Source: Rahnella sp. AA
GTDB lineage: Bacteria > Pseudomonadota > Gammaproteobacteria > Enterobacterales > Enterobacteriaceae
Assembly (NCBI RefSeq): GCF_002834385.1
Contig: NZ_PITQ01000012.1
Coordinates: 62,001 to 126,000 of the forward strand
Direction: 5' to 3'
Length of the DNA stretch: 64,000 nt
The notes beneath the pieces are model-generated. The model was given only the letters and a program-made list of their open reading frames with translations. It was not told the origin of the DNA and did no database searches. The position numbers and the translations under genes were made by a program. Shown piece by piece: positions 1 through 64,000 of the stretch (the first letter of the stretch is position 1; each line of letters opens with the position of its first letter).

Positions 1-2
1 CC

Positions 3-347
3 CGCATCGCAACTGCCAGCTTTATGGCTTACGTGCTGGGACAAATCCTCGACGTTCACGTGTTCAACCGGCTGCGTCAGAACCGCCGCTGGTGGATTGC
101 GCCGGTCGCTTCGATGTTCCTCGGCAATATCAGCGATACGCTCTCCTTCTTCTTCATCGCGTTCTACAAAAGTACCGATGCCTTTATGGCGGCGCACTGG
201 GTAGAAATCGCGCTGGTGGATTACAGCTTCAAAGTGCTGATCTGCCTGGTGTTCTTCCTGCCAATGTACGGCATGTTGCTCAACATGTTGCTTAAGCGGC
301 TGTCGGCGCACGGAAATCACAAGGCTTCTGCGGTCAGCGCGCACTAA
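3..347 (+). CDS. yhhQ: YhhQ/DUF165 queuosine precursor transporter, 3' part
   Basis: This is the C-terminal half of an inner-membrane protein of the YhhQ (DUF165) family, which takes up queuosine precursors (preQ0/preQ1) for tRNA modification. The reading frame is open from the left edge, so the start lies outside the window. The visible part has the family's VLGQILDV motif, a WW-containing loop, an NxxDT segment and two hydrophobic stretches, ending in a short polar tail. The next gene is dcrB, as in E. coli, which supports the assignment. Identification is by remembered family sequence and synteny. Confidence 0.93.
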   Translation, partial: RIATASFMAYVLGQILDVHVFNRLRQNRRWWIAPVASMFLGNISDTLSFFFIAFYKSTDAFMAAHWVEIALVDYSFKVLICLVFFLPMYGMLLNMLLKRLSAHGNHKASAVSAH

Positions 348-478
348 GAGTGACGACGGCGTCTCAGATGACACAAATCGCGCCATAATCTGACTTGCAT
401 TTGTGGCCTGAATAGGTTGCCATAACGGCTGTTAAGTCAACATGTAAGCCTGATAGACAGGCCACTTAAGGAAGCCCG

Positions 479-1045
479 ATGCGTAATGTCGCAAAAATGA
501 TGGGAATGGCAGTACTGATCGCCGGTCTGGCTGCGTGTGATGGTAAATCAACAGATGCGCCAGCCGCAGATAAAGGCGCACCTGCCGCAGCAGCCGCCGC
601 GGCGACCACGCCAGTCAGCCTGCTGGACGGCAAAGTGACTTTCTCCCTGCCGCAGGGAATGAGCGACCAGAGCGGTAAGCTGGGCACTCAGGCAAACAAT
701 ATGCACGTCTACGCAGACAGCACTGGCCAGAAAGCGGTGATTGTGATCCTGGGTGATAACACCACTGAGTCACTGGACGTTCTGGCAGGTCGTTTACAGG
801 ATCAGCAAAAAGCGCGCGATACCAATCTGCAAGTCGTCACCAATAAATCCATTCAGGTGAACGGCCAGACGTTGCAGCAATACGACAGCGTGATCACTTC
901 TGCCGGTCAGAAAGCGTATTCATCTATCGTGCTGGGCAAAGTCGACAGCCACCTGCTGACGCTGCAAATCACGCTGCCAGCGGATAATCAGCAACAGGCG
1001 CAGACCGATGCCGAAGCGATTATTAATACGCTGAAAATTCAGTAA
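479..1045 (+). CDS. dcrB: DcrB lipoprotein
   Basis: DcrB is a cell-envelope lipoprotein; in E. coli it is needed for infection by phages C1 and C6 and is linked to envelope homeostasis. The 188-residue product starts with a lipoprotein signal peptide whose lipobox (GLAAC) puts the lipidated cysteine at residue 20. An Ala/Pro/Lys-rich linker follows to about residue 45, then one globular DcrB domain. A purine-rich ribosome site (AAGGAAG) precedes the ATG. It follows yhhQ with about 130 bases between them and ends just before a clear terminator, so it is probably transcribed alone. Confidence 0.93.
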
Positions 1046-1069
1046 ATTCAGATGTTGTGAAAATATCAG

Positions 1070-1093
1070 GCGGGGCTCAGGCTCCGCTTTTTT
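1070..1093 (+). terminator. Rho-independent terminator after dcrB
   Basis: A GC-rich stem (GCGGGGC pairing with GCTCCGC, one G-T pair, loop TCAG) is followed by six T residues on the plus strand, 25 bases after the dcrB stop. It also separates dcrB from the convergent ABC ATPase gene. Confidence 0.85.
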
Positions 1094-1094
1094 G

Positions 1095-2207
1095 TCATTG
1101 CCCCATGAGGAGCCCGGGCTGATTTATGCCATCGCAGGCAGTCGCGGGGATGCATTTGCCCGCTTCATTAAACAGTAAGATACTTTCTGCATTAAACCCA
1201 AAATTGATCGGCGTATCTTTAGCAAAGGAGAGCTGTTTCGACGATTTCATTTTCAGGATGTGTTCGCCAAAACGCGCGTACACCAGCGTGGAATCACCCT
1301 GTAATTCGGTGAAATCGACGAAAACTCCGAACTGATGATCCGTCACTTCATTAAGGCGCAACAGTTCAGGCCGGATTGCCAGCGACACCATTTGTCCTTC
1401 GTGAACCACCGGGAATTTATCTCCGAGCGGGAACATTGGCTGCCCGTTAATGCACAACTGACGGCCGTTAACCTGCGCCGGGATGATATTGATTTTCGGC
1501 GTGCCAATAAAATTGGCAACAAACAAACTGGCGGGAGAATTATAGAGTTCCACCGGCCTCCCGATTTGCTCAATGCGGCCCTGGTTGAGCACCACAATCC
1601 GGTCCGCCAGCGTCATCGCCTCAACCTGATCATGGGTCACATAAATCATGGTATTTTTCAGGCGGGCGTGTAGTTGACTGATTTCCTGACGCATCTGCAC
1701 GCGCAGTGCGGCATCAAGGTTCGACAGCGGCTCATCAAACAAAAATACTTTCGGCTGCTGAACAATGGAACGCCCGATGGCAACGCGCTGACGCTGCCCG
1801 CCGGAAAGATTTTGCGGTAACCGGTCGAGCATCTCATCCAGCCGCAAAATAAGAGCCGCTTCACTGATACGCCGCGCAATTTCATCCGGCGGTGTGCGGA
1901 TATTCTTCAGGCCAAAGGCCAGATTCTGCCTGACTGTCATGTGCGGATAAAGCGCGTAGGACTGAAAGACCATCGACAGGCCGCGTTTCCCGGCAGCCAG
2001 TTCCGTCACATCAGTTTCCTCAATGTGAATACTTCCAGCGCTCAGCGAATCCAGCCCAGCAATCATGCGCAGTAAGGTTGATTTACCGCAGCCCGACGGG
2101 CCAACCAGCACCAGGAACTCACCAGAATGGATCTCCAGAGATAAATCGGGGATCACGGCTGTCTTGTCATAGTATTTTTTGACATTTTTTAGCGTTAAAC
2201 CTGACAT
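1095..2207 (-). CDS. MalK/UgpC-type sugar ABC transporter ATP-binding protein
   Basis: ATPase subunit of a carbohydrate ABC importer of the MalK/UgpC/MsmK class, acting at the inner face of the cytoplasmic membrane. The 370-residue protein has a Walker A motif GPSGCGKST at 36-44, the signature LSGGQ at 134-138 and Walker B FLFDEP at 155-160. A C-terminal TOBE-type regulatory region occupies roughly 240-340, as expected for this class. The binding protein and both permeases are encoded on the opposite strand beyond the regulator, and no other ATPase is present, so this most likely powers that importer. It is the last gene of a minus-strand unit holding the LacI-type regulator and the manB remnant. 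Confidence 0.9.
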
Positions 2208-2239
2208 AGCGTTGTCCTTGGAAACAAAAAGATGAGCGG

Positions 2240-2421
2240 TTATGCCCCGGTAAGGGCGAGCAGTTTGCGTGTGGTTTCGGCTAATAACGCGGTGGAATAC
2301 CGGGTTTCTACGTTCGGGGCGATAAAAATGCGCAAACGCAGAACCGATACGGCATACAATATCCTCGTTTAATTCAGAACCCAGAATGCCGCGTATATCG
2401 TAAGCTTTAAAAACACGTCAA
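2240..2421 (-). pseudogene. Deletion remnant of a phosphomannomutase (manB/cpsG-like) gene
   Basis: Read on the minus strand from about 2421, one frame gives LTCF, then after one extra T gives [17 protein letters not shown] and a further [14 protein letters not shown]. This is very close to the N-terminus of E. coli ManB ([19 protein letters not shown]). Around 2310-2325 the match switches to a second frame reading [19 protein letters not shown] to a TAA at 2240-2242, resembling the ManB C-terminus (LNVESRGDVPLMEARTRTLL). About 1.2 kb of the middle, with all catalytic motifs, is gone, so no enzyme can be made. Intact homologues interconvert mannose 1-phosphate and mannose 6-phosphate. It lies between the regulator and the ATPase gene, on their strand. 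Confidence 0.82.
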
Positions 2422-2482
2422 TAAGGCTATATTCCATCCGGGAAATAGAAATAAAAATTTGCGTTTATGGCCCCACCGTAAA

Positions 2483-3508
2483 TCAGGTAGAACCACGAAT
2501 AATTAACGTAAACTCAAGGTCGTAGTGAATATTAGTTCTCCCTTCCAACAACAACGCCGCGGCTATACTCCCTTTTTTAACCGGATCCTGTGCGATGGTG
2601 GTCAGTCCGATTTGATCCTCTAATCTGGGGATATTATCGAAGCCGGTAATGGCAAGGTCTTGCGGAATATTTAAACCAGTCTTCCGGCAATAATTAATTG
2701 CGCCCTGAGCGAAACGGTCAGACAGACAAATAAGTGCCGTCATTTCGGGATTTATCGCCAGAAGTTCCTGCGCTGCTATTTCACCAAACTTTTCGTGATG
2801 GGGGGTTTCGCAAAGAAAGCATTTATTCAGATCAATATCCCATTCCCGAAAAGTATCCACACAGGAATTCACGCGGGTTAGCATGACGTCGTTATCGCCA
2901 TAAACACCCTCACTCAACGGCGTTAAACCATTTCGCCCTTGCAGTGAAGGGAAGGAAATAATCCCAAACTCACGATGCCCTTTTTCGAGCAGATGTAAAC
3001 AAATTTCCTTCATCGCCCTGTAGTTATCAATTGAGACGCTGCTGTGTGGCGGAATTTTAAAATCCGTCGTCACAACGGGCATATTTTTTGACAGCGCCTT
3101 AGCGATAATCTGATCATTATTGTGCGTCGCATTCAGGATATAACCATCCACCGCCGTGTTGATAACACTGGCCAGCGCGCCTTGCCCATTATACAGCGGG
3201 ATCAGGATGATGCTGACCCCATTCCGATCGCATTCACCGGCAACCCCCTGCATAAGCTGCACGTCATGGCTGTCTGTAAATACGTAACTGAGCGTGTCGT
3301 TAAAAATAATGCCAATGGCATCCGATCTGCCGGTTCGCAGAGCACGCCCCAAATTATCCGGTCCGTAAAAATTAACGGAATGCGCATAATCTATTATTCT
3401 TTTTCTTAAAGACACGGATAACTTACCCGGATTATTAAATGCATTCGACACCGTCGTATGTGTCACACCCAATTCTATCGCAATTTTTTTTAGCGTTATT
3501 TTACTCAC
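2483..3508 (-). CDS. LacI-family transcriptional regulator of the sugar locus
   Basis: DNA-binding repressor of the LacI/GalR family, 341 residues, a typical length. The N-terminus has the family helix-turn-helix and hinge (residues about 4-50: TLKKIAIELGVTHTTVSNAF, then a hinge-like segment). A periplasmic-binding-protein-like effector domain follows, with the family motif AITGFDNIP near residue 285. The gene is divergent from the transporter operon, and the shared 265-base region contains a perfect 14-bp palindrome of the size and type LacI-family proteins bind. It probably represses both units, including itself, until the sugar or a breakdown product is present. The coding sequence looks more AT-rich than the core genes nearby, consistent with acquisition by transfer. 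Confidence 0.9.
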   Translation of the reverse strand: MSKITLKKIAIELGVTHTTVSNAFNNPGKLSVSLRKRIIDYAHSVNFYGPDNLGRALRTGRSDAIGIIFNDTLSYVFTDSHDVQLMQGVAGECDRNGVSIILIPLYNGQGALASVINTAVDGYILNATHNNDQIIAKALSKNMPVVTTDFKIPPHSSVSIDNYRAMKEICLHLLEKGHREFGIISFPSLQGRNGLTPLSEGVYGDNDVMLTRVNSCVDTFREWDIDLNKCFLCETPHHEKFGEIAAQELLAINPEMTALICLSDRFAQGAINYCRKTGLNIPQDLAITGFDNIPRLEDQIGLTTIAQDPVKKGSIAAALLLEGRTNIHYDLEFTLIIRGST

Positions 3509-3609
3509 TACAAAATCCTTTAAACAAAGAAATTCACCTCTCTGAAACTAATTAACCCGCCAACATATGCTCACAAACCCCTCCCTTTTGCAACGAATAT
3601 AAAAATAAA

Positions 3610-3623
3610 GTTTAACGTTAAAC
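3610..3623. promoter_or_regulatory. Palindromic operator in the divergent regulator/transporter region
   Basis: GTTTAACGTTAAAC is a perfect 14-bp palindrome centred on CG, the usual geometry of LacI-family operators. It lies about 100 bases upstream of the regulator start and 150 upstream of the binding-protein start. Looser matches (ATAACGTTTG near 3645 and GCTAGCGTTT near 3671) may be secondary half-sites. The sequence TTATGTGACC at about 3632 resembles half of a CRP site. The rest of 3509-3773 is AT-rich, with no gene. Confidence 0.6.
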
Positions 3624-3773
3624 AAAATCATTTATGTGACCGTAATAACGTTTGTTCATTGAATGTACGTGCTAGCGTTTAAAATAGAATCTCATTCATA
3701 AAATAATAATATGAGTAATCATTAAATATAATTACTAATTATGAACCATACCCTAATGGATATAGGAAATAGC

Positions 3774-5036
3774 ATGAAAAAAATGAAACTGGCCGTTATT
3801 GCGGGTATCACGTTATTTATTTCTGGCTGCGGACCTGATGAGAAAGATCAAACCAGCATCAAAATGTGGATTGCGCCAAATATTACTCAGGAAGTGTATT
3901 GGGGTGAAGTAGTTAAAGAATGGAACACCAATCCGGCGAACAGAAAAGTGGAATTCACCCCCATTCCGGCAGCAGGAAGTTCCGAAGAAGCCATTATGAA
4001 CGCGCTGGCGTCGGGGACAGAACCGGATATTTCGACCAATATCTTTATCGGTTTTGCACGTCAGTTAGCTGAGCTGAAACAGCTCAATGATTATTCCAAA
4101 ATGCCCGGATTTCAGGCTCTGGTCGAAACCCGACATATGGGGAAAGCGGTGGCGTCATGGCAGTTCGACGGGCAGCAAAATGTTATTCCGATTTATATCA
4201 GCCCGGTGGTGTACTGGTGGCGCAGCGATCTGCTGGCAGAACAAGGTTTTGACCATGTACCGGCCACGTATGACGAGGTTTATACACTGTCAGAACGGAT
4301 GACGCAAAATCACAAAGGCTACAGCCTTCAAATCACCAGCGGCAAAAACTGGTGGGATCGCTGGTTTGATTTTATTCCATTGTATTACGCCGCCTCTCAG
4401 GGCACCCCTTATATTCAGGGCAACAAAGCCAGCTTTGATAATGACCCCGGCCGCCAGACCTTGGCCTTCCTCAACAAAATGTTCGTGAACAAGTGGACGA
4501 GCTACGATTTCAGCGCTTCGGATGATCCGCTGGCGACCGGCGCTGTGCTGGGCGCAGTACGCGGGCCGTGGGATATCGGGCGCTATGAAAAACAATTCCC
4601 CGAGGTGTTAAAAACCATCCGTATTGGCCCGATGCCGACGCTAACTGGCGAACCCGGCGTAGCCACCATGGCAGACAGCAAAGGGATCGTGATGTTCAGC
4701 ACATCGAAAGTGCAGGACGACGCCTGGAAATTTATTCAATGGGTATACAGCGATCCAAAACACGATCGCCGCTGGCTGGAACTCACCGGAATGCCGCCTG
4801 CCCGTGAAGACTTGCAGAGCAACCCGATTTTTGAAGAGTACCTGCAACAGCACGCATTAGTTAACGCTATCGCTTCTTACGTTCCGAAAGCCGTTCCACC
4901 TGCTCCGATTACTCAAACGGTCGAAGTCCAGCGGACGATGACCCAAATGATTGAAAAGCTGGTGTTTAAAAACAGCCCGATACCCGAGGTTATTCAAGAG
5001 TCTTCCCGCGAGATCGACAAAACTCTGGGGCAGTAA
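3774..5036 (+). CDS. Sugar ABC transporter substrate-binding lipoprotein
   Basis: Extracytoplasmic sugar-binding protein of the family-1 (MalE/UgpB-like) type, 420 residues. A lipoprotein signal peptide ends in the lipobox FISGC with the lipidated cysteine at residue 19, which is unusual among proteobacterial periplasmic binding proteins but shared by some sugar systems such as the E. coli ycj locus (known from memory). The start at 3774 is preferred over the in-frame ATG at 3741 because it has an AGGAAAT ribosome site and gives a proper signal peptide. It is the first gene of the operon, followed after three bases by the first permease. The ligand cannot be read from sequence; neighbours suggest a mannose/glucose oligosaccharide. 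Confidence 0.9.
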   Translation: MKKMKLAVIAGITLFISGCGPDEKDQTSIKMWIAPNITQEVYWGEVVKEWNTNPANRKVEFTPIPAAGSSEEAIMNALASGTEPDISTNIFIGFARQLAELKQLNDYSKMPGFQALVETRHMGKAVASWQFDGQQNVIPIYISPVVYWWRSDLLAEQGFDHVPATYDEVYTLSERMTQNHKGYSLQITSGKNWWDRWFDFIPLYYAASQGTPYIQGNKASFDNDPGRQTLAFLNKMFVNKWTSYDFSASDDPLATGAVLGAVRGPWDIGRYEKQFPEVLKTIRIGPMPTLTGEPGVATMADSKGIVMFSTSKVQDDAWKFIQWVYSDPKHDRRWLELTGMPPAREDLQSNPIFEEYLQQHALVNAIASYVPKAVPPAPITQTVEVQRTMTQMIEKLVFKNSPIPEVIQESSREIDKTLGQ

Positions 5037-5039
5037 GAG

Positions 5040-5909
5040 ATGATAAAAATGAAGGAGTCATCGCTCGGAGGAATTTTGGCTTGCACTTACCTCGGATATT
5101 CCCTGGTATTTTGGCTATATCCGTTTCTCTGGCTGGCGGTGTTGAGTTTTACCGACTGGAAATTTATTGGCACACCGTCTTTTAACGGAGTGAAGAATAT
5201 TGTCGCCGTTATGCAGAACCCTTTATTCTGGGCGTCGATTTATAACGTCTTTAAATTTCTAGTTTACTATCTTCCCATTGTATTTGTGTCTTCATTACTC
5301 TTTGCATTCGGGTTAAGAAAGATAAAATACGGCAAAGCATTTGTTGCTCTGAGTTTTCTTCTCGCTAATGTTTCCTCCGGCGTGGCGTATTCTATTGTAT
5401 TTTCCAAGCTGTTCAGCGAAACGGGGCCGATCAATACGTTTCTGATAAATATGTTAGGTATTAGTGTTCCATGGTTTACCCATCCTGATTTCGCCATGTT
5501 ATCTATTGCCCTTATTATTACCTGGAAATTTGTCGGCTACTACGGGCTAATTTTTTATTCCGGGTTGATTACTATTCCCAAAGATATTTACGATGCTGCC
5601 GATCTCGATCAAGCCACCAGCATTGGGAAAATATGGCATATCACCTTGCCCCTGATGAATGCTCAGATAGTCATGGTTCTGGTTCTGGCGATCACGGTGG
5701 CCTTCAGTATTTTCACCGAACCGTATCTCATCACCGGCGGTGGCCCGCTGGAAAGCACCACCACGCCAATGGTGGTGATGTATGAAGCCGCCTTCCGGCA
5801 GATGCAGCCAAGCTGGGCTGCCACCATGTCGATTATTGTCGCCTTATTCAGTTTTTCACTGATCTGGGTATTGCGCCGGTGCCTGGAAAAGAGAATCGAG
5901 ATCGTATGA
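5040..5909 (+). CDS. Sugar ABC transporter permease, MalF/UgpA type
   Basis: Inner-membrane permease of a family-1 carbohydrate importer, 289 residues with six predicted hydrophobic segments. The cytoplasmic coupling (EAA) loop is visible near residues 175-200 (DIYDAADLDQATSIGKIWHITLPL). It starts three bases after the binding-protein stop and overlaps the next permease by four bases (ATGA), so the two permeases are probably translationally coupled. It should pair with the downstream permease and the MalK-like ATPase encoded at 1095-2207. Codons are AT-rich compared with the core genes around it. Confidence 0.92.
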   Translation: MIKMKESSLGGILACTYLGYSLVFWLYPFLWLAVLSFTDWKFIGTPSFNGVKNIVAVMQNPLFWASIYNVFKFLVYYLPIVFVSSLLFAFGLRKIKYGKAFVALSFLLANVSSGVAYSIVFSKLFSETGPINTFLINMLGISVPWFTHPDFAMLSIALIITWKFVGYYGLIFYSGLITIPKDIYDAADLDQATSIGKIWHITLPLMNAQIVMVLVLAITVAFSIFTEPYLITGGGPLESTTTPMVVMYEAAFRQMQPSWAATMSIIVALFSFSLIWVLRRCLEKRIEIV

Positions 5910-6787
5910 TGAAGACAAAATCTGTGGGGATGCGGACAGACTCTCCCCCTCAAAAATATCAGATAAAAAGAACCCTCGGTTCCGTGGTGATCCACCTGCT
6001 GATGTTTATACTGGCAATAACCTGGCTATATCCGTATTTATGGATGTTCATCGGTTCATTCAAAAATACATCCGATATTTATACCACTTCCCTTTTCTCC
6101 GGCCCGCTGTCATTCGATAATTATACATTCCTGTTCGACGGTACGGGTAAGGCGGAAAAGCCGTTCCTGCGCACCTTATTTAATTCCATATTCATTACGT
6201 TAACCATAACGGTTTGCGTCACACTGACTTCGTGTTTGATTGGTTATGCGCTGGCTAAAATGGAATTTAAAGGCCGGGATATATTTAAAAACCTGCTCAT
6301 CCTGCAAATAGTCTTTCCCGCATTTATGTTTATTATTCCGCATTTTGTGCTGATGCGGGAACTCGGCATGATTAATTCCTATGGAGCACTTATTTTACCG
6401 TTCGTCATGAATGGTTGGGGTATTTTTATGATCTCCCAGAGCTTTAAAGGCACTCCAAATGACTATATTCATGCCGCAAAATTAGATCACGCCGGTCTTA
6501 TCAAGATTCTGCTCCACGTCATGCTGCCCCTCAACAAATCGATTCTCGCTATCGTCGCGATTTTTACCTTTACCAGTGCCTGGGATAATTTCCTCTGGCC
6601 GCTAATTGTCATGCAAGACGTTAACAAAATGCCGCTTTCCGTTCTTCTGGCGACGTTCAGCAAATCGTATGGCGTGTATGTCGGTCCGGTGCTGGCGGGG
6701 TCGGTAGTACAAACTTTACCAATCGTCGTTTTGTTTGTCCTCTTCAGGAAGCATTTCCTGGAAGGGATGTCGCTTTCACTTAAGTAA
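5906..6787 (+). CDS. Sugar ABC transporter permease, MalG/UgpE type
   Basis: Second inner-membrane permease of the same importer, about 293 residues, six hydrophobic segments. It has the EAA-loop sequence DYIHAAKLDHAGLIKILLHVMLPL in two overlapping parts (residues about 190-215), which docks on the ATPase. The ATG at 5906 overlaps the previous stop codon (ATGA) and is preferred to an in-frame GTG at 5879 that would lie inside the upstream gene. A conserved Trp-Pro-Tyr segment follows the first membrane helix. The next gene, a GH13 enzyme, starts ten bases after the stop, tying transport to intracellular breakdown. Confidence 0.92.
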   Translation: MMKTKSVGMRTDSPPQKYQIKRTLGSVVIHLLMFILAITWLYPYLWMFIGSFKNTSDIYTTSLFSGPLSFDNYTFLFDGTGKAEKPFLRTLFNSIFITLTITVCVTLTSCLIGYALAKMEFKGRDIFKNLLILQIVFPAFMFIIPHFVLMRELGMINSYGALILPFVMNGWGIFMISQSFKGTPNDYIHAAKLDHAGLIKILLHVMLPLNKSILAIVAIFTFTSAWDNFLWPLIVMQDVNKMPLSVLLATFSKSYGVYVGPVLAGSVVQTLPIVVLFVLFRKHFLEGMSLSLK

Positions 6788-6796
6788 CAGGCGTGA

Positions 6797-8350
6797 ATGA
6801 TGAATAACCCGAAGACATGGCAGGAGCGGATATTTTATCAGGTGTATTTACCGTCGTTCTGCGACGGTAACGCTGACGGATTAGGCGATTTTCAGGGGCT
6901 GATTTCTAAACTGGATTATCTCGCTGAGCTGGGGATTGGCGGCATCTGGGTCACCCCTTTTTATCCATCTCCGCTCAAGGATAATGGCTACGATATCAGC
7001 GATCACTGCGCCGTCGACCCACGCTTTGGCACGTTAGCACTTTTTGATGAACTGATTACGGTCTGTCATCAGCGCGATATTCTACTGGTGATCGACGTGG
7101 TGATTAACCATGTCTCGGACCAGCACCAGTGGTTCAAGTCGGCGCTTAGCCTACCTGACAGCCTGTTCCGCGACTTCTTTTTCTTTCGAGAGAAAACCAA
7201 CAACTGGACCTCATTTTTCGGCGGTTCAGCCTGGACGCAGGAGCCCGGCGGAACCGCCAGTTATTACCACAAATTTTCCCCTCAGCAGGTGTGTCTGAAC
7301 TGGTCGAATCCCGCTGTTGAACATGAAATTAAGAAAATCTTCGATTTCTGGATCGCACGTGGTGTCGATGGCTTCCGCTTTGACGTGATTAATTTTCTGA
7401 CCACCGACGGCATAGGCGACGATCACCCACCAGCCACAGCAGGTACGGAACCGCCTCATGATAAAGATATCAATCAACCCGGCGTGACGAACGTGGTGAA
7501 ACGCCTGTGTCGCCACATCCGCGCGCAGGGAGAATTCCTGCTGATTGGCGAAGTGGGCAGCGATCGCTTACCGGTGATGTCTCCTTATCAGGAAGCCGGT
7601 TTACTCGATGTTGTGTTTAATTTCAACCTTGGCAGCCAGAAACACTTTGATATTTCGGCGATTTTCGGCGAAATGCAGGCCATGGAAACCACACTTTACG
7701 GCTTACCAACGCTGTTTTTCTCCAGCCATGATATGTCACGCATGATCAGCCGTTTCGGTGAGGCCTCCCGCGATATTTCCCGCGCAGTGGCCGTCTTCGC
7801 TTTGCAAATGACCGCCCGCGGCCTGCCTTTTATCTTTCAGGGTGAAGAAATCGGCATGACCGATTTTGTTCCTCAGAATTTACAGCAGATGCAGGATGTT
7901 CAGGGCATCACTCATTACCACACTGCCATTTCACAAGGCATGAATGAGAAGCAAGCATTCACTTATGCTTTGCCGTTCTGCCGCGATGCCTCCCGTGCAG
8001 CGGTTCCCTGGACGCCTGCGGATGCCGGTGAAGATCAGATTAACGTCGAAAGTGAAAGTAAGTACTCACAATCAATCATCGCGAATTATAAACAACTGAT
8101 CCACATCAGAAATACTCATCCCGCCCTTCAGCAGGGCCGCTACCAGCACCTACGATTACTTAAACAATGCCTGATTTTCCGTCGCCATCTGGCTGCGGAA
8201 TGTTTGGAAGTGATGATCAATTTCGGCCCGCCAGTTGCCAATGACGGTTTTGGCGATGGCAATGCCGTTTTGTTTGGCGCGGACGAACCGCTGCTGAAAA
8301 AAAACCAGATTCTTATCAAAAAGGTAACTCATGAAAATGCTCAGAAGTGA
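6797..8350 (+). CDS. GH13 family alpha-glucosidase-like enzyme
   Basis: Cytoplasmic glycoside hydrolase family 13 (alpha-amylase superfamily) protein, 517 residues, no signal peptide. The four conserved GH13 regions are visible: DVVINH at 100-105, GFRFD with the nucleophile Asp at 196, IGEVG with the acid/base Glu at 252, and SHD with the third Asp at 312. The last motif is SHD where most relatives have NHD. Overall layout (WQERIFYQVYLPSF at the start, GIGGIWVTPFYPSP) is of the oligo-1,6-glucosidase/alpha-glucosidase group, slightly shorter than usual at the C-terminus. It probably removes an alpha-linked glucose from the imported sugar; a phosphorylase activity, as in E. coli YcjM, cannot be excluded. 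It overlaps the next gene by 20 bases. Confidence 0.85.
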   Translation: MMNNPKTWQERIFYQVYLPSFCDGNADGLGDFQGLISKLDYLAELGIGGIWVTPFYPSPLKDNGYDISDHCAVDPRFGTLALFDELITVCHQRDILLVIDVVINHVSDQHQWFKSALSLPDSLFRDFFFFREKTNNWTSFFGGSAWTQEPGGTASYYHKFSPQQVCLNWSNPAVEHEIKKIFDFWIARGVDGFRFDVINFLTTDGIGDDHPPATAGTEPPHDKDINQPGVTNVVKRLCRHIRAQGEFLLIGEVGSDRLPVMSPYQEAGLLDVVFNFNLGSQKHFDISAIFGEMQAMETTLYGLPTLFFSSHDMSRMISRFGEASRDISRAVAVFALQMTARGLPFIFQGEEIGMTDFVPQNLQQMQDVQGITHYHTAISQGMNEKQAFTYALPFCRDASRAAVPWTPADAGEDQINVESESKYSQSIIANYKQLIHIRNTHPALQQGRYQHLRLLKQCLIFRRHLAAECLEVMINFGPPVANDGFGDGNAVLFGADEPLLKKNQILIKKVTHENAQK

Positions 8351-9398
8351 TAAAAACCCGCTGCTAACACCTGCCGACGTCGCACCTTCCCAGCCGGGAT
8401 GGAAGGTTGATTGTGTTTTTAATGCAGGCGTATGTTCCTACAAAGGGGAAACCCTGCTGTTGCTTCGCGTTGCAGAAAGCGTGATATCGGCTGACGCCAA
8501 TAGCCTGGAAGTACCGCTCCTGGTGAACCGGCAGAACGTCTGGCAGCCGGGCACGAAACGTTTTCGCCGCGATGACCCGGCGTATGATTTCACCGACCCC
8601 AGAATGATTGCGCTGAAAGCCGACCCTTCGGTGATCTGGCTGACCTCTATGTCGCATCTGCGTCTGGCACACAGTCAGAATGGCGAAGATTTTACTGTCG
8701 ATCCACAGCCATTTTTGACTGCCGATACGCAATATGAACAATTTGGCTGCGAAGACCCGCGTATCACGCTGATCGACGGCATTTACTACATTAACTATTC
8801 GGCCATTTCGCCGTATGGCATTTCCACCGCGCTGGCGACCACCACTGATTTTGTCACAGTGGAAAAGCGCGGCGTGATTTTTTGCCCGGATAACCGCGAT
8901 GTCTGTTTCTTCCCCGAAAAAATTAACGGCAAATATCAGGCGCTAACCCGCCCTTCGCCCAAGCATTTCGGTAAGCCAGAGATCTGGATATGTGAATCAC
9001 CGGACATGCTGCACTGGGGCAATCATCGCCATTTGCTGGGCAGCACACACGGCGACTGGGACGCATTGAAGCTGGGCGGCGGCGCACCACTGATGAAAAC
9101 GGCGCGCGGCTGGTTGCAGATTTATCACGGCGTGGATAAAGATCAGCGTTACTGCCTCGGCGCGATGCTGCTTGCGATAGATAATCCGCTAAAAATCATA
9201 GCAAAATCCCCCACAATGCTGCTCCAGCCCGAAATGATTTATGAAACGGAAGGTTTCTTCGGCAATGTCGTTTTCACCTGCGGCGCATTGCTGGAACAGG
9301 ACACACTGAAAATTTATTACGGCGCGGCCGATGAATGCATTGCGCTGGCAACTATGCCGCTCGATGCCTTATGGGCGCATCTTGGCCTGCCGCTGTGA
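8331..9398 (+). CDS. GH130 family beta-mannoside phosphorylase
   Basis: Glycoside hydrolase family 130 protein, 355 residues, expected to fold as a five-bladed beta-propeller in the cytoplasm. Family hallmarks include VFNAGVCSYKGETLLLLRVAE at 29-49 (given here in two overlapping parts), the catalytic-Asp motif GCEDPRIT at 139-146 (Asp142), FFPEKI at 193-198 and LGGGAPL with YHGV at 248-268. Known members phosphorolyse beta-mannosides to mannose 1-phosphate plus a shortened acceptor, although one subgroup hydrolyses. The retained Arg, Lys and His residues in these motifs favour phosphorolysis. Acceptor and linkage cannot be decided from sequence. The adjacent manB remnant fits production of mannose 1-phosphate. 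Confidence 0.87.
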   Translation: MKMLRSDKNPLLTPADVAPSQPGWKVDCVFNAGVCSYKGETLLLLRVAESVISADANSLEVPLLVNRQNVWQPGTKRFRRDDPAYDFTDPRMIALKADPSVIWLTSMSHLRLAHSQNGEDFTVDPQPFLTADTQYEQFGCEDPRITLIDGIYYINYSAISPYGISTALATTTDFVTVEKRGVIFCPDNRDVCFFPEKINGKYQALTRPSPKHFGKPEIWICESPDMLHWGNHRHLLGSTHGDWDALKLGGGAPLMKTARGWLQIYHGVDKDQRYCLGAMLLAIDNPLKIIAKSPTMLLQPEMIYETEGFFGNVVFTCGALLEQDTLKIYYGAADECIALATMPLDALWAHLGLPL

Positions 9399-10309
9399 GT
9401 GCGGTAGAAGCTTTGCAGCAGCAATTTCATGCACTGAAATTACCCACACCCACCGGAGAAAAAATCCACTTTTCCGGCATTGGGGATGACGACGTTTATA
9501 ACCTGACCGCACCGTTTCGTTGCGGTGATCTTTTGGTCATTGCCGGTCGCGTCGAGCCCAGAAACTCTGAGTTATCACAGGTAAAATTTTTTGAATTTGA
9601 CGGTATCCGTCAGTGCAAATTGCTGCCTGACGCGCCGGTCTTCGCCTTGCAGGATCCATTTATTACCCTTATTGGCGGAGAATTTATCTTTGGCGGCGTC
9701 AGCGTCGAACCGGCGGATGACACCGGAGAAATCCTGCGTTGGAAAACCCTGCTGTACCGGGGTGCCAATATCTATTCCCTGCGCCCTTTTTTTATCGGGC
9801 CGGAAGGTATGAAAGACATCCGCCCGGTGGGTTTACCGGATGGAAAAGTCCTGCTGTTTACCCGCCCGCAGGGCGAAACCGGCGGGCGTGGCACTATCGG
9901 CTTTGTCCTGCTGGATTCACTGGACGATCTGACCCTCAGCAAAGTAGCTCAGGCGACATTATTAGAGGGACAGGTCAGCCCGGAGGAATGGTGTGGCGTG
10001 AATGCAGCATACGTTCTGGATGGGAATAACGTCGGTGTTCTGGGCCACGTTGCCCGTTTTGATGCCTGCGGAAACCGTAACTATTACGCCTGTTCGTTTG
10101 TTTTTAATCATCAGACACATCAATGCACGGCGCTGAAAATTATCGCCGAGCGTAAACAGTTTAAACCCGGTTGCGCCAAACGGGCCGATCTGGAAGACGT
10201 CATCTTCCCCGGAGGTCTTTACTTTGCCGGACAATCATCGCCCCGCTTATATTGCGGAACCAGCGATTGTGAAGCGCAATGGATAGAAATCAATTACCCC
10301 TTTAAATAA
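9395..10309 (+). CDS. DUF1861 (beta-propeller) protein, possible mannoside phosphorylase relative
   Basis: Protein of about 304 residues matching what I remember of DUF1861, a family found in bacteria and Leishmania with a five-bladed beta-propeller fold. The family start (FSGIGDDDVYNLTAPF) and an ALQDPFI motif equivalent to the catalytic loop of GH130 are visible. From memory, the Leishmania members are mannosyltransferase/phosphorylases acting on beta-1,2-mannan; whether this protein has such an activity is inference. The GTG at 9395 is chosen because it makes a four-base GTGA overlap with the GH130 stop and the alignable region starts there; ATG 9371 is the alternative. No signal peptide, so probably cytoplasmic. 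Confidence 0.7.
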   Translation: MSAVEALQQQFHALKLPTPTGEKIHFSGIGDDDVYNLTAPFRCGDLLVIAGRVEPRNSELSQVKFFEFDGIRQCKLLPDAPVFALQDPFITLIGGEFIFGGVSVEPADDTGEILRWKTLLYRGANIYSLRPFFIGPEGMKDIRPVGLPDGKVLLFTRPQGETGGRGTIGFVLLDSLDDLTLSKVAQATLLEGQVSPEEWCGVNAAYVLDGNNVGVLGHVARFDACGNRNYYACSFVFNHQTHQCTALKIIAERKQFKPGCAKRADLEDVIFPGGLYFAGQSSPRLYCGTSDCEAQWIEINYPFK

Positions 10310-10322
10310 CTGGAAATTATAA

Positions 10323-11501
10323 ATGAATAAAGCTCAGATAATATCGTTCCTTTGTCTCACACTTCCTTTCCCTCTCGATGTACTGGCGGAGGAAAAATCG
10401 CCAAAAATATCGTCACTCCCCACCTGTATAATGCCCGCCACCCAACCCGAATTGGTAAAGAAGGAAGCTATTAAAACAAAACCAGAAAATATTAATACCG
10501 CCATTTATCCGGGTGACAAAATTAAAATGAAACACCCGAGCGGTAAAGTCGTGGATGCGGTGATCAGCATCGACAATGATAATATTGCGCTGGTGGAATT
10601 AGAGGAAGGTGACACCGGGTATAATCTTCACGGCAACTGGCTGACGGAATATAAAATAGAACACTTCAGAAATGAAGGTTCTTCGCATAACTCCCGCCCG
10701 GTTCACGAATGGGTATTCGGCGACGGACGTGTGAATCTGGGAGATACCGGTTTTAACATGGGTTTTGTGCTCAAAAAAGTGTCCTTCAAAAACGAAATTC
10801 ACGACACATCGAATAATCATACCGATTTTCGTATGACAGAAATGGAAGTCCGGCCTGCGTATGCCTATGAAACCGGTAAGCACTGGATGATGTTCGAAGC
10901 CATTTACCTGGGTAAAACCGGTTATGAGAAACCGACGGTGGCGGAAAGCAACGCCTACCTGATTGGCGGCGACGGCTATGGTTTCCGGCCTTACTATCGC
11001 TATCAAGCCACGGATAAACTGGCGGTGAATACCGACATTAAATGGCTGACCGAAGACAAAGGAGCCAACGGGGCAGACTCGGGGAAATTTGTTTTTTATG
11101 AAGCGCTGCTCAACGTAAGTTATCGTGTCACGGATGATTTCACTCTGGGCACGGAGTTCTTCCGTAAGGAAGGCAACGACTATGACAAAAACGGCAACCG
11201 CGGCTCCAATGTGGCCGAAAAAGAGATCCGCCCCTGGGCAACGTATCACTTGGACAAACACAATTTCCTGTTAAAAATGGAGCCACAGCACAAACGAATT
11301 AAAGACCGCAAAGGGAACGAAACTTACAGCGCGAAAGCCTGGAAATATATCGTTAACTACAGTTATGCGATTACGCCAAAAGTGTATTTCGTCTCCGAAG
11401 CATTTTACCGGACCGAAGGGGATAAGGAAATTGACGGAATGACAGGATTCGACGACCAGACCACCAACTTTGGCAAAGTCGGCTTTAATTTTATCTTCTG
11501 A
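10323..11501 (+). CDS. OmpG-like outer-membrane porin
   Basis: Outer-membrane beta-barrel protein, 392 residues, probably a monomeric porin of the OmpG type that lets oligosaccharides cross the outer membrane. It has a signal peptide (cleavage likely after LAEE-preceding Ala, about residue 22), alternating polar/hydrophobic strands with many aromatic residues from about residue 130, and a C-terminal Phe (FNFIF), the assembly signal for barrel proteins. About 90-100 residues between signal peptide and barrel are extra compared with E. coli OmpG (301 residues). It starts 13 bases after the DUF1861 gene, so it belongs to the same operon. E. coli ompG also sits beside a sugar ABC/phosphorylase cluster (ycj), which supports the role. 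Confidence 0.8.
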   Translation: MNKAQIISFLCLTLPFPLDVLAEEKSPKISSLPTCIMPATQPELVKKEAIKTKPENINTAIYPGDKIKMKHPSGKVVDAVISIDNDNIALVELEEGDTGYNLHGNWLTEYKIEHFRNEGSSHNSRPVHEWVFGDGRVNLGDTGFNMGFVLKKVSFKNEIHDTSNNHTDFRMTEMEVRPAYAYETGKHWMMFEAIYLGKTGYEKPTVAESNAYLIGGDGYGFRPYYRYQATDKLAVNTDIKWLTEDKGANGADSGKFVFYEALLNVSYRVTDDFTLGTEFFRKEGNDYDKNGNRGSNVAEKEIRPWATYHLDKHNFLLKMEPQHKRIKDRKGNETYSAKAWKYIVNYSYAITPKVYFVSEAFYRTEGDKEIDGMTGFDDQTTNFGKVGFNFIF

Positions 11502-11618
11502 TATTTATGAATAACGAAAAACAATAACAATTATCAACATATAAAATCAAACTGAATTTATTTTTTCATTACCTCCGATATCTTCAGGAATGAAGAGTGA
11601 AAATAAAAGGATCGTTGC

Positions 11619-12887
11619 ATGAGTCTTCTTACAAGAATATTACTTATCTTCATTTTTACGATCTCCTTACCTTCTTTTGCTTCGCCGGTTAATACCACGC
11701 ATCTGGATTCACTTTACGAAGAAAGAACGGCCCCGGACGGCACGTCGGTAGGAATAATCCATATTTACAGTGAATACCCCAAATATGAATGGGTTAAAGA
11801 TCCGATTGAGGGGGTTTCCGCTGTCGATGACATTTCCCGTGCACTGGTGTTTTATACCGGCTTGTACGCCCATCAGCCGGAACCTGCGGTGATGAATAAA
11901 ATCATTCATCTGACCCGCAGCATTTTGATGATGCAGGCTGAAAACGGTTACTTCTATAATTTTATCTATCCGGATAACATCATCAATACAACCTATAAAA
12001 CCAGTTTGGCCGAACCGAACTGGTGGACATGGCGGGCTTTATGGGCACTGGCCAGCGCCTATCCAGTGGTGAAGGAACACGATAAAACACTCGCGGCGAA
12101 GATGTACGACGTCCTGTTTACCCGCACGCAGGCCCTGCGTGGGTTTGTGCAGGAAACGCAAACCGTGACTACATTGCAGGGCATTACTCTGCCCGTATGG
12201 ATGCCCAATGACGGCGCAGATCAGGCCGCTATTTTGTTGCTGGCCCTGACGCGCATGCAGCAAATTTCGCCGCAGCCGCACATCGAAAAAATGATGAGAA
12301 CGCTGGCTGGTGGCATCATGACCATGCAAATCCGCGATGTCACATCCCCGGTCAATGGCGTATTCCTGAGTTGGAAAAATACCTGGCATGGCTACGGCAA
12401 CAATCAGGGTTATGCGCTGCTCGAAGCTGGAACCGTGCTGAGTGACAGGGATATGGTGAAAGCGGCGTTTTACGAACTGGATAATTTTCACCCCTGGTTA
12501 ATCAGTCAGGGCTATCTCACCAGTTTTTCCGTCAGTCAGTCCGGGGGAAAGGTTGTCGTGAGTGATGAGCAGCAATTCGCGCAAATCGCTTACATTTTCC
12601 GCCCGATGATTTTTGCCAATTTGCGGGCTTATGAAATTTCGCGGGACGTTCGCTATATCGATCAGGCCGTGACGCTGGCGATGTGGTTCTTCAGGGGCAA
12701 TGTCGCCGGGGTTCAGATGTATTTACCGGACACCGGACTGGCGTTTGACGGGCTGGATTCAGGTAAAAGTTTCAACCGCAACTCTGGCGCGGAATCGACC
12801 ATAGAAACGCTGCTGGCTCTGGATGCGATTGAACGCTCGCCGCTGGCAAAAAAACAACTGGAGGAAAAATTACGTCGCGGAAAATAA
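11619..12887 (+). CDS. Exported protein of unknown function, probable (alpha/alpha) barrel
   Basis: I do not recognise a characterised family. The 422-residue protein begins with a signal peptide (MSLLTRILLIFIFTISLPSF, then A-S-P), so it should act in the periplasm. The mature part is rich in helices with regularly spaced Trp/Tyr and Ala, for example NWWTWRALWALASAYP near 130-145, PNDGADQAA near 195 and NSGAESTIETLLALD near 390, a pattern seen in (alpha/alpha)6-toroid carbohydrate enzymes. It has its own AAAAGGATC ribosome site 117 bases after the porin gene and is the last gene of the locus. A role in trimming the sugar before import is an inference from position only. Confidence 0.75.
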   Translation: MSLLTRILLIFIFTISLPSFASPVNTTHLDSLYEERTAPDGTSVGIIHIYSEYPKYEWVKDPIEGVSAVDDISRALVFYTGLYAHQPEPAVMNKIIHLTRSILMMQAENGYFYNFIYPDNIINTTYKTSLAEPNWWTWRALWALASAYPVVKEHDKTLAAKMYDVLFTRTQALRGFVQETQTVTTLQGITLPVWMPNDGADQAAILLLALTRMQQISPQPHIEKMMRTLAGGIMTMQIRDVTSPVNGVFLSWKNTWHGYGNNQGYALLEAGTVLSDRDMVKAAFYELDNFHPWLISQGYLTSFSVSQSGGKVVVSDEQQFAQIAYIFRPMIFANLRAYEISRDVRYIDQAVTLAMWFFRGNVAGVQMYLPDTGLAFDGLDSGKSFNRNSGAESTIETLLALDAIERSPLAKKQLEEKLRRGK

Positions 12888-12894
12888 CCGGATG

Positions 12895-12937
12895 GGAGAT
12901 AACCCGGACAGAGCGAAAACTCTGCACGGGTTGTTCT
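12895..12937 (+). terminator. Possible terminator hairpin at the end of the sugar locus
   Basis: AACCCG and AGAG pair with CTCT and CGGGTT in an interrupted stem around the loop CGAAAA, shortly after the last gene of the locus. The following run is only TTGTTCT, so termination efficiency is doubtful. Confidence 0.35.
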
Positions 12938-12942
12938 GCGCA

Positions 12943-13752
12943 TTAGCCTTCTGCAGATAAATACATTTTACGCAGGTAATGCGGAACCGCGTCATCAGCG
13001 TTGGAGCCGATAATTTCCGCCTCCGGCATGGCTGCTTTCAGTCGTGGCAATGAGCCACTCATCAGGCAACCTTTACCGGCCATCGACAGCATTTCCAGGT
13101 CATTCAGACCGTCACCAAACGCGATGCAATCTTTCAGCGTGTAGCCCATCAGTTTGGACACGTATTCCAGCGCGTGACCTTTCGATACGCCGCCCGCCAT
13201 CACTTCCAGACAAACCGGCAGCGAGAAACTAACGTTCACACGGTCACCCCAGCGCGCATTAATGGCTTCTTCGAGTGGCAGCAGTTTTTCGTGATCTTCG
13301 CAGGTGAAATACACTTTGCAGATGCCGTCAGTTTCCAGCAAACCCGGTTCATACAGTTTGTATTTGAAAACGGATTCACGGAAAAAATCATCCTGATCGG
13401 CACGGTCACGGTTCATGTACCAGTCGTCATTACGGTAAACGTTGGTCAGAATATCCGGATTGTTGTGCATGATGCCAAACAGGTCTTTGGCAATATCTTC
13501 ATCCAGATTGTGGGCGAAAATCAGCTCACCGTCAGTGTTATGCACACGCGCACCGTTCGAGGTGATCATGTACGCACTGATTTCCAGATTGTCGCGCATC
13601 TGCGCTACATCGATGTGGTGGCGTCCGGTCGCGAACACGAAATGTATATCACGCTGCGTTAGCAGTTTCAGCGTTTCTTTCGCGAACGGGCTCAGGGTAT
13701 GGTCAGGTGATAGCAGTGTGCCATCTAAATCGGAAGCAACAACAGGGTACAT
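12943..13752 (-). CDS. yigL: YigL, HAD-family sugar phosphate phosphatase
   Basis: Cytoplasmic phosphatase of the HAD superfamily, Cof subfamily. E. coli YigL dephosphorylates sugar phosphates and vitamin B6 phosphate and is induced by the SgrS small RNA during glucose-phosphate stress. The 269-residue protein has the nucleophile motif DLDGTLL (Asp8 nucleophile, Asp10 acid/base), the motif II region TSNGA and the Mg-binding GDGLNDLEM near residue 215. It follows pldB on the same strand with about 50 bases between, the same neighbour as in E. coli. A regulatory interaction with SgrS cannot be judged here. Confidence 0.93.
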   Translation of the reverse strand: MYPVVASDLDGTLLSPDHTLSPFAKETLKLLTQRDIHFVFATGRHHIDVAQMRDNLEISAYMITSNGARVHNTDGELIFAHNLDEDIAKDLFGIMHNNPDILTNVYRNDDWYMNRDRADQDDFFRESVFKYKLYEPGLLETDGICKVYFTCEDHEKLLPLEEAINARWGDRVNVSFSLPVCLEVMAGGVSKGHALEYVSKLMGYTLKDCIAFGDGLNDLEMLSMAGKGCLMSGSLPRLKAAMPEAEIIGSNADDAVPHYLRKMYLSAEG

Positions 13753-13800
13753 AGCGTTAGGTTCTAACCTCTGATGGAGTTGTGCGCGGCGAACCGCGGA

Positions 13801-14793
13801 TTAATGCTGTCGCGCAAAAAAGCGCATGATAGCGTCCAGCGCCTGTGCCCTCAGGCTGTCCCGCTCAAACAGGATCTCATGGCGCGCGCCTTCGATGACC
13901 AGCGGTTTTTCCCCTTCACAAGGGTGTCCCGCGACGGCCATGGCCTGACAAAAAGCAAGGTGGGACCGGTTATCGACCACACGGTCTTCGCTCGCCTGCA
14001 ATAAAAGAACAGGAGTGGTGATTTTTCCGGCTTCTTTGAGGATATGCATTCCCGCCTCAATGCCTTCACGCACCCAGTGGTAGGTTGGCCCGCCGACCTG
14101 TAGCTCAGGGTAATCCGCATAAAAACGCAGATTGCGCCGATAGCGCTCACGGCTATGTGTCAGACGGTTTACAACAAACGGCAGCGGCCGCCAGTGCCCG
14201 GTCCCCAGCGCGTAGCCCTCACGGCGAACCGGGCGATGTTCAGCCCAGTTGAGGATGCGACGGGATATCCAGCCTGGCATCGGCAGATAAATACCGGTCA
14301 TCGGTGCTAATAACGCTGCGGCGTCAAAATGGCCCGGATTACGCGCCAGATAGAGCGCCAGAATGGCACCGCCCATGGAGTGTGCCAGAGCGAACTTTTT
14401 TTTGTACTGACGCGGCGCAATCTCCAGCTGATAAAAGCTTTCGAAATCTTCGACATAATCATCAAAATGATTAACGTGGCCGCAGTGCGGATCGTCGAGC
14501 ATACGCCCTGAACGCCCCTGGCCACGATGATCAACAATCATCACATCATAACCACAGTGAAATAAATCGTAGGCCACTTCAGGGTATTTTACGTAGCTTT
14601 CTATACGCCCCGGTGACACCACAATGACTTTATCGTGATCGGGCGAACAGAACCGGACGTAGCGGATCGGCACATCATCAACGCCGATAAACTCACTTTC
14701 TTCGCGGATCCGCCAGAAATCGAGCAAAGGCCCGGTTGCAAAGGCGGAAAACTCCTTTTCGCGTGTTAACCACTTCGCAAAGTTCACAGGCAT
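13801..14793 (-). CDS. pldB: PldB, lysophospholipase L2
   Basis: Lysophospholipase of the alpha/beta-hydrolase fold, associated with the inner membrane, cleaving lysophospholipids such as 2-acyl-glycerophosphoethanolamine. The 330 residues contain the nucleophile elbow HSMGG (around residue 136), a HRGQGRS motif near 88-94, an Asp in ASEDRVVD near 276 and a C-terminal His in GARHE, giving a plausible Ser-Asp-His triad. Length fits the E. coli protein. It is divergent from rhtB and upstream of yigL, as in E. coli. Confidence 0.94.
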   Translation of the reverse strand: MPVNFAKWLTREKEFSAFATGPLLDFWRIREESEFIGVDDVPIRYVRFCSPDHDKVIVVSPGRIESYVKYPEVAYDLFHCGYDVMIVDHRGQGRSGRMLDDPHCGHVNHFDDYVEDFESFYQLEIAPRQYKKKFALAHSMGGAILALYLARNPGHFDAAALLAPMTGIYLPMPGWISRRILNWAEHRPVRREGYALGTGHWRPLPFVVNRLTHSRERYRRNLRFYADYPELQVGGPTYHWVREGIEAGMHILKEAGKITTPVLLLQASEDRVVDNRSHLAFCQAMAVAGHPCEGEKPLVIEGARHEILFERDSLRAQALDAIMRFFARQH

Positions 14794-14914
14794 TCAATGA
14801 TCCAAAGTCGTATAGCAAAGAGGAGGAAAGTGTTATTTGTGAGTTATAGCGCAATTATAAACAATGGCGTATTGTGCCATAAAACAACATAAAACGTATT
14901 CAGGGAGTCTCTCA

Positions 14915-15535
14915 ATGACACTGGACTGGTGGTTAACCTACCTGCTCACCACTTCCATTTTAAGCTTATCCCCCGGCTCCGGGGCGATTAACACGATGAG
15001 CACGGGCATCAGCCACGGCTACCGTGGCGCAGTCGCGTCGATTGCCGGGTTACAGCTCGGTTTGTCGATCCACATCGTTCTGGTCGGCATCGGATTGGGC
15101 GCGCTGATTTCGCAATCATTGCTCGCCTTTGAGTTGCTGAAATGGTTTGGCGCCGCCTATTTAATCTGGCTGGGTATCTGCCAGTGGCGTTCTGCCGGAG
15201 CGATTGATCTGAACGCGCTCGCCAGCAGTATGCCGCGCCGTCGTTTGTTCAAACGCGCAATTCTGGTAAACCTCACTAATCCCAAAAGTATCGTATTTCT
15301 GGCCGCGCTTTTCCCACAGTTTATCATCCCGCACCAACCACAAGCTGCACAATACGTGGTACTTGGCGTCACAACCGTGGTGGTCGATATTATTGTGATG
15401 ATCGGCTACGCCACGCTGGCAACGCGTATCGCAGGATGGGTAAAAGCGCCGAAACAAATGCAGTTGCTGAACCGTATTTTCGGTTCGCTGTTTATGCTGG
15501 TTGGCGTATTGCTGGCCAGTGCGCGAAAAGTGTAA
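14915..15535 (+). CDS. rhtB: RhtB, homoserine/homoserine lactone exporter
   Basis: Inner-membrane amino-acid exporter of the LysE/RhtB family; the E. coli protein exports homoserine and homoserine lactone. The start at 14915 follows a strong GGGAG ribosome site and gives 206 residues, the E. coli length. The family start ([20 protein letters not shown]) and the [10 protein letters not shown] motif of the third-fourth helix region are clear, with six hydrophobic segments. It is convergent with rhtC, sharing a bidirectional terminator. Confidence 0.93.
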
Positions 15536-15546
15536 GCCACTGAAAT

Positions 15547-15583
15547 ACAAAAAGGGTCTGGTAAATCACCGGACCCTTTTTTA
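15547..15583. terminator. Bidirectional terminator between rhtB and rhtC
   Basis: AAAGGGTC-T-GGT pairs with ACC-G-GACCCTTT around a short loop, flanked by an A run on the left and a T run on the right, so it can stop both convergent genes. Confidence 0.88.
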
Positions 15584-15598
15584 TGCAAAGCGTTTGAA

Positions 15599-16216
15599 TC
15601 AGCGATTTACGATCAGCGCAATACCGAAGCCTGCGAAAACCACACCCGCCACTCCGTCGATCCATTTCGCTAAACGCTGGTAGCCACGGCGCATTTTTGG
15701 CATCGCAAAAACCATCGCCACTAAAGAGAACCACGCCAGCGTTTCCACCACGATCAGCAGGAAAATAGCCAGACGCTCACCGCCGCCGACGCTGTCACCG
15801 ACAAACATGGAGAACACGCTGCCGAAGTAAATAACGGCTTTCGGGTTCGACAGATTGGTCAGCAGCCCGCGCATAAAAGTACGGCCACGCGCCGGCAGAA
15901 CTACCGGAGTTTCATCGCCATTCTGCTTTTTGGCCCGCGCGGATTTCAGTAACTGCCAGCCCATCCAGCACAGATACAATCCACCACCGACGATGATGAT
16001 CTGATGCAGCCATGCCATTTTTTGCAGAATTAAGTGTAAACCCATCAGCGCCACCGCCGCCCAGACCAGCACGCCCAGCGTAATACCAATTACACCCATC
16101 ATGGCTTCTTTGCGTGAACGGCTGGCCGCCGTTTGCGATACAAAGAAGAAGTCCGGCCCCGGGCTCATCAGCGCGATCAGATGAACCATCGCAACCGTCA
16201 GGAATAGCATCAGCAT
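15599..16216 (-). CDS. rhtC: RhtC, threonine exporter
   Basis: Inner-membrane exporter of the LysE/RhtB family, 205 residues; E. coli RhtC exports threonine. The N-terminal motif MSPGPDFFFV (residues 14-23) and the NLSNPKAVIYFGS motif (about 120-132) are typical, with six hydrophobic segments. It lies downstream of recQ on the same strand, about 39 bases away, and converges on rhtB, exactly as in E. coli. Separation from RhtB rests on synteny and remembered sequence. Confidence 0.93.
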   Translation of the reverse strand: MLMLFLTVAMVHLIALMSPGPDFFFVSQTAASRSRKEAMMGVIGITLGVLVWAAVALMGLHLILQKMAWLHQIIIVGGGLYLCWMGWQLLKSARAKKQNGDETPVVLPARGRTFMRGLLTNLSNPKAVIYFGSVFSMFVGDSVGGGERLAIFLLIVVETLAWFSLVAMVFAMPKMRRGYQRLAKWIDGVAGVVFAGFGIALIVNR

Positions 16217-16255
16217 GATTAACTCTCTGTTTTATGTGTAGGGAACTGAATTCTG

Positions 16256-18088
16256 TTACTCGTCGCCATTATCAATATGATCGCGGATCATCGCCATAAA
16301 TGGCCGGCCGAATTTCTCCAGTTTACGCTGGCCGACGCCGGTGATATCCAGCAAATCACCCGGGCTGACTGGCAGATGTTCTGCCATTTCCAGCAGCGTC
16401 GTGTCATTGAAAACCACGTACGGCGGCACGTTGTTTTCATCCGCCAGCGATTTACGCAGTTTGCGCAATTTGGCAAACAGCTTGTGATCGTAATTTCCGC
16501 CATAGGTTTTCTGGCGTGATGTGCTTTTAATTTTCAGCGTCTGGATACGCGGCACCGCCAGTTGCAACGGAATTTCGCCGCGCAATACCGGACGGGCAGA
16601 TTCGGTCAGTTGTAACGCCGAATGCATGGCGATGTTCTGAGTAATCAGCCCGAGATGGATCAGCTGGCGTACCACGCTGGTCCAGTGCTCATTGCTGTGC
16701 TCTTTACCGATGCCGTAGACGGTCAGTTTTTCGTGGCCGTATTCGCGGATACGCTGGTTGTTCGAGCCGCGCAGCACTTCAACCACGTAACCTAAACCAA
16801 AGCGTTGCCCGACGCGCGCCACCACTGACAGCGCTTTTTGCGCGTCCAGCAGGCCGTCGTAGCGTTTTGGCGGGTCAAGACAGACGTCGCAGTTGCCGCA
16901 GGCGTTCTGTTTGCCTTCACCGAAATAGTTAAGCAGCACCAGACGGCGGCAAGTTTGCGCCTCGGCAAATGCGTTCATAGCATTCAGTTTGTGGCGTTCC
17001 ACATCCTGTTGCGCACCGGCCGGTTTTTCTTCCAGACAGCGTCGCAGCCAGGCCATATCCGCCGGATCGTACAACAACACCGCTTCGGCGGGCAGACCAT
17101 CACGCCCTGCGCGGCCGGTTTCCTGATAGTAAGACTCGATGGTGCGCGGAATATCAAAGTGCACCACAAAGCGGACGTTCGGTTTGTTGATGCCCATCCC
17201 GAATGCGACGGTCGCGACCACAATTTGCAGGTCATCGCGCTGGAACCCTTCCTGCACGCGGGCGCGGGTTTCGTTGTCCAGACCGGCGTGATACGCGCCG
17301 ACGCTCAGCCCGCGGCTTTGCAGACGCGCGGCGGTATCTTCCACTTTGGCGCGGCTGTTGCAGTAAATAATGCCGCTTTTACCACGCTGGTCCTGCACAA
17401 AACGGATCAGCTGATCGAGCGGTTTAAACTTTTCCACCAGCGTGTAACGGATATTCGGGCGATCGAAGCTGCTGACCTGAATCAGCGGATCGTTCAGCTC
17501 AAGCAGACGAACAATGTCGTTACGGGTGGCTTCATCGGCGGTCGCGGTCAGCGCGATCACCGGTAATTGCGGGTAGCGCAGCTTCAGCTGGCCGAGCGCG
17601 CGATATTCCGGGCGGAAATCGTGGCCCCATTGGGAAATACAGTGGGCTTCGTCAACGGCCAGCATCGCCGGATTCCACTGTTGCAGTTGTTCGAGGAAAT
17701 CGCCCATCATCAGACGTTCCGGCGCGATATACAGCATTTTGATTCGGCCCGTACGGCAACCGGCCATCACTTCCTGCTGTTGCTCGCGGGTTTGCGTCGA
17801 GTTCAGGCATCCCGCTTCAACGCCCGCCGCCATCAACTGATCAACCTGATCTTTCATCAGCGAGATCAGCGGGGAAACGACCAATGTCAGGCCGTCCATC
17901 ACCAACGCAGGGATTTGGTAGCACAGCGATTTACCGCCGCCGGTCGGCATAACAACCAGACAATCCCGACCAGAGATGGCGGTGTTGATGATAGTTTGCT
18001 GACCTGGTCTGAATTGCTGATAGCCGAAGGTATCGCGTAATACCTGATGAGCCAGCTCTTCTTTGTTTATCACTGCCGCCGTAGACAC
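16256..18088 (-). CDS. recQ: RecQ ATP-dependent DNA helicase
   Basis: 3'-5' DNA helicase of superfamily 2 acting in the RecF recombination pathway and replication-fork repair. The 610 residues show Walker A MPTGGGKS near 48-55, the DEAH-type box VDEAHC near 145, helicase motif [12 protein letters not shown] near 320, a four-cysteine zinc site (about 380-405, including CGNCDVC), a winged-helix RQC domain and the C-terminal HRDC domain ending near 600. All parts of the E. coli protein are present. Its neighbours pldA upstream and rhtC downstream match E. coli. Confidence 0.97.
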
Positions 18089-18217
18089 TCAATTCCCCAA
18101 CTGTTCAAACCACCCGGCTAAGCCCTAAAGCCGCCGGGGCTGTACTACACCTGCACAATATACCCTAAATAAGGGCAGATGCCGTCAATGCACCTGCAAC
18201 CTCTGGCATGACAGGCA

Positions 18218-19096
18218 TTACATCATATCGTTGAGCATGATACCCACACCCACGCGAGTCTGCTTATGGTTATAGTCGATCATTGACTCACCGTATCCAC
18301 TGAATACCTGAGTATAGAAGCGAACGTGTTTCGTGATGGGATAGCTCCAGCCGGTCGTCGCGCCGCCGTAGCCGGTGTTCCAGTTGTAGCGGCTTTCGAC
18401 GCTGAACACGCTGTCACCCAGTGCATAACCGATTTTCAGGCGGTAATAGCCCATGTACTTGGTGATGTCCGGGTTATCGTCATTTTTGTCGCTTTCGGGA
18501 ATTCGGTACCAGGGTTTGATATCAACCTGCCAGTTGCCGTTTTGCGCCATAAAGCGGGCATAGATGCGGTTCCAGCTGCGGGACGTCGGGTCAGAACGTC
18601 CGTTGGAATCATGGTTCACACCATATTCAGCCTCACGTAAAGTCCAGCCCAGAAAATCATAATCTGTCGCCCAGGCCAGGAACAGTTGTGGCTCATAATT
18701 GGTTTCACGGAATGGGGAAGATTCGCCACGGTTGGATAACTGCCAGAAAGACTTCTGCGTATAAGACGCACCGAGCACCGAGTTATCACCCGCGATGCCG
18801 CGCCACAGCGGGAACGCCAGGCTTAGCTGGAACTCAACTTCATCATGCTTGGCATTTTTAGCCCAGTTGTAGGACTTAATAGCATCTTTATTGAGATTAC
18901 TGGTGTCTGTGTACAGTAAGTAGTTAGATTCATAAGGATAAAGCGTGAAAGGGTTGTCGTGTTCTTGCAACATATTAGCAATAATACTGCCGCGTACTGC
19001 TGGCTGGTCATGCACTTTCTGAATCGTTGCTTCTTCTGCATGCCCCAGGAATGGCACCGCCAACATAGCGACCCCGACAGCCCAAATTTTATGCAT
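18218..19096 (-). CDS. pldA: PldA, outer-membrane phospholipase A1
   Basis: Outer-membrane phospholipase A (OMPLA), a 12-strand barrel that removes phospholipids that have flipped to the outer leaflet. The 292 residues start with a 20-residue signal peptide ending HA. Catalytic His162 and Ser164 (NHDSNGRSD) and Asn176 are visible and correspond to His142, Ser144 and Asn156 of the mature E. coli enzyme. The aromatic strand pattern is typical of barrels. It precedes recQ as in E. coli. The 213 bases upstream, to yigI, hold only presumed promoters. Confidence 0.96.
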   Translation of the reverse strand: MHKIWAVGVAMLAVPFLGHAEEATIQKVHDQPAVRGSIIANMLQEHDNPFTLYPYESNYLLYTDTSNLNKDAIKSYNWAKNAKHDEVEFQLSLAFPLWRGIAGDNSVLGASYTQKSFWQLSNRGESSPFRETNYEPQLFLAWATDYDFLGWTLREAEYGVNHDSNGRSDPTSRSWNRIYARFMAQNGNWQVDIKPWYRIPESDKNDDNPDITKYMGYYRLKIGYALGDSVFSVESRYNWNTGYGGATTGWSYPITKHVRFYTQVFSGYGESMIDYNHKQTRVGVGIMLNDMM

Positions 19097-19310
19097 TATT
19101 CCTCCATCCCATGAAAGTAAGCCCGCTACGTGGCCAAAGATACTAAACCCAAAAAACAGGGCATTTTACACGCAAAAGCATTTCAGCATGAGCATTGAAT
19201 ACATTTATCAGGTGTTATGTAGAAATCCCATCTTTGAGCACCTAAAATCAACATTCAGTTAACTTTTTCGGCGAATATGCCCCTTCTCCGTTTTCGTCAG
19301 GAATTCATTC

Positions 19311-19793
19311 ATGTCTGCTTCATCTCTCAGCCACGAGGCCGCACTGCAACTGATCGGCAATATTTTCGTTTACGATATGCCGTTTAACCGCGAGCTGGGG
19401 CTGGAACTCAAACGTCTTGACGGCGATTACGCCGAGTTAAAATTTGCCAATCAAACCAGGCTGGTCGGCAACGCGGCGCAAAAAATTCTACATGGTGGCG
19501 TGATCGCCGCTGTACTGGACGTCGCCGCCGGACTGGTTTGTGTCACCAGTTCACTTATCCGCCGCGACAAACCCGATCACCCGTTACTGGAGGCGGAAAT
19601 GCGCCAGCGGTTATCAAAAATGGGCACCGTCGATTTGCGCGTCGATTATCTGCGTCCGGGCCGTGGCGAATATTTTATTGCCACCGCCAGCCTTATCCGT
19701 GCTGGCAATAAAGTGTCTGTTGCGCGCGTTGATTTGCACAATGACACCGGCCTGCACATCGCGACAACGACGGCCACTTACCTGGTTGGCTGA
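19311..19793 (+). CDS. yigI: YigI, hotdog-fold acyl-CoA thioesterase
   Basis: Thioesterase-type protein of the hotdog (PaaI-like) fold, 160 residues; E. coli YigI is described as a medium/long-chain acyl-CoA thioesterase. The segment [16 protein letters not shown] (about residues 58-73) is the family catalytic helix region, and [10 protein letters not shown] near 108 is the typical hotdog strand. A TCAGGAAT ribosome site precedes the ATG. Position between pldA and rarD matches E. coli. Confidence 0.9.
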
Positions 19794-19906
19794 CAACGCG
19801 GCGCGGGGAATAAGCGCATTGTGCTTTTTGTTTCGCCAGAAACTGAATCTGGTGAAACAAATCAGGTAAACTCTTGTTTGTTTTTCCTTCTTTTTCAGGT
19901 ACCCAC

Positions 19907-20821
19907 ATGGAAGCACACCGTACCCGGCAAGGTATTATTTTTGCCTTTATTGCCTATCTGATCTGGGGAATCGCTCCGGCGTATTTCAAATTGATCAAAC
20001 AGGTTCCCGCAGATGAAATTCTGACCCACCGGGTGATCTGGTCATTCTTTTTCATGCTGGTGCTTCTGTCTGTCAGCCGCAACTGGGGCGATGTCCGGCG
20101 GGTGTTCGCACAACCAAAGAAAGTCGGCATGTTACTGATCACCGCGCTGCTTGTCGGTGGGAACTGGCTGATTTTCATCTGGGCGATTAATCATGACCAT
20201 ATTCTGGAAGCCAGCCTCGGCTACTTTATCAACCCGCTGGTGAATGTGGTGCTTGGCATGTTGTTTTTGCGAGAAAGATTCCGCGCATTACAATGGTTTG
20301 CCGTCGCACTGGCTTTCGCCGGGGTTCTGGTTCAGGTCTGGATATTTGGCTCCGTGCCAGTTATCGCGATCGGGCTGTCGCTGACTTTCGCATTCTACGG
20401 TTTGTTGCGTAAAAAAATTGGCGTTGATTCCCAGACCGGGATGCTGATTGAAACGCTGTGGTTGCTGCCGGTCGCGGCGATTTATCTGTTCTTTATCGCC
20501 AACAGCCCGACCAGCAATCTGGCGGCAAATCCGTGGTCGCTGGATTTGCTGCTGATGGCCGCCGGGATTATTACCACAATCCCGCTGCTGTTCTTTACCG
20601 CCGCCGCCGCGCGCCTGAAGCTTTCAACGCTGGGCTTTTTCCAGTATCTCGGCCCGACGCTGATGTTCCTGCTGGCGGTGGTGTTCTATGGCGAAACCGT
20701 TCACCCTTCGCAGCTGATTACGTTCGGCTTTATCTGGGTCGGGTTACTGTGCTTTATCGGCGACGCGCTTTACACGCAAGGCCGGTTAAGACGAGGAAGA
20801 AGCGGGCACAGCGCTGCGTGA
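19907..20821 (+). CDS. rarD: RarD, EamA-family permease
   Basis: Inner-membrane transporter of the drug/metabolite superfamily, known as RarD (chloramphenicol-sensitive protein) with unknown physiological substrate. The ATG at 19907 gives a start (MEAHRTRQGIIFAFIAYLIW) that matches the E. coli protein; the in-frame ATG at 19874 adds an unrelated extension. About 304 residues with ten hydrophobic segments. Its last 36 bases overlap the 3' end of the convergent AbrB-family gene. Confidence 0.92.
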   Translation: MEAHRTRQGIIFAFIAYLIWGIAPAYFKLIKQVPADEILTHRVIWSFFFMLVLLSVSRNWGDVRRVFAQPKKVGMLLITALLVGGNWLIFIWAINHDHILEASLGYFINPLVNVVLGMLFLRERFRALQWFAVALAFAGVLVQVWIFGSVPVIAIGLSLTFAFYGLLRKKIGVDSQTGMLIETLWLLPVAAIYLFFIANSPTSNLAANPWSLDLLLMAAGIITTIPLLFFTAAAARLKLSTLGFFQYLGPTLMFLLAVVFYGETVHPSQLITFGFIWVGLLCFIGDALYTQGRLRRGRSGHSAA

Positions 20822-21853
20822 AATAAAACGCGCCATCGCCGGGCCGGTCACGAGGATGGTGATCAGACGCAATGTCTGCATCGCCATCACAAAACCTAAA
20901 TCCGCATGGCTGCCTGCGGCAATAATCGCCACGGTGTCCAGCCCGCCCGGGCTGGTCGCCAGATAAGCCGTCAGCATATCGACACCCAGAAGTTTGGTCA
21001 GCACCCACGCCATTCCCCCGCAAATCAGCATCAGCCCGATAATTGAGGCAATCATCTGTGGCAACGTGCGCAGTGCCAGTTTAAAAATGGGCCGCGTGAA
21101 CCGTAACCCGACACTCCAGCCAATCAGCGTATACGCCATTGCCAGCAACCATTCCGGCACTTCTAAGGTTACGGTACCGGTGGAGTGCAGAACTGCGCCG
21201 ACGACGGCCGGAAGCAGCAGCGCACCGGAAGGAATGCGCAAACGAGGCCCCAGCCAGACACCGGCCAGCGCCAGAAAAACGGTGGCGAAGAACCGCCAGG
21301 TCAGCGGCGGGAACCAGACAACGGCCGCCGCCAGCGACGCGCTGTCACCCATGCTCACGCGCGCAACAAAGGCCGCCGCAGTGGCAACAAACAGCACCCG
21401 GAGATACTGCATAAACGCGACCAGACGAACGTCCGCGCCGAAATCACCGGCCATCGCCACCATCGCGCTGGCTCCGCCCGGAGATGAACCCCAGGCACCG
21501 GTCGGGCCGGGCAGGTTGCTAAAGCGCACCAGCAGCCAGCCGGAGAGCCCGCTGGCAAACAGCGTCGCGGCCAGGACCATCAGTACCAGCGGCCAGTCAT
21601 TGAGTAATGGAGGTAAAATAGACGGCGAGAGGCTTTGCGCAATCATGCAACCGAGCACGCCCTGGGATATTTTGAAAAACAGGGGATGAATACGCACACT
21701 GGCGCCGAACAGCCCCATGATGACGCCGACAATCATCGGCCCAAGCAATAGCGCGGCGGGCACATGGAAGGTTTGAAGAATAATGCCCAAAATCAGCGAG
21801 GAAGCGACGAGAATTACCCACTGCCCCGCCGGCGCCATCCTTTCCATCAACAT
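20786..21853 (-). CDS. AbrB-family membrane protein
   Basis: Integral membrane protein of the AbrB family (PF05145, two related halves), 355 residues with about ten hydrophobic segments. Duplicated motifs GSSPGGASAMVAMAGDFGAD (first half, about 118-137) and ATSPGGLDTVAIIAAGSHAD (second half, about 298-317) show the internal repeat. The family is not the DNA-binding AbrB of Bacillus; the name came from an ammonia mono-oxygenase regulation annotation and the true function is unclear, probably transport. E. coli K-12 has yigG/yigF at this place, so the neighbourhood differs here. Confidence 0.87.
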   Translation of the reverse strand: MLMERMAPAGQWVILVASSLILGIILQTFHVPAALLLGPMIVGVIMGLFGASVRIHPLFFKISQGVLGCMIAQSLSPSILPPLLNDWPLVLMVLAATLFASGLSGWLLVRFSNLPGPTGAWGSSPGGASAMVAMAGDFGADVRLVAFMQYLRVLFVATAAAFVARVSMGDSASLAAAVVWFPPLTWRFFATVFLALAGVWLGPRLRIPSGALLLPAVVGAVLHSTGTVTLEVPEWLLAMAYTLIGWSVGLRFTRPIFKLALRTLPQMIASIIGLMLICGGMAWVLTKLLGVDMLTAYLATSPGGLDTVAIIAAGSHADLGFVMAMQTLRLITILVTGPAMARFISRSAVPASSSS

Positions 21854-21992
21854 GGTATTTAGTCTGTATTTGAGAAGAGTTCAGCGCTCTTTATTAGCAT
21901 ACTTCAAATACAGCTGGGAACCGCGCAACGCTAACAAAGACGGAATTTCCCTCCTCAGGCGAACCCGGGAGGGGGAAATATTGCCTTGCCGG

Positions 21993-22943
21993 TTATAACC
22001 AGTTTTTACGTTTGAAGTAGAGATAAGGAGCCAGTCCGGCGAGGATCATGAGTGTAATGGCCCCGGGATAGCCGAACGACCATTTCAGCTCAGGCATAAA
22101 TTCGAAGTTCATCCCGTAGCTGGAAGCCACAAGCGTTGGCGGCAGGAACACAACAGAAACGACCGAGAAGATCTTGATGATGCGGTTCTGCTCGATGTTG
22201 ATAAAACCCATCGCCGCCTGCATCAGGAAGTTTACTTTCTGGAACAGAGATTCGTTGTGCGGCAAAAGAGATTCGATATCGCGTAACACTTCGCGCGCCT
22301 GCTCCAGCTGGCCTGCCGGTAATCGGGCTTTACGCACCAGGAAATTCAGGGCGCGCTGGGTATCCATCAGACACAACCGGACTTTCCAGCCGATATCTTC
22401 CAGCTCAGCCAGCGTGGAAAGCGCCGCGTCGTACTCGTCGCCCTGATGCCCTTCCATGATCACGCGGCTGAGCTTTTCCAGATCGCTGTAGATATTTTCA
22501 ATCTCATCCGCCAGTTGTTCGATTTTGGTTTCGAACAAATCCAGCAGCAGCTCATACGCGTTGCCGTCAACCAGTTTCTGGTTCCTGGCGCGCATACGGT
22601 AGAGGCGAAATGCCGGTAATTCGCGCTCCCGCAGGGTATACAGACGCCCTTCACGCACGGTAAAAGCGACGGTGCTGTTGCCCGCGTGGTCTTCGGCATC
22701 TTCATAGTAAAAGAAGGAGTGAATGTGCAGACCGTCTTCATCTTCAAAGAAACGTGCGGAAGCTTCGATGTCGTCCAGTTCAGGACGCGTTGCCAGGCTT
22801 TGCCCTAATTCACATTGAACGCGCTCACGTTCCTGATCGTCAGGCTCGACCAGATCCACCCACAATGAGGTTTTGAGATCGTCTGACTCGTCCAGCTCTA
22901 AACGGGATAAGCGGCTGTTTTCTAATTTAAAAGCACTCAGCAT
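21993..22943 (-). CDS. corA: CorA magnesium/cobalt/nickel channel
   Basis: Pentameric inner-membrane Mg2+ channel, the main constitutive Mg2+ uptake route, also passing Co2+ and Ni2+. The start at 22943 ([17 protein letters not shown]) gives 316 residues, the E. coli length, and follows AGAAAGGGC; an upstream in-frame start at 22979 is not needed. A large N-terminal cytoplasmic domain is followed by two C-terminal membrane helices, with the GMN selectivity motif (SSYGMNFEF) between them near residue 275-283 and a basic C-terminus. It has a structured leader of about 250 bases. Confidence 0.97.
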
Positions 22944-23204
22944 GTGCCCTTTCTCCCAAGAATGACGGAAAGTGGACAACGCATTGAAGCACAGAAAATC
23001 ACAGGGAGAGAGATGTCACCCATGTAATTCAGACCAAATTCAGATCTGACTCACAGCGACAGAACGGGGGTCGCTGACAACCACGAAGGCCATCAGCAAA
23101 GAGGAAGGCCTTAGAAGTGGTACCTGGTGAACAGGTTATTGAGCCAGTATCTACTGGGTGTGTCCAAGGCGCAGTTCCTCATTGATAATAGTGCGCGCAT
23201 GTTA
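22944..23204 (-). promoter_or_regulatory. corA 5' leader with hairpins and promoter
   Basis: The region upstream of corA is a long leader. A TTGACA box at 23223-23228 with TAACAT at 23199-23204 (18-bp spacer) could start transcription near 23192, or a TATTAT slightly downstream could. Within the leader are a perfect 7-bp stem (CAGCGAC/GTCGCTG) near 23043-23070, a GGCC/GGCC stem just after a 23-codon reading frame, and the palindrome TCAGATCTGA near 23040. In Salmonella the corA leader contains a small ORF (corL) that couples translation to Rho-dependent termination; a similar arrangement is inferred here. Bases 23229-23363, up to wbuC, hold no gene that I can see. Confidence 0.5.
23111..23182 (-). 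CDS. Possible corL-like leader peptide (23 residues)
   Basis: On the minus strand, ATG at 23182 opens a 23-codon frame (MRNCALDTPSRYWLNNLFTR, then YHF and TAA) ending just before a GGCC hairpin, about 170 bases before corA. The size and place resemble the regulatory corL ORF of the Salmonella corA leader. No convincing Shine-Dalgarno sequence precedes it, and one of the two candidate promoters would start transcription inside or after the ATG, so the peptide may not be made. Confidence 0.4.
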   Translation of the reverse strand: MRNCALDTPSRYWLNNLFTRYHF

Positions 23205-23363
23205 CGCCGGGAATAAAAAGACTGTCAACCGCGAACAAATCTATTCTGGCAACATTTATGCATAAATTTCAGGCATTGTTAGCAACCTTTACTGGCTTAT
23301 GTGCAGCCGCTTTTTTGGCTACACTCAGAGACCTGATTTCTTCACACTTTTCAGATAACCCAA

Positions 23364-23840
23364 ATGATTAAACAGATTAACCAAGACACCCTGTGCGACC
23401 TGATCACCAAAGCCGCTAACTCACCGCGGCTGCGCCAGAATTTGAATATTCATCCGGCACCGGAAGACGATGTTCAGCGTCTGGTGATCGCGATGGAGCC
23501 TGGCACTTACGTGCGTATTCATCGTCATCCCCACACCTGGGAAATGCTGACAGCTTTGCGCGGGCGTTTTCTGGTGCTGATTTATGATGCCAGCGGAAAA
23601 GTGACCGACCGCCTGTGGCTGGGTGCCGAAACCCGTCTGCTGGAAATCCCGGCCAACACATGGCACAGCGTGTTGTCGCTCGACGAAGGCGGCGTTATCT
23701 TTGAAGTGAAACACGGCGCATATCAGCCGGTGCTGGAACAGGATTATCTTCCCGGTACACCACCGGAAGGCGACGAGCGCGTAAAAGCCACGCTGGAATG
23801 GTATGCGAAAGCGGAAGAAGGCGAGGTTTTTGGCCGGTAA
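23364..23840 (+). CDS. WbuC-family cupin-fold metalloprotein
   Basis: Small cupin protein of the WbuC family, 158 residues. The cupin motif RIHRHPHTWEMLTALRG (about residues 50-66) supplies His and Glu metal ligands, and a second His lies in NTWHSVL near 112. WbuC proteins are often encoded in O-antigen clusters, where their function is unresolved; here the gene stands alone between corA and uvrD, outside any polysaccharide locus. It is not present at this place in E. coli K-12. Divergent from the corA leader. Confidence 0.85.
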   Translation: MIKQINQDTLCDLITKAANSPRLRQNLNIHPAPEDDVQRLVIAMEPGTYVRIHRHPHTWEMLTALRGRFLVLIYDASGKVTDRLWLGAETRLLEIPANTWHSVLSLDEGGVIFEVKHGAYQPVLEQDYLPGTPPEGDERVKATLEWYAKAEEGEVFGR

Positions 23841-23883
23841 CTTTTGCCCTTCAATACTGCGCAGCAAGCGTCAGCGGCGCAGG

Positions 23884-23962
23884 GATTTTGAGTGCGGACA
23901 GCGCACAGCAACCGGAGCGTACTCAAGTACGTGAGGATTGCGAGCACTGCCCAATCTCAAAA
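23884..23962. repeat. Imperfect palindromic element between wbuC and uvrD
   Basis: TTTTGAG at 23886-23892 is inverted as CTCAAAA at 23956-23962, and the centre CGTAC-TCAA-GTACG (about 23918-23932) is itself a hairpin, with GCAACC and GGATTGC flanking it as near-complements. The 79-bp element has the look of a dispersed intergenic palindrome (ERIC-like in style, not in sequence). Only one copy was noticed in this window, so repetition is not demonstrated. Confidence 0.5.
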
Positions 23963-23973
23963 GCACCAGTAAG

Positions 23974-26139
23974 CTAGCTTGCAGGCTCTAATCTCGCGTA
24001 GGCCGCAACAAGCCACTTGATCCCTTCTCCGGGGAACGCGACTTGCAGACGGCTGTGTTCGCCGCTGCCTTCCATGTTGACGATGGTGCCTTCTCCAAAT
24101 TTAGGGTGATTAACGCGCTGCCCAAGCTTGAAACCGGTGTCGCTGACGTTGGTTGGCGTGCCCATGCTGCGGTTGCTCATCGGGCGTGAAACGTTGGCGC
24201 GCATTCGCACTTCTTCGACACAGTCTTCCGGTAGTTCACCGACAAAACGTGACGGACGGTGCGAGACTTCTTTGCCGTATAAGCGACGGGTTTCGGCGTA
24301 AGTCAGAGTCAGTTTTTGCATCGCGCGGGTTACCCCGACGTACGCCAGCCGGCGTTCTTCTTCCAGACGCCCGCCTTCTTCCAGGGACATCTGGCTTGGG
24401 AACATGCCCTCTTCCATCCCGACGATAAACACCTGCGGGAATTCCAGACCTTTCGCCGAGTGCAGAGTCATCAGCTGTGTTGCGTCCTGATTCGCATCCG
24501 CCTGCCCTTCGCCCGCTTCCAGTGCGGCATGAGACAGAAATGCCTGCAATGGCATCAGGTCTTCGTCTTCATCCTGATAGCTGAACTGGCGCGTCGCCGT
24601 CACCAGTTCCTCTAAGTTTTCGATACGCGCCTGGCCTTTTTCACCTTTTTCCTGCTCGTACATGATGAACAGGCCGGAATCTTTGATCACGCGGTCAGTC
24701 TGTACGTGCAGCGGCATATCCGCAGTTTCATGCGCCAGTGCGTCAACCAGTTCGGTAAAGCGTTGCAGCGAAGCCGCAGCACGCCCCGCCAGTACTTTGT
24801 CCTGCAACAGTGCGCGCGTCGCCTGCCACATGGTCATCTGACGGTCGCGCGCGGTCTGGCGAACCACGTCCAGCGTACGGTCGCCGATGCCACGCGTTGG
24901 TGTATTCACCACACGTTCAAACGCGGCATCGTCATTGCGGTTGGACATCAGACGCAGATAGGCCAGTGCATCTTTGATTTCCTGACGATCGAAGAATCGC
25001 TGGCCGCCGTAAATGCGGTACGGCATCGCCATCTGTAATAACGCTTCTTCCAGCACACGCGACTGGGCGTTGCTGCGGTACAAAATGGCACAATCTTTCA
25101 GCGCACCACCATTGTCCTGCCAGGTTTTGATCCGGTTAACTACAAAACGCGACTCATCCAGCTCGTTGAATGCGCAATACAGCGAGATCGGTTCACCTTC
25201 GCCATCTTCGGTCCACAGGTTTTTCCCCATGCGTCCGTTGTTGTTTTCAATCAGTGAGTTAGCCGCTTTCAGGATAGTGCTGGTTGAACGGTAATTTTGC
25301 TCTAAGCGGATAGTTTCTGCTTTCGGGAAATCTTTCAGGAAACGCTGGATATTTTCGACCTGAGCACCGCGCCAGCCATAAATTGACTGATCATCATCAC
25401 CGACGATCATCACGTTATTGTTATCGCCCGCCAGCAGACGGATCCAGGCGTACTGAATGCTGTTGGTGTCCTGGAATTCGTCCACCAGCAGGTTGGTGAA
25501 ACGTTCGCGATAGTGCTGAAGAATATGCGGCTTGTTTAACCATAATTCGTGGGCACGCAGTAAAAGCTCGGCAAAATCCACCAGCCCGGCGCGATCACAG
25601 GCTTCCTGGTAGGCCTGATAAATACGTAACCAGGTCGCTTCGATTGGATTGTTATAGGTTTCAACATGCTGAGGACGTAAACCTTCGTCTTTTTTACCGT
25701 TGATGTACCACATCGCCTGACGCGGTGGCCATTGTTTATCGTCAATATTCAACGCCTTAATCAGACGCTTAATCAGGCGCATCTGGTCGTCGCTGTCGAG
25801 GATCTGGAAATCCTGCGGCAAGTTGGCGTCGAGATGGTGCGCACGCAACAAACGGTGCGCCAGCCCGTGGAAAGTTCCGATCCACATGCCGCCCTGACTG
25901 GTGCCGATCAGGTGATCAATTCGGTGACGCATTTCCGCTGCGGCTTTGTTGGTGAACGTCACCGCCATGATGGAATACGGCGAGCAATTTTCTACCGCCA
26001 GAAGCCACGCAATGCGATGCACCAGCACGCGGGTTTTGCCACTGCCTGCACCGGCCAGCACCAACAGATTGCTGCGCGGCGCAGCCACGGCTTCACGTTG
26101 TTTTTCATTCAGGCTGTCGAGCAGGTCAGAAACGTCCAT
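23974..26139 (-). CDS. uvrD: UvrD, DNA helicase II
   Basis: Superfamily 1A 3'-5' helicase that unwinds DNA in nucleotide excision repair and methyl-directed mismatch repair. The ATG at 26139 (MDVSDLLDSLNEKQREAV) matches the E. coli start; a GTG two codons upstream is unnecessary. The 721 residues show Walker [13 protein letters not shown], motif II VDEFQDTN, motif [16 protein letters not shown] and motif VI VGVTRAMQ, plus the C-terminal Tudor-like segment (RVNHPKFGEGTIVNMEG). A LexA-type box lies about 65 bases upstream, so SOS induction is likely. Confidence 0.97.
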   Translation of the reverse strand: MDVSDLLDSLNEKQREAVAAPRSNLLVLAGAGSGKTRVLVHRIAWLLAVENCSPYSIMAVTFTNKAAAEMRHRIDHLIGTSQGGMWIGTFHGLAHRLLRAHHLDANLPQDFQILDSDDQMRLIKRLIKALNIDDKQWPPRQAMWYINGKKDEGLRPQHVETYNNPIEATWLRIYQAYQEACDRAGLVDFAELLLRAHELWLNKPHILQHYRERFTNLLVDEFQDTNSIQYAWIRLLAGDNNNVMIVGDDDQSIYGWRGAQVENIQRFLKDFPKAETIRLEQNYRSTSTILKAANSLIENNNGRMGKNLWTEDGEGEPISLYCAFNELDESRFVVNRIKTWQDNGGALKDCAILYRSNAQSRVLEEALLQMAMPYRIYGGQRFFDRQEIKDALAYLRLMSNRNDDAAFERVVNTPTRGIGDRTLDVVRQTARDRQMTMWQATRALLQDKVLAGRAAASLQRFTELVDALAHETADMPLHVQTDRVIKDSGLFIMYEQEKGEKGQARIENLEELVTATRQFSYQDEDEDLMPLQAFLSHAALEAGEGQADANQDATQLMTLHSAKGLEFPQVFIVGMEEGMFPSQMSLEEGGRLEEERRLAYVGVTRAMQKLTLTYAETRRLYGKEVSHRPSRFVGELPEDCVEEVRMRANVSRPMSNRSMGTPTNVSDTGFKLGQRVNHPKFGEGTIVNMEGSGEHSRLQVAFPGEGIKWLVAAYARLEPAS

Positions 26140-26202
26140 AGGCACCGTTGGTCAGGATGAGAAAACATTCACGGGGTCTGTGCCGCCGTGAACGCTTTTC
26201 TA

Positions 26203-26218
26203 CTGTGAATTTATACAG
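26203..26218. promoter_or_regulatory. LexA (SOS) box upstream of uvrD
   Basis: CTGTGAATTTATACAG fits CTG-N10-CAG with an AT-rich centre, the LexA-binding consensus, and lies about 64 bases before the uvrD start, between uvrD and yigB. E. coli uvrD also has an SOS box in this position. Confidence 0.85.
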
Positions 26219-26235
26219 AGTAATTTAAGAAGGGA

Positions 26236-26952
26236 TTATAGCAATGCTGTCAGCGATGCCAACTGCGAAATCTCAATATGCGGCAACAGACGGGCATCCC
26301 TGATATGCATCAGGTCACCTTCACGAAGGTTAATCCAGCAGGACTGCATGCCGCAACGCACGGAACCGGCGACGTCGGTGGTCAGATCATCACCTACGTG
26401 GAGAATTTGCTCCAGCGGTAAATCCAGCTTCAGCGAGGCCTTTTTATACATGTCGGCATACGGTTTGGCGCGGCCATGTTCACCCGCACGCAACGTAAAC
26501 TGAAAATATTGTGCCAGACCGCAGGCGTGAGGATCGGCATTACCGTTGGTAATCGCCACCAGAGGCCAGCGTTCAGCGAGCGCGGCCAATGCATCGTGGT
26601 TTTCCTGCGGCACGAAGATCTTGCTACGCCACTGGGCGAACGTTTCCATTGTGGCGGCTGTACCCTGTTCAGCCTCACGGCGGCTCAGACCCGCGCGGGT
26701 CATTGCCAGCAGAACGGCCTGACGACGCCATTGCGTCACGTCGTGATAAATCTCTGCATCCTGTGCCAGTAACTCTGTACGCATCAGGCGAACCGTATCC
26801 GGTGCCATATCCGCCAGAGCGGGGTGGAAACCCTGCATGAATTTCAGAGTTTCGGCATCGGTACGGCGGATAACATCATAATTGTCGTACAGGGTGTCGT
26901 CTAAATCGAAGGTGATCGCTTCAATGCGTTTCAACGGACGATAGAACTTCAT
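26236..26952 (-). CDS. yigB: YigB, HAD-family FMN phosphatase
   Basis: HAD-superfamily phosphatase, 238 residues; E. coli YigB hydrolyses FMN (riboflavin biosynthesis) and other phosphates. The nucleophile motif DLDDTLYDN lies at about residues 16-24, motif II is ITNGNAD near 135 and motif IV GDDLTTDVAG near 190. Its ATG overlaps the xerC stop by one base (ATGA arrangement), forming the last gene of the dapF-yigA-xerC-yigB operon, as in E. coli. Confidence 0.94.
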   Translation of the reverse strand: MKFYRPLKRIEAITFDLDDTLYDNYDVIRRTDAETLKFMQGFHPALADMAPDTVRLMRTELLAQDAEIYHDVTQWRRQAVLLAMTRAGLSRREAEQGTAATMETFAQWRSKIFVPQENHDALAALAERWPLVAITNGNADPHACGLAQYFQFTLRAGEHGRAKPYADMYKKASLKLDLPLEQILHVGDDLTTDVAGSVRCGMQSCWINLREGDLMHIRDARLLPHIEISQLASLTALL

Positions 26953-27863
26953 CAGGATTTTCCTCGTTTTGCGCGGGGATGCGCGGCGTCGTAAACTGTC
27001 GCCAGGTGTTGAAAGTCCAGGTGGGTATAGATTTGTGTGGTAGACAGATTGGCGTGGCCCAGCAATTCCTGTACAGCACGCAAATCACCACTTGATTCCA
27101 GCACATGCGTCGCAAAAGAGTGGCGCAACTTGTGCGGGTGAATATGGCTGTTGACGCCCTGTTTCACGCCCCACTCGGCAAAGCGCTTTTGCACGTTGCG
27201 GGCGGAAATCCGGTTGCCCTGGCTTGAAAGAAACATCGCGTCATCCTTCGGGCCAAACAGCGCACGCCTTTCCAGCCAGTGTTCCAGCCAGGTAACCGCC
27301 GTTCGCCCGATGGGGACTTTGCGCTCTTTGCTGCCTTTCCCCAGAACACGTACTTCGCCCGAGGCCATATCAATATCTTTGCAGTCGATACCCACCAGTT
27401 CGGATAAACGCAGGCCGCCGCCGTACATCACTTCCAGCATCGCACGGTCCCGCACAGAAAGTGGATCGTCGAGATTGATTTCCAGCAGTTTATTCACTTC
27501 ATCGACGTCGAGATTTTTCGGCAGATGTTTAGGGGCGCGTGGGGTGGAAATCCCTTTAGCAGGATTGGCGCTTAATACGCCCTGACGCACCAGCCAGTCA
27601 AGAAAACTGCGCAGCGAAGACATGCGTAAAGCCAGGCTGGACGCCCCCAAACCAGCACGCTTACTGCGTGCCAGCAACATACGCACTTTCGGTACGTCGA
27701 GTTGCTGCCAGTGAGTAATGCCTATCTCGCCGGAAATGACGATCAGAGCCTCTAACTGGCGGCTGTAATTGGAGGTCGTTAACGGGCTGAGCTGGCGCTC
27801 GACGTGTAAATAACGCAGAAACGCCTCAGTTGCGGGAAACAGAGGCGATTCAGACGGGCTCAT
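26952..27863 (-). CDS. xerC: XerC, site-specific tyrosine recombinase
   Basis: Tyrosine recombinase that with XerD resolves chromosome dimers at dif, activated by FtsK. The 303 residues contain the SAM-like N-terminal core-binding domain (to about 110) and the catalytic domain with Arg152, Lys176, His244, Arg247, His270 and Tyr279 (TQIYTH). All six catalytic residues are present. It overlaps yigA by four bases upstream and yigB downstream, so it is inside an operon and is a housekeeping gene rather than an integron or phage integrase. Confidence 0.97.
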
Positions 27864-28564
27864 ACCCGTTCAATCCAGCGTTCCAGCAGGCCGGGTAACA
27901 TTTTGGCCAGCTGATCGAGTAATACGGTACCCATCCCAGGCTGATAGTGCTGCGGGTCACGGCTGCTGAAAATCAGCACGCCCAGCTCGCCTTGTTCGCC
28001 CATCAGCGAAAGCGCGACTGAACCGACAGCCTTGGCCTGCGGTAAGAGCAATAACAGCTCAGGGCCATTCAGGCCACCAAGATAATGCGGGGTTTCGCCC
28101 AGACGCTGAATGCGCATGGATTCAAACGCACTGCGGCTGACAGCCAGGTGAGTGAAATCAGATGGTGCACCGATGCGCCAGCCTTCACTGAACAAACGGA
28201 CGTTAGCACCGGCCAGGCCCAGACTGCGTGCCCAGCGTTGCAGACGGTTGAGCATATCCTGCAAGCTACTGGCCGCCGCGAGCGTTGCCTGTAACTCGAT
28301 CATACGCCCAAACAACGATTCGTTGATCGACGCCTGTTCCATCAGCAACGTAATTTCTTCTTCGAGCTGAGCAATCTGATGACGCTGACGTCCGAGCTGC
28401 CACTCCACCAGCGAAGTGCTGCCTTTTACCGGGTGCGGTACATGCATTTGCTCAACGCTGCGGGCATTGCGGATGAAGAAATCCGGGTTTTGCAGCAGAT
28501 ATTGCATCACGCTGTCGTCGTCGAGTGCAATCACCGGTTCAATCTGGTCATCAAGATTGTTCAT
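27860..28564 (-). CDS. yigA: YigA, DUF484 family protein
   Basis: Cytoplasmic protein of the DUF484 family, 234 residues, with an N-terminal helical segment (about 1-85, containing [12 protein letters not shown]) and a GAF-like domain in the second half. Function is unknown; the gene is nearly always placed between dapF and xerC. Overlaps both neighbours by four bases (ATGA), indicating coupled translation. Confidence 0.93.
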
Positions 28565-29385
28565 AGATGAATAAATCCGTCGTAAACATGAGTGGCGGGT
28601 CCGGTCATATACAGCGGATGACCCGGGCCTTTCCAGCGAATATCGAGGCTGCCTCCCGGCAGTTCCACCTGAACTTCTTCTGCAAGTAAGCCTTGCTGAA
28701 TCCCGACTGCAACCGCCGCACAGGCACCGCTACCGCATGCCTGCGTTTCGCCTGCACCGCGCTCATATACGCGCAGCTTTATGCTTTCCGGGCTGACAAT
28801 CTGCATGAACCCGACGTTCACGCGCTCAGGGAAACGTTCGTGGCTTTCCAGTACAGGTCCGAGAATTTCGACGTCTGCCGTCAGAACATCCTCAACCTGT
28901 AATACACAGTGCGGATTTCCCATAGAAACCGCACCACAGAATACTGTGCGCTCTTCTGCGCGCAGAATATAGGTCTTTTCCGGTTTCGCTGCACGGAAGG
29001 GGATCTGCTGCGGTTCAAAGACCGGCTCACCCATATTGACCTGCACTTCTTCATCTTCCGTGACTGTCAGCACCATGCGGCCTGTCTGCGTACTGACGCG
29101 GATATCGCGTTTGTTCGTCAGACCTTTGATGCGGACAAAGCGGGCGAAACAGCGGGCGCCATTACCACATTGCGCCACTTCGCTGCCATCGGCGTTAAAA
29201 ATGCGGTAATGGAAGTCGAGTTCGGGATCGTAAGGCGGCTCAACCACCAGCAACTGGTCAAAACCCACACCGCGGTGGCGATCAGACAAACGGCGGATCA
29301 GCTCAGGAGAGAAATAGACATTTTGAGTGACGGCGTCAACGACCATAAAATCGTTGCCCAGGCCGTGCATTTTGGAGAACTGCAT
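28561..29385 (-). CDS. dapF: DapF, diaminopimelate epimerase
   Basis: Converts LL- to meso-diaminopimelate, the peptidoglycan cross-linking residue and lysine precursor, in the cytoplasm. The 274 residues carry the two catalytic cysteines Cys73 (VAQCGNGAR) and Cys217 (TQACGSGAC), which act as a cofactor-free acid/base pair. Length equals the E. coli enzyme. It is the first gene of dapF-yigA-xerC-yigB, about 95 bases downstream of lptM. Confidence 0.97.
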
Positions 29386-29480
29386 AACTGACTCCGTTTA
29401 CCGCTGGTCAAATCCAGTCGCGATGATCCTTTAAGGAGCAGGTTTCGCGACATTGCCCGAATTCCCTGACAACTTGCCCG

Positions 29481-29684
29481 TTAATCTCTGGAGTTCGTCG
29501 TGAGGTCTTCTGGTGATACACCTTTTTCCTGCGATGAGCCGTCATTAGCCGTACCCGGTACATTGCTGGTTTTTTGTGTTGCGGATTTTTCCGCTGGTGG
29601 GAAATACAACGGCCCTTTTAGCCCGCAGCCCGAGAGAGAGAAGAGTACTGTCGCGGCCAGAGACCAGCGTAAAGCGTTTTTCAT
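29481..29684 (-). CDS. lptM: LptM (YifL) small lipoprotein
   Basis: Small outer-membrane lipoprotein of 67 residues; LptM (formerly YifL) binds the LptD-LptE LPS translocon and assists its oxidative maturation in E. coli. The signal peptide ends in LSGC with the lipidated Cys at residue 20, followed by the family signature GLKGPLYFPP; the rest is low-complexity. A likely -10 (GATTATAG) lies about 50 bases upstream on the minus strand. In E. coli cyaY would lie directly upstream; here it is cyaA. Confidence 0.93.
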   Translation of the reverse strand: MKNALRWSLAATVLFSLSGCGLKGPLYFPPAEKSATQKTSNVPGTANDGSSQEKGVSPEDLTTNSRD

Positions 29685-29842
29685 TTTATGAATGCCCGTA
29701 ATTCATGCGACCAAGCTCTCTATAATCGCAGGTGGATCATGAAAAGCAACAGGAATCGACAAAACCCACTGGCACGTTTTCAGGGACTAAAGGCAAGGAA
29801 AGCCAGATAATCTGCTACGTCTGTGCATTACGGACATCTTTT

Positions 29843-32401
29843 CTAGTGCAACTGAAATTGCTGTTTCAGCCGGGAAGGTTCGGCGTCGCTTTCAGGTACG
29901 GTGCTGCAGGCAGCAGAGAGTGCGTTGCTGCGAAAAGGGATCACCTGCAGACGATCGTCGAGGGACACAATCTGATAAAACTGCGGCAGATTGAAATTAA
30001 TAAAACTCGAGCCATAGGTAAACCGGTCGTGTGAAGAGGAATAAAACCGGCTGACGTCGCGCACCAGATCCTCTTTACTGCCTTCACAATGGTGGTACAC
30101 CTCGACACGGTTTGATTCATCAAGAATATAAATATTGAAACCGATGTCATCAGCACTGTCTTCAAAGAAGAACTGAATGATCCCTTCACTGGCGTAGCCG
30201 TCAATCACCGCAGGCAGGTGTGCCTGATCGGTCTGCAATTTCACCGATAATCCATGCAATTTGTTGTTAGAAATTGCACCGTAAAATTCAATCGCGTTTT
30301 CCAGCTTCTGCACCGATACACTCAGGCGCTCGAAGAACAGTCCCCATGTCTGGCCGGAAACCCTCACAGCTTTGAAACGGCCCGGTTCAAGACGCTTGCT
30401 CGACAGGCGAAGTTCAATACACTCCGATACCAGTTGCTGAATGCGCGTACGGATAAGGCCACGCAGGTGCTGGCTGTAGCAGAATACTTCCACTGATTCC
30501 GGCGGTGCAGCATCCTGATGCATTTTGCCCAAAATGGTTTTCAGCGCTTCCAGCACGGCCTGCTCGCCGCTGAAATGCAGCGTACGCACTTCGTTCCACG
30601 AATTGCGGTAAAGCAAATCAATGCTGCCTACCATGCATTCCTGATTCTGGCCGAAACTGAAAACATCCAGTTTACGGAAATCAAAATGCACGACCTGATT
30701 GCGGAAAGCGGCGGTCGGATCGTGTTCAAGATTCACGATAATGGCCAGATGCCGGATTTCGCACGGGCTGTACAACGCTTTTGGCGTCGGCGCAGGTAAA
30801 CGTAGCGGGAAACTGTGGGACACATCCGCCACCAGCTCGCGCAGTTTGGCGATATCACACAGGCTGCCGCTTTTAATGTGCAGGCGCGTAGTTGATGTCA
30901 GCAGGCCATTGAAATACGCCCACGCCACCAGTTTATTCAGGTAACGGTTATATTCCAGCGGCTGATGGCTGACGATGGATTCCATCGACGGCGACTGGTT
31001 ATACAGATACCAGCCGGTGCGGTTTGCACGGCCAATCGGCACATGGATAAAGGTTAAATCGTTTTCGGACAGGTCAGGTGAAATCTGCGGATTCACCAGT
31101 GTGACTTTGCCCGGCAGCGCTTCAAATGCAGCGTACAACTTACGGGTCAGCACGCCAATATCCTGCGGGCTGGCGCTGACGCTTAAATTGTTGCGACGGG
31201 CAAAACGAATCAGGTTGCGATAGCTTTGCATCATGGCATCAAGCAGTTCGTTATGCGCTTCACGCACACGCTCGATTTTCCAGTTCGCCCGGTTGTCCAG
31301 CATCGCCAGACGTTCTTCGTCCCAGCCCCATTCTGCCACCAGCTGGCTGAGAATTTCGCGACGCCAGCCCACCGACGCTCGTGCGCGGGAGAGTTTTTCA
31401 CAGACTTTCAAGTAGAAACAGCGGCGGACTAAATCAAGGCGGGTGAAATCTTCAATCTGGGTAAGGTAACGGGTCACGCGGTCGAGCATCATACAATAGG
31501 AATCAAGACCGAAGCAGACGATCTCACCCTGATGCAGGCGCTGTTTGATGTCCATTGCCAGCAATTGTGTTTGCGGGTATTCCCACGAATAGGTTTCCAG
31601 CAGCAGCGTTTTCAACACCGCTTTGTATGGCGAATCGATGCTTTTATAGAGCTGCCAGAGGCTCGCGCCGAAATACTCTTCTGCCGACAGCGTGCTCAGG
31701 CCACCGAGATCGAGCCATTCGTTAGGCGTCAGTGCGCCCTGCGCATAAAGAGAAAGAACATATTCATCGTAATGCCCTTCTTCTTCGCCCGGCACCATAT
31801 TCCACAAAATACGTTTACCGGCCATGCGCACAGCCGTGCGATAGAATTCATCAAGTAATAAAATGTGCTGCGTTGAACCGCAGTCTTCACCGCCCAGACT
31901 GCCACTTTCATTGTGGCGGAAGCGGTTTTCATCAATCAGGAAGAAGCTGACTTCCACACCCAGCGAGGCGGCCCATTTTTCTAAGAGGCTGCATTTTAGC
32001 TGTAAGCGGTTACGTTCTTCATTATCGAGCCATGACTGATGACAGACCCAGATATCAAGATCTGAGCTTTGGCTCTGGCCAATAGATGAGGTGCTACCCA
32101 TCGAATACACACCGGTAATCGGCAATTCGCCTTTCGCCAGCAGTTCAAGCGGGCTGCCCCATTTTTCTTCAAGGTCAGTCAGGTAGTTAGTTTGGGATTC
32201 ATCAGGCGTGAAAATGCAGATACCATGCGGAACCTTACCTTCAAGGTATCCCGGCATCAGAGGGTGATGTTGATGTAAAAAGACGGGAAGCAGTTGGTAA
32301 ACCTGTTGAAACGCAGGCCCCATTGCTGCCAGTGCGCGATCGACGCGTAACTGGTTGATCGCATCCAATCTTTGCTTCAATGTCTCGATGTAGAGGTACA
32401 A
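29843..32401 (-). CDS. cyaA: CyaA, class I adenylate cyclase
   Basis: Makes cyclic AMP from ATP; regulated by phosphorylated EIIA-Glc through its C-terminal half. The TTG at 32401 starts a protein ([19 protein letters not shown]) that aligns from its first residue with E. coli CyaA, which also uses TTG. This gives 852 residues against 848. An in-frame start at 32497 would add 32 unrelated residues. The catalytic N-terminal half contains [19 protein letters not shown] (about 113-131), the nucleotidyltransferase-like signature with paired Asp. The weak start codon is a known way of limiting expression. Divergent from hemC. Confidence 0.96.
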
Positions 32402-32731
32402 GACGTTTCGCCTGATTATACAGTGTCTGGAAAGAACCCCGTTCCAAATCCGCCATTTATCGTGATGCTTATGCTTTGAACAACCGTGATTGTGCAAATA
32501 GTTGGCGAATAATTGCTGGAAACGTGATCAATTTAACACCTTGCTGATTGACCGTAAAGAAAGTAACGCACCACAATTACTGTTCCGCTTCTCTGGATTT
32601 TACCGTCTGTTCCGTCACGGAACAATTCTCCTGCGTAACCGTTAACCTTCTTTTACGAATGGCTTCTTACGCTGACAGCTTTCTACTGTCAGTGGTAGGA
32701 TGGTTGCAGAGACAGTTAAACGGTAACAAAC
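32402..32731. promoter_or_regulatory. cyaA-hemC divergent promoter region with a perfect palindrome
   Basis: This 330-base gap must hold the promoters for cyaA (minus) and hemC (plus). A perfect palindrome with a single central base, TGTTCCGTCACGGAACA, lies at 32608-32624, and a further half-copy TGTTCCG lies at 32581-32587. In E. coli cyaA is repressed by CRP-cAMP; I did not find a full TGTGA-N6-TCACA match. The palindrome may be an operator or a short transcript hairpin. No small gene is apparent. Confidence 0.6.
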
Positions 32732-33673
32732 ATGTTAGACAAAATCATTCGAATTGCCACCCGCCAGAGCCCTCTGGCGCTGTGGCAGGCACAATATGTT
32801 CAAAGCCAGCTGATGGCCTGTCACCCCGGTTTACAGGTAGAACTGGTCCCAATGGTCACCAAAGGGGACATTATTCTGGATACCCCGCTGGCGAAAGTGG
32901 GCGGCAAAGGGTTATTCGTCAAAGAGCTTGAACTGGCAATGCTTGATGGCCGTGCAGATATCGCCGTACATTCCATGAAAGATGTGCCGGTTGAGTTCCC
33001 TGAAGGGCTCGGGCTGGTCACTATTTGTGAACGCGAAGATCCGCGTGACGCTTTCGTCTCCAATCATTACGCCAGCCTGGCAGATTTACCGCTCGGGAGT
33101 ATCGTCGGCACCTCCAGCCTGCGCCGTCAATGCCAGCTGCGCCGGAAACGTCCGGATCTGGTGATTCGTGATCTGCGCGGTAATGTCGGCACCCGTTTAT
33201 CTAAACTGGATAACGGCGAATATGATGCCATTATTCTGGCCGTCGCCGGTCTGAAACGTTTGGGGCTGGAAAGCCGCATCACCGCCGCGCTGACACCGGA
33301 AGAATGCCTGCCTGCTGTCGGGCAGGGTGCCGTCGGCATCGAATGTCGTCTTGATGATAAAATTACCCGCGAGTTGCTGGCTCCGCTGGCACACCACGAA
33401 ACCACGGTGCGCGTTCAGGCTGAACGAGCAATGAATATGCGCCTTGAAGGTGGATGCCAGGTGCCGATCGGCAGTTATGCCGAACTGGAAGATGGCGAAC
33501 TATGGCTGCGCGCTTTGGTTGGCGCACCCGATGGTAGCCAGATGGTATGCGGTGAACGCCGTGGCCCTTCTGAAAATGCAGAAAGCATGGGAATTGATCT
33601 GGCAGAAGAGTTGCTGGCCAACGGTGCCCGTGAAATTCTGTATGAGGTCTATCAGGGGAACGCCCCTAAATGA
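32732..33673 (+). CDS. hemC: HemC, porphobilinogen deaminase (hydroxymethylbilane synthase)
   Basis: Joins four porphobilinogen units to hydroxymethylbilane in heme synthesis. The 313 residues have the cofactor-attachment Cys242 ([13 protein letters not shown]), catalytic Asp in [10 protein letters not shown] (about 75-84), and Arg-rich substrate-binding segment [15 protein letters not shown] (128-142). Length equals E. coli HemC. Its TGA overlaps the hemD ATG (ATGA), starting the hemCDXY operon. Confidence 0.97.
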
Positions 33674-34419
33674 CCATTCTGGTCACCCGCCCCTCTCCGG
33701 CAGGAGAAATATTGGTTAGCCGCCTGCGCACTTTAGGCCGGGTGGCCTTTCATTCCCCGTTGATTGAATTTGCGCCGGGGAACCAGCTCGTATCGCTGCC
33801 GAACCTGCTATCCTCATTAAATCAGCAAGATCTGGTGTTTCTGCTGTCACAACATGCCGTAAATTACGCGGATCGTACCTTACGTCAGTCCGCCAACCAC
33901 TGGCCGGAAAACGTAAGCTATTTTGCGATTGGCCGCACCACCGGTTTGCAGTTTCACCGGGCCAGCAGCCTGCCGGTTCTCTATCCCCAGGATGGTGAAA
34001 CCAGCGAAATGTTATTGAACCTTCCGGCATTGCAACGCATACAGGGCAAAAAAGCGCTGGTCTTACGCGGCAATGGTGGACGGGAGCTGCTGGGAGAAAC
34101 GCTGACCGGGCGCGGCGTTGATGTCACCTACTGCGAATGTTATCAGCGCAGCCCGGTCCATTACGATGCCAGTGAGCAAAGCGCCCAATGGCAACGCGCC
34201 GGCATTGACACGCTGGTGGTCACCAGCGGAGAAATGCTGCAACAGCTGTACCAGTTAGTTCCTGATTACTACCGTCATTCATGGTTACTGCGTTGTAATC
34301 TGGTGGTGGTCAGTGAACGTCTGGCAACCCTTGCCCGCCAGCTTGGCTGGAGCACGATTCGGGTTGCCGGGAATGCAGACAATGATGCGCTGATACGCGC
34401 ATTACAACTACCTGACTAA
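33670..34419 (+). CDS. hemD: HemD, uroporphyrinogen-III synthase
   Basis: Cyclises hydroxymethylbilane with inversion of ring D to uroporphyrinogen III, the branch point to heme, siroheme and cobalamin. The 249-residue protein has the family's two-domain Rossmann-like layout; conserved points include VTRP at the start, SQHAV near 58-62 and TSGE near 178. Sequence conservation in this family is low, but position between hemC and hemX is decisive. Four-base overlap with hemC. Confidence 0.95.
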
Positions 34420-34432
34420 GGGATGTGCCCAA

Positions 34433-35584
34433 ATGACGGAACAAAAAAATCCTTCCGCACCGGATGAGAATGTTGTTATCTCCCAGGCGGTTGAGAGCCC
34501 CCAGCCAGACGCTTCCGACCGTGACCAGGCGCTGAACACGTTGCGAAAAAAGCAGCGTACAGCCCCCGTCTTAGGTGCTATTGCGATTGTATTAGTGATC
34601 GCGCTGGGTGCAGGCCTTTACTATCACGGCCATCAGCAATCGCTGGCTCAGGCAGCCTCAAACGAAGCGCTTTCTGAACAACTTGATGCCCTGCAAAAAA
34701 CCCAGCAACAGGATAAGCAGCAAATTGCTGATTTGCTCGCTCAGCAGGAGAAAACACAGCAAGCCGCTGACCGCCAGCAGGCATCGTTTGGCCGCCAGCT
34801 CAATGAATTACAGGATAAAGTCACCAGCATCTCCGGCAGTGATACCAAAACATGGTTACTGGCTCAGGCCGATTATCTGGTGAAACTGGCAGGCCGCAAA
34901 CTGTGGAGCGATCAGGATGTCACCACGGCAGCCGCGCTGTTGAAAAGTGCTGATGCGAGCCTGGCAGACATGAACGATCCCAGCCTGATTGATGTGCGTC
35001 GCGCGCTGAATGAAGACGTCGGCAGCTTATCCGCCGTGGCTCAGGTCGATTTTGATGGAATTATCCTTAAGCTGAACCAGCTGTCGAATCAGGTGGATAA
35101 CCTGCGTCTGGCCGATAATGACACTGACGATTCACCAATGGACAGCGACAGCGCCAGTTTGTCCGGTTCACTGACAGAATGGCGTCAGAATCTGACCAAA
35201 AGCTGGCACAACTTTATGGATGACTTCATTACCATCCGACGCCGTGATACCAGCGCAGAACCGCTGCTGGCCCCCAATCAGGACGTGTATCTGCGGGAAA
35301 ATATCCGCTCGCGCCTGCTGATTGCCGCGCAAGCCGTTCCGCGCCATCAGGATGAAGTCTACAAACAGTCGCTGGAAAGCGTATCAACCTGGGTTCGCGC
35401 CTACTTTGATACGTCAGATCCGTCGACCAAAGCTTTCCTTGAGGAACTGGATAACCTCAGCCAGCAATCTGTTTCGATGGATGTGCCGGATGAGCTGAAA
35501 AGCCAGCCGATGTTGGAAAAGCTGATGCAGACCCGCGTGCGTAACCTGCTTCAGCAGCCCGCCGCCGCAACACAGGGGGAATAA
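34433..35584 (+). CDS. hemX: HemX-family membrane protein
   Basis: Bitopic inner-membrane protein of 383 residues encoded in the hemCDXY operon. A polar N-terminus is followed by one membrane helix (about 44-63) and a Gln-rich coiled-coil stretch (about 72-130), then a helical periplasmic domain. It was once annotated as uroporphyrinogen-III methyltransferase, but no methyltransferase motifs are present; its role is not established. Thirteen bases separate it from hemD. Confidence 0.93.
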
Positions 35585-35587
35585 CGC

Positions 35588-36784
35588 ATGTTACGAGTTT
35601 TCGTGCTGTTCCTTATTGTGTTTGCCGGGATCATCGTCGGCCCGATACTGGCTGGTCATCAGGGTTACGTCCTGATTCAGACAGACAATTACAACATTGA
35701 AACCAGCGTCACCGGCCTGGTCATCATGCTGATCGTCCTGATTCTGGTGCTGTTTTTCATCGAGTGGATCCTTCGCCGCGTTCTGCGCACTGGGGCAAGG
35801 ACACGCGGCTGGTTTGCCGGGCGTAAAAGCTCCAAAGCGCGTAAGCAAACCAAAGCCGCGATGCTGAAACTGGCGGAAGGCGATCATCGCCAGATGGAGA
35901 AATTACTGGCGCGTAATGCCGATCACGCAGATCAACCGGTGGTGAATTACCTGCTTGCCGCAGAAGCAGCGCAACAGCGTGGTGATGATATCCGCACGAA
36001 TCAGTATCTCGAACGTGCGGCAGAAATTGCCGATACTGACCAGATGCCGGTAGATATCACGCGTGTCCGGATCCAGCTGGCACAAGGTGAAATCCATGCC
36101 GCGCGCCACGGCGTTGACCGGTTGCTCGGACAGTCGCCGCGTCACCCGGAAATTTTACGTCTGGCGGAACAGGCTTATCTGCGCACCGGCGCTTACGGTT
36201 CACTGCTGGAAATTTTGCCTTCAATGTCAAAAGCGGAAATTCATACCGACGACGAACTTCGCGTTCTTCAGGAACAAGCGTATATCGGCATGATGAATCA
36301 GCTGATGGCAGAAGAAGGCAGCGACGGCCTCAAGCGCTGGTGGAAAGATCAGAGCCGCAAGACCCGTCATGAAGTGGCATTGCAGGTGGCGATGGCGAAA
36401 CATCTGATTGAATGCAACGATCACGACCTCGCGCAGGAAGTCGTTCTGGACGGGCTGAAACGCCAGTACGACGAACGTCTGATTGCGCTGATGCCTAAGC
36501 TGCGCTCGGGTAATCCTGAACAGTTGGAAAAAACGCTGCGTCAGTTGATTAAGCAGAATGGAGCCTCTCCTCTGCTTAATAGCACACTCGGCCAGTTGCT
36601 GATGAAACACGGGGAATGGCAACAGGCCAGCGAGGCTTTCCGTGAAGCGCTGAAACAGCGTCCTGATGCTTACGATTACGCATGGCTGGCTGATGCGCTG
36701 GATAAATTGCATAAACCGGCTGAAGCGGCAGAGATGCGTCGTGAAGGGCTGATGCTGACGCTCAATAACGATCAGCAACTTTAA
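35588..36784 (+). CDS. hemY: HemY, TPR-type inner-membrane protein
   Basis: Inner-membrane protein of 398 residues with two N-terminal membrane helices (about 3-21 and 38-60), a basic stretch, and a helical TPR-like domain (about 95-390, for example LGQLLMKHGEWQQASEAFREAL). The enterobacterial HemY is not the protoporphyrinogen oxidase of the same name in Bacillus; its role in heme synthesis is unsettled. It begins three bases after hemX and ends before a strong terminator, closing the operon. Confidence 0.95.
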   Translation: MLRVFVLFLIVFAGIIVGPILAGHQGYVLIQTDNYNIETSVTGLVIMLIVLILVLFFIEWILRRVLRTGARTRGWFAGRKSSKARKQTKAAMLKLAEGDHRQMEKLLARNADHADQPVVNYLLAAEAAQQRGDDIRTNQYLERAAEIADTDQMPVDITRVRIQLAQGEIHAARHGVDRLLGQSPRHPEILRLAEQAYLRTGAYGSLLEILPSMSKAEIHTDDELRVLQEQAYIGMMNQLMAEEGSDGLKRWWKDQSRKTRHEVALQVAMAKHLIECNDHDLAQEVVLDGLKRQYDERLIALMPKLRSGNPEQLEKTLRQLIKQNGASPLLNSTLGQLLMKHGEWQQASEAFREALKQRPDAYDYAWLADALDKLHKPAEAAEMRREGLMLTLNNDQQL

Positions 36785-36807
36785 TCAGAACCGGACCTCA
36801 CATTATG

Positions 36808-36836
36808 CAAAAGGCTCCTTCGGGAGCCTTTTTTAC
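36808..36836 (+). terminator. Rho-independent terminator of hemCDXY
   Basis: AAAGGCTCC-TTCG-GGAGCCTTT with a TTCG tetraloop and a T run, 25 bases after the hemY stop. Confidence 0.93.
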
Positions 36837-36856
36837 GCCTGAGGCAAATTGCACAT

Positions 36857-37059
36857 AAAAAAACACCTGCAATATAAGCAGGTGTATAAAACAATCAGGT
36901 CCAGGACAACAGATGAGTGCCTCACTCAACGTTTTGCCTTCTGGGTGATAGCGCATCAGCGTTATCGGTCAGGATGGCAATAGGCACTGTAAATTGGCTC
37001 TGCATCATTCCCAGGTTTATGAAGCCGGAGCAAACATAATAGGTGGAATGAGCATCTAC
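36857..37059 (-). ncRNA. glmZ: GlmZ small RNA
   Basis: Small RNA that activates glmS translation (glucosamine-6-phosphate synthase) by base pairing, with Hfq and under control of RapZ and its decoy GlmY. The minus-strand sequence starts GTAGATGCTCATTCCA, continues with TTATGTT and later AACGTTGAGTGA, all matching the E. coli GlmZ I remember. It ends in a terminator stem (ACACCTGC/GCAGGTGT) with seven T at 36863-36857. Length is about 203 nt against about 207. It lies next to hemY as in E. coli. A sigma-54 promoter ends about 12 bases before the 5' end. A 66-codon frame across it is not a gene. Confidence 0.95.
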
Positions 37060-37069
37060 GGCGGGAATA

Positions 37070-37090
37070 TTGCAGGAGGCGTGCCAATAT
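37070..37090 (-). promoter_or_regulatory. Sigma-54 (-24/-12) promoter of glmZ
   Basis: On the minus strand, TTGGCACGCCTCCTGCAA has GG and GC ten bases apart and differs from the consensus TGGCACG-N4-TTGCA at one base. The GC element at 37073-37072 puts the start at about 37059-37060, exactly the GlmZ 5' end. Confidence 0.93.
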
Positions 37091-37203
37091 GGCAATAGCG
37101 GATGTGAATTTTTTAATCTCATTGAAAAATAAGCATTTTATTATTCAGCGTTGCCAGGGCAAAAAGGATCCACGCCCAATAGCATTCCGCAGCCGCCTTA
37201 ATC

Positions 37204-37221
37204 TGTCTCCACTGAACGACA
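37204..37221. promoter_or_regulatory. GlrR activator site (proximal)
   Basis: TGTC-N10-GACA, the consensus reported for GlrR (GlrK/GlrR two-component system) at glmY and glmZ promoters, about 150 bases upstream of the GlmZ start, as expected for a sigma-54 enhancer. Confidence 0.82.
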
Positions 37222-37266
37222 TCTGAAACACCGCCTGATCGATTATATATTTATCAACAAGATAAA

Positions 37267-37284
37267 TGTCTCAAGACAGCGACA
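37267..37284. promoter_or_regulatory. GlrR activator site (distal)
   Basis: A second exact TGTC-N10-GACA, 63 bases from the first (about six helical turns). The AT-rich stretch 37232-37266 between the two sites and the promoter side could bind IHF, though it matches the IHF consensus only partly. Confidence 0.82.
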
Positions 37285-37349
37285 AATAACAGGGGCAATG
37301 TCGTTAAACGGTTACAACGGGCAGGAAAGGGATTTGAGAAACTACAGAC

Positions 37350-37384
37350 GAAAAAAAACCTGCTTTAAAAAGCAGGTTTCTTAA
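37350..37384 (-). terminator. Terminator of the tRNA operon
   Basis: On the minus strand, AACCTGCTTT pairs with AAAGCAGGTT followed by eight T, a few bases after the tRNA-Pro CCA end. Confidence 0.92.
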
Positions 37385-37387
37385 ATG

Positions 37388-37464
37388 TGGTCGGCGAGAG
37401 AGGATTCGAACCTCCGACCCACTGGTCCCAAACCAGTTGCGCTACCAAGCTGCGCTACTCGCCG
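37388..37464 (-). tRNA. proM: tRNA-Pro (anticodon TGG)
   Basis: 77-nt cloverleaf starting CGGCGAGTAGCGCAG and ending CCGACCA with CCA encoded. Anticodon loop TTTGGGA gives TGG. T arm GGTTCGAATCC is intact. Last gene of the Arg-His-Leu-Pro operon, as in E. coli. Confidence 0.98.
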
Positions 37465-37524
37465 ATATCGTGCATCTTACTACTTTATGATGCTAACTGC
37501 ATCATTTAAATGAATTTTGTGTGT

Positions 37525-37610
37525 GGTGCGAAGGGAGGGACTCGAACCCTCACATCCGAAGGACACTAACACCTGAAGCTAGCGCGTCTACCAATTCCGC
37601 CACCATCGCA
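37525..37610 (-). tRNA. leuT: tRNA-Leu (anticodon CAG)
   Basis: 86-nt class II tRNA starting GCGATGGTGGCGGAATT, with a long variable arm (TGTCCTTCGGATGT) and encoded CCA. The anticodon stem-loop GCTTCAGGTGT gives CAG. The fifth acceptor pair is a T-T mismatch; as I recall, E. coli leuT has an A-C mismatch at the same pair. Confidence 0.97.
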
Positions 37611-37638
37611 TGTCACAATCACAAAATCATTTTTAGAG

Positions 37639-37715
37639 TGGGGTGGCTAATGGGGCTCGAACCCACGACAACTGGAATCACAATCCAGGGCTCTACCAAC
37701 TGAGCTATAGCCACC
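37639..37715 (-). tRNA. hisR: tRNA-His (anticodon GTG)
   Basis: 77 nt from GGTGGCTATAGCTCAG to GCCACCCCA. The extra 5' G (position -1) typical of tRNA-His is encoded, and the loop ATTGTGATT gives anticodon GTG. Confidence 0.98.
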
Positions 37716-37779
37716 ATATCTCTAACTAACGTGGAATATCTGACTTCAACAATCCACCGCAACTCTAGCGCAAACTAAA

Positions 37780-37856
<77 letters not shown>

Positions 37857-37877
37857 TTAGCGCCGTTGCGGGTGGGG

Positions 37878-37906
37878 ATACTACGGTTTTAACGCCAACC
37901 TGTCTA
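37878..37906 (-). promoter_or_regulatory. Promoter of the tRNA operon
   Basis: On the minus strand, -35 TAGACA (37906-37901) and -10 TAGTAT (37883-37878) are 17 bp apart, followed by a GC-rich discriminator (CCCCACCCGC), the signature of stringently controlled stable-RNA promoters. Confidence 0.83.
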
Positions 37907-37999
37907 GTGCTTTTTATCAGAAATATTGCGTTTGATTACGCTTTATCCAATCCGCATTAAAAGTAAGCGCCTTCCCTTCCCCACCCATGACTTACGGCA

Positions 38000-39394
38000 T
38001 TATTTTACTTTTTCTGCCGTCAGCACAGCCCGATTATGCATACCCAGACCGAAGTATATCAGTGAGACCGCCGCGATAAAAATACCGCCAACCAGCAAAG
38101 AAACCCGCGTATCCGGGTTAATTGCCATGCCCACCAGCACACACACCAGGAAAATCAGCGTCAGATAGTTGGTATAAGGGAACAGCACGGATTTGAACGG
38201 GTGATTTTTCAGTTTCTCTTTATGTGCATCGCGAAAACGCAGCTGGCTGACCAGCACGACGAACCACGGCACCATCCCCGGCAGCACGCTGGCGCTATAA
38301 ACGTACACGAAAACCTTTTCCGGATTCGGGATGACGTAGTTCAGGCACGAACCGACCAGCAAACACAGAATAGTAATCGCAATACCGTAAACCGGTACGC
38401 CACTTTTAGACACTTTGCTCAGGAATGCAGGCAACTGGCGGTTTTGTGACAGCGCATAGAGCATACGTCCGCAACTGTACATTCCGCTGTTACAGCCCGA
38501 CAACGCCGCCGTCAGTACCACAAAGTTGATGATACCGGCTGCTGAGGCAATACCAATTTTCGCGAAGGTTAAAACGAACGGGCTGCCGTGCGTGCCCATT
38601 TCGTTCCACGGGAAGATCGTGATGATGACGAAAATCGCGCCCACGTAAAAAATCAGGATGCGCCACAGGATATTGTTGATGGCACGTTTGAGCGTCACCT
38701 GCGGGTTTTTCGCTTCACCGGCAGTGATCCCCACCAGTTCAACGCCCTGATACGATGCCACGACAATACACAGTGCAAACAGGAAGCCCTTCCAGCCACC
38801 GGCGAAGAAACCGCCGTGCACAGTCAGGTTCGCGAAACCGGTGGCTTCACCGTGATTGCCAAAACCAAAGAAGATCACGGCCAGACCGACCACTATCATC
38901 ACAATAATGGTGGTGATTTTTATCAGTGCAAACCAGAACTCCATTTCGCCATAGAGTTTCACCGCGGCAAGGTTCGCGGCGGCAACAATGGCTACAGCAG
39001 CAAGCGCCGGGATCCACTGCGGTAAATCCGGAAACCAGTACTGCGCGTATACGCCAATTGCGGTGATTTCAGAAATCCCCACCGCTATCCACATAAACCA
39101 GTAACTCCATGCGGTGAGATAGCCGTAATACGGCCCGAGATACTTATGCGCATAAACCGCAAATGAGCCCGCAACAGGCTCCAGATGCAGCATTTCGCCC
39201 ATCGAGCGCATGATGAAGAATACAAACACACCGGCCAGAATGTACGCCAGCAGTACCGACGGCCCTGCCCATTTCAGCGTACTGGCTGCACCCATAAATA
39301 ACCCGACACCGATGGTACCGCCCAGCGCTATCAGCTCAATATGCCTCGCTTCAAGCCCCCGGTGTAGCCCACCCTTTTCTTCTTGATTCGCCAT
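38000..39394 (-). CDS. yifK: YifK (ThrP), amino acid permease of the AAT family
   Basis: Inner-membrane amino-acid:proton symporter of the APC superfamily, 464 residues with 12 hydrophobic segments; E. coli YifK transports threonine and serine. The family motif [16 protein letters not shown] (about residues 22-37) and the [16 protein letters not shown] segment near 67-82 are present. Position between the tRNA operon and wecG matches E. coli. The 237-base gap upstream (39395-39631) holds its presumed promoter and a stem (CGCCGCTC/GAGCGGCG) at 39603-39626 just after wecG. Confidence 0.94.
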
Positions 39395-39602
39395 AAATCC
39401 TCAATTTCTCTGTATTTGTGTTTGCCTTCCGGAATCCCCGGAATGTTATTTTTATTGTGATGTTCCCCGCAGAAGGCGGAAAAACGGCGTTATGGTTTCG
39501 TATTTTAAGACGAGTTGCAAACCACAATTGAGAAAGATACGCATTGATAGACAAGGCTGGATGTAAACAACAGCAAAGAGAACAGCAAAATGAGAGATTG
39601 CG

Positions 39603-39626
39603 CGCCGCTCCGGGGGTTGAGCGGCG
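39603..39626 (-). terminator. Possible terminator hairpin after wecG
   Basis: CGCCGCTC pairs perfectly with GAGCGGCG directly after the wecG stop, at the end of the common antigen operon. No good T run follows on the minus strand, so it may only stabilise the mRNA 3' end. Confidence 0.4.
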
Positions 39627-39631
39627 GGTAA

Positions 39632-40372
39632 TTACAGACGACCGGTATAGTAATAACGTAAAAATTTGAGCAGTTTAAGCTGACGTCGCAACCGGCTTGG
39701 TTGCAAGATCAGGCGGTATAGCCACTCCAGCCCCATCCTCTGCCAGATTTTAGGCGCGCGTTTTACATGGCCAGTAAACACGTCATATGTGCCACCGATC
39801 CCCATATAAAGCGCATCGGGATGAATGCGACGACAATCGCGCATGAGGATTTCCTGTTTTGGCGACCCCATTCCAACGGTCACAATGGCTGCGCCACTGT
39901 CTTTTATTCTTTCAAATAAGGCATCACGCTGTTCCGGCGTAAAGTAGCCATTCTGACTGCCAACAATATTGACGTTCCATTGCGCCCGCAGCTTATCTTC
40001 TGTCTTGCGGAGCACGTCGGGTTTACCGCCAATCAAAAATACCGGCGTCCCTTCACGGCCCGCACGCTGCATCAGCCCTTCCCAGAGATCGGCTCCCGCA
40101 ATACGCGATATTTGTGCCTGCGGATACTTACGCCGGATGGCCCGCACGATACTTATCCCATCGGCATATTTGTATTCCGCCTGGCTTACCAACTCGCTCA
40201 TTTCCGGACTGCTTTCGATGGTCAGCACTTTCTCTGCATTCATTGCCACCAGCGCGCCGGTTTTTACCTTATGGTCAGCAAAAAGATAATCGAGGAAATG
40301 CGCCATATGACGAAAACCCCAAAGGCGGATCCCCCGAATGTCGTATTGCGGAATGTTATTCTCCAAGCTCAT
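39632..40372 (-). CDS. wecG: WecG, UDP-ManNAcA transferase of ECA synthesis
   Basis: Adds N-acetylmannosaminuronic acid from UDP-ManNAcA to lipid I, giving ECA lipid II on undecaprenyl pyrophosphate at the cytoplasmic face. The 246 residues equal the E. coli length; conserved segments are [12 protein letters not shown] (about 68-79), [11 protein letters not shown] and the [10 protein letters not shown] motif of the WecG/TagA/CpsF family. It overlaps wzyE by 17 bases and is the last gene of the operon. Confidence 0.97.
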
Positions 40373-41735
40373 CCATCTTCCTTACTGTCAACGACTCCAT
40401 GAGATTTTTGCTGTGCGGCCCCCTGTTCCGTATCAGCCCGGCGGCGTCAAACATCCAGTACAGTAATTTGGCGACAATCAGGCAGGCGCCGAAAACGGCA
40501 CAGAAAAACACCACCCGCGAAAAGAAGGAATCCACACCTTCACGGGCCAGTACAATCATATTGAATACCGCACCGAAACAAAAACTTTGTAAAATAGCGG
40601 CCTTATAAGGATTCGTATCCGCTTTACCTTTTTCGTAAAGCCAGTCAAACCATTTGATGATCATTCCCACCGCCACCGCGCCAAGCGGGATAAACCATAC
40701 GCCCCCCATCACTACCAGCGAGCCAATCAGCGTAGGGGACATTGCCAGCCCGGAATGGTTGTTCAGTACATCCCAGGTGAAGTAGTTAGCCGAATTGAGC
40801 ACCACGCCCGGGCGGTCATGCCACAACCATGTGGGGATGAAAACATAGAAATCACGTACGATCGGAGCCAGCCCCTGAAAACTGATTTTGTCGTAATTCT
40901 GCAGCAGTAGCCCCAGATTTTCCCACGGAGAAAACGTATCACGCGTCAGATACAGGAAAGTGTAAATCGCTTCCGGGCCACTGACATTTAACCCGTAACG
41001 TTTAAGCGCCAGCCAGAACATACCGACAATGCCCAGCACGCCTGCCACCGCCAGCATCCACAGACTGATCCAGCCGCGCACAATGCCGATAAACAAAAAC
41101 AGCGCAAAAGCAATGATGATATTGGCGCGGGTTCCGCCGACGATAACGTACGTCAGAAAGCCAAAAGCCACGGTGCTGGCGAGGAAAAACAGCCAGCGAC
41201 GGACATCCGGTTTGATAAAAAACACCACCAGCATCGCCGGAATAAAGAAGTAAAAGAAGCGTTTAAGCGCCACACCGGAGACATCGCTGGAGAAGATCTG
41301 GCTGTAGGATTTCAGCTTAAATAGCAAAAAACCGTTGTGCAGGAAGAAGATGGAAACGGTGACTACCGCAATCAGCGCCAGCAGCATCCAGGTCAGATGA
41401 GTTTCGACCCGGTTCATGGTAAACAGGGGTCGCGAAGGGCCGTCGCGTTTTGCCTTCAGCCGTGTTTTGTAGCAAACGTAATAAATGCCATAGAAACAGG
41501 TCGCGGCCAGCATTGCCTGCAACAGGTTTTCCACCGGCACCACTTTGACGTCAAACTGGAAAACCAGCAGACAGGTCAGCGGAAAACCAAAGTAGAACGT
41601 CAGCAGATACAGTAACGAAAATAAGACGTTAAAGTTGAAACGCACGCGCCGGAACTCTTTGTACGTCAGCGTGAGGATAAACAGCAGCGACAGCACGTAA
41701 ACGACGGTCAGGCCGCCTAATTGTGCCAGCGTCAT
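40356..41735 (-). CDS. wzyE: WzyE, ECA polymerase
   Basis: Inner-membrane polymerase that joins ECA trisaccharide repeats on the periplasmic side, working with WzxE and WzzE. The 459 residues carry about 11-12 hydrophobic segments with a large loop. Length and order fit E. coli WzyE (450). It overlaps wecF (four bases) upstream and wecG (17 bases) downstream. Confidence 0.95.
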
Positions 41736-42814
41736 GACGTTTCTCCCGCCGCAAGCAGCAACGCCTGCTGCCAGCCCGAAATATAGTTCGGATTAAAGAA
41801 GGCGATGTTTTTGCGATCGGCATTCAGTAACTGACGCCGCGCCTCAGCGACCACTTTTTCATCCAGCGTATCACCGTAGAAAAGCACCGGCAGATGCTGC
41901 TCGGCCAGATCCTGCCAGAAAGGATTCTGACGGCTGACGACAAACGGCACGCCGAACTGAATCAGAAGGCATTGCGTCCCGATACCCTGCTGACGGTCGA
42001 AAATAAAATAGCCCAGCGAGCAGCGACGCAACACATTCAGATAATCATCGAACGCCATGGCGCCGGTCATCAGGTCGACATTTTCGGGCGCAAACAGCGT
42101 TAATGCTTCGGTGCGAACCTGTTCAATGTAAGTCTGATTATCCGCCGGATATCCCATCGGGATAATCACGCGGATACCGCTACCGAACTGCTGATGCAGC
42201 GAACGCAGTGCTTCAATGTGACGGTTACTGCGGTCACCGGAATTCCCCACCAGCACCGTCATCGGCCCTTCAGGTTCAGGCAGATCAGCAGGTTGGGTCA
42301 GCGCCGGATCCATCCGCGTCGGAAAATACAGTAAAGAAGACGGCGTACGCGGGTAGCGCTGATGGAAATGAATCAGATCGCCGCGCGTGGCAAAGACATG
42401 CCCGATACGTCCCTGCGCCAGGCGGCGCATGAAATAAAACAGGCGGAATTTCAGGCCACCGGCAGATTCATACAAATCTGCACCCCAGATATGCCAGCTC
42501 GCCTGCGAGGCTTTGATTTTGCCCGTCAGCAGCGCCAGCCAGAGGGTGGGATTAAATTGCCCGTGGAAGAAAAAGTGGTGCGTCCGGTCCTGCGCGCGGG
42601 AAATCACCGCCGCCGCCAGCGTTTTTTTGTCCGGATAAACCCGAATGTCCAGGCGCGTAAACTCAGCAAACGCCGAAGCATCCGCCGCCGCGACCATAAA
42701 ATGACAAATCCGCTTTTCAGGCGTGCATTCGGCCAGCACGTCGTTGAAAAAGCGCAGTACGGTTACATTATGATGAGGGATGTCAGATCCCAAAACGTGA
42801 ATCAGCGTTGTCAT
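41732..42814 (-). CDS. wecF: WecF, Fuc4NAc transferase of ECA synthesis
   Basis: Transfers Fuc4NAc from dTDP-Fuc4NAc to lipid II, completing the ECA trisaccharide lipid III. The 360-residue cytoplasmic/peripheral protein has the conserved start [15 protein letters not shown] and segment [14 protein letters not shown] near 80-93. Length is close to the E. coli protein (359). It overlaps both neighbours by four bases. Confidence 0.96.
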
Positions 42815-44061
42815 GCTCGTCTACGATAGATAACAAATACAGTGCAGCACGCGGAAAAATAGACGATATACGTCGCCATATACGCCTGCGCGGCGCCCAG
42901 AGAACCGTGAATCGGGATCAGCCAGTGTGAGAAACCGGTCAGCAGCGCGAACTGACTGATTTCTGTCAGCACATAAAAGCGCAGAGACGCGCGGGCGATC
43001 ACCAGATACCCAAAAACATACGAGCCAACTTTCAGTACATCGCCCACCAGTTGCCAGGCAAACAAATCGCGCATCGCGATAAATTGTTTTGAAAACAACA
43101 GCCAGATAGCAAAATCGCGCAGTAACCAGACCGTTAAACTGACTGCAGCCACGGCGGGGATGACAAATTTCAGCGACTTCACGATTTCGCGGGAAATATC
43201 CCGTTTATCAGTCAGCCGGGATAACGTGGGCAACAAGTACACGCTGAAAGATGCGGTGATAAATTGCAGATAAGCATCGGAGATGCTGCTTACCCCCTGC
43301 CAGATCCCTACATCTTTCCAGCTATAGTGCTCTGCCAGCAGATTTCGCATCATCACATACGCCACCGGGATCGTGACGGAAGTGATCAACGCCATCAGCG
43401 TAAATTTACCCAGATAGCTGGCAAGAAAGCGATCCCAGCCCGGTTTTAAGTATTCCAGCGGAAAGGCTTTTCGCTTCCACAACATACCCGCCGCGGGCAG
43501 GATAACCAGCGCAGGCACCAGCGCCAGACCGGCCAGCGCGCCTTCGTAACCACCCAGTTTGAAGCAAGCCAGATAAGCGACTAACCCAATCAGGCTTCCG
43601 CCAATCACCGACAGCGCATTGCCCATCGCATCGCGATACCCTTTCAGGATTGCCTGAAAATAGTTGGCGCAGGCGATCCCCATCTGGATAAAGGCCACGG
43701 CGCGGACGACCGTCTGATAGCGTTCATGCCCGAACAGGCCAGTACTGATCGGCGCAGCGAACAGCAAAAATATCGCTGCCAGCAGCGTGGAGAAACCTAA
43801 AATAAGCGATGAAGATGTCCCGAGTACGGCTTTGAGACGCTCAGGATTATCATGATGTTCAGCGACATACTTGGTAACGCCGTTGAATATTCCGGCACCC
43901 GACAATACGCCCAGCACCGTGACCATCTGACGGAAATTCCCCGCCTGCCCCACGCCTTCCGGCCCGAACGCCACAGCCAGCAGCTTAACCACCAGCAATC
44001 CGGCGCCAATTTTAATCAGCGTGGAACCGGCGGTCCAGACTGACGCTTTTGCCAGCGACAT
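42811..44061 (-). CDS. wzxE: WzxE, ECA lipid III flippase
   Basis: Flips the undecaprenyl-linked ECA repeat across the inner membrane; MOP-superfamily protein with about 12 helices. The ATG at 44061 ([20 protein letters not shown]) matches the E. coli start and follows wecE by one base; an in-frame start at 44091 would add ten unrelated residues. This gives 416 residues, the E. coli length. Confidence 0.95.
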
Positions 44062-44062
44062 A

Positions 44063-45193
44063 TCAGGCGAAGTATTGCAGCATGGCCGCAATCACAGTGC
44101 GCTGTGTATCGTCGGCCATGTTATAGAACAACGGCAGGCGCACCAGTCGCTCGCTTTCTTTGGTCGTAAAACGATCAACACCGGCGAAGTGACCGAAATC
44201 CTCACCTGCCGGACAGGCGTGGAGCGGAATGTAATGGAAGACGGTCAGAATATCAGCTGCCTTCATATGACGGATAAAAGCATCACGATCTTCGATATCT
44301 TTCAGGCGAACATAGAACATGTGGGCATTTTGCACACATTCCTGCGGAATAGCCGGAAGCTGGATACGCCCCGCATCGGCCAGATCCTGCAAGGCTTCAT
44401 AATACTGATTCCAGATAGCCAGACGGCGCTGATTAATTTTTTCAGCGGCATCCAGATTTCCCCACAGATACGCGGCCTGCAAATCGGACATCAGATAGCT
44501 GGAACCAATATCGCGCCAGGTATATTTATCCACCTGACCACGGAAGAACTGGCTGCGGTTAGTGCCTTTTTCGCGAATGATTTCAGCGCGATCAATCAGC
44601 GACGGATCGTTGACAAGCGTCGCACCGCCTTCTCCGCCTGCGGTGTAGTTTTTCGTTTCGTGGAAACTGAAACAACCGATGTGGCCGATCGTTCCCAGCG
44701 CTTTGCCTTTGTAAGTCGACATCACGCCCTGCGCGGCATCTTCCACCACGAACAGGTGATGCTTTTCGGCCAGCGCCATGATGGTGTCCATTTCACAGGC
44801 CACGCCTGCGTAATGAACCGGCACAATCACTTTGGTTTTAGCCGTAATCGCCGCTTCAATCAGGGTTTCATCGATATTCATGGTGTCCGGGCGGACATCC
44901 ACAAAGACGATTTTCGCGCCACGCAGAACAAACGCATTGGCGGTCGAGACGAACGTGAAGCTCGGCATAATCACTTCATCGCCCGGCTGGATATCAAGCA
45001 GCAATGCGGCCATTTCCAGCGACGCCGTGCAGGACGGGGTTAGCAGCACTTTCGGGCAGTTAAAACGCTGCTCAAACCATTTCTGACAACGCAGGGTAAA
45101 TCCACCATCGCCACAAAGTTTGCCGCTGCTCATCGCCTCGCGCATGAAATCAATTTCAGTACCCACAACCGGTGGCGCATTAAAAGGGATCAT
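44063..45193 (-). CDS. wecE: WecE, dTDP-4-dehydro-6-deoxyglucose transaminase
   Basis: PLP-dependent sugar aminotransferase of the DegT/DnrJ/EryC1 family making dTDP-Fuc4N, the precursor of the Fuc4NAc of ECA. The ATG at 45193 (MIPFNAPPVVGTEIDFM) gives 376 residues, as in E. coli. The PLP lysine is Lys181 (SFHETKNY), preceded by EDAAQ at 151-155. It lies between wecD (four-base gap) and wzxE. Confidence 0.97.
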   Translation of the reverse strand: MIPFNAPPVVGTEIDFMREAMSSGKLCGDGGFTLRCQKWFEQRFNCPKVLLTPSCTASLEMAALLLDIQPGDEVIMPSFTFVSTANAFVLRGAKIVFVDVRPDTMNIDETLIEAAITAKTKVIVPVHYAGVACEMDTIMALAEKHHLFVVEDAAQGVMSTYKGKALGTIGHIGCFSFHETKNYTAGGEGGATLVNDPSLIDRAEIIREKGTNRSQFFRGQVDKYTWRDIGSSYLMSDLQAAYLWGNLDAAEKINQRRLAIWNQYYEALQDLADAGRIQLPAIPQECVQNAHMFYVRLKDIEDRDAFIRHMKAADILTVFHYIPLHACPAGEDFGHFAGVDRFTTKESERLVRLPLFYNMADDTQRTVIAAMLQYFA

Positions 45194-45197
45194 CGTT

Positions 45198-45884
45198 TCA
45201 CCTGTACAGCCAGTACGCCGAGCGCGTGACTTTGCCACCGCTGGCGAGATAAAGATTTAAAGCCGGAAGGTTGCCGGTTTGTGTCGCGACGTGCAGACGC
45301 GTAACGCCCTGACCGGAACACCATTGTTTCGCAGCCGCCATTAATGTCTTGCCCACTCCCCGCCCCTGATATTCAGGTCTGACGGCCAGCAGGCCAATTC
45401 TTGCTTCGCCATTGGCTAACTGACGCAGCGTCACAAATCCGCTCGCGTCATCGGCCCACAGGCAAAGATGGTCGAATGTGCCCAGCACCGCTTTCTCTGC
45501 CCACATCGCGTAAAACCGTGCGCTGTCATCCGGCTGATACCACGGCGTACGAAAACGGCTCAGGCGAAAGGCCTGGCGGGCGATAGCCACCACGTCGGCA
45601 ATTTCTCCCTGCTGCGCCAGACGTCCGGCGGGCAGCGAGATGTCCTGCGGAGCCACCGTCACACACACATCAGTTTCACCTTCTGCAAGGCGAAAACCGA
45701 GTGCAGAAAGCGCATCCAGCATGTCGGTCTGATCCGCGTCCACTTTTGCCTGCACCAGCGCGTATTGCGCCAGCGCCTGTGGTGTGATTTCAACCGCAGA
45801 ATCATCGGGTACCAGGCGTGCGCTCCTGAGCTGGAAGAAATCACTCTCCCACTCGAGCGGCTCAATATTGCCGTGGACGGGCAT
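45198..45884 (-). CDS. wecD: WecD, dTDP-Fuc4N acetyltransferase
   Basis: GNAT-fold acetyltransferase that acetylates dTDP-4-amino-4,6-dideoxygalactose to dTDP-Fuc4NAc. The 228 residues contain the acetyl-CoA loop [15 protein letters not shown] (about 172-186) and the C-terminal [17 protein letters not shown]. The N-terminal half is the less conserved extra domain of the family. Its start overlaps the rffH end by 23 bases. Confidence 0.94.
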
Positions 45885-46743
45885 GTAATAAATCCAGCAA
45901 GTATTTCCCGTAGCCCGTTTTTGCTAATGTCTGAGCGGTATGTCTGACACTCTCATCGTCAAGCCAGCCATTCCGCCAGCCGATCTCTTCCAGACAGGCA
46001 ATTTTAAAGCCCTGGCGTTTTTCTACCGTCTGCACGAAGGTGCTGGCTTCGATCAGGCTGTCGTGAGTCCCCGTATCAAGCCAGGCAAAACCACGCCCCA
46101 GCAACTCGACTGATAACTCACCGCGCTCGAGATACATCTGATTGATTGAAGTAATTTCGAGTTCGCCACGTGAAGAAGGTTTCACTTGTTTGGCAAAATC
46201 GACGACCTGATGATCATAGAAATACAACCCCGTGACGGCCCATTTTGATTTTGGATTTTTCGGTTTTTCTTCGATAGATAAAGCGCGGAAATCGTCATCA
46301 AACTCCACAACACCAAAACGTTCCGGATCCATGACCTGATAGCCAAATACTGTTGCACCTTTCTCCCGGGCAGCCACTGAACGTAATTTAGGGCTGAAGC
46401 CCTGCCCAAAGAAGATATTATCGCCGAGCACCAGGCAAGTAGATTGCCCGTCAATAAAGTCCTCGCCGATCAGGAATGCCTGGGCCAGACCATCAGGGCT
46501 CGGCTGCTCAGCGTAAGTCAGCTGGATACCAAATTCTTCCCCGCTGCCCAGTAAGCGCTGGAAAAAGGGTTTATCTTCAGGCGTCGTGATGATCATAATG
46601 TCACGGATACCTGCCAGCATAAGTACCGATAGCGGATAATAAATCATCGGCTTGTCGTAAATAGGCAGCAGTTGCTTTGACATGCCCCGCGTAATCGGAT
46701 GTAACCGGGTGCCAGAACCGCCAGCCAGAATGATACCTTTCAT
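45862..46743 (-). CDS. rffH: RffH, glucose-1-phosphate thymidylyltransferase
   Basis: Makes dTDP-glucose from dTTP and glucose 1-phosphate for the Fuc4NAc branch of ECA (RmlA2 type). The 293 residues equal the E. coli length and begin with the nucleotidyltransferase signature [20 protein letters not shown]. Sugar-binding segments [12 protein letters not shown] and [10 protein letters not shown] are present. Located between rffG and wecD. Confidence 0.96.
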
Positions 46744-46777
46744 TGCTTATCCTCGGTTAAACCTTGCTGTATAAGCA

Positions 46778-47851
46778 TCAGTTGTCGAGACCCAGACGCT
46801 CGCCGCGATAGCCGCCATCCTGAACGCGCTGCCACCAGCTTTGATTATTCAGATACCACAACACCGTTTTACGTAAACCTGTTTCAAATGTTTCTTCCGG
46901 CTTCCAACCGAGCTCACGCTCAATCTTGCCCGCATTAATTGCGTAACGGAGATCATGCCCCGGGCGATCGGTGACAAAGGTAATTAAATCGCGATACTGC
47001 GCAAGGCAGCCCGGTTTCCGGGGGACGAGTTCTTCCAGTAACGCGCAGATCGCCTCCACGACTTCAATGTTTTTACGCTCATTGCACCCGCCAATATTAT
47101 ACGTTTCGCCAACGCAACCTTGCGTCACAACCCGGTATAACGCTCGCGCATGATCTTCCACATACAGCCAGTCGCGGATCTGACCACCATCGCCATACAC
47201 CGGTAACGGTTTTGCCGCTAATGCATTAAGAATAACCAGGGGGATCAGTTTTTCAGGAAAATGGTACGGGCCATAATTGTTAGAACAATTAGTGACCAGA
47301 GTCGGCAACCCATAAGTTCGCTGCCACGCCCTGACCAGATGATCGCTGGCAGCTTTAGACGCGGAATAGGGGCTGCTGGGCGCGTAGGCCGTTGTCTCCA
47401 TAAACTGCGCATCACCCGCACCAAGATCACCAAAGACTTCATCTGTCGAGATATGATGGAAACGAAATGCCTGCCGCTTTGGCTCAGGCAATGTCAGCCA
47501 AAACTGACGCGCGGCCTCCAGCAATTGATAAGTTCCCACCACATTTGTTTGAATGAAAGCCGCAGGCCCGTCAATGGAGCGATCAACATGGCTTTCTGCG
47601 GCCAGGTGCATTACCGCATCAGGCTGATAGCGCGTAAAAACAGCATCCATCTCCGGACGGTCATTAATATCAATCTGCTCGAACGCATAACGGGGATCGC
47701 CTGAGACTTCAGCTAACGAATCAAGATTTCCGGCATATGTCAGTTTATCGACAACGATCACCGCATCCGGGGTGTTTTGAATAATATGTCTGACAACGGC
47801 AGAGCCAATAAAGCCTGCGCCGCCAGTGATCAGTATTTTTTTCAACGCCAT
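46778..47851 (-). CDS. rffG: RffG, dTDP-glucose 4,6-dehydratase
   Basis: NAD-dependent SDR-family dehydratase turning dTDP-glucose into dTDP-4-dehydro-6-deoxyglucose for ECA. The ATG at 47851 follows AAAGGCGT and gives 357 residues with the Rossmann motif GGAGFIGS at about 9-16. The Thr-Asp-Glu catalytic motif (STDEVFG) and the YxxxK motif (YSASKAASD) are present. It overlaps the wecC end by ten bases. Confidence 0.97.
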
Positions 47852-49104
47852 ACGCCTTTGGTATCGACAACCCACGATTGTTGGATCTGATCGGCAGGGA
47901 TCGCTTTGAAGGATTTATGATCGACCAGCATCACCAGAAGATCAGCTTCCTTCAGAGCATCCTCCACAGACTTCAGCGTCACTTTGCCCGATAAAGCGCC
48001 GGGAAGCTGATGTACATTCGGTTCAACCACCCAGGTTTCACCCGCATGCCAGTCGGCAATAAGATGCGTAACTTCCACCGCAGGGCTTTCGCGCAGATCG
48101 TCAATATTCGGTTTAAACGCCAGACCAAAGCAGGCGATTTTGATTTCGGAAGCACGCTTGCCGGTGGTCGTCAGGCAATCTGCCAGCGCGGCCTTCACGC
48201 GATCAACCACCCAGTGCGGTTTGCTGTCATTCACTTCACGCGCAGTACGGATAATCCGCGCCAGTTCAGGGTTCTGCGCCACAATGAACCACGGATCGAC
48301 CGCAATACAATGACCACCGACGCCGGGGCCAGGTTGCAAAATATTCACGCGCGGATGACGGTTTGCCAGGCTGATCAGCTCCCAGACATTAATGCCCTGC
48401 GCATCGCAAATCAGCGACAGCTCATTAGCGAAAGCGATGTTGACATCGCGGAAGCTGTTTTCAGTCAGCTTGCACATTTCCGCCGTACGCGAATTTGTGA
48501 CCACACATTCCCCTTTCAGGAAAATGTTATACAGCTCACTGGCACGCTGCGAGCACACTGACGTCATCCCGCCAATCACACGATCGTTTTTAACCAGCTC
48601 AACCATTATTTTCCCCGGTAAAACACGCTCCGGGCAGTAAGCAATATTAATGTCAGACGACCCGCCAGCCTGCTGAGGGAAACTCAGATCAGGGCGTGCC
48701 TGCGCCAGCCATGCGGCCATTTGTTCCGTGGCACCGACAGGTGAAGTCGATTCCAGAATAATCAGATCGCCTTTTTTGAGAACCGGCGCAACAGACCGTG
48801 CCGCAGATTCCACAAATTGCATGTCCGGGAGATGATCCCCTTTAAACGGCGTCGGCACAGCGATCAGAAATGCATCTGCAGGTTCAGGCAAAGTGACTGC
48901 CCGCAAAAATCCTTCTTCAACCGCCTGCTTCACCAGCAGATCAAGATCGGGTTCAACAATATGAATAGCCCCGCGGTTAATGGTGTCCACCGCGTGCTGG
49001 TTAACATCCACACCCACCACCTTTTTCTGGCATGATGCAAAAGCGGCCGCAGTAGGCAGCCCGATGTAACCCAGGCCAATTACAGAGATAGTGTTAAAAT
49101 TCAA
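47842..49104 (-). CDS. wecC: WecC, UDP-ManNAc dehydrogenase
   Basis: Oxidises UDP-ManNAc to UDP-ManNAcA with NAD, for ECA. The protein of about 420 residues starts with the Rossmann motif [16 protein letters not shown] and has the catalytic Cys segment [11 protein letters not shown] in its C-terminal half. No ATG is available; TTG at 49104 ([10 protein letters not shown]) lines up with the E. coli start and overlaps the wecB stop (TTGA). Another TTG at 49116 would add four residues, so the exact start is uncertain. Confidence 0.94.
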
Positions 49105-50231
49105 TCTGATACCCAATGTTTTTTTAATGCTACAAGAATATGCTGGCAGGCGTGTCCGTCACCATAAGGATTGTGTGCCCGGCTCATGCTGTCGTATTCA
49201 TTTTTATCAGTCAGCAGGCGGTTCACTTCTTCTACGATTTTCGCAGCATCTGTCCCGACTAACCGGACAGTTCCGGCATCGACAGCTTCCGGGCGCTCTG
49301 TTGTTTCGCGCATCACCAGCACCGGTTTGCCCAATGAAGGCGCTTCTTCCTGTACACCGCCGGAATCCGTCAAAATCAGATAAGCTTTGTCCATCAGATA
49401 CACAAACGGCAGGTAATCCTGTGGGTCAATCAGAACGATATTGTCGATGCCGTGCAAAATACGGTTTACCGGCTCGCTGACGTTCGGGTTGAGATGTACC
49501 GGGTAGACAATTTGCACATCAGGGTGCTGAAGGGCAATCTCAGCCAACGCTGAGCAAATCCGCTCAAAACCGCCGCCAAAACTTTCACGACGGTGACCTG
49601 TCACGAGGATCAACTTTTTGCTGGCATCGAGGAACGGATAGGTATTGGCCAGTTGCTGCGCCAGCTCAGCATCTTTGTTAAGACGCTCCCTAACCCACAG
49701 CAATGCGTCGATGACAGTATTTCCCGTGATGAAAATGCCCCCGGAAGGAATGTTTTCCCTCAGTAAATTTTCACGGGCAGTTTCGGTTGGCGCAAAGTGC
49801 CATTGAGCAAGGTGGCCGGTGAGCACTCGGTTACCTTCTTCAGGCCACGGAGAAGTCAGGTCGCCAGTACGCAGACCAGCCTCAATATGACCGACCGGGA
49901 TCTGGTGATAAAACGCCGCCAGACTGGCAGACAGTGTCGTCGCCGTATCGCCATGAACCAGAACGACGTCAGGCCTGAACGTTTCCAGCACAGGTTTCAG
50001 CCCTGTCAGGATACGGCTGGTGATTTCAGTCAACCCTTGCCCTGGTTTCATAATGTCGAGATCATAATCAGGCGTAATTTCAAAGAGCCGCAATACCTGA
50101 TCCAGCATTTCACGGTGTTGAGCCGTGACACAGACTTTTGATTCGAATACCGCATCCTGCGACAAAGCATGCACCAGAGGCGCCATTTTAATGGCTTCAG
50201 GACGGGTGCCGAAAATCGTTAATACTTTCAC
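49101..50231 (-). CDS. wecB: WecB, UDP-GlcNAc 2-epimerase
   Basis: Non-hydrolysing epimerase converting UDP-GlcNAc to UDP-ManNAc, the precursor for ECA. The GTG at 50231 follows a strong GGGAGAG site, overlaps the wzzE stop by four bases (GTGA), and gives 376 residues starting [17 protein letters not shown], as in E. coli. Conserved [27 protein letters not shown] and [10 protein letters not shown] segments are present. Confidence 0.97.
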
Positions 50232-51295
50232 AATGCGTCTCTCCCTTTTTTGCGACGTGACAGAGCAACGCCAGCGCCAATTAAGCCACCAACGATCCCC
50301 CACATAATCATCAGAAATACACGACGTGGACTGTCACGTTTTACAGGTTCTTCAGGCGTTCTTAGATAACGATAGGTCTGGAATTTGGCTGTAAGCGTCG
50401 GTCCAACATTCAGTGTCGAGAGCATTGCACGATTTTGGTCATAGTCCAGATCGTATCCCGGCCCGGAGGCTTGCAACAACTCCAGCCGCGCTTTCAACAT
50501 CGGAACGCCCAATAAGAACATGTCGGAATCTGGCAGTTCTTCGGCAGGGGTATCAGCCGTATTTTTATTGATATTTTGCTGCTGAGCAATCTTAAGTGCC
50601 TGCTCCGTGTTATTCGTCGTTCGCTTAAAAATAGCCTGTGCGACCACTTCCTGACGTTTCACCTGTGCTTTCATCGACTGCGTACGGGACGCCCATGCGC
50701 CTTCCAGCTCATCGTACAAATGTTGTGCCGCGCGCTGACTGGCGAAATCAACATACTGGCGCAACAGTTTGTTGGCATCTGCAGCATTTTCCGCCGTGAG
50801 TTTGACGATATCGTTAGGAACTTTCGTGGTATCCCGCGCGGTAAACTGAATATCGTTAATCAGCTCATCCAGCAGTGCAGCGTCTGCGTGTACATCATTT
50901 TCCTGACGCTGCTTGTAATAAGGGCTCTGCAACCAGAAATCGCGGCGGGTATCGTAGGCTGCAAGTTGCATCACAAATTCGTTATACGCCTCATCTGAAA
51001 TCGGCGGGCGATTTAAGTCTGACTGCGATGTATTACGGATATCCAAATTTCGCAAAAACTGCGCCTGAGAGAAATAAGACGAAAGGTTATTCACTGTCGG
51101 ACGATCGGTGATCGCCGTGGAGCTCCACTCCTGTTTCATCAGATAAGACGAACCCAGGGCCACTACAGCAAACAATATCGCCAGACCTGCAATCCAGAAT
51201 TTCCCCCGCCACAGCGTGCAGCATAGGGCACGAATATCGAGCTCATTTTCGATAGTGTATTCTTTCTGGTTTTTTATCATTTCTGGTTTATCCAC
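50228..51295 (-). CDS. wzzE: WzzE, ECA chain-length regulator
   Basis: Inner-membrane polysaccharide co-polymerase setting ECA chain length. The protein of about 355 residues has two membrane helices (about 32-52 and near the C-terminus) around a large coiled periplasmic domain, and the family segment [16 protein letters not shown] after the first helix. GTG 51295 ([10 protein letters not shown]) is chosen from the AGAGG spaced before it and the N-terminal length of relatives; TTG 51316 or ATG 51280 are possible. Confidence 0.92.
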
Positions 51296-51324
51296 AGCCA
51301 GGATGCCTCTGATCAAAAGAGTAA

Positions 51325-52410
51325 TTAATGAACGGTCGGGCGACGAAAACGTCTTTTTATTCGTTTAATAAATCGTGCAACCCGCCAGGCACGCTTTAAG
51401 CAGACACCATAGAGCAGGAAGGCAAAGAAGAATAAGACTAGCATCAACCATTCGGGCATAAAGGGAAGGCGCTCGCCAACAACACCAATACAGGCCAGCA
51501 CCGCCGCCGCCAGGGTGATCAACACAAAAGCCTGGCGGGAAGTAAAACCGGCACGCATGACCAAATGGTGAATGTGCTGACGGTCAGCGGAGAACGGGCT
51601 CATACCTTTTCGCAGACGACGATACATGATAGCAATCATGTCCATCAGGGGGATGGCAATAAGCCAAAGTGCGGTCACGGGATTCATCGGGTGTGATTCG
51701 CCCTGCGTACTTTGCAAAAGGATCCAAATCACCGTGAACCCTATCAGGGTGCTACCTGCGTCGCCCATAAAGACTTTATAACGCGGCCCCAAAATACCGA
51801 GGTTAAGCAGGATATAAGGCAAAGTCGCAGCAATCATTGCAAAGCACCACAGCGCTAACTCCATATGACCACTACCGTACATCACGATGCCCATCGCACC
51901 AAAGCTAACGCAAGAAAGCCCGCCGAGCAGCCCGTCAATACCGTCGACCATATTAAAGGCGTTAATCGCGGCCCAGACGGCAAAAAGCGTAAAGAGATAG
52001 CCGAATGGCCCAAGTAACATTTCCCACGGGCCTATGATATGCCCGAGATTTCGCAACGTAAGATTGGCAAAGCTCATCATAGCAACGGCGACGCTGGCCT
52101 GAACGAGGGCGCGAATTTTGACACTGATGTCGTACCGGTCATCCAATGCACCAACAAGAACCAGTAAACCGGCACAACTCAGGTAAAGCGCTATATGGGG
52201 AATTCGATAATCAGTGATCAGGAAAGTGAAACAAATCCCTGCATAAACAGAGATGCCACCGACCAGCGGGATCATACCCTGGTGGCGTTTGCGGAAGTTG
52301 GGTTTATCGACCAAACCAATGAAATTCGCCATCTTCCTTGCAACGAATAAAAATAGGAATGAAAACAGAAAAACAACAACAAGTTCAGTACTCATATTGA
52401 GTAAATTCAC
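51325..52410 (-). CDS. wecA: WecA, undecaprenyl-phosphate GlcNAc-1-phosphate transferase
   Basis: Starts ECA (and many O-antigen) synthesis by moving GlcNAc-1-P to undecaprenyl phosphate in the inner membrane. GTG at 52410 gives 361 residues (NLLNMSTELVVVFLF) and agrees with the GTG start I recall for E. coli. About 11 membrane helices; catalytic Asp motifs ALDDRYD (about 89-95) and NMVDGIDGL (about 157-165), KVFMGDAG and the cytoplasmic RQHIHH loop are all present. First gene of the ECA operon. Confidence 0.97.
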   Translation of the reverse strand: MNLLNMSTELVVVFLFSFLFLFVARKMANFIGLVDKPNFRKRHQGMIPLVGGISVYAGICFTFLITDYRIPHIALYLSCAGLLVLVGALDDRYDISVKIRALVQASVAVAMMSFANLTLRNLGHIIGPWEMLLGPFGYLFTLFAVWAAINAFNMVDGIDGLLGGLSCVSFGAMGIVMYGSGHMELALWCFAMIAATLPYILLNLGILGPRYKVFMGDAGSTLIGFTVIWILLQSTQGESHPMNPVTALWLIAIPLMDMIAIMYRRLRKGMSPFSADRQHIHHLVMRAGFTSRQAFVLITLAAAVLACIGVVGERLPFMPEWLMLVLFFFAFLLYGVCLKRAWRVARFIKRIKRRFRRPTVH

Positions 52411-52650
52411 AGTTAAAAGATCTCTGCAAAAATAAGGTGCGTAGGATCGAGACAAAAACGCATAATTTTCATAGCCTTATGACAAATCCAATGGTGAAAT
52501 TTATGATTTTTCTCAGGCAATACCTTATCTGTTACCCTTTTGCCGGGCTGTTGGCCGACAACATAAAGAAAGGGCACTGGAAAAACCATCAGCTATTGTC
52601 CTAATAGTCTGACAATCTCCCGAAAGTAGCATTATGGTAGCTACCTAAAG
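52411..52650 (-). promoter_or_regulatory. Upstream region of the ECA operon
   Basis: About 240 bases between the rho terminator and wecA. No gene is apparent on either strand. It presumably holds the main wecA promoter, but I cannot pick a convincing -35/-10 pair. Confidence 0.4.
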
Positions 52651-52680
52651 CAAAAAACGCCACGGCTAAGCGTGGCGTTG
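52650..52680 (-). terminator. Terminator after rho
   Basis: AACGCCACG and CGTGGCGTT form a perfect 9-bp stem around a six-base loop (52656-52679), followed on the minus strand by a T run. Confidence 0.92.
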
Positions 52681-52699
52681 GTTTGAGCTTTACACCAAA

Positions 52700-53959
52700 T
52701 TACGAACGTTTCATCATGTCGAAGAAGTCGTCATTGGTTTTAGTCATAGCGAGCTTGTTGATGAGGAATTCCATCGCGTCAATTTCACCCATCGGGTGAA
52801 TGATTTTGCGCAGGATCCACATTTTTTGCAGCTCTTCAGAAGTGGTCAACAGCTCTTCTTTACGGGTACCAGAGCGGTTGTAGTCAATCGCAGGGAAGAC
52901 GCGTTTCTCAGCGATTTTACGCGCCAGATGCAATTCCATGTTGCCGGTACCTTTAAATTCTTCATAGATAACTTCATCCATTTTAGAACCGGTATCGACC
53001 AGCGCGGTCGCGATGATGGTCAGGCTGCCGCCCTCTTCCACGTTACGTGCTGCACCGAAGAAGCGTTTTGGACGGTGTAAGGCGTTAGCATCCACACCAC
53101 CGGTCAGTACTTTGCCTGATGATGGAACCACGGTGTTGTATGCACGCGCCAGACGGGTAATGGAGTCCAGCAGGATGATAACGTCTTTTTTGTGCTCAAC
53201 CAGGCGTTTCGCTTTTTCGATGACCATTTCAGCCACCTGAACGTGACGGGATGCCGGCTCATCAAAGGTAGAAGCGATAACTTCACCCTTAACCAGACGC
53301 TGCATCTCGGTCACTTCTTCCGGGCGTTCGTCAATCAGCAGAACCATCAGCACACAATCAGGATGGTTGTACGCAATGCTGGTAGCGATGTTTTGCAGCA
53401 GCATGGTTTTACCCGCTTTCGGCGGAGCAACAATCAGACCACGCTGACCACGACCAATCGGGGCAGCCAGATCCAGCACGCGTGCGGTTAAATCTTCTGT
53501 TGAACCATTACCACGTTCCATACGCAGACGGGAATTGGCGTGCAGAGGGGTTAAGTTTTCGAACAGGATTTTGCTGCGGGCGTTTTCTGGTTTGTCGTAG
53601 TTAACTTCGTTAACTTTCAACAGGGCAAAATAACGTTCACCTTCTTTAGGTGGGCGGATTTTACCAGAAATGGTGTCACCAGTGCGAAGGTTGAAGCGGC
53701 GAATTTGGCTTGGAGATACGTAGATGTCGTCGGGGCCTGCGAGGTAGGAACTGTCTCCGGAGCGGAGGAAACCAAATCCATCCTGCAATATCTCCAGCAC
53801 GCCATCACCGAAGATGTCTTCTCCGCTTTTCGCATGCTGCTTCAATATTGAAAAGATAATGTCTTGCTTACGCATGCGGGCCTGGTTTTCCAGCCCCATA
53901 TTTTCGCCGAGTGCAATCAGGTCAGAGACCGGCGTATTCTTTAATTCGGTAAGATTCAT
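52700..53959 (-). CDS. rho: Rho transcription termination factor
   Basis: Hexameric RNA-dependent ATPase/helicase that ends transcription at Rho-dependent sites. The 419 residues equal the E. coli protein: N-terminal helical and cold-shock-like RNA-binding domains ([20 protein letters not shown], about 62-81), Walker A APPKAGKT near 178-185, Walker B VIILLDS near 260-266, and the R-loop segment. Located downstream of trxA as in E. coli. Confidence 0.98.
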
Positions 53960-54374
53960 AATGGTGGGTTCTTAAACTCGGGGTATGTCTCGAACATCTG
54001 TCGTGAATGGGTATGGCAGGGTCATCCATGCCTGTTTATTGTATGACACTTCAAATCACAGCTTTGAAATCCAGCCGCAGGCAGTCGCTCGCGGGCGATA
54101 TTCTAGAGGGGCAATGATATTGAAGGTGTCTTAAAGCCGATTTTGCTAAAACCGTTAGATGGTCAAGCACAGCGCCAGTTCAATTTAATTATTATTCAAA
54201 GAAACTATATAGGCAGATGTTTTTGACACAACAGAGTAAAACGTAAGAATCAAACTACAGGTAAGCTCTATTTGCAGTAAGAGTAAACTTAGCATGCTTC
54301 TTGACAGGCGTCTAGCGGACAATGTGAAAAACACGTCAGCCCGCTAAACACCTGGCTTTGGTCATCCCGACCGA
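53960..54374 (-). promoter_or_regulatory. rho 5' leader and trxA-rho intergenic region
   Basis: This 415-base gap should contain the rho promoter and leader, where E. coli rho is autoregulated by attenuation and has the small ORF rhoL. A 25-codon frame (GTG, reading SYNKQAWMTLPYPFTTDVRD) ends just before rho but does not resemble the rhoL I remember, so it is not called as a gene. A long inverted repeat at 54305-54354 lies at the trxA end. Confidence 0.5.
54305..54354 (-). repeat. Long inverted repeat downstream of trxA
   Basis: CAGGCGTCTAGCGG (54305-54318) is mirrored by CCGCTAAACACCTG (54341-54354), 12 of 14 positions complementary with G-T pairs in the transcript. The loop is 22 bases and includes a T run on the minus strand. 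It starts about 20 bases after the trxA stop and may be a processing or termination hairpin. Confidence 0.55.
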
Positions 54375-54701
54375 TTACAGATTAGCTGTTAAAAACTCTT
54401 TCAGCTGACCTTTCGACAGTGCGCCAACTTTAGTTGCTGCGACTTCGCCGCCTTTAAATAACAGCAGGGTAGGAATACCACGGATGCCGTATTTAGGTGC
54501 AGTACCTGGGTTTTCATCGATATTCAGTTTCGCGATGGTCAGCTTGCCGTCGAACTCAGCGGCAATTTCATCCAGAATCGGAGCGATCATTTTACAAGGA
54601 CCACACCACTCTGCCCAGAAATCGACCAGCACCAGCCCTTCGGCTTTCAATACGTCGTTGTCGAAACTGTCATCGGTCAGGTGAATAATTTTATCGCTCA
54701 T
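54375..54701 (-). CDS. trxA: TrxA, thioredoxin 1
   Basis: Cytoplasmic disulfide reductase serving ribonucleotide reductase and others. 108 residues with the redox motif WCGPC (Cys33, Cys36) and the cis-Pro segment [10 protein letters not shown] near 73-82. Length matches E. coli. Divergent from rhlB and upstream of rho, as in E. coli. Confidence 0.98.
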
Positions 54702-54819
54702 GTTCTACTCCAAAGGATTATCTTTACCTTGTTGATGTAGCATTAACCAACAGTAGGTTGACTTTATTTCACCGGATACGCTTTCGTAAAGCAATAGTTA
54801 GCTGATATTCTACCACACT

Positions 54820-56112
54820 ATGAGCAAAACACACTTGACCGAACAGAAGTTTTCCGACTTCGCCCTGCACCCGCTGGCAGTAGAAGCCCTTGAAAAGAAA
54901 GGGTTCCATTACTGTACGCCTATTCAGGCATTGGCATTGCCGATCACGCTCGCTGGGCGTGATGTTGCAGGTCAGGCGCAAACCGGTACCGGCAAGACGC
55001 TGGCTTTTCTGGCGTCTACTTTCCATTATCTGCTTTCTCACCCTGCTGCGGAAGGTCGTCAGACTAACCAGCCACGTGCCTTGATCATGGCACCAACGCG
55101 TGAACTCGCGGTGCAGATCCACTCCGACGCCGAAGCTTTATCTGAATCTACCGGGCTGAAATTAGGCCTGGCTTACGGCGGCGACGGTTACGACAAACAG
55201 CTTAAAGTGCTGGAAAGCGGCGTGGATATCCTGATTGGAACCACCGGCCGTTTAATCGATTACACCAAACAGAACCACATCGACCTGGGCGCGATTCAGG
55301 TGGTGGTACTGGATGAAGCAGACCGCATGTTCGATCTGGGCTTCATCAAAGACATCCGCTGGATCTTCCGCCGGATGCCACCTGCGACTCAACGCCTCAA
55401 CATGCTGTTCTCAGCAACCCTTTCCTATCGTGTGAAAGAACTGGCGTTCGAAAACATGAATAATGCCGAGTCGATTGAGATCGAACCGGAGCAAAAAACG
55501 GGTCACCGCATTAAAGAAGAACTTTTCTACCCTTCAAATGAAGAGAAAATGCGCCTGTTACAGACGCTTATTGAAGAAGAATGGCCAGACCGTTGCATCA
55601 TTTTTGCTAACACTAAACACCGCTGTGAAGACGTCTGGGGCCATCTGGCAGCCGACGGCCATCGCGTAGGTTTACTGACCGGCGATGTCCCGCAGAAAAA
55701 ACGCCTGCGCGTTCTGGAAGACTTCACCAAAGGCACGCTGGATATTCTGGTTGCGACTGACGTTGCTGCCCGTGGTTTGCACATTCCAGCCGTTACGCAC
55801 GTCTTTAACTATGACCTGCCTGACGACTGTGAAGACTACGTTCACCGTATTGGCCGTACCGGCCGGGCGGGTCTGAGCGGTCATTCCATCAGCCTGGCTT
55901 GTGAAGAGTACGCGCTGAACCTGACGGCAATCGAAACCTACACCGGTCACAGCATCCCTGTCAGCAAATACAGCAGCGAAGCGCTGTTAACTGATTTACC
56001 TGCGCCGAAACGTCTGGCTCGCTCTCGTACCGGTAACGGTCCGCGTCGTAACAGCAACTCGTCTTCACGCCGCAGCAGTGCACCACGTAGCAACCGTAAA
56101 CGTCCGGGCTGA
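54820..56112 (+). CDS. rhlB: RhlB, DEAD-box RNA helicase of the degradosome
   Basis: ATP-dependent RNA helicase that binds RNase E in the degradosome. The 430 residues show the Q motif, Walker A AQTGTGKT (about 47-54), DEAD box [11 protein letters not shown] (about 162-172), SAT motif and [10 protein letters not shown] near 340. A basic Arg/Ser/Asn-rich tail (about 398-430) is typical. gppA begins seven bases after the stop, so the two are cotranscribed. Confidence 0.97.
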
Positions 56113-56118
56113 TAACCT

Positions 56119-57612
56119 ATGCTAAGCTCCACCTCACTGTATGCAGCAATTGATCTGGGCTCTAACAGCTTTCACATGCTGGTTGTTCGTGAGGTGGCAG
56201 GCAGTATCCAGACCCTCGCCAGAATTAAGCGCAAAGTGCGTCTGGCTGCCGGTCTGGATAAGCAAAACCTGCTTTCTCAGGAAGCCATGCAACGTGGCTG
56301 GCAATGCCTGAAGCTGTTTTCCGAAAGATTGCAGGATATTCCCCGCGAACAAATCCGCGTCGTTGCCACCGCAACGCTGCGGCTTGCCAGCAATGCCGAC
56401 GAATTTTTGGGTAAAGCTCAGGAAATCCTCGGTTGTCCGATTCAGGTCATTGCCGGTGAAGAAGAAGCCCGTCTGATTTATCACGGCGTTGCCCATACCA
56501 CGGGCGGTCCGGATAAACGTCTGGTCGTCGATATTGGCGGCGGCAGTACAGAACTGGTCACTGGCACCGGCGCACAGGCCACCACGCTGTTCAGCCTTTC
56601 TATGGGCTGCGTGACCTGGCTGGAGCGCTATTTTACCGACCGTAATCTGGCAAAAGAAAACTTCGATCAGGCCGAACAGGCCGCGATCGACATGATCCTT
56701 CCGGTTGCTCCTCAGCTGATCGCCAATGGCTGGCAAATTTGTGTCGGTGCTTCCGGCACCGTTCAGGCTCTGCAGGAAATCATGGTCGCTCAGGGCATGG
56801 ATGAGCGCATTACGCTGCCGAAACTTCAACAGCTCAAACAGCGTGCGATTCAGTGCGGTAAACTGGAAGAGCTGGAAATTGAAGGCCTGACGCTTGAACG
56901 TGCGCTGGTTTTCCCAAGTGGTCTGTCGATTCTCATCGCCATTTTCAAAACCCTGAATATCGAAACCATGACGCTGGCCGGTGGCGCACTGCGTGAAGGT
57001 CTGGTTTACGGCATGCTACATCTGCCGATTGAGCAGGATATTCGCCAGCGCACGTTGCGGAATCTGCAACGCCGCTATCTGCTTGATAATGAGCAGGCAC
57101 AGCGTGTGGCACAGCTTGCAGAGAACTTTTCACTACAGGTGGCGCAGGAATGGAAGCTCGATGCACGTGCCCGTGAGTTGCTTAACAGTGCCTGCCTGAT
57201 CCACGAAATCGGGCTGAGCGTTGATTTTAAAAAAGCGCCGCAGCACGCCGCCTATCTGATTCGCCATTTAGACTTACCGGGCTTTACGCCGGCGCAGAAA
57301 AAACTGCTGGCGACGCTGTTGCAGAACCAGAACGGAACGCTCGATTTACCGTTGCTCAATGAGCAAAACGCCGTGCCACCACGTCAGGCACAACGTCTTT
57401 GTCGCATTCTCCGGCTTGCCATTATCTTTGCCAGCCGCCGCCGTGACGACACATTGCCCGCCGTACGTTTACGGGCAAATGACGATGAACTGAATGTGAT
57501 TGTGCCGCAGGGCTGGCTGGCTCAGCATCCGCTGCGGGCAGAAGAGCTGGAGCAGGAAAGCCACTGGCAAAGTTATGTCCACTGGCCGCTGTTCGTCGAA
57601 GAACAGCTCTGA
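56119..57612 (+). CDS. gppA: GppA, guanosine pentaphosphate phosphohydrolase/exopolyphosphatase
   Basis: Converts pppGpp to ppGpp in the stringent response. 497 residues of the Ppx/GppA (actin-like ASKHA) fold, starting with [16 protein letters not shown] (phosphate-1 loop), then GEEEARLIY near 114 and DIGGGSTEL near 139-147, with the C-terminal HD-type domain (HEIGLSVDF near 363). Immediately follows rhlB. The similar Ppx is excluded mainly by position beside rhlB and rep. Confidence 0.95.
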
Positions 57613-57639
57613 TTTTTTCGTAAAAACACGCACCGAATG

Positions 57640-57668
57640 AGGCAGGGCTTATCCCCTGCCTTTTCTTT
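57640..57668. terminator. Terminator between gppA and rep
   Basis: GGCAGGG and CCCTGCC form a perfect 7-bp stem around CTTATC at 57641-57660, followed by TTTTCTTT on the plus strand, ending gppA. Confidence 0.85.
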
Positions 57669-57673
57669 GCCTG

Positions 57674-59698
57674 TCAGTTTCCGCCTTTGGCTTTCGCCAG
57701 CTGCTCACGGATTTTCTCCAGATGGCTTTGCCCTTTCACCATCCGCTCCTGCGCACTGACCACTTTACGTTCACTTTCCCAGGCTAAATCATCCTGAGGC
57801 AGTTCCATCAGGAAGCGGCTGGGTTCCGGACGAATTAATTCCCCGTACTGGCGACGTTCGCGACAAAGCGTAAACGTCAGCTCTTTTTGGGCGCGGGTAA
57901 TGCCTACATACGCCAGACGGCGCTCTTCATCAACATTGTCTTCATCGATGCTGCTCTGGTGCGGCAACAATCCTTCTTCCATACCGACCAGAAACACATA
58001 CGGGAATTCCAGCCCTTTCGAGGCGTGCAGCGTCATCAGCTGAACCTGATCCAGCTCTTCGTCGTTTTCACCGCGTTCCATCATGTCGCGCAGCGTAAAA
58101 CGTGTGACGACCTGCGTGAGCGTCATCGGCTCATCCAGATCGGTGCCCTCGAGCATTTCGGTCATCCAGCTGAAAAGCTGATTGACGTTTTTCATGCGCA
58201 TTTCTGCCGCTTTCGGGCTCGGCGAGGTTTCGAACAACCAGCTTTCGTAATCAATGCCGTGGATCAGATCCCGTACCGCCGCGACCGGTTCGCGTTCGGC
58301 CAGCTCAGAAATCGTGCCCATCCAGTGCGTGAATCGTTGCAGTGATTCCAGGCCGCGCCCGGTCAGATACTGACTGAGCCCCATATCGAAACTGGCTTTA
58401 AACAAACCTTTATTGCGCTGATTTGCCCACTCGCCGAGCTTTTGCAGCGTCGCGGCACCGATTTCACGACGCGGCGTATTCACAATACGCAGGAATGCGC
58501 TGTCGTCGTCAGGGTTAGTCAGGACGCGCAGATAGGCCAGCAAATCTTTAATTTCAGGCCGCGAGAAGAACGACGTGCCGCCGGAAATGCGGTACGGAAT
58601 GCGGTTCTGCATCAGCATTTTTTCAAACAGGCGCGACTGGTGGTTACCGCGATACAAAATCGCGTAATCGCCATAGCCGGTCTTGTTGATAAAGTGATGC
58701 GCAATCAGCTCGCCAACCACGCGCTCGGCTTCGTGATCTTCATTGTTGGCGGTCACTACTTTCAGCGTTTCACCGTAACCCAGCTCCGAGAAAAGCCGCT
58801 TCTCGAACACATGCGGGTTGTTGGCGATCAGGATGTTGGCCGCTTTCAGAATGCGCTGCGAGGAACGGTAGTTCTGTTCAAGCTTAACGACCTGCAACTG
58901 CGGGAAATCTTCTTTCAGCAGCACCAGGTTTTGCGGCCGCGCACCGCGCCAGGAGTAAATAGACTGATCGTCGTCGCCAACTACGGTAAAACGTGCGCGG
59001 TTGCCAACAAGCAGTTTCACCATCATGTACTGACTGGTGTTGGTGTCCTGATATTCATCGACCAGCAGGTAGCGCAGTTTATTCTGCCAGCGCTCGCGCA
59101 CTTCTTCATTCTTCTGCAACAGCAGCGTCGGCAGCAGGATCAGGTCATCGAAATCGAGGATATTACAGGCGCGCATATGGTCATGATAAAGCCCGTAGCA
59201 GTGCGCGAAGATCTGATCGCGCTCCGATCGCGCAAGGCCCGCCGCATGGGACGGATCAACCAGATCGTTCTTCCAGTTTGAGATCGTCGAGATCAGCTGT
59301 TGCAACAGCGTTTTGTCGTTTTCCAGCCACTTCTCGCTCAGCTCTTTGAGCAGCGCCAGCTGGTCCTGATCGTCGAACAGGGAGAAATTGGATTTCATGC
59401 CCAGCGCGGCAAATTCGCGTTTGATGATTTCCAGCCCCAGCGTGTGGAAAGTCGCGATCAGCAAGCCGCGAGATTCTTTACGCCCAAGGGTTTGCGCCAC
59501 ACGCTCTTTCATCTCGCGCGCCGCTTTATTGGTGAAGGTTACAGCCGCAATGTGACGGGCCTGATAGCCGCACTCACGGATCAGGTGTGCGATTTTATTG
59601 GTAATCACCCTGGTTTTGCCGGAGCCAGCCCCCGCCAGAACCAGGCAGGGTCCGGTGACGAATTCGACGGCATGTTGTTGGCTGGGGTTTAATCGCAT
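57674..59698 (-). CDS. rep: Rep, ATP-dependent DNA helicase
   Basis: Superfamily 1A 3'-5' helicase of the replication fork, removing protein roadblocks with DnaB. ATG at 59698 ([19 protein letters not shown]) matches the E. coli start and gives 674 residues (E. coli 673); an in-frame start at 59815 adds an unrelated extension. Walker [13 protein letters not shown] (about 20-31), VDEYQDTN and [13 protein letters not shown] are present. Resembles uvrD at 23974-26139 but is told apart by sequence and synteny with ppiC-ilvC. Confidence 0.96.
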
Positions 59699-59875
59699 GG
59701 CGTATTTTTGCTCACCTGATGGACAAGGACGGCGATTGTAGCAGAAACGCCGCCTGAGATTGACAGCCTTTACGGTGCAATTTGTGATGTCTGGAATGCA
59801 GGCCGGAGTCCACATGCGGCGTTGCAGATGTTACATTACGCCCCTGGAAACACTCTCGCAAAAAAGGTCTCAATC

Positions 59876-60157
59876 ATGGCAAAAACTGCTGCAGCAATGC
59901 ATATCCTTGTTAAGGAAGAAGCACAGGCACTCGATCTTCTGGAACAGCTGAAGAACGGTGGCGATTTCGAAAAACTGGCTAAAAAACACTCTACCTGCCC
60001 GTCAGGCAAAAAAGGCGGCCATTTAGGTGAATTTAAGCAAGGCGCAATGGTGCCAGCTTTCGATAAAGTGGTTTTCTCTGCGCCGCTGATCGAACCACAA
60101 GGCCCGCTGCACACCCAGTTCGGCTACCACATCATTAAGATCCTGTACCGCAACTGA
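59876..60157 (+). CDS. ppiC: PpiC, parvulin peptidyl-prolyl isomerase
   Basis: Small cytoplasmic parvulin-type prolyl isomerase. ATG at 59876 gives 93 residues, the E. coli length, with the parvulin core (AMHILVKEE at the start, [21 protein letters not shown] and a FGYHIIKIL end). No signal peptide or extra domain. Convergent with ilvC, sharing a terminator, and divergent from rep, as in E. coli. Confidence 0.96.
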
Positions 60158-60182
60158 GTTACCGTTCCGGCGCAGTAAAAAG

Positions 60183-60217
60183 AAAGGGCACCGCATTTTC
60201 ATGCAGTGCCCTTTTTA
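60183..60217. terminator. Bidirectional terminator between ppiC and ilvC
   Basis: AAAGGGCAC-C-GCAT pairs with ATGC-A-GTGCCCTTT around TTTC, with a T run on the right and A residues on the left. Confidence 0.9.
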
Positions 60218-60259
60218 TTTATCTTCCGAAAAACCTGAAGAATTCGAGTCAGAAGGGTA

Positions 60260-61735
60260 TCAGCTCGCTACTGCGATGCGTTTCATATCAGTCATATAAC
60301 CACGTAAAGTGCGGCCGATTGACTCGATTGGATGGTTGCGGATAGCTTCGTTAACGTCACGCAGCTGCGCGTTATCAACCTGAGTTTCTGCAACCGATTT
60401 ACCCAAATCACCCGCCTGCAGGGTGGTCATGAATTCTTTCAGTAACGGTACTGCTGCGTTAGCAAACAGGTAGTTACCGTATTCTGCGGTATCAGAGATA
60501 ACCACGTTCATTTCATACAGACGCTTACGCGCAACGGTGTTGGCGATCAACGGCAGCTCGTGCAGTGATTCGTAGTAAGCAGATTCTTCAATAATGCCGG
60601 AAGCCACCATGGTTTCGAAGGCCAGTTCAACGCCCGCCTTCACCATCGCAATCATCACAACACCGTGGTCGAAGTATTCCTGCTCAGAAATTTTACCGTC
60701 GAACTGTGGTGCGTTTTCGAACGCGGTTGCGCCCGTTTCTTCACGCCAGGTCAGCAGGTTTTTGTCGTCGTTCGCCCAGTCAGCCATCATACCGCTGGAG
60801 AATTCGCCGGAGATGATGTCGTCCATGTGTTTCTGGAACAGCGGCGCCATGATCTCTTTCAGTTGTTCAGAAAGTGCGTAAGCACGCAGTTTCGCCGGGT
60901 TGGACAGACGATCCATCATCAGCGTGATGCCGCCTTGTTTCAGTGCTTCGGTGATGGTTTCCCAGCCGAATTGCAGCAGTTTTTCTGCGTACGCTTCGTC
61001 TACGCCGTCAGCAACCAGTTTGTCGAAGCACAGCAGGGAACCGGCCTGCAACATACCGCACAGGATAGTCTGCTCGCCCATCAGGTCAGATTTTACTTCT
61101 GCAACGAAAGAAGATTGCAGAACACCGGCACGGTGGCCACCCGTTGCTGCTGCCCAGGCTTTAGCAATCGCCATGCCTTCGCCTTTCGGGTCGTTTTCCG
61201 GGTGAACGGCGATCAGCGTCGGAACACCGAAACCACGTTTGTATTCTTCGCGAACTTCAGTACCCGGACATTTTGGAGCAACCATCACGACGGTGATGTC
61301 TTTACGGATTTGCTCGCCCACTTCAACGATGTTGAAGCCGTGTGAGTAACCCAGCGTTGCGCCATCTTTCATCAGAGGCTGAACCGCTTTAACCACAGCG
61401 CTGTGCTGTTTGTCTGGCGTCAGGTTAACCACCAGGTCAGCCTGTGGGATCAGTTCTTCGTAGGTGCCGACTTTGAAGCCGTTTTCGGTCGCTTTACGCC
61501 ATGAAGCACGCTTCTCAGCTATCGCTTCTGCACGCAGGGTGTAGGAAACATCCAGACCGGAATCACGCATGTTCAGACCCTGGTTCAGGCCCTGTGCGCC
61601 ACAGCCTACAATCACCACTTTTTTACCTTTGAGGTAGCTGGCTTCGTCCGCGAATTCATCGCGACCCATGAAGCGGCATTTGCCCAGTTGTGCCAGCTGC
61701 TGACGCAGGTTCAGTGTGTTGAAATAGTTAGCCAT
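60260..61735 (-). CDS. ilvC: IlvC, ketol-acid reductoisomerase (long form)
   Basis: NADPH-dependent Mg enzyme of valine, isoleucine and leucine synthesis. The 491 residues equal E. coli IlvC, the long class II form with duplicated C-terminal knotted domain. [17 protein letters not shown] near 45-61 is the nucleotide loop; [10 protein letters not shown] near 213-222 holds Mg ligands. It is divergent from its activator gene ilvY, with the operator between. Confidence 0.98.
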
Positions 61736-61860
61736 GTCTTGCTCCGTTCTATCGAGGTAAGTGCTGTTATTTTTTGTTTCACCGGTGAGCCGGTGAACGC
61801 CGTGAATTCACTATATGTCATGCGACACATTGCTTAAATTGATATATTACGAAGATGATG

Positions 61861-61875
61861 TTGCAGAAACTGCAA
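61861..61875. promoter_or_regulatory. IlvY operator candidate
   Basis: TTGCA-GAAAC-TGCAA is a perfect LysR-type inverted repeat (T-N11-A core) between ilvC and ilvY. IlvY is known in E. coli to bind tandem sites here and activate ilvC when acetolactate or acetohydroxybutyrate is present. A second, weaker repeat GTC-ATGC-GAC lies near 61818-61827. Confidence 0.75.
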
Positions 61876-61921
61876 TATACTTCGTTTGACCTTTGCGTAA
61901 CTAAAAAGCCGGGACTTCTTT

Positions 61922-62803
61922 ATGGATTTGCGTGATCTGAAACTGTTCTTACATCTGGCGGAAAGCCGCCATTTTGGCCGTTCGTCGAAGGCGATGCATG
62001 TCAGCCCGTCAACGCTGTCGCGCCAGATCCAGCGGCTGGAAGAAGAACTCGGCCAGCCGTTATTTCAGCGTGACAACCGCACCGTGCAACTGACCAGCGC
62101 GGGTGAACAACTCAAAACTTTTGCCCAGCAAACGCTGCTGAGTTACCAGCAACTGCGCAGCGGGCTGGATCAGCATGGCCCGACGCTCAGTGGCGAGCTG
62201 CATTTATTCTGCTCGGTCACCGCTGCGTACAGCCACCTGCCCCCTATTCTTGACCGCTTCCGCGCGCAACATCCGCTGGTAGAAATCAAACTGACCACCG
62301 GCGACGCCGCCGACGCGGTCGAAAAAGTTCAGTCCACCGAAGCGGACCTGGGGATTGCAGGCCGCCCGGAAAGCCTGCCGGGCAGCGTGGATTTCACGCA
62401 GATCGGCGAAATTCCGATGATCCTGATTTCCCCGTCTCTGCCGGGCGCGGTGCGAACGCAAGTCAGCGTGCCGCATCCCGACTGGTCACAAATTCCGTTT
62501 ATTCTTCCTGAACACGGCCCGGCGCGAAAACGTATCGACATCTGGTTCAAACGAAACCGCCTGAGCAATCCGCTGATTTACGCCACGGTGTCCGGCCACG
62601 AAGCGATTGTGTCAATGGTCGCGCTCGGTTGCGGCATCGCGCTCATTCCGTCGGTCGTTGTCGATAACAGCCCGGAACCGGTGCGCAACCGTATTTCCAT
62701 TCTGGATAACGTCACGCTCGGCGCGCCACTGGAACTGGGCGTCTGCGTGCAGAAAAAACGCCTGAACGAACCGCTGATCGAGGCGTTCTGGCAATTGTTA
62801 TAA
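61922..62803 (+). CDS. ilvY: IlvY, LysR-type activator of ilvC
   Basis: LysR-family regulator, 293 residues, that activates ilvC and represses itself. N-terminal winged helix-turn-helix (about 3-60: DLKLFLHLAESRHFGRSSKA and STLSRQIQRLEEELG), C-terminal effector domain of two lobes (GSVDFTQIGEI, VALGCGIALIPS). Divergent from ilvC as in E. coli. Confidence 0.96.
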   Translation: MDLRDLKLFLHLAESRHFGRSSKAMHVSPSTLSRQIQRLEEELGQPLFQRDNRTVQLTSAGEQLKTFAQQTLLSYQQLRSGLDQHGPTLSGELHLFCSVTAAYSHLPPILDRFRAQHPLVEIKLTTGDAADAVEKVQSTEADLGIAGRPESLPGSVDFTQIGEIPMILISPSLPGAVRTQVSVPHPDWSQIPFILPEHGPARKRIDIWFKRNRLSNPLIYATVSGHEAIVSMVALGCGIALIPSVVVDNSPEPVRNRISILDNVTLGAPLELGVCVQKKRLNEPLIEAFWQLL

Positions 62804-62829
62804 CCTGCGTTCGCGACAAAATAATGGCA

Positions 62830-62858
62830 AAGAAAAAGGGCCCGTTCGGGCCCTTCGG
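62830..62858 (-). terminator. Terminator of ilvA (possibly bidirectional)
   Basis: AAGGGCCC-GTTC-GGGCCCTT forms a perfect stem at 62836-62855; the minus-strand T run (TTTTTCTTT) is strong, just after the ilvA stop. A weaker T run on the plus side may serve ilvY. Confidence 0.9.
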
Positions 62859-62861
62859 TTT

Positions 62862-64000
62862 TTAGCCCGCCAGGAAGAAGCGGAACGCAGGATTATCACT
62901 TTCGTTATGACAGTCATAGCCCAGCGCCGTCAGGTTCTTCTCGAACTCCGGCTCTTCTTCGTTCAGCTCAAACGCGGCCAGTACACGACCGAAATCGGTG
63001 CCGTGGCTGCGATAATGGAACAGTGAAATATTCCAGTGCGTGCCCAGCGTATGCAGGAATTTCAGCAACGCGCCCGGTGATTCCGGGAACTCGAAGCTGT
63101 AAAGCCGCTCGCGCAGAGGCTTGGTTGGACGCCCGCCCACCATGTAGCGCACATGCAGTTTCGCCATTTCATCATCAGATAAATCAACCACCTGATAACC
63201 GTCGTGATTCAGCTCGGCGATGATTTCCTGCCGTTCTGCGTGACCCCGTGTCAGACGTACACCCACGAAAATGCAGGCGTTGTCAGCGTCGGCGTAACGG
63301 TAGTTAAATTCCGTGACTGAACGGCCACCGAGCAACTGGCAGAATTTCAGGAAGCTGCCTTTGCGTTCAGGAATGGTTACCGCCAGCAGGGCTTCGCGTT
63401 GTTCACCCAGCTCGCAGCGCTCAGACACATAGCGCAGACCGTGGAAATTCACGTTCGCGCCGGAAAGAATATGCGCCAGACGCTCGCCCTGAATGTTGTG
63501 CTGCTGCACGTATTTCTTCATACCTGCCAGCGCCAGCGCCCCGGAAGGCTCGGCGATAGCGCGGACATCTTCGAACAAATCTTTTACCGCCGCGCAGATG
63601 GAATCGCTGTCGACGGTGATCACGTCATCAAGATATTCACGGCACAGACGGAAGGTTTCGTTACCGATACGCTTCACGGCCACGCCTTCAGCGAACAGCC
63701 CGACACGCGCCAGATCAACCGGTTCACCGGCATCCAGCGCCGCCCGCAGGCAGGCTGAATCTTCGGCTTCGACCCCAATCACTTTGATTTGCGGCATTAG
63801 TTGTTTGATTAACACCGCGACGCCGGCGGCCAGACCGCCACCGCCGACCGGCACGAATACGCGATCAAGATGCGCATCCTGTTGCAGCAACTCCATCGCC
63901 AGTGTGCCTTGTCCGGCGATCACCGCCGGATGATCAAACGGCGGCACAAAGGTCATGCCCTGCTTTTGTGAAAGCTCGATAGCTTTGCCTTTGGCTTCGT
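62862..64000 (-). CDS. ilvA: IlvA, biosynthetic threonine deaminase (3' part)
   Basis: PLP enzyme turning threonine into 2-oxobutyrate, the first committed step to isoleucine, feedback-inhibited by isoleucine. The frame stays open to the right edge (EAKGKAIELSQKQG before the first visible Met), so about 380 residues are present and the N-terminal part with the PLP lysine is outside. Visible are FVPVGGGGLAAG, the phosphate-binding Gly loop, and two C-terminal ACT-like regulatory domains with segments GSFLKFCQLLGGRSVTEFNY and SPGALLKFLHTLGTHWNISL. The two regulatory domains distinguish it from the catabolic TdcB. Confidence 0.97.
   Translation of the reverse strand, partial: EAKGKAIELSQKQGMTFVPPFDHPAVIAGQGTLAMELLQQDAHLDRVFVPVGGGGLAAGVAVLIKQLMPQIKVIGVEAEDSACLRAALDAGEPVDLARVGLFAEGVAVKRIGNETFRLCREYLDDVITVDSDSICAAVKDLFEDVRAIAEPSGALALAGMKKYVQQHNIQGERLAHILSGANVNFHGLRYVSERCELGEQREALLAVTIPERKGSFLKFCQLLGGRSVTEFNYRYADADNACIFVGVRLTRGHAERQEIIAELNHDGYQVVDLSDDEMAKLHVRYMVGGRPTKPLRERLYSFEFPESPGALLKFLHTLGTHWNISLFHYRSHGTDFGRVLAAFELNEEEPEFEKNLTALGYDCHNESDNPAFRFFLAG

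What the first reader, a model, noticed from the sequence alone, without database searches (positions are those of the whole stretch)
1095..12887. Accessory locus for import and phosphorolysis of a mannose/glucose oligosaccharide
Seen: LacI-type regulator, complete ABC importer, GH13 enzyme, GH130 protein, DUF1861 protein, OmpG-like porin and an unknown exported protein in two divergent units. Established: GH130 enzymes usually release mannose 1-phosphate; E. coli ycj has the same plan (porin, ABC importer, GH13 phosphorylase) for another sugar. Inference: the substrate carries both an alpha-glucose and a beta-mannose unit, enters by the porin and is broken down inside the cell. I know of no characterised locus with this exact gene set.
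Basis: partly seen in the sequence, partly recalled or inferred. Interest (0 to 1): 0.75.

Follow-up and report, generated by a model that had tools for sequence, protein, structure and literature searches.

The report
Rahnella beta-1,2-mannoside uptake and phosphorolysis locus
A Rahnella bacterium carries a gene cluster that probably imports short chains of beta-1,2-linked mannose (perhaps with a glucose attached) and cuts them with phosphate; similar clusters occur in many other bacteria, and this one includes an exported protein of a family whose job is not yet assigned.

Summary
The ten genes are present in two divergent units in a Rahnella genome. The locus is not unique: six of 80 fetched DUF1861 loci (Psychromonas, Yersinia, Serratia) hold all ten genes, and a shorter form is common in Bacillota, including Listeria. 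The chemistry points to beta-1,2-mannosides rather than an E. coli ycj-like sugar: GH130 is nearest to Lin0857 (beta-1,2-mannobiose phosphorylase) but below NCBIfam's equivalog cut-off, and DUF1861 is the family of the Leishmania beta-1,2-mannan (GT108) enzymes. Relatives carry a phosphomannomutase-type gene in the cluster; here it is a deletion remnant, with two intact homologues elsewhere. An operator, TTTAACGTTAAA, is conserved across genera. GH13 keeps its catalytic residues but is missing near 39 of 74 related GH130 genes, so an alpha-glucose unit is plausible, not shown. The OmpG label failed. The freshest part is the exported protein: a relative of an unannotated solved structure (7TEM), with distant relatives fused to GT4 glycosyltransferases, 15 of 19 of them beside GH130 genes. 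I read it as a candidate new carbohydrate-active family. No activity was tested.

The parts
1095..2207 (-). MalK/UgpC-type ABC ATPase (370 aa); last ~17 residues outside the match to another Rahnella (G395)
   Evidence: 90% over 353 aa to G395
2243..2411 (-). remnant of a phosphomannomutase-type gene (pieces of its start and end, middle gone)
   Evidence: 34 aa at 79% and 23 aa at 83% identity to the intact ~454-aa Rahnella rivi protein; one search also finds 2310-2417
2483..3508 (-). LacI-family regulator
3611..3622 (+). palindromic operator candidate TTTAACGTTAAA between the divergent units
   Evidence: exact in 11 of 14 gaps examined (window included), 1-2 mismatches in the other 3
3741..5036 (+). 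sugar-binding protein; ISGC (lipobox-like, by eye) near its N terminus
   Evidence: best solved relative 4gqo Lmo0859, E 6e-65
5040..5909 (+). ABC permease 1
5879..6787 (+). ABC permease 2
6797..8350 (+). GH13 oligo-1,6-glucosidase-like enzyme; motifs with D196, E252, D312
8331..9398 (+). GH130, nearest solved relative beta-1,2-mannobiose phosphorylase Lin0857
9335..10309 (+). DUF1861 (GT108-type) protein; Asp of LQDPF aligns with the residue changed in MPT-2 D94N; true start may be 9371
10323..11501 (+). outer-membrane-type protein of an unnamed family (not shown to be OmpG)
11619..12887 (+). exported protein, relative of 7TEM (YPO2471); candidate carbohydrate-active (alpha/alpha) family

Best explanation
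This is a catabolic cassette for beta-1,2-mannooligosaccharides. The LacI protein represses both units from TTTAACGTTAAA until the sugar or a product is present. The substrate passes the outer membrane, probably through the 10323-11501 barrel; the exported 11619-12887 protein acts on it in the periplasm (processing or trimming); the ABC importer takes it in. Inside, GH13 removes an alpha-glucosyl unit when there is one, DUF1861 (GT108) and GH130 cut the beta-1,2-mannose chain with phosphate to mannose 1-phosphate (GH130 finishing the disaccharide), and phosphomannomutase and mannose-6-phosphate isomerase from elsewhere in the genome lead it into glycolysis. Shown here: gene content, family matches, conserved order, conserved operator sequence, mutase remnant and homologues elsewhere. 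Inferred: every enzymatic step, the regulation and the direction of transport.
For: GH130 closest to Lin0857 (5b0p, E 1.7e-103) and to the mannoside synthase Uhgb_MS (E 1.9e-80) over most of its length. DUF1861 closest to Leishmania MPT chains 6q4w/6q50 (E 3e-40, 8e-40; with a profile, 6q50 E 1.9e-71), with the D94 position kept; GT108 enzymes are described as acting on beta-1,2-mannan in passages of PMC8950772. A GH130 gene in the fetched stretch in 75 of 80 DUF1861 loci. Phosphomannomutase-type gene in 12 of 80, ManA and an APH-type kinase in two Psychromonas, GH2 beta-mannosidase-type cluster in 16 of 80 and ManA cluster in 7 of 80 (representatives named). Binding protein nearest to Lmo0859, which PMC2860498 places in lmo0858-lmo0865. 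Operator sequence conserved. Two mutase homologues and one isomerase elsewhere in the genome.
Against: No activity or ligand data for any protein of this locus. GH130 is under NCBIfam's equivalog cut-off for beta-1,2-mannobiose phosphorylase (453 against 550 bits). Passages of PMC4599007 name one lysine as the beta-1,2 determinant; I could not map it (window has NRD where Lin0857 has NKD; the K of FPEKI is shared). GT108 enzymes also run as transferases, so synthesis is not excluded. Three of 80 loci (L051, L053, L077) showed none of the ten partner genes counted. The relatives' mutase is CpsG-like but under that model's cut-off (725 against 801 bits).
Confidence: 0.72

Rival explanations
1. 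One reading: the dedicated substrate is a mixed oligosaccharide holding both an alpha-glucose and a beta-mannose unit, and GH13 is an obligatory step.
For: GH13 keeps its catalytic motifs and occurs with the cassette in Pseudomonadota and Bacillota; its presence is clustered on the GH130 tree (9 changes against 24.9 in shuffles, 0 of 500 as low), which fits an old member lost several times.
Against: 39 of 74 GH130 rows have no GH13 in the fetched locus, among them Yersinia similis, which has the other nine genes, and Sphingomonas (some contigs are cut, e.g. AwEntero, where absence says nothing).
Confidence: 0.3
2. A synthesis or reserve system: DUF1861 builds beta-1,2-mannan as its Leishmania relatives do, and the locus turns it over.
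For: GT108 proteins have dual transferase and phosphorylase activity (PMC8950772 passages).
Against: Importer, binding protein, LacI regulator, outer-membrane-type and exported proteins point to uptake; no GDP-mannose enzyme among the ten proteins.
Confidence: 0.07
3. A ycj-like system for glucosylglycerate or kojibiose-type sugars.
For: Similar overall plan of regulator, importer, GH13 and outer-membrane protein.
Against: YcjM matches GH13 over 156 aa only, at 25% (E 2e-10 for that pair), YcjN matches the binding protein at E 0.01, OmpG does not match, and no Pfam hit of the ten proteins corresponds to ycjQRSTU.
Confidence: 0.03

Closest known systems
Listeria lmo0858-lmo0865 / lin0857 locus
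   Same: LacI, binding protein, two permeases, GH13, DUF1861, GH130 and a phospho-sugar mutase in one cluster of a L. monocytogenes record; Lin0857 is listed as a beta-1,2-mannobiose phosphorylase (passages)
   Different: No match to the ATPase, outer-membrane or exported protein, nor to this LacI at E 1e-3, in the fetched stretch; DUF1861 precedes GH130; six matched proteins at 33-47% identity. In the passages read, a maltose role had been proposed and was excluded (PMC2860498)
Thermoanaerobacter Teth514_1788/1789 cluster
   Different: Two GH130 enzymes; the passages and figure legend name GH5 and GT4 genes but no GH13 or DUF1861; the authors propose that it feeds GDP-mannose synthesis
Leishmania mannogen enzymes (GT108)
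   Same: DUF1861-type sequence, conserved Asp
   Different: Eukaryotic reserve polysaccharide (passages)
E. coli ycjM-W and ompG
   Same: General plan only
   Different: Different enzyme set; no measurable kinship of OmpG to the outer-membrane protein

Membership tests
GH130 | PF04041 domain above its gathering score | tested here: met
   188.6 bits, cut-off 26
GH130 beta-1,2-mannobiose phosphorylase (Lin0857 type) | NCBIfam equivalog cut-off NF050092 | tested here: not met
   453 bits, cut-off 550; so not filed as that equivalog
GH130 beta-1,2-mannobiose phosphorylase (Lin0857 type) | lysine that fixes beta-1,2 specificity (Lys199 of BT3780) | tested here: inconclusive
   K of FPEKI is shared with Lin0857, Uhgb_MS (FEEKI) and 9fj8; K of NKD is R here; which of them is Lys199 was not settled
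GH130 beta-1,2-mannobiose phosphorylase (Lin0857 type) | phosphorolysis of beta-1,2-mannobiose | not testable with these tools
   needs purified enzyme
GT108 / DUF1861 | PF08950 above cut-off | tested here: met
   334 bits, cut-off 28
GT108 / DUF1861 | Asp94 of Leishmania MPT-2 | tested here: met
   D of LQDPF, aligned to the D94N chain 6q4z, invariant in the 9 rows of A1
GT108 / DUF1861 | beta-1,2-mannan phosphorylase or transferase activity | not testable with these tools
   needs purified enzyme
GH13 alpha-glucosidase | PF00128 and the three catalytic carboxylates (roles recalled) | tested here: met
   326 bits; D196, E252, D312, kept in the 21 rows shown of 35 aligned
GH13 trehalose-6-phosphate hydrolase (TreC) | NCBIfam TIGR02403 cut-off | tested here: not met
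   368.5 bits, cut-off 799
OmpG | sequence kinship to E. coli OmpG | tested here: not met
   BLASTP E 0.22, hhalign probability 0.7%
ycj locus | YcjM-type phosphorylase, ycjQRS, ycjT, ycjU | tested here: not met
   GH13 matches YcjM over 156 aa at 25%; no Pfam hit of the ten proteins corresponds to ycjQRSTU
7TEM/YPO2471 family | full-length sequence kinship | tested here: met
   E 2.1e-153 over residues 4-420
GH127 or D-glucuronyl C5-epimerase (considered for the exported protein) | Pfam gathering score | tested here: not met
   window protein 13.7 bits against 24.9 for PF07944, no match to PF06662; among 5 members best E 6.4e-4 (GH127) and 3.9e-4 (C5-epimerase, 2 of 5)

The most novel reading that the evidence does not exclude
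The exported protein (11619-12887) founds an unassigned carbohydrate-active enzyme family, a secreted (alpha/alpha)-barrel enzyme that works on beta-1,2-mannosides outside the cytoplasm, and its relatives fused to GT4 glycosyltransferases beside GH130 genes belong to a wider, uncharted beta-mannan pathway in Pseudomonadota.
Probability: 0.35. Interest if true: 0.65.

Novelty: new variant of a known kind. Interest (0 to 1): 0.48.

Why it matters
If right, it gives a testable substrate class to a sugar locus found in Listeria, Yersinia, Serratia, Paenibacillus and others, whose genes carry only generic sugar-transport and hydrolase names in the Listeria and Metabacillus records read here; it gives DUF1861/GT108 a bacterial catabolic role; and it puts a function within reach for a solved structure (7TEM) that is titled only as a putative exported protein. 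The natural beta-1,2-mannan sources for such bacteria are, to my knowledge, poorly known, so the inducer would be informative.

Tried and rejected
OmpG identity and ycj kinship were tested and dropped. TreC was considered for GH13 and dropped. A second exact operator site in the genome (C31:333384) lies inside a LysR-type gene, so I treat it as chance. Structure models of the exported protein and the outer-membrane protein were too poor to use (mean pLDDT 45 and 32, folded as single sequences), so no fold search was made. GH127 and glucuronyl C5-epimerase matches of the exported family are too weak to claim. Literature: listings (20 of 24 papers shown; 4 of 4; 13 of 13; 30 of 76; 9 of 9; 4 of 4; 0; 7 of 7; 5 of 5) showed no study of this locus; of the four papers with lmo tags I opened one. 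The library lacks most subscription journals; the Lin0857 paper itself was not read. Rows dropped: L019, L020 and L024 were left out of the GH13 alignment and the GH130 tree as copies of L028, L027 and L025; GH130 matches under 250 bits were left out of the tree.
Full report
What is there. Pfam and NCBIfam name the ATPase, LacI regulator, binding protein, permeases, GH13, GH130 and DUF1861. The last two proteins have no Pfam family above cut-off. The locus sits between dcrB and yigL; in a same-genus genome without DUF1861 (G402) glpT stands between these genes (names confirmed by NCBIfam). The nearest named relative is Rahnella rivi (79% identity in DUF1861); its contig has the same length and position as G401:C12, which genome search puts in the window's genus, so I take the window to be a Rahnella. 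DUF1861 is over its cut-off in 4 of 394 genomes of the order, window genome included (six more had only sub-threshold matches), and in 4 of 14 of the genus.

The same set elsewhere. A pattern scan of a collection of 84,980 species with a DUF1861 alignment gave 399 relatives, a lower bound, of which the best 80 were kept. With tblastn bits over 100 in the fetched stretches, GH130 is present in 75 of 80, permease 2 in 70, permease 1 in 62, binding protein in 54, GH13 in 29, ATPase in 16, the exported protein in 13, a phosphomannomutase-type gene in 12, the outer-membrane protein in 8 and a Listeria-type mutase in 4; three loci had none of these. Some stretches are cut by contig ends, and permease and ATPase matches can come from other transporters. 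Six of 80 hold all ten genes, and the mutase too: two Psychromonas, two Yersinia, two Serratia; one more Rahnella (G395) does as well. Y. similis has all but GH13. R. rivi, G394 and a Citrobacter show no outer-membrane or exported gene in the fetched stretch.

Chemistry. GH130 matches Lin0857 (E 1.7e-103, residues 2-346) and Uhgb_MS (E 1.9e-80). Lin0857 is listed as a beta-1,2-mannobiose phosphorylase in passages of PMC8950772. The score is below the NCBIfam equivalog cut-off, so I do not file it as that enzyme. DUF1861 is the family of the Leishmania MPT chains, and the residue changed in MPT-2 D94N is kept. The review passages describe GT108 as dual transferase-phosphorylases acting on a beta-1,2-mannan. 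The binding protein's best solved relative is Lmo0859. Neighbours in relatives fit mannose use: a CpsG-like mutase (725 bits, cut-off 801), type I mannose-6-phosphate isomerase and an APH-type kinase in Psychromonas; clusters with a GH2 beta-mannosidase-type gene in 16 of 80 loci, ManA in 7 and ROK kinases in 9 (one or two representatives of each named).

A lost gene. Relatives carry a phosphomannomutase-type gene between ATPase and LacI. In the window that 275-base gap holds only pieces of the start and end of such a gene. Two homologues (59% and 57% identity, open frames of 462 and 454 aa) and one mannose-6-phosphate isomerase lie elsewhere in the genome, so the pathway need not be broken. 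A GH130 search of the genome found only this one.

Regulation. The gap between LacI and binding protein holds TTTAACGTTAAA at 3611-3622. Of 14 such gaps examined (window included), 11 have it exactly and three have it with one or two mismatches; in several there are two to six copies, neighbours often 32-36 bases apart. In the window alone, matches with up to two mismatches are no more common than chance (3 found, 2.1 expected), so the case rests on conservation across genera. The whole genome has one other exact site, inside a LysR-type gene.

The GH13. It keeps the catalytic motifs in the 21 rows shown of 35 aligned. The four Rahnella copies shown lack about 14 residues that the other 17 rows have at least in part. 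On a GH130 tree of 74 rows, 35 have GH13 in the fetched locus; the label needs 9 changes against 24.9 in shuffles, 0 of 500 as low, which fits an old member lost several times. An alpha-glucose cap or core is therefore plausible but optional.

The exported protein. It has a signal-like N terminus and a solved relative, 7TEM, titled 'Putative exported protein YPO2471'. A profile of 14 sequences (A4) finds a 907-residue protein with a signal-like start directly after the cassette of Jeotgalibacillus (E 1.9e-61; Pfam finds nothing in it above cut-off), and the C-terminal part of longer proteins, mostly 760-880 residues. Two of these are GT4 by Pfam, and the GT4 part of one matches all 19 loci examined. 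A profile comparison with four of them gives probability 99.1%, E 8.4e-19, and their own profile finds 7TEM (E 4.1e-13). Of the 19 loci, 15 have a GH130 gene in the fetched stretch of about 1.5 kb on either side (11.6 kb in all for L062), also when only the window's GH130 is the query. The 19 are the 7 other places, 11 of the 21 other places, and L062; L062 was found through DUF1861, the others through the exported protein alone. Several come from one genus or genome, so they are not independent. Controls: GH13 and binding protein 0 of 19, DUF1861 1 of 19 (L062). The link to GH130 could belong to the GT4 part rather than to the shared domain. That the exported protein is an enzyme, and which, is inference; weak matches to GH127 and glucuronyl C5-epimerase models suggest an (alpha/alpha) barrel. 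My own models were too poor to help.

Comparison with ycj. E. coli ycj shares the plan but not the parts: YcjM matches GH13 at 25% over 156 residues, YcjN the binding protein at E 0.01, and OmpG does not match the outer-membrane protein.

Literature. I saw search listings, and passages of PMC8950772, PMC8626586, PMC4264767, PMC2631605, PMC2860498 and PMC4599007. PMC2860498 says that lmo0858-lmo0865 had been proposed for maltose and that another system does that job. PMC2631605 lists YPO2474 and YPO2477 in a table of Y. pseudotuberculosis expression; by position I take these as GH130 and binding protein of the same locus, which is inference.

Noticed in passing
window 1080-1140: The end of the ATPase gene matches a 61-base stretch that several other Rahnella carry near glpT, and glpT is missing between dcrB and the ATPase here; it looks like a deletion junction at the left edge of the cassette.
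   Followed up: partly
L125 4235-16925 (G394): About 12.7 kb of other DNA lies between yigL and the DUF1861 gene in this Rahnella, where the outer-membrane and exported genes would be expected.
   Followed up: no
L139, L140: GT4 proteins with three (L139) or two (L140) GH130 matches nearby, in L139 also a ManC-type nucleotidyltransferase gene, look like an uncharted beta-mannoside pathway.
   Followed up: partly
L031, L036, L103 and similar Bacillota loci: A zinc-type alcohol dehydrogenase gene follows the GH2 gene in many Bacillota cassettes (cluster in 15 of 80 loci), possibly a clue to what the mannose is attached to.
   Followed up: no
window 6797-8350: The four Rahnella GH13 proteins shown lack about 14 residues (around AGFS...PW) that the other 17 rows shown have at least in part.
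   Followed up: no
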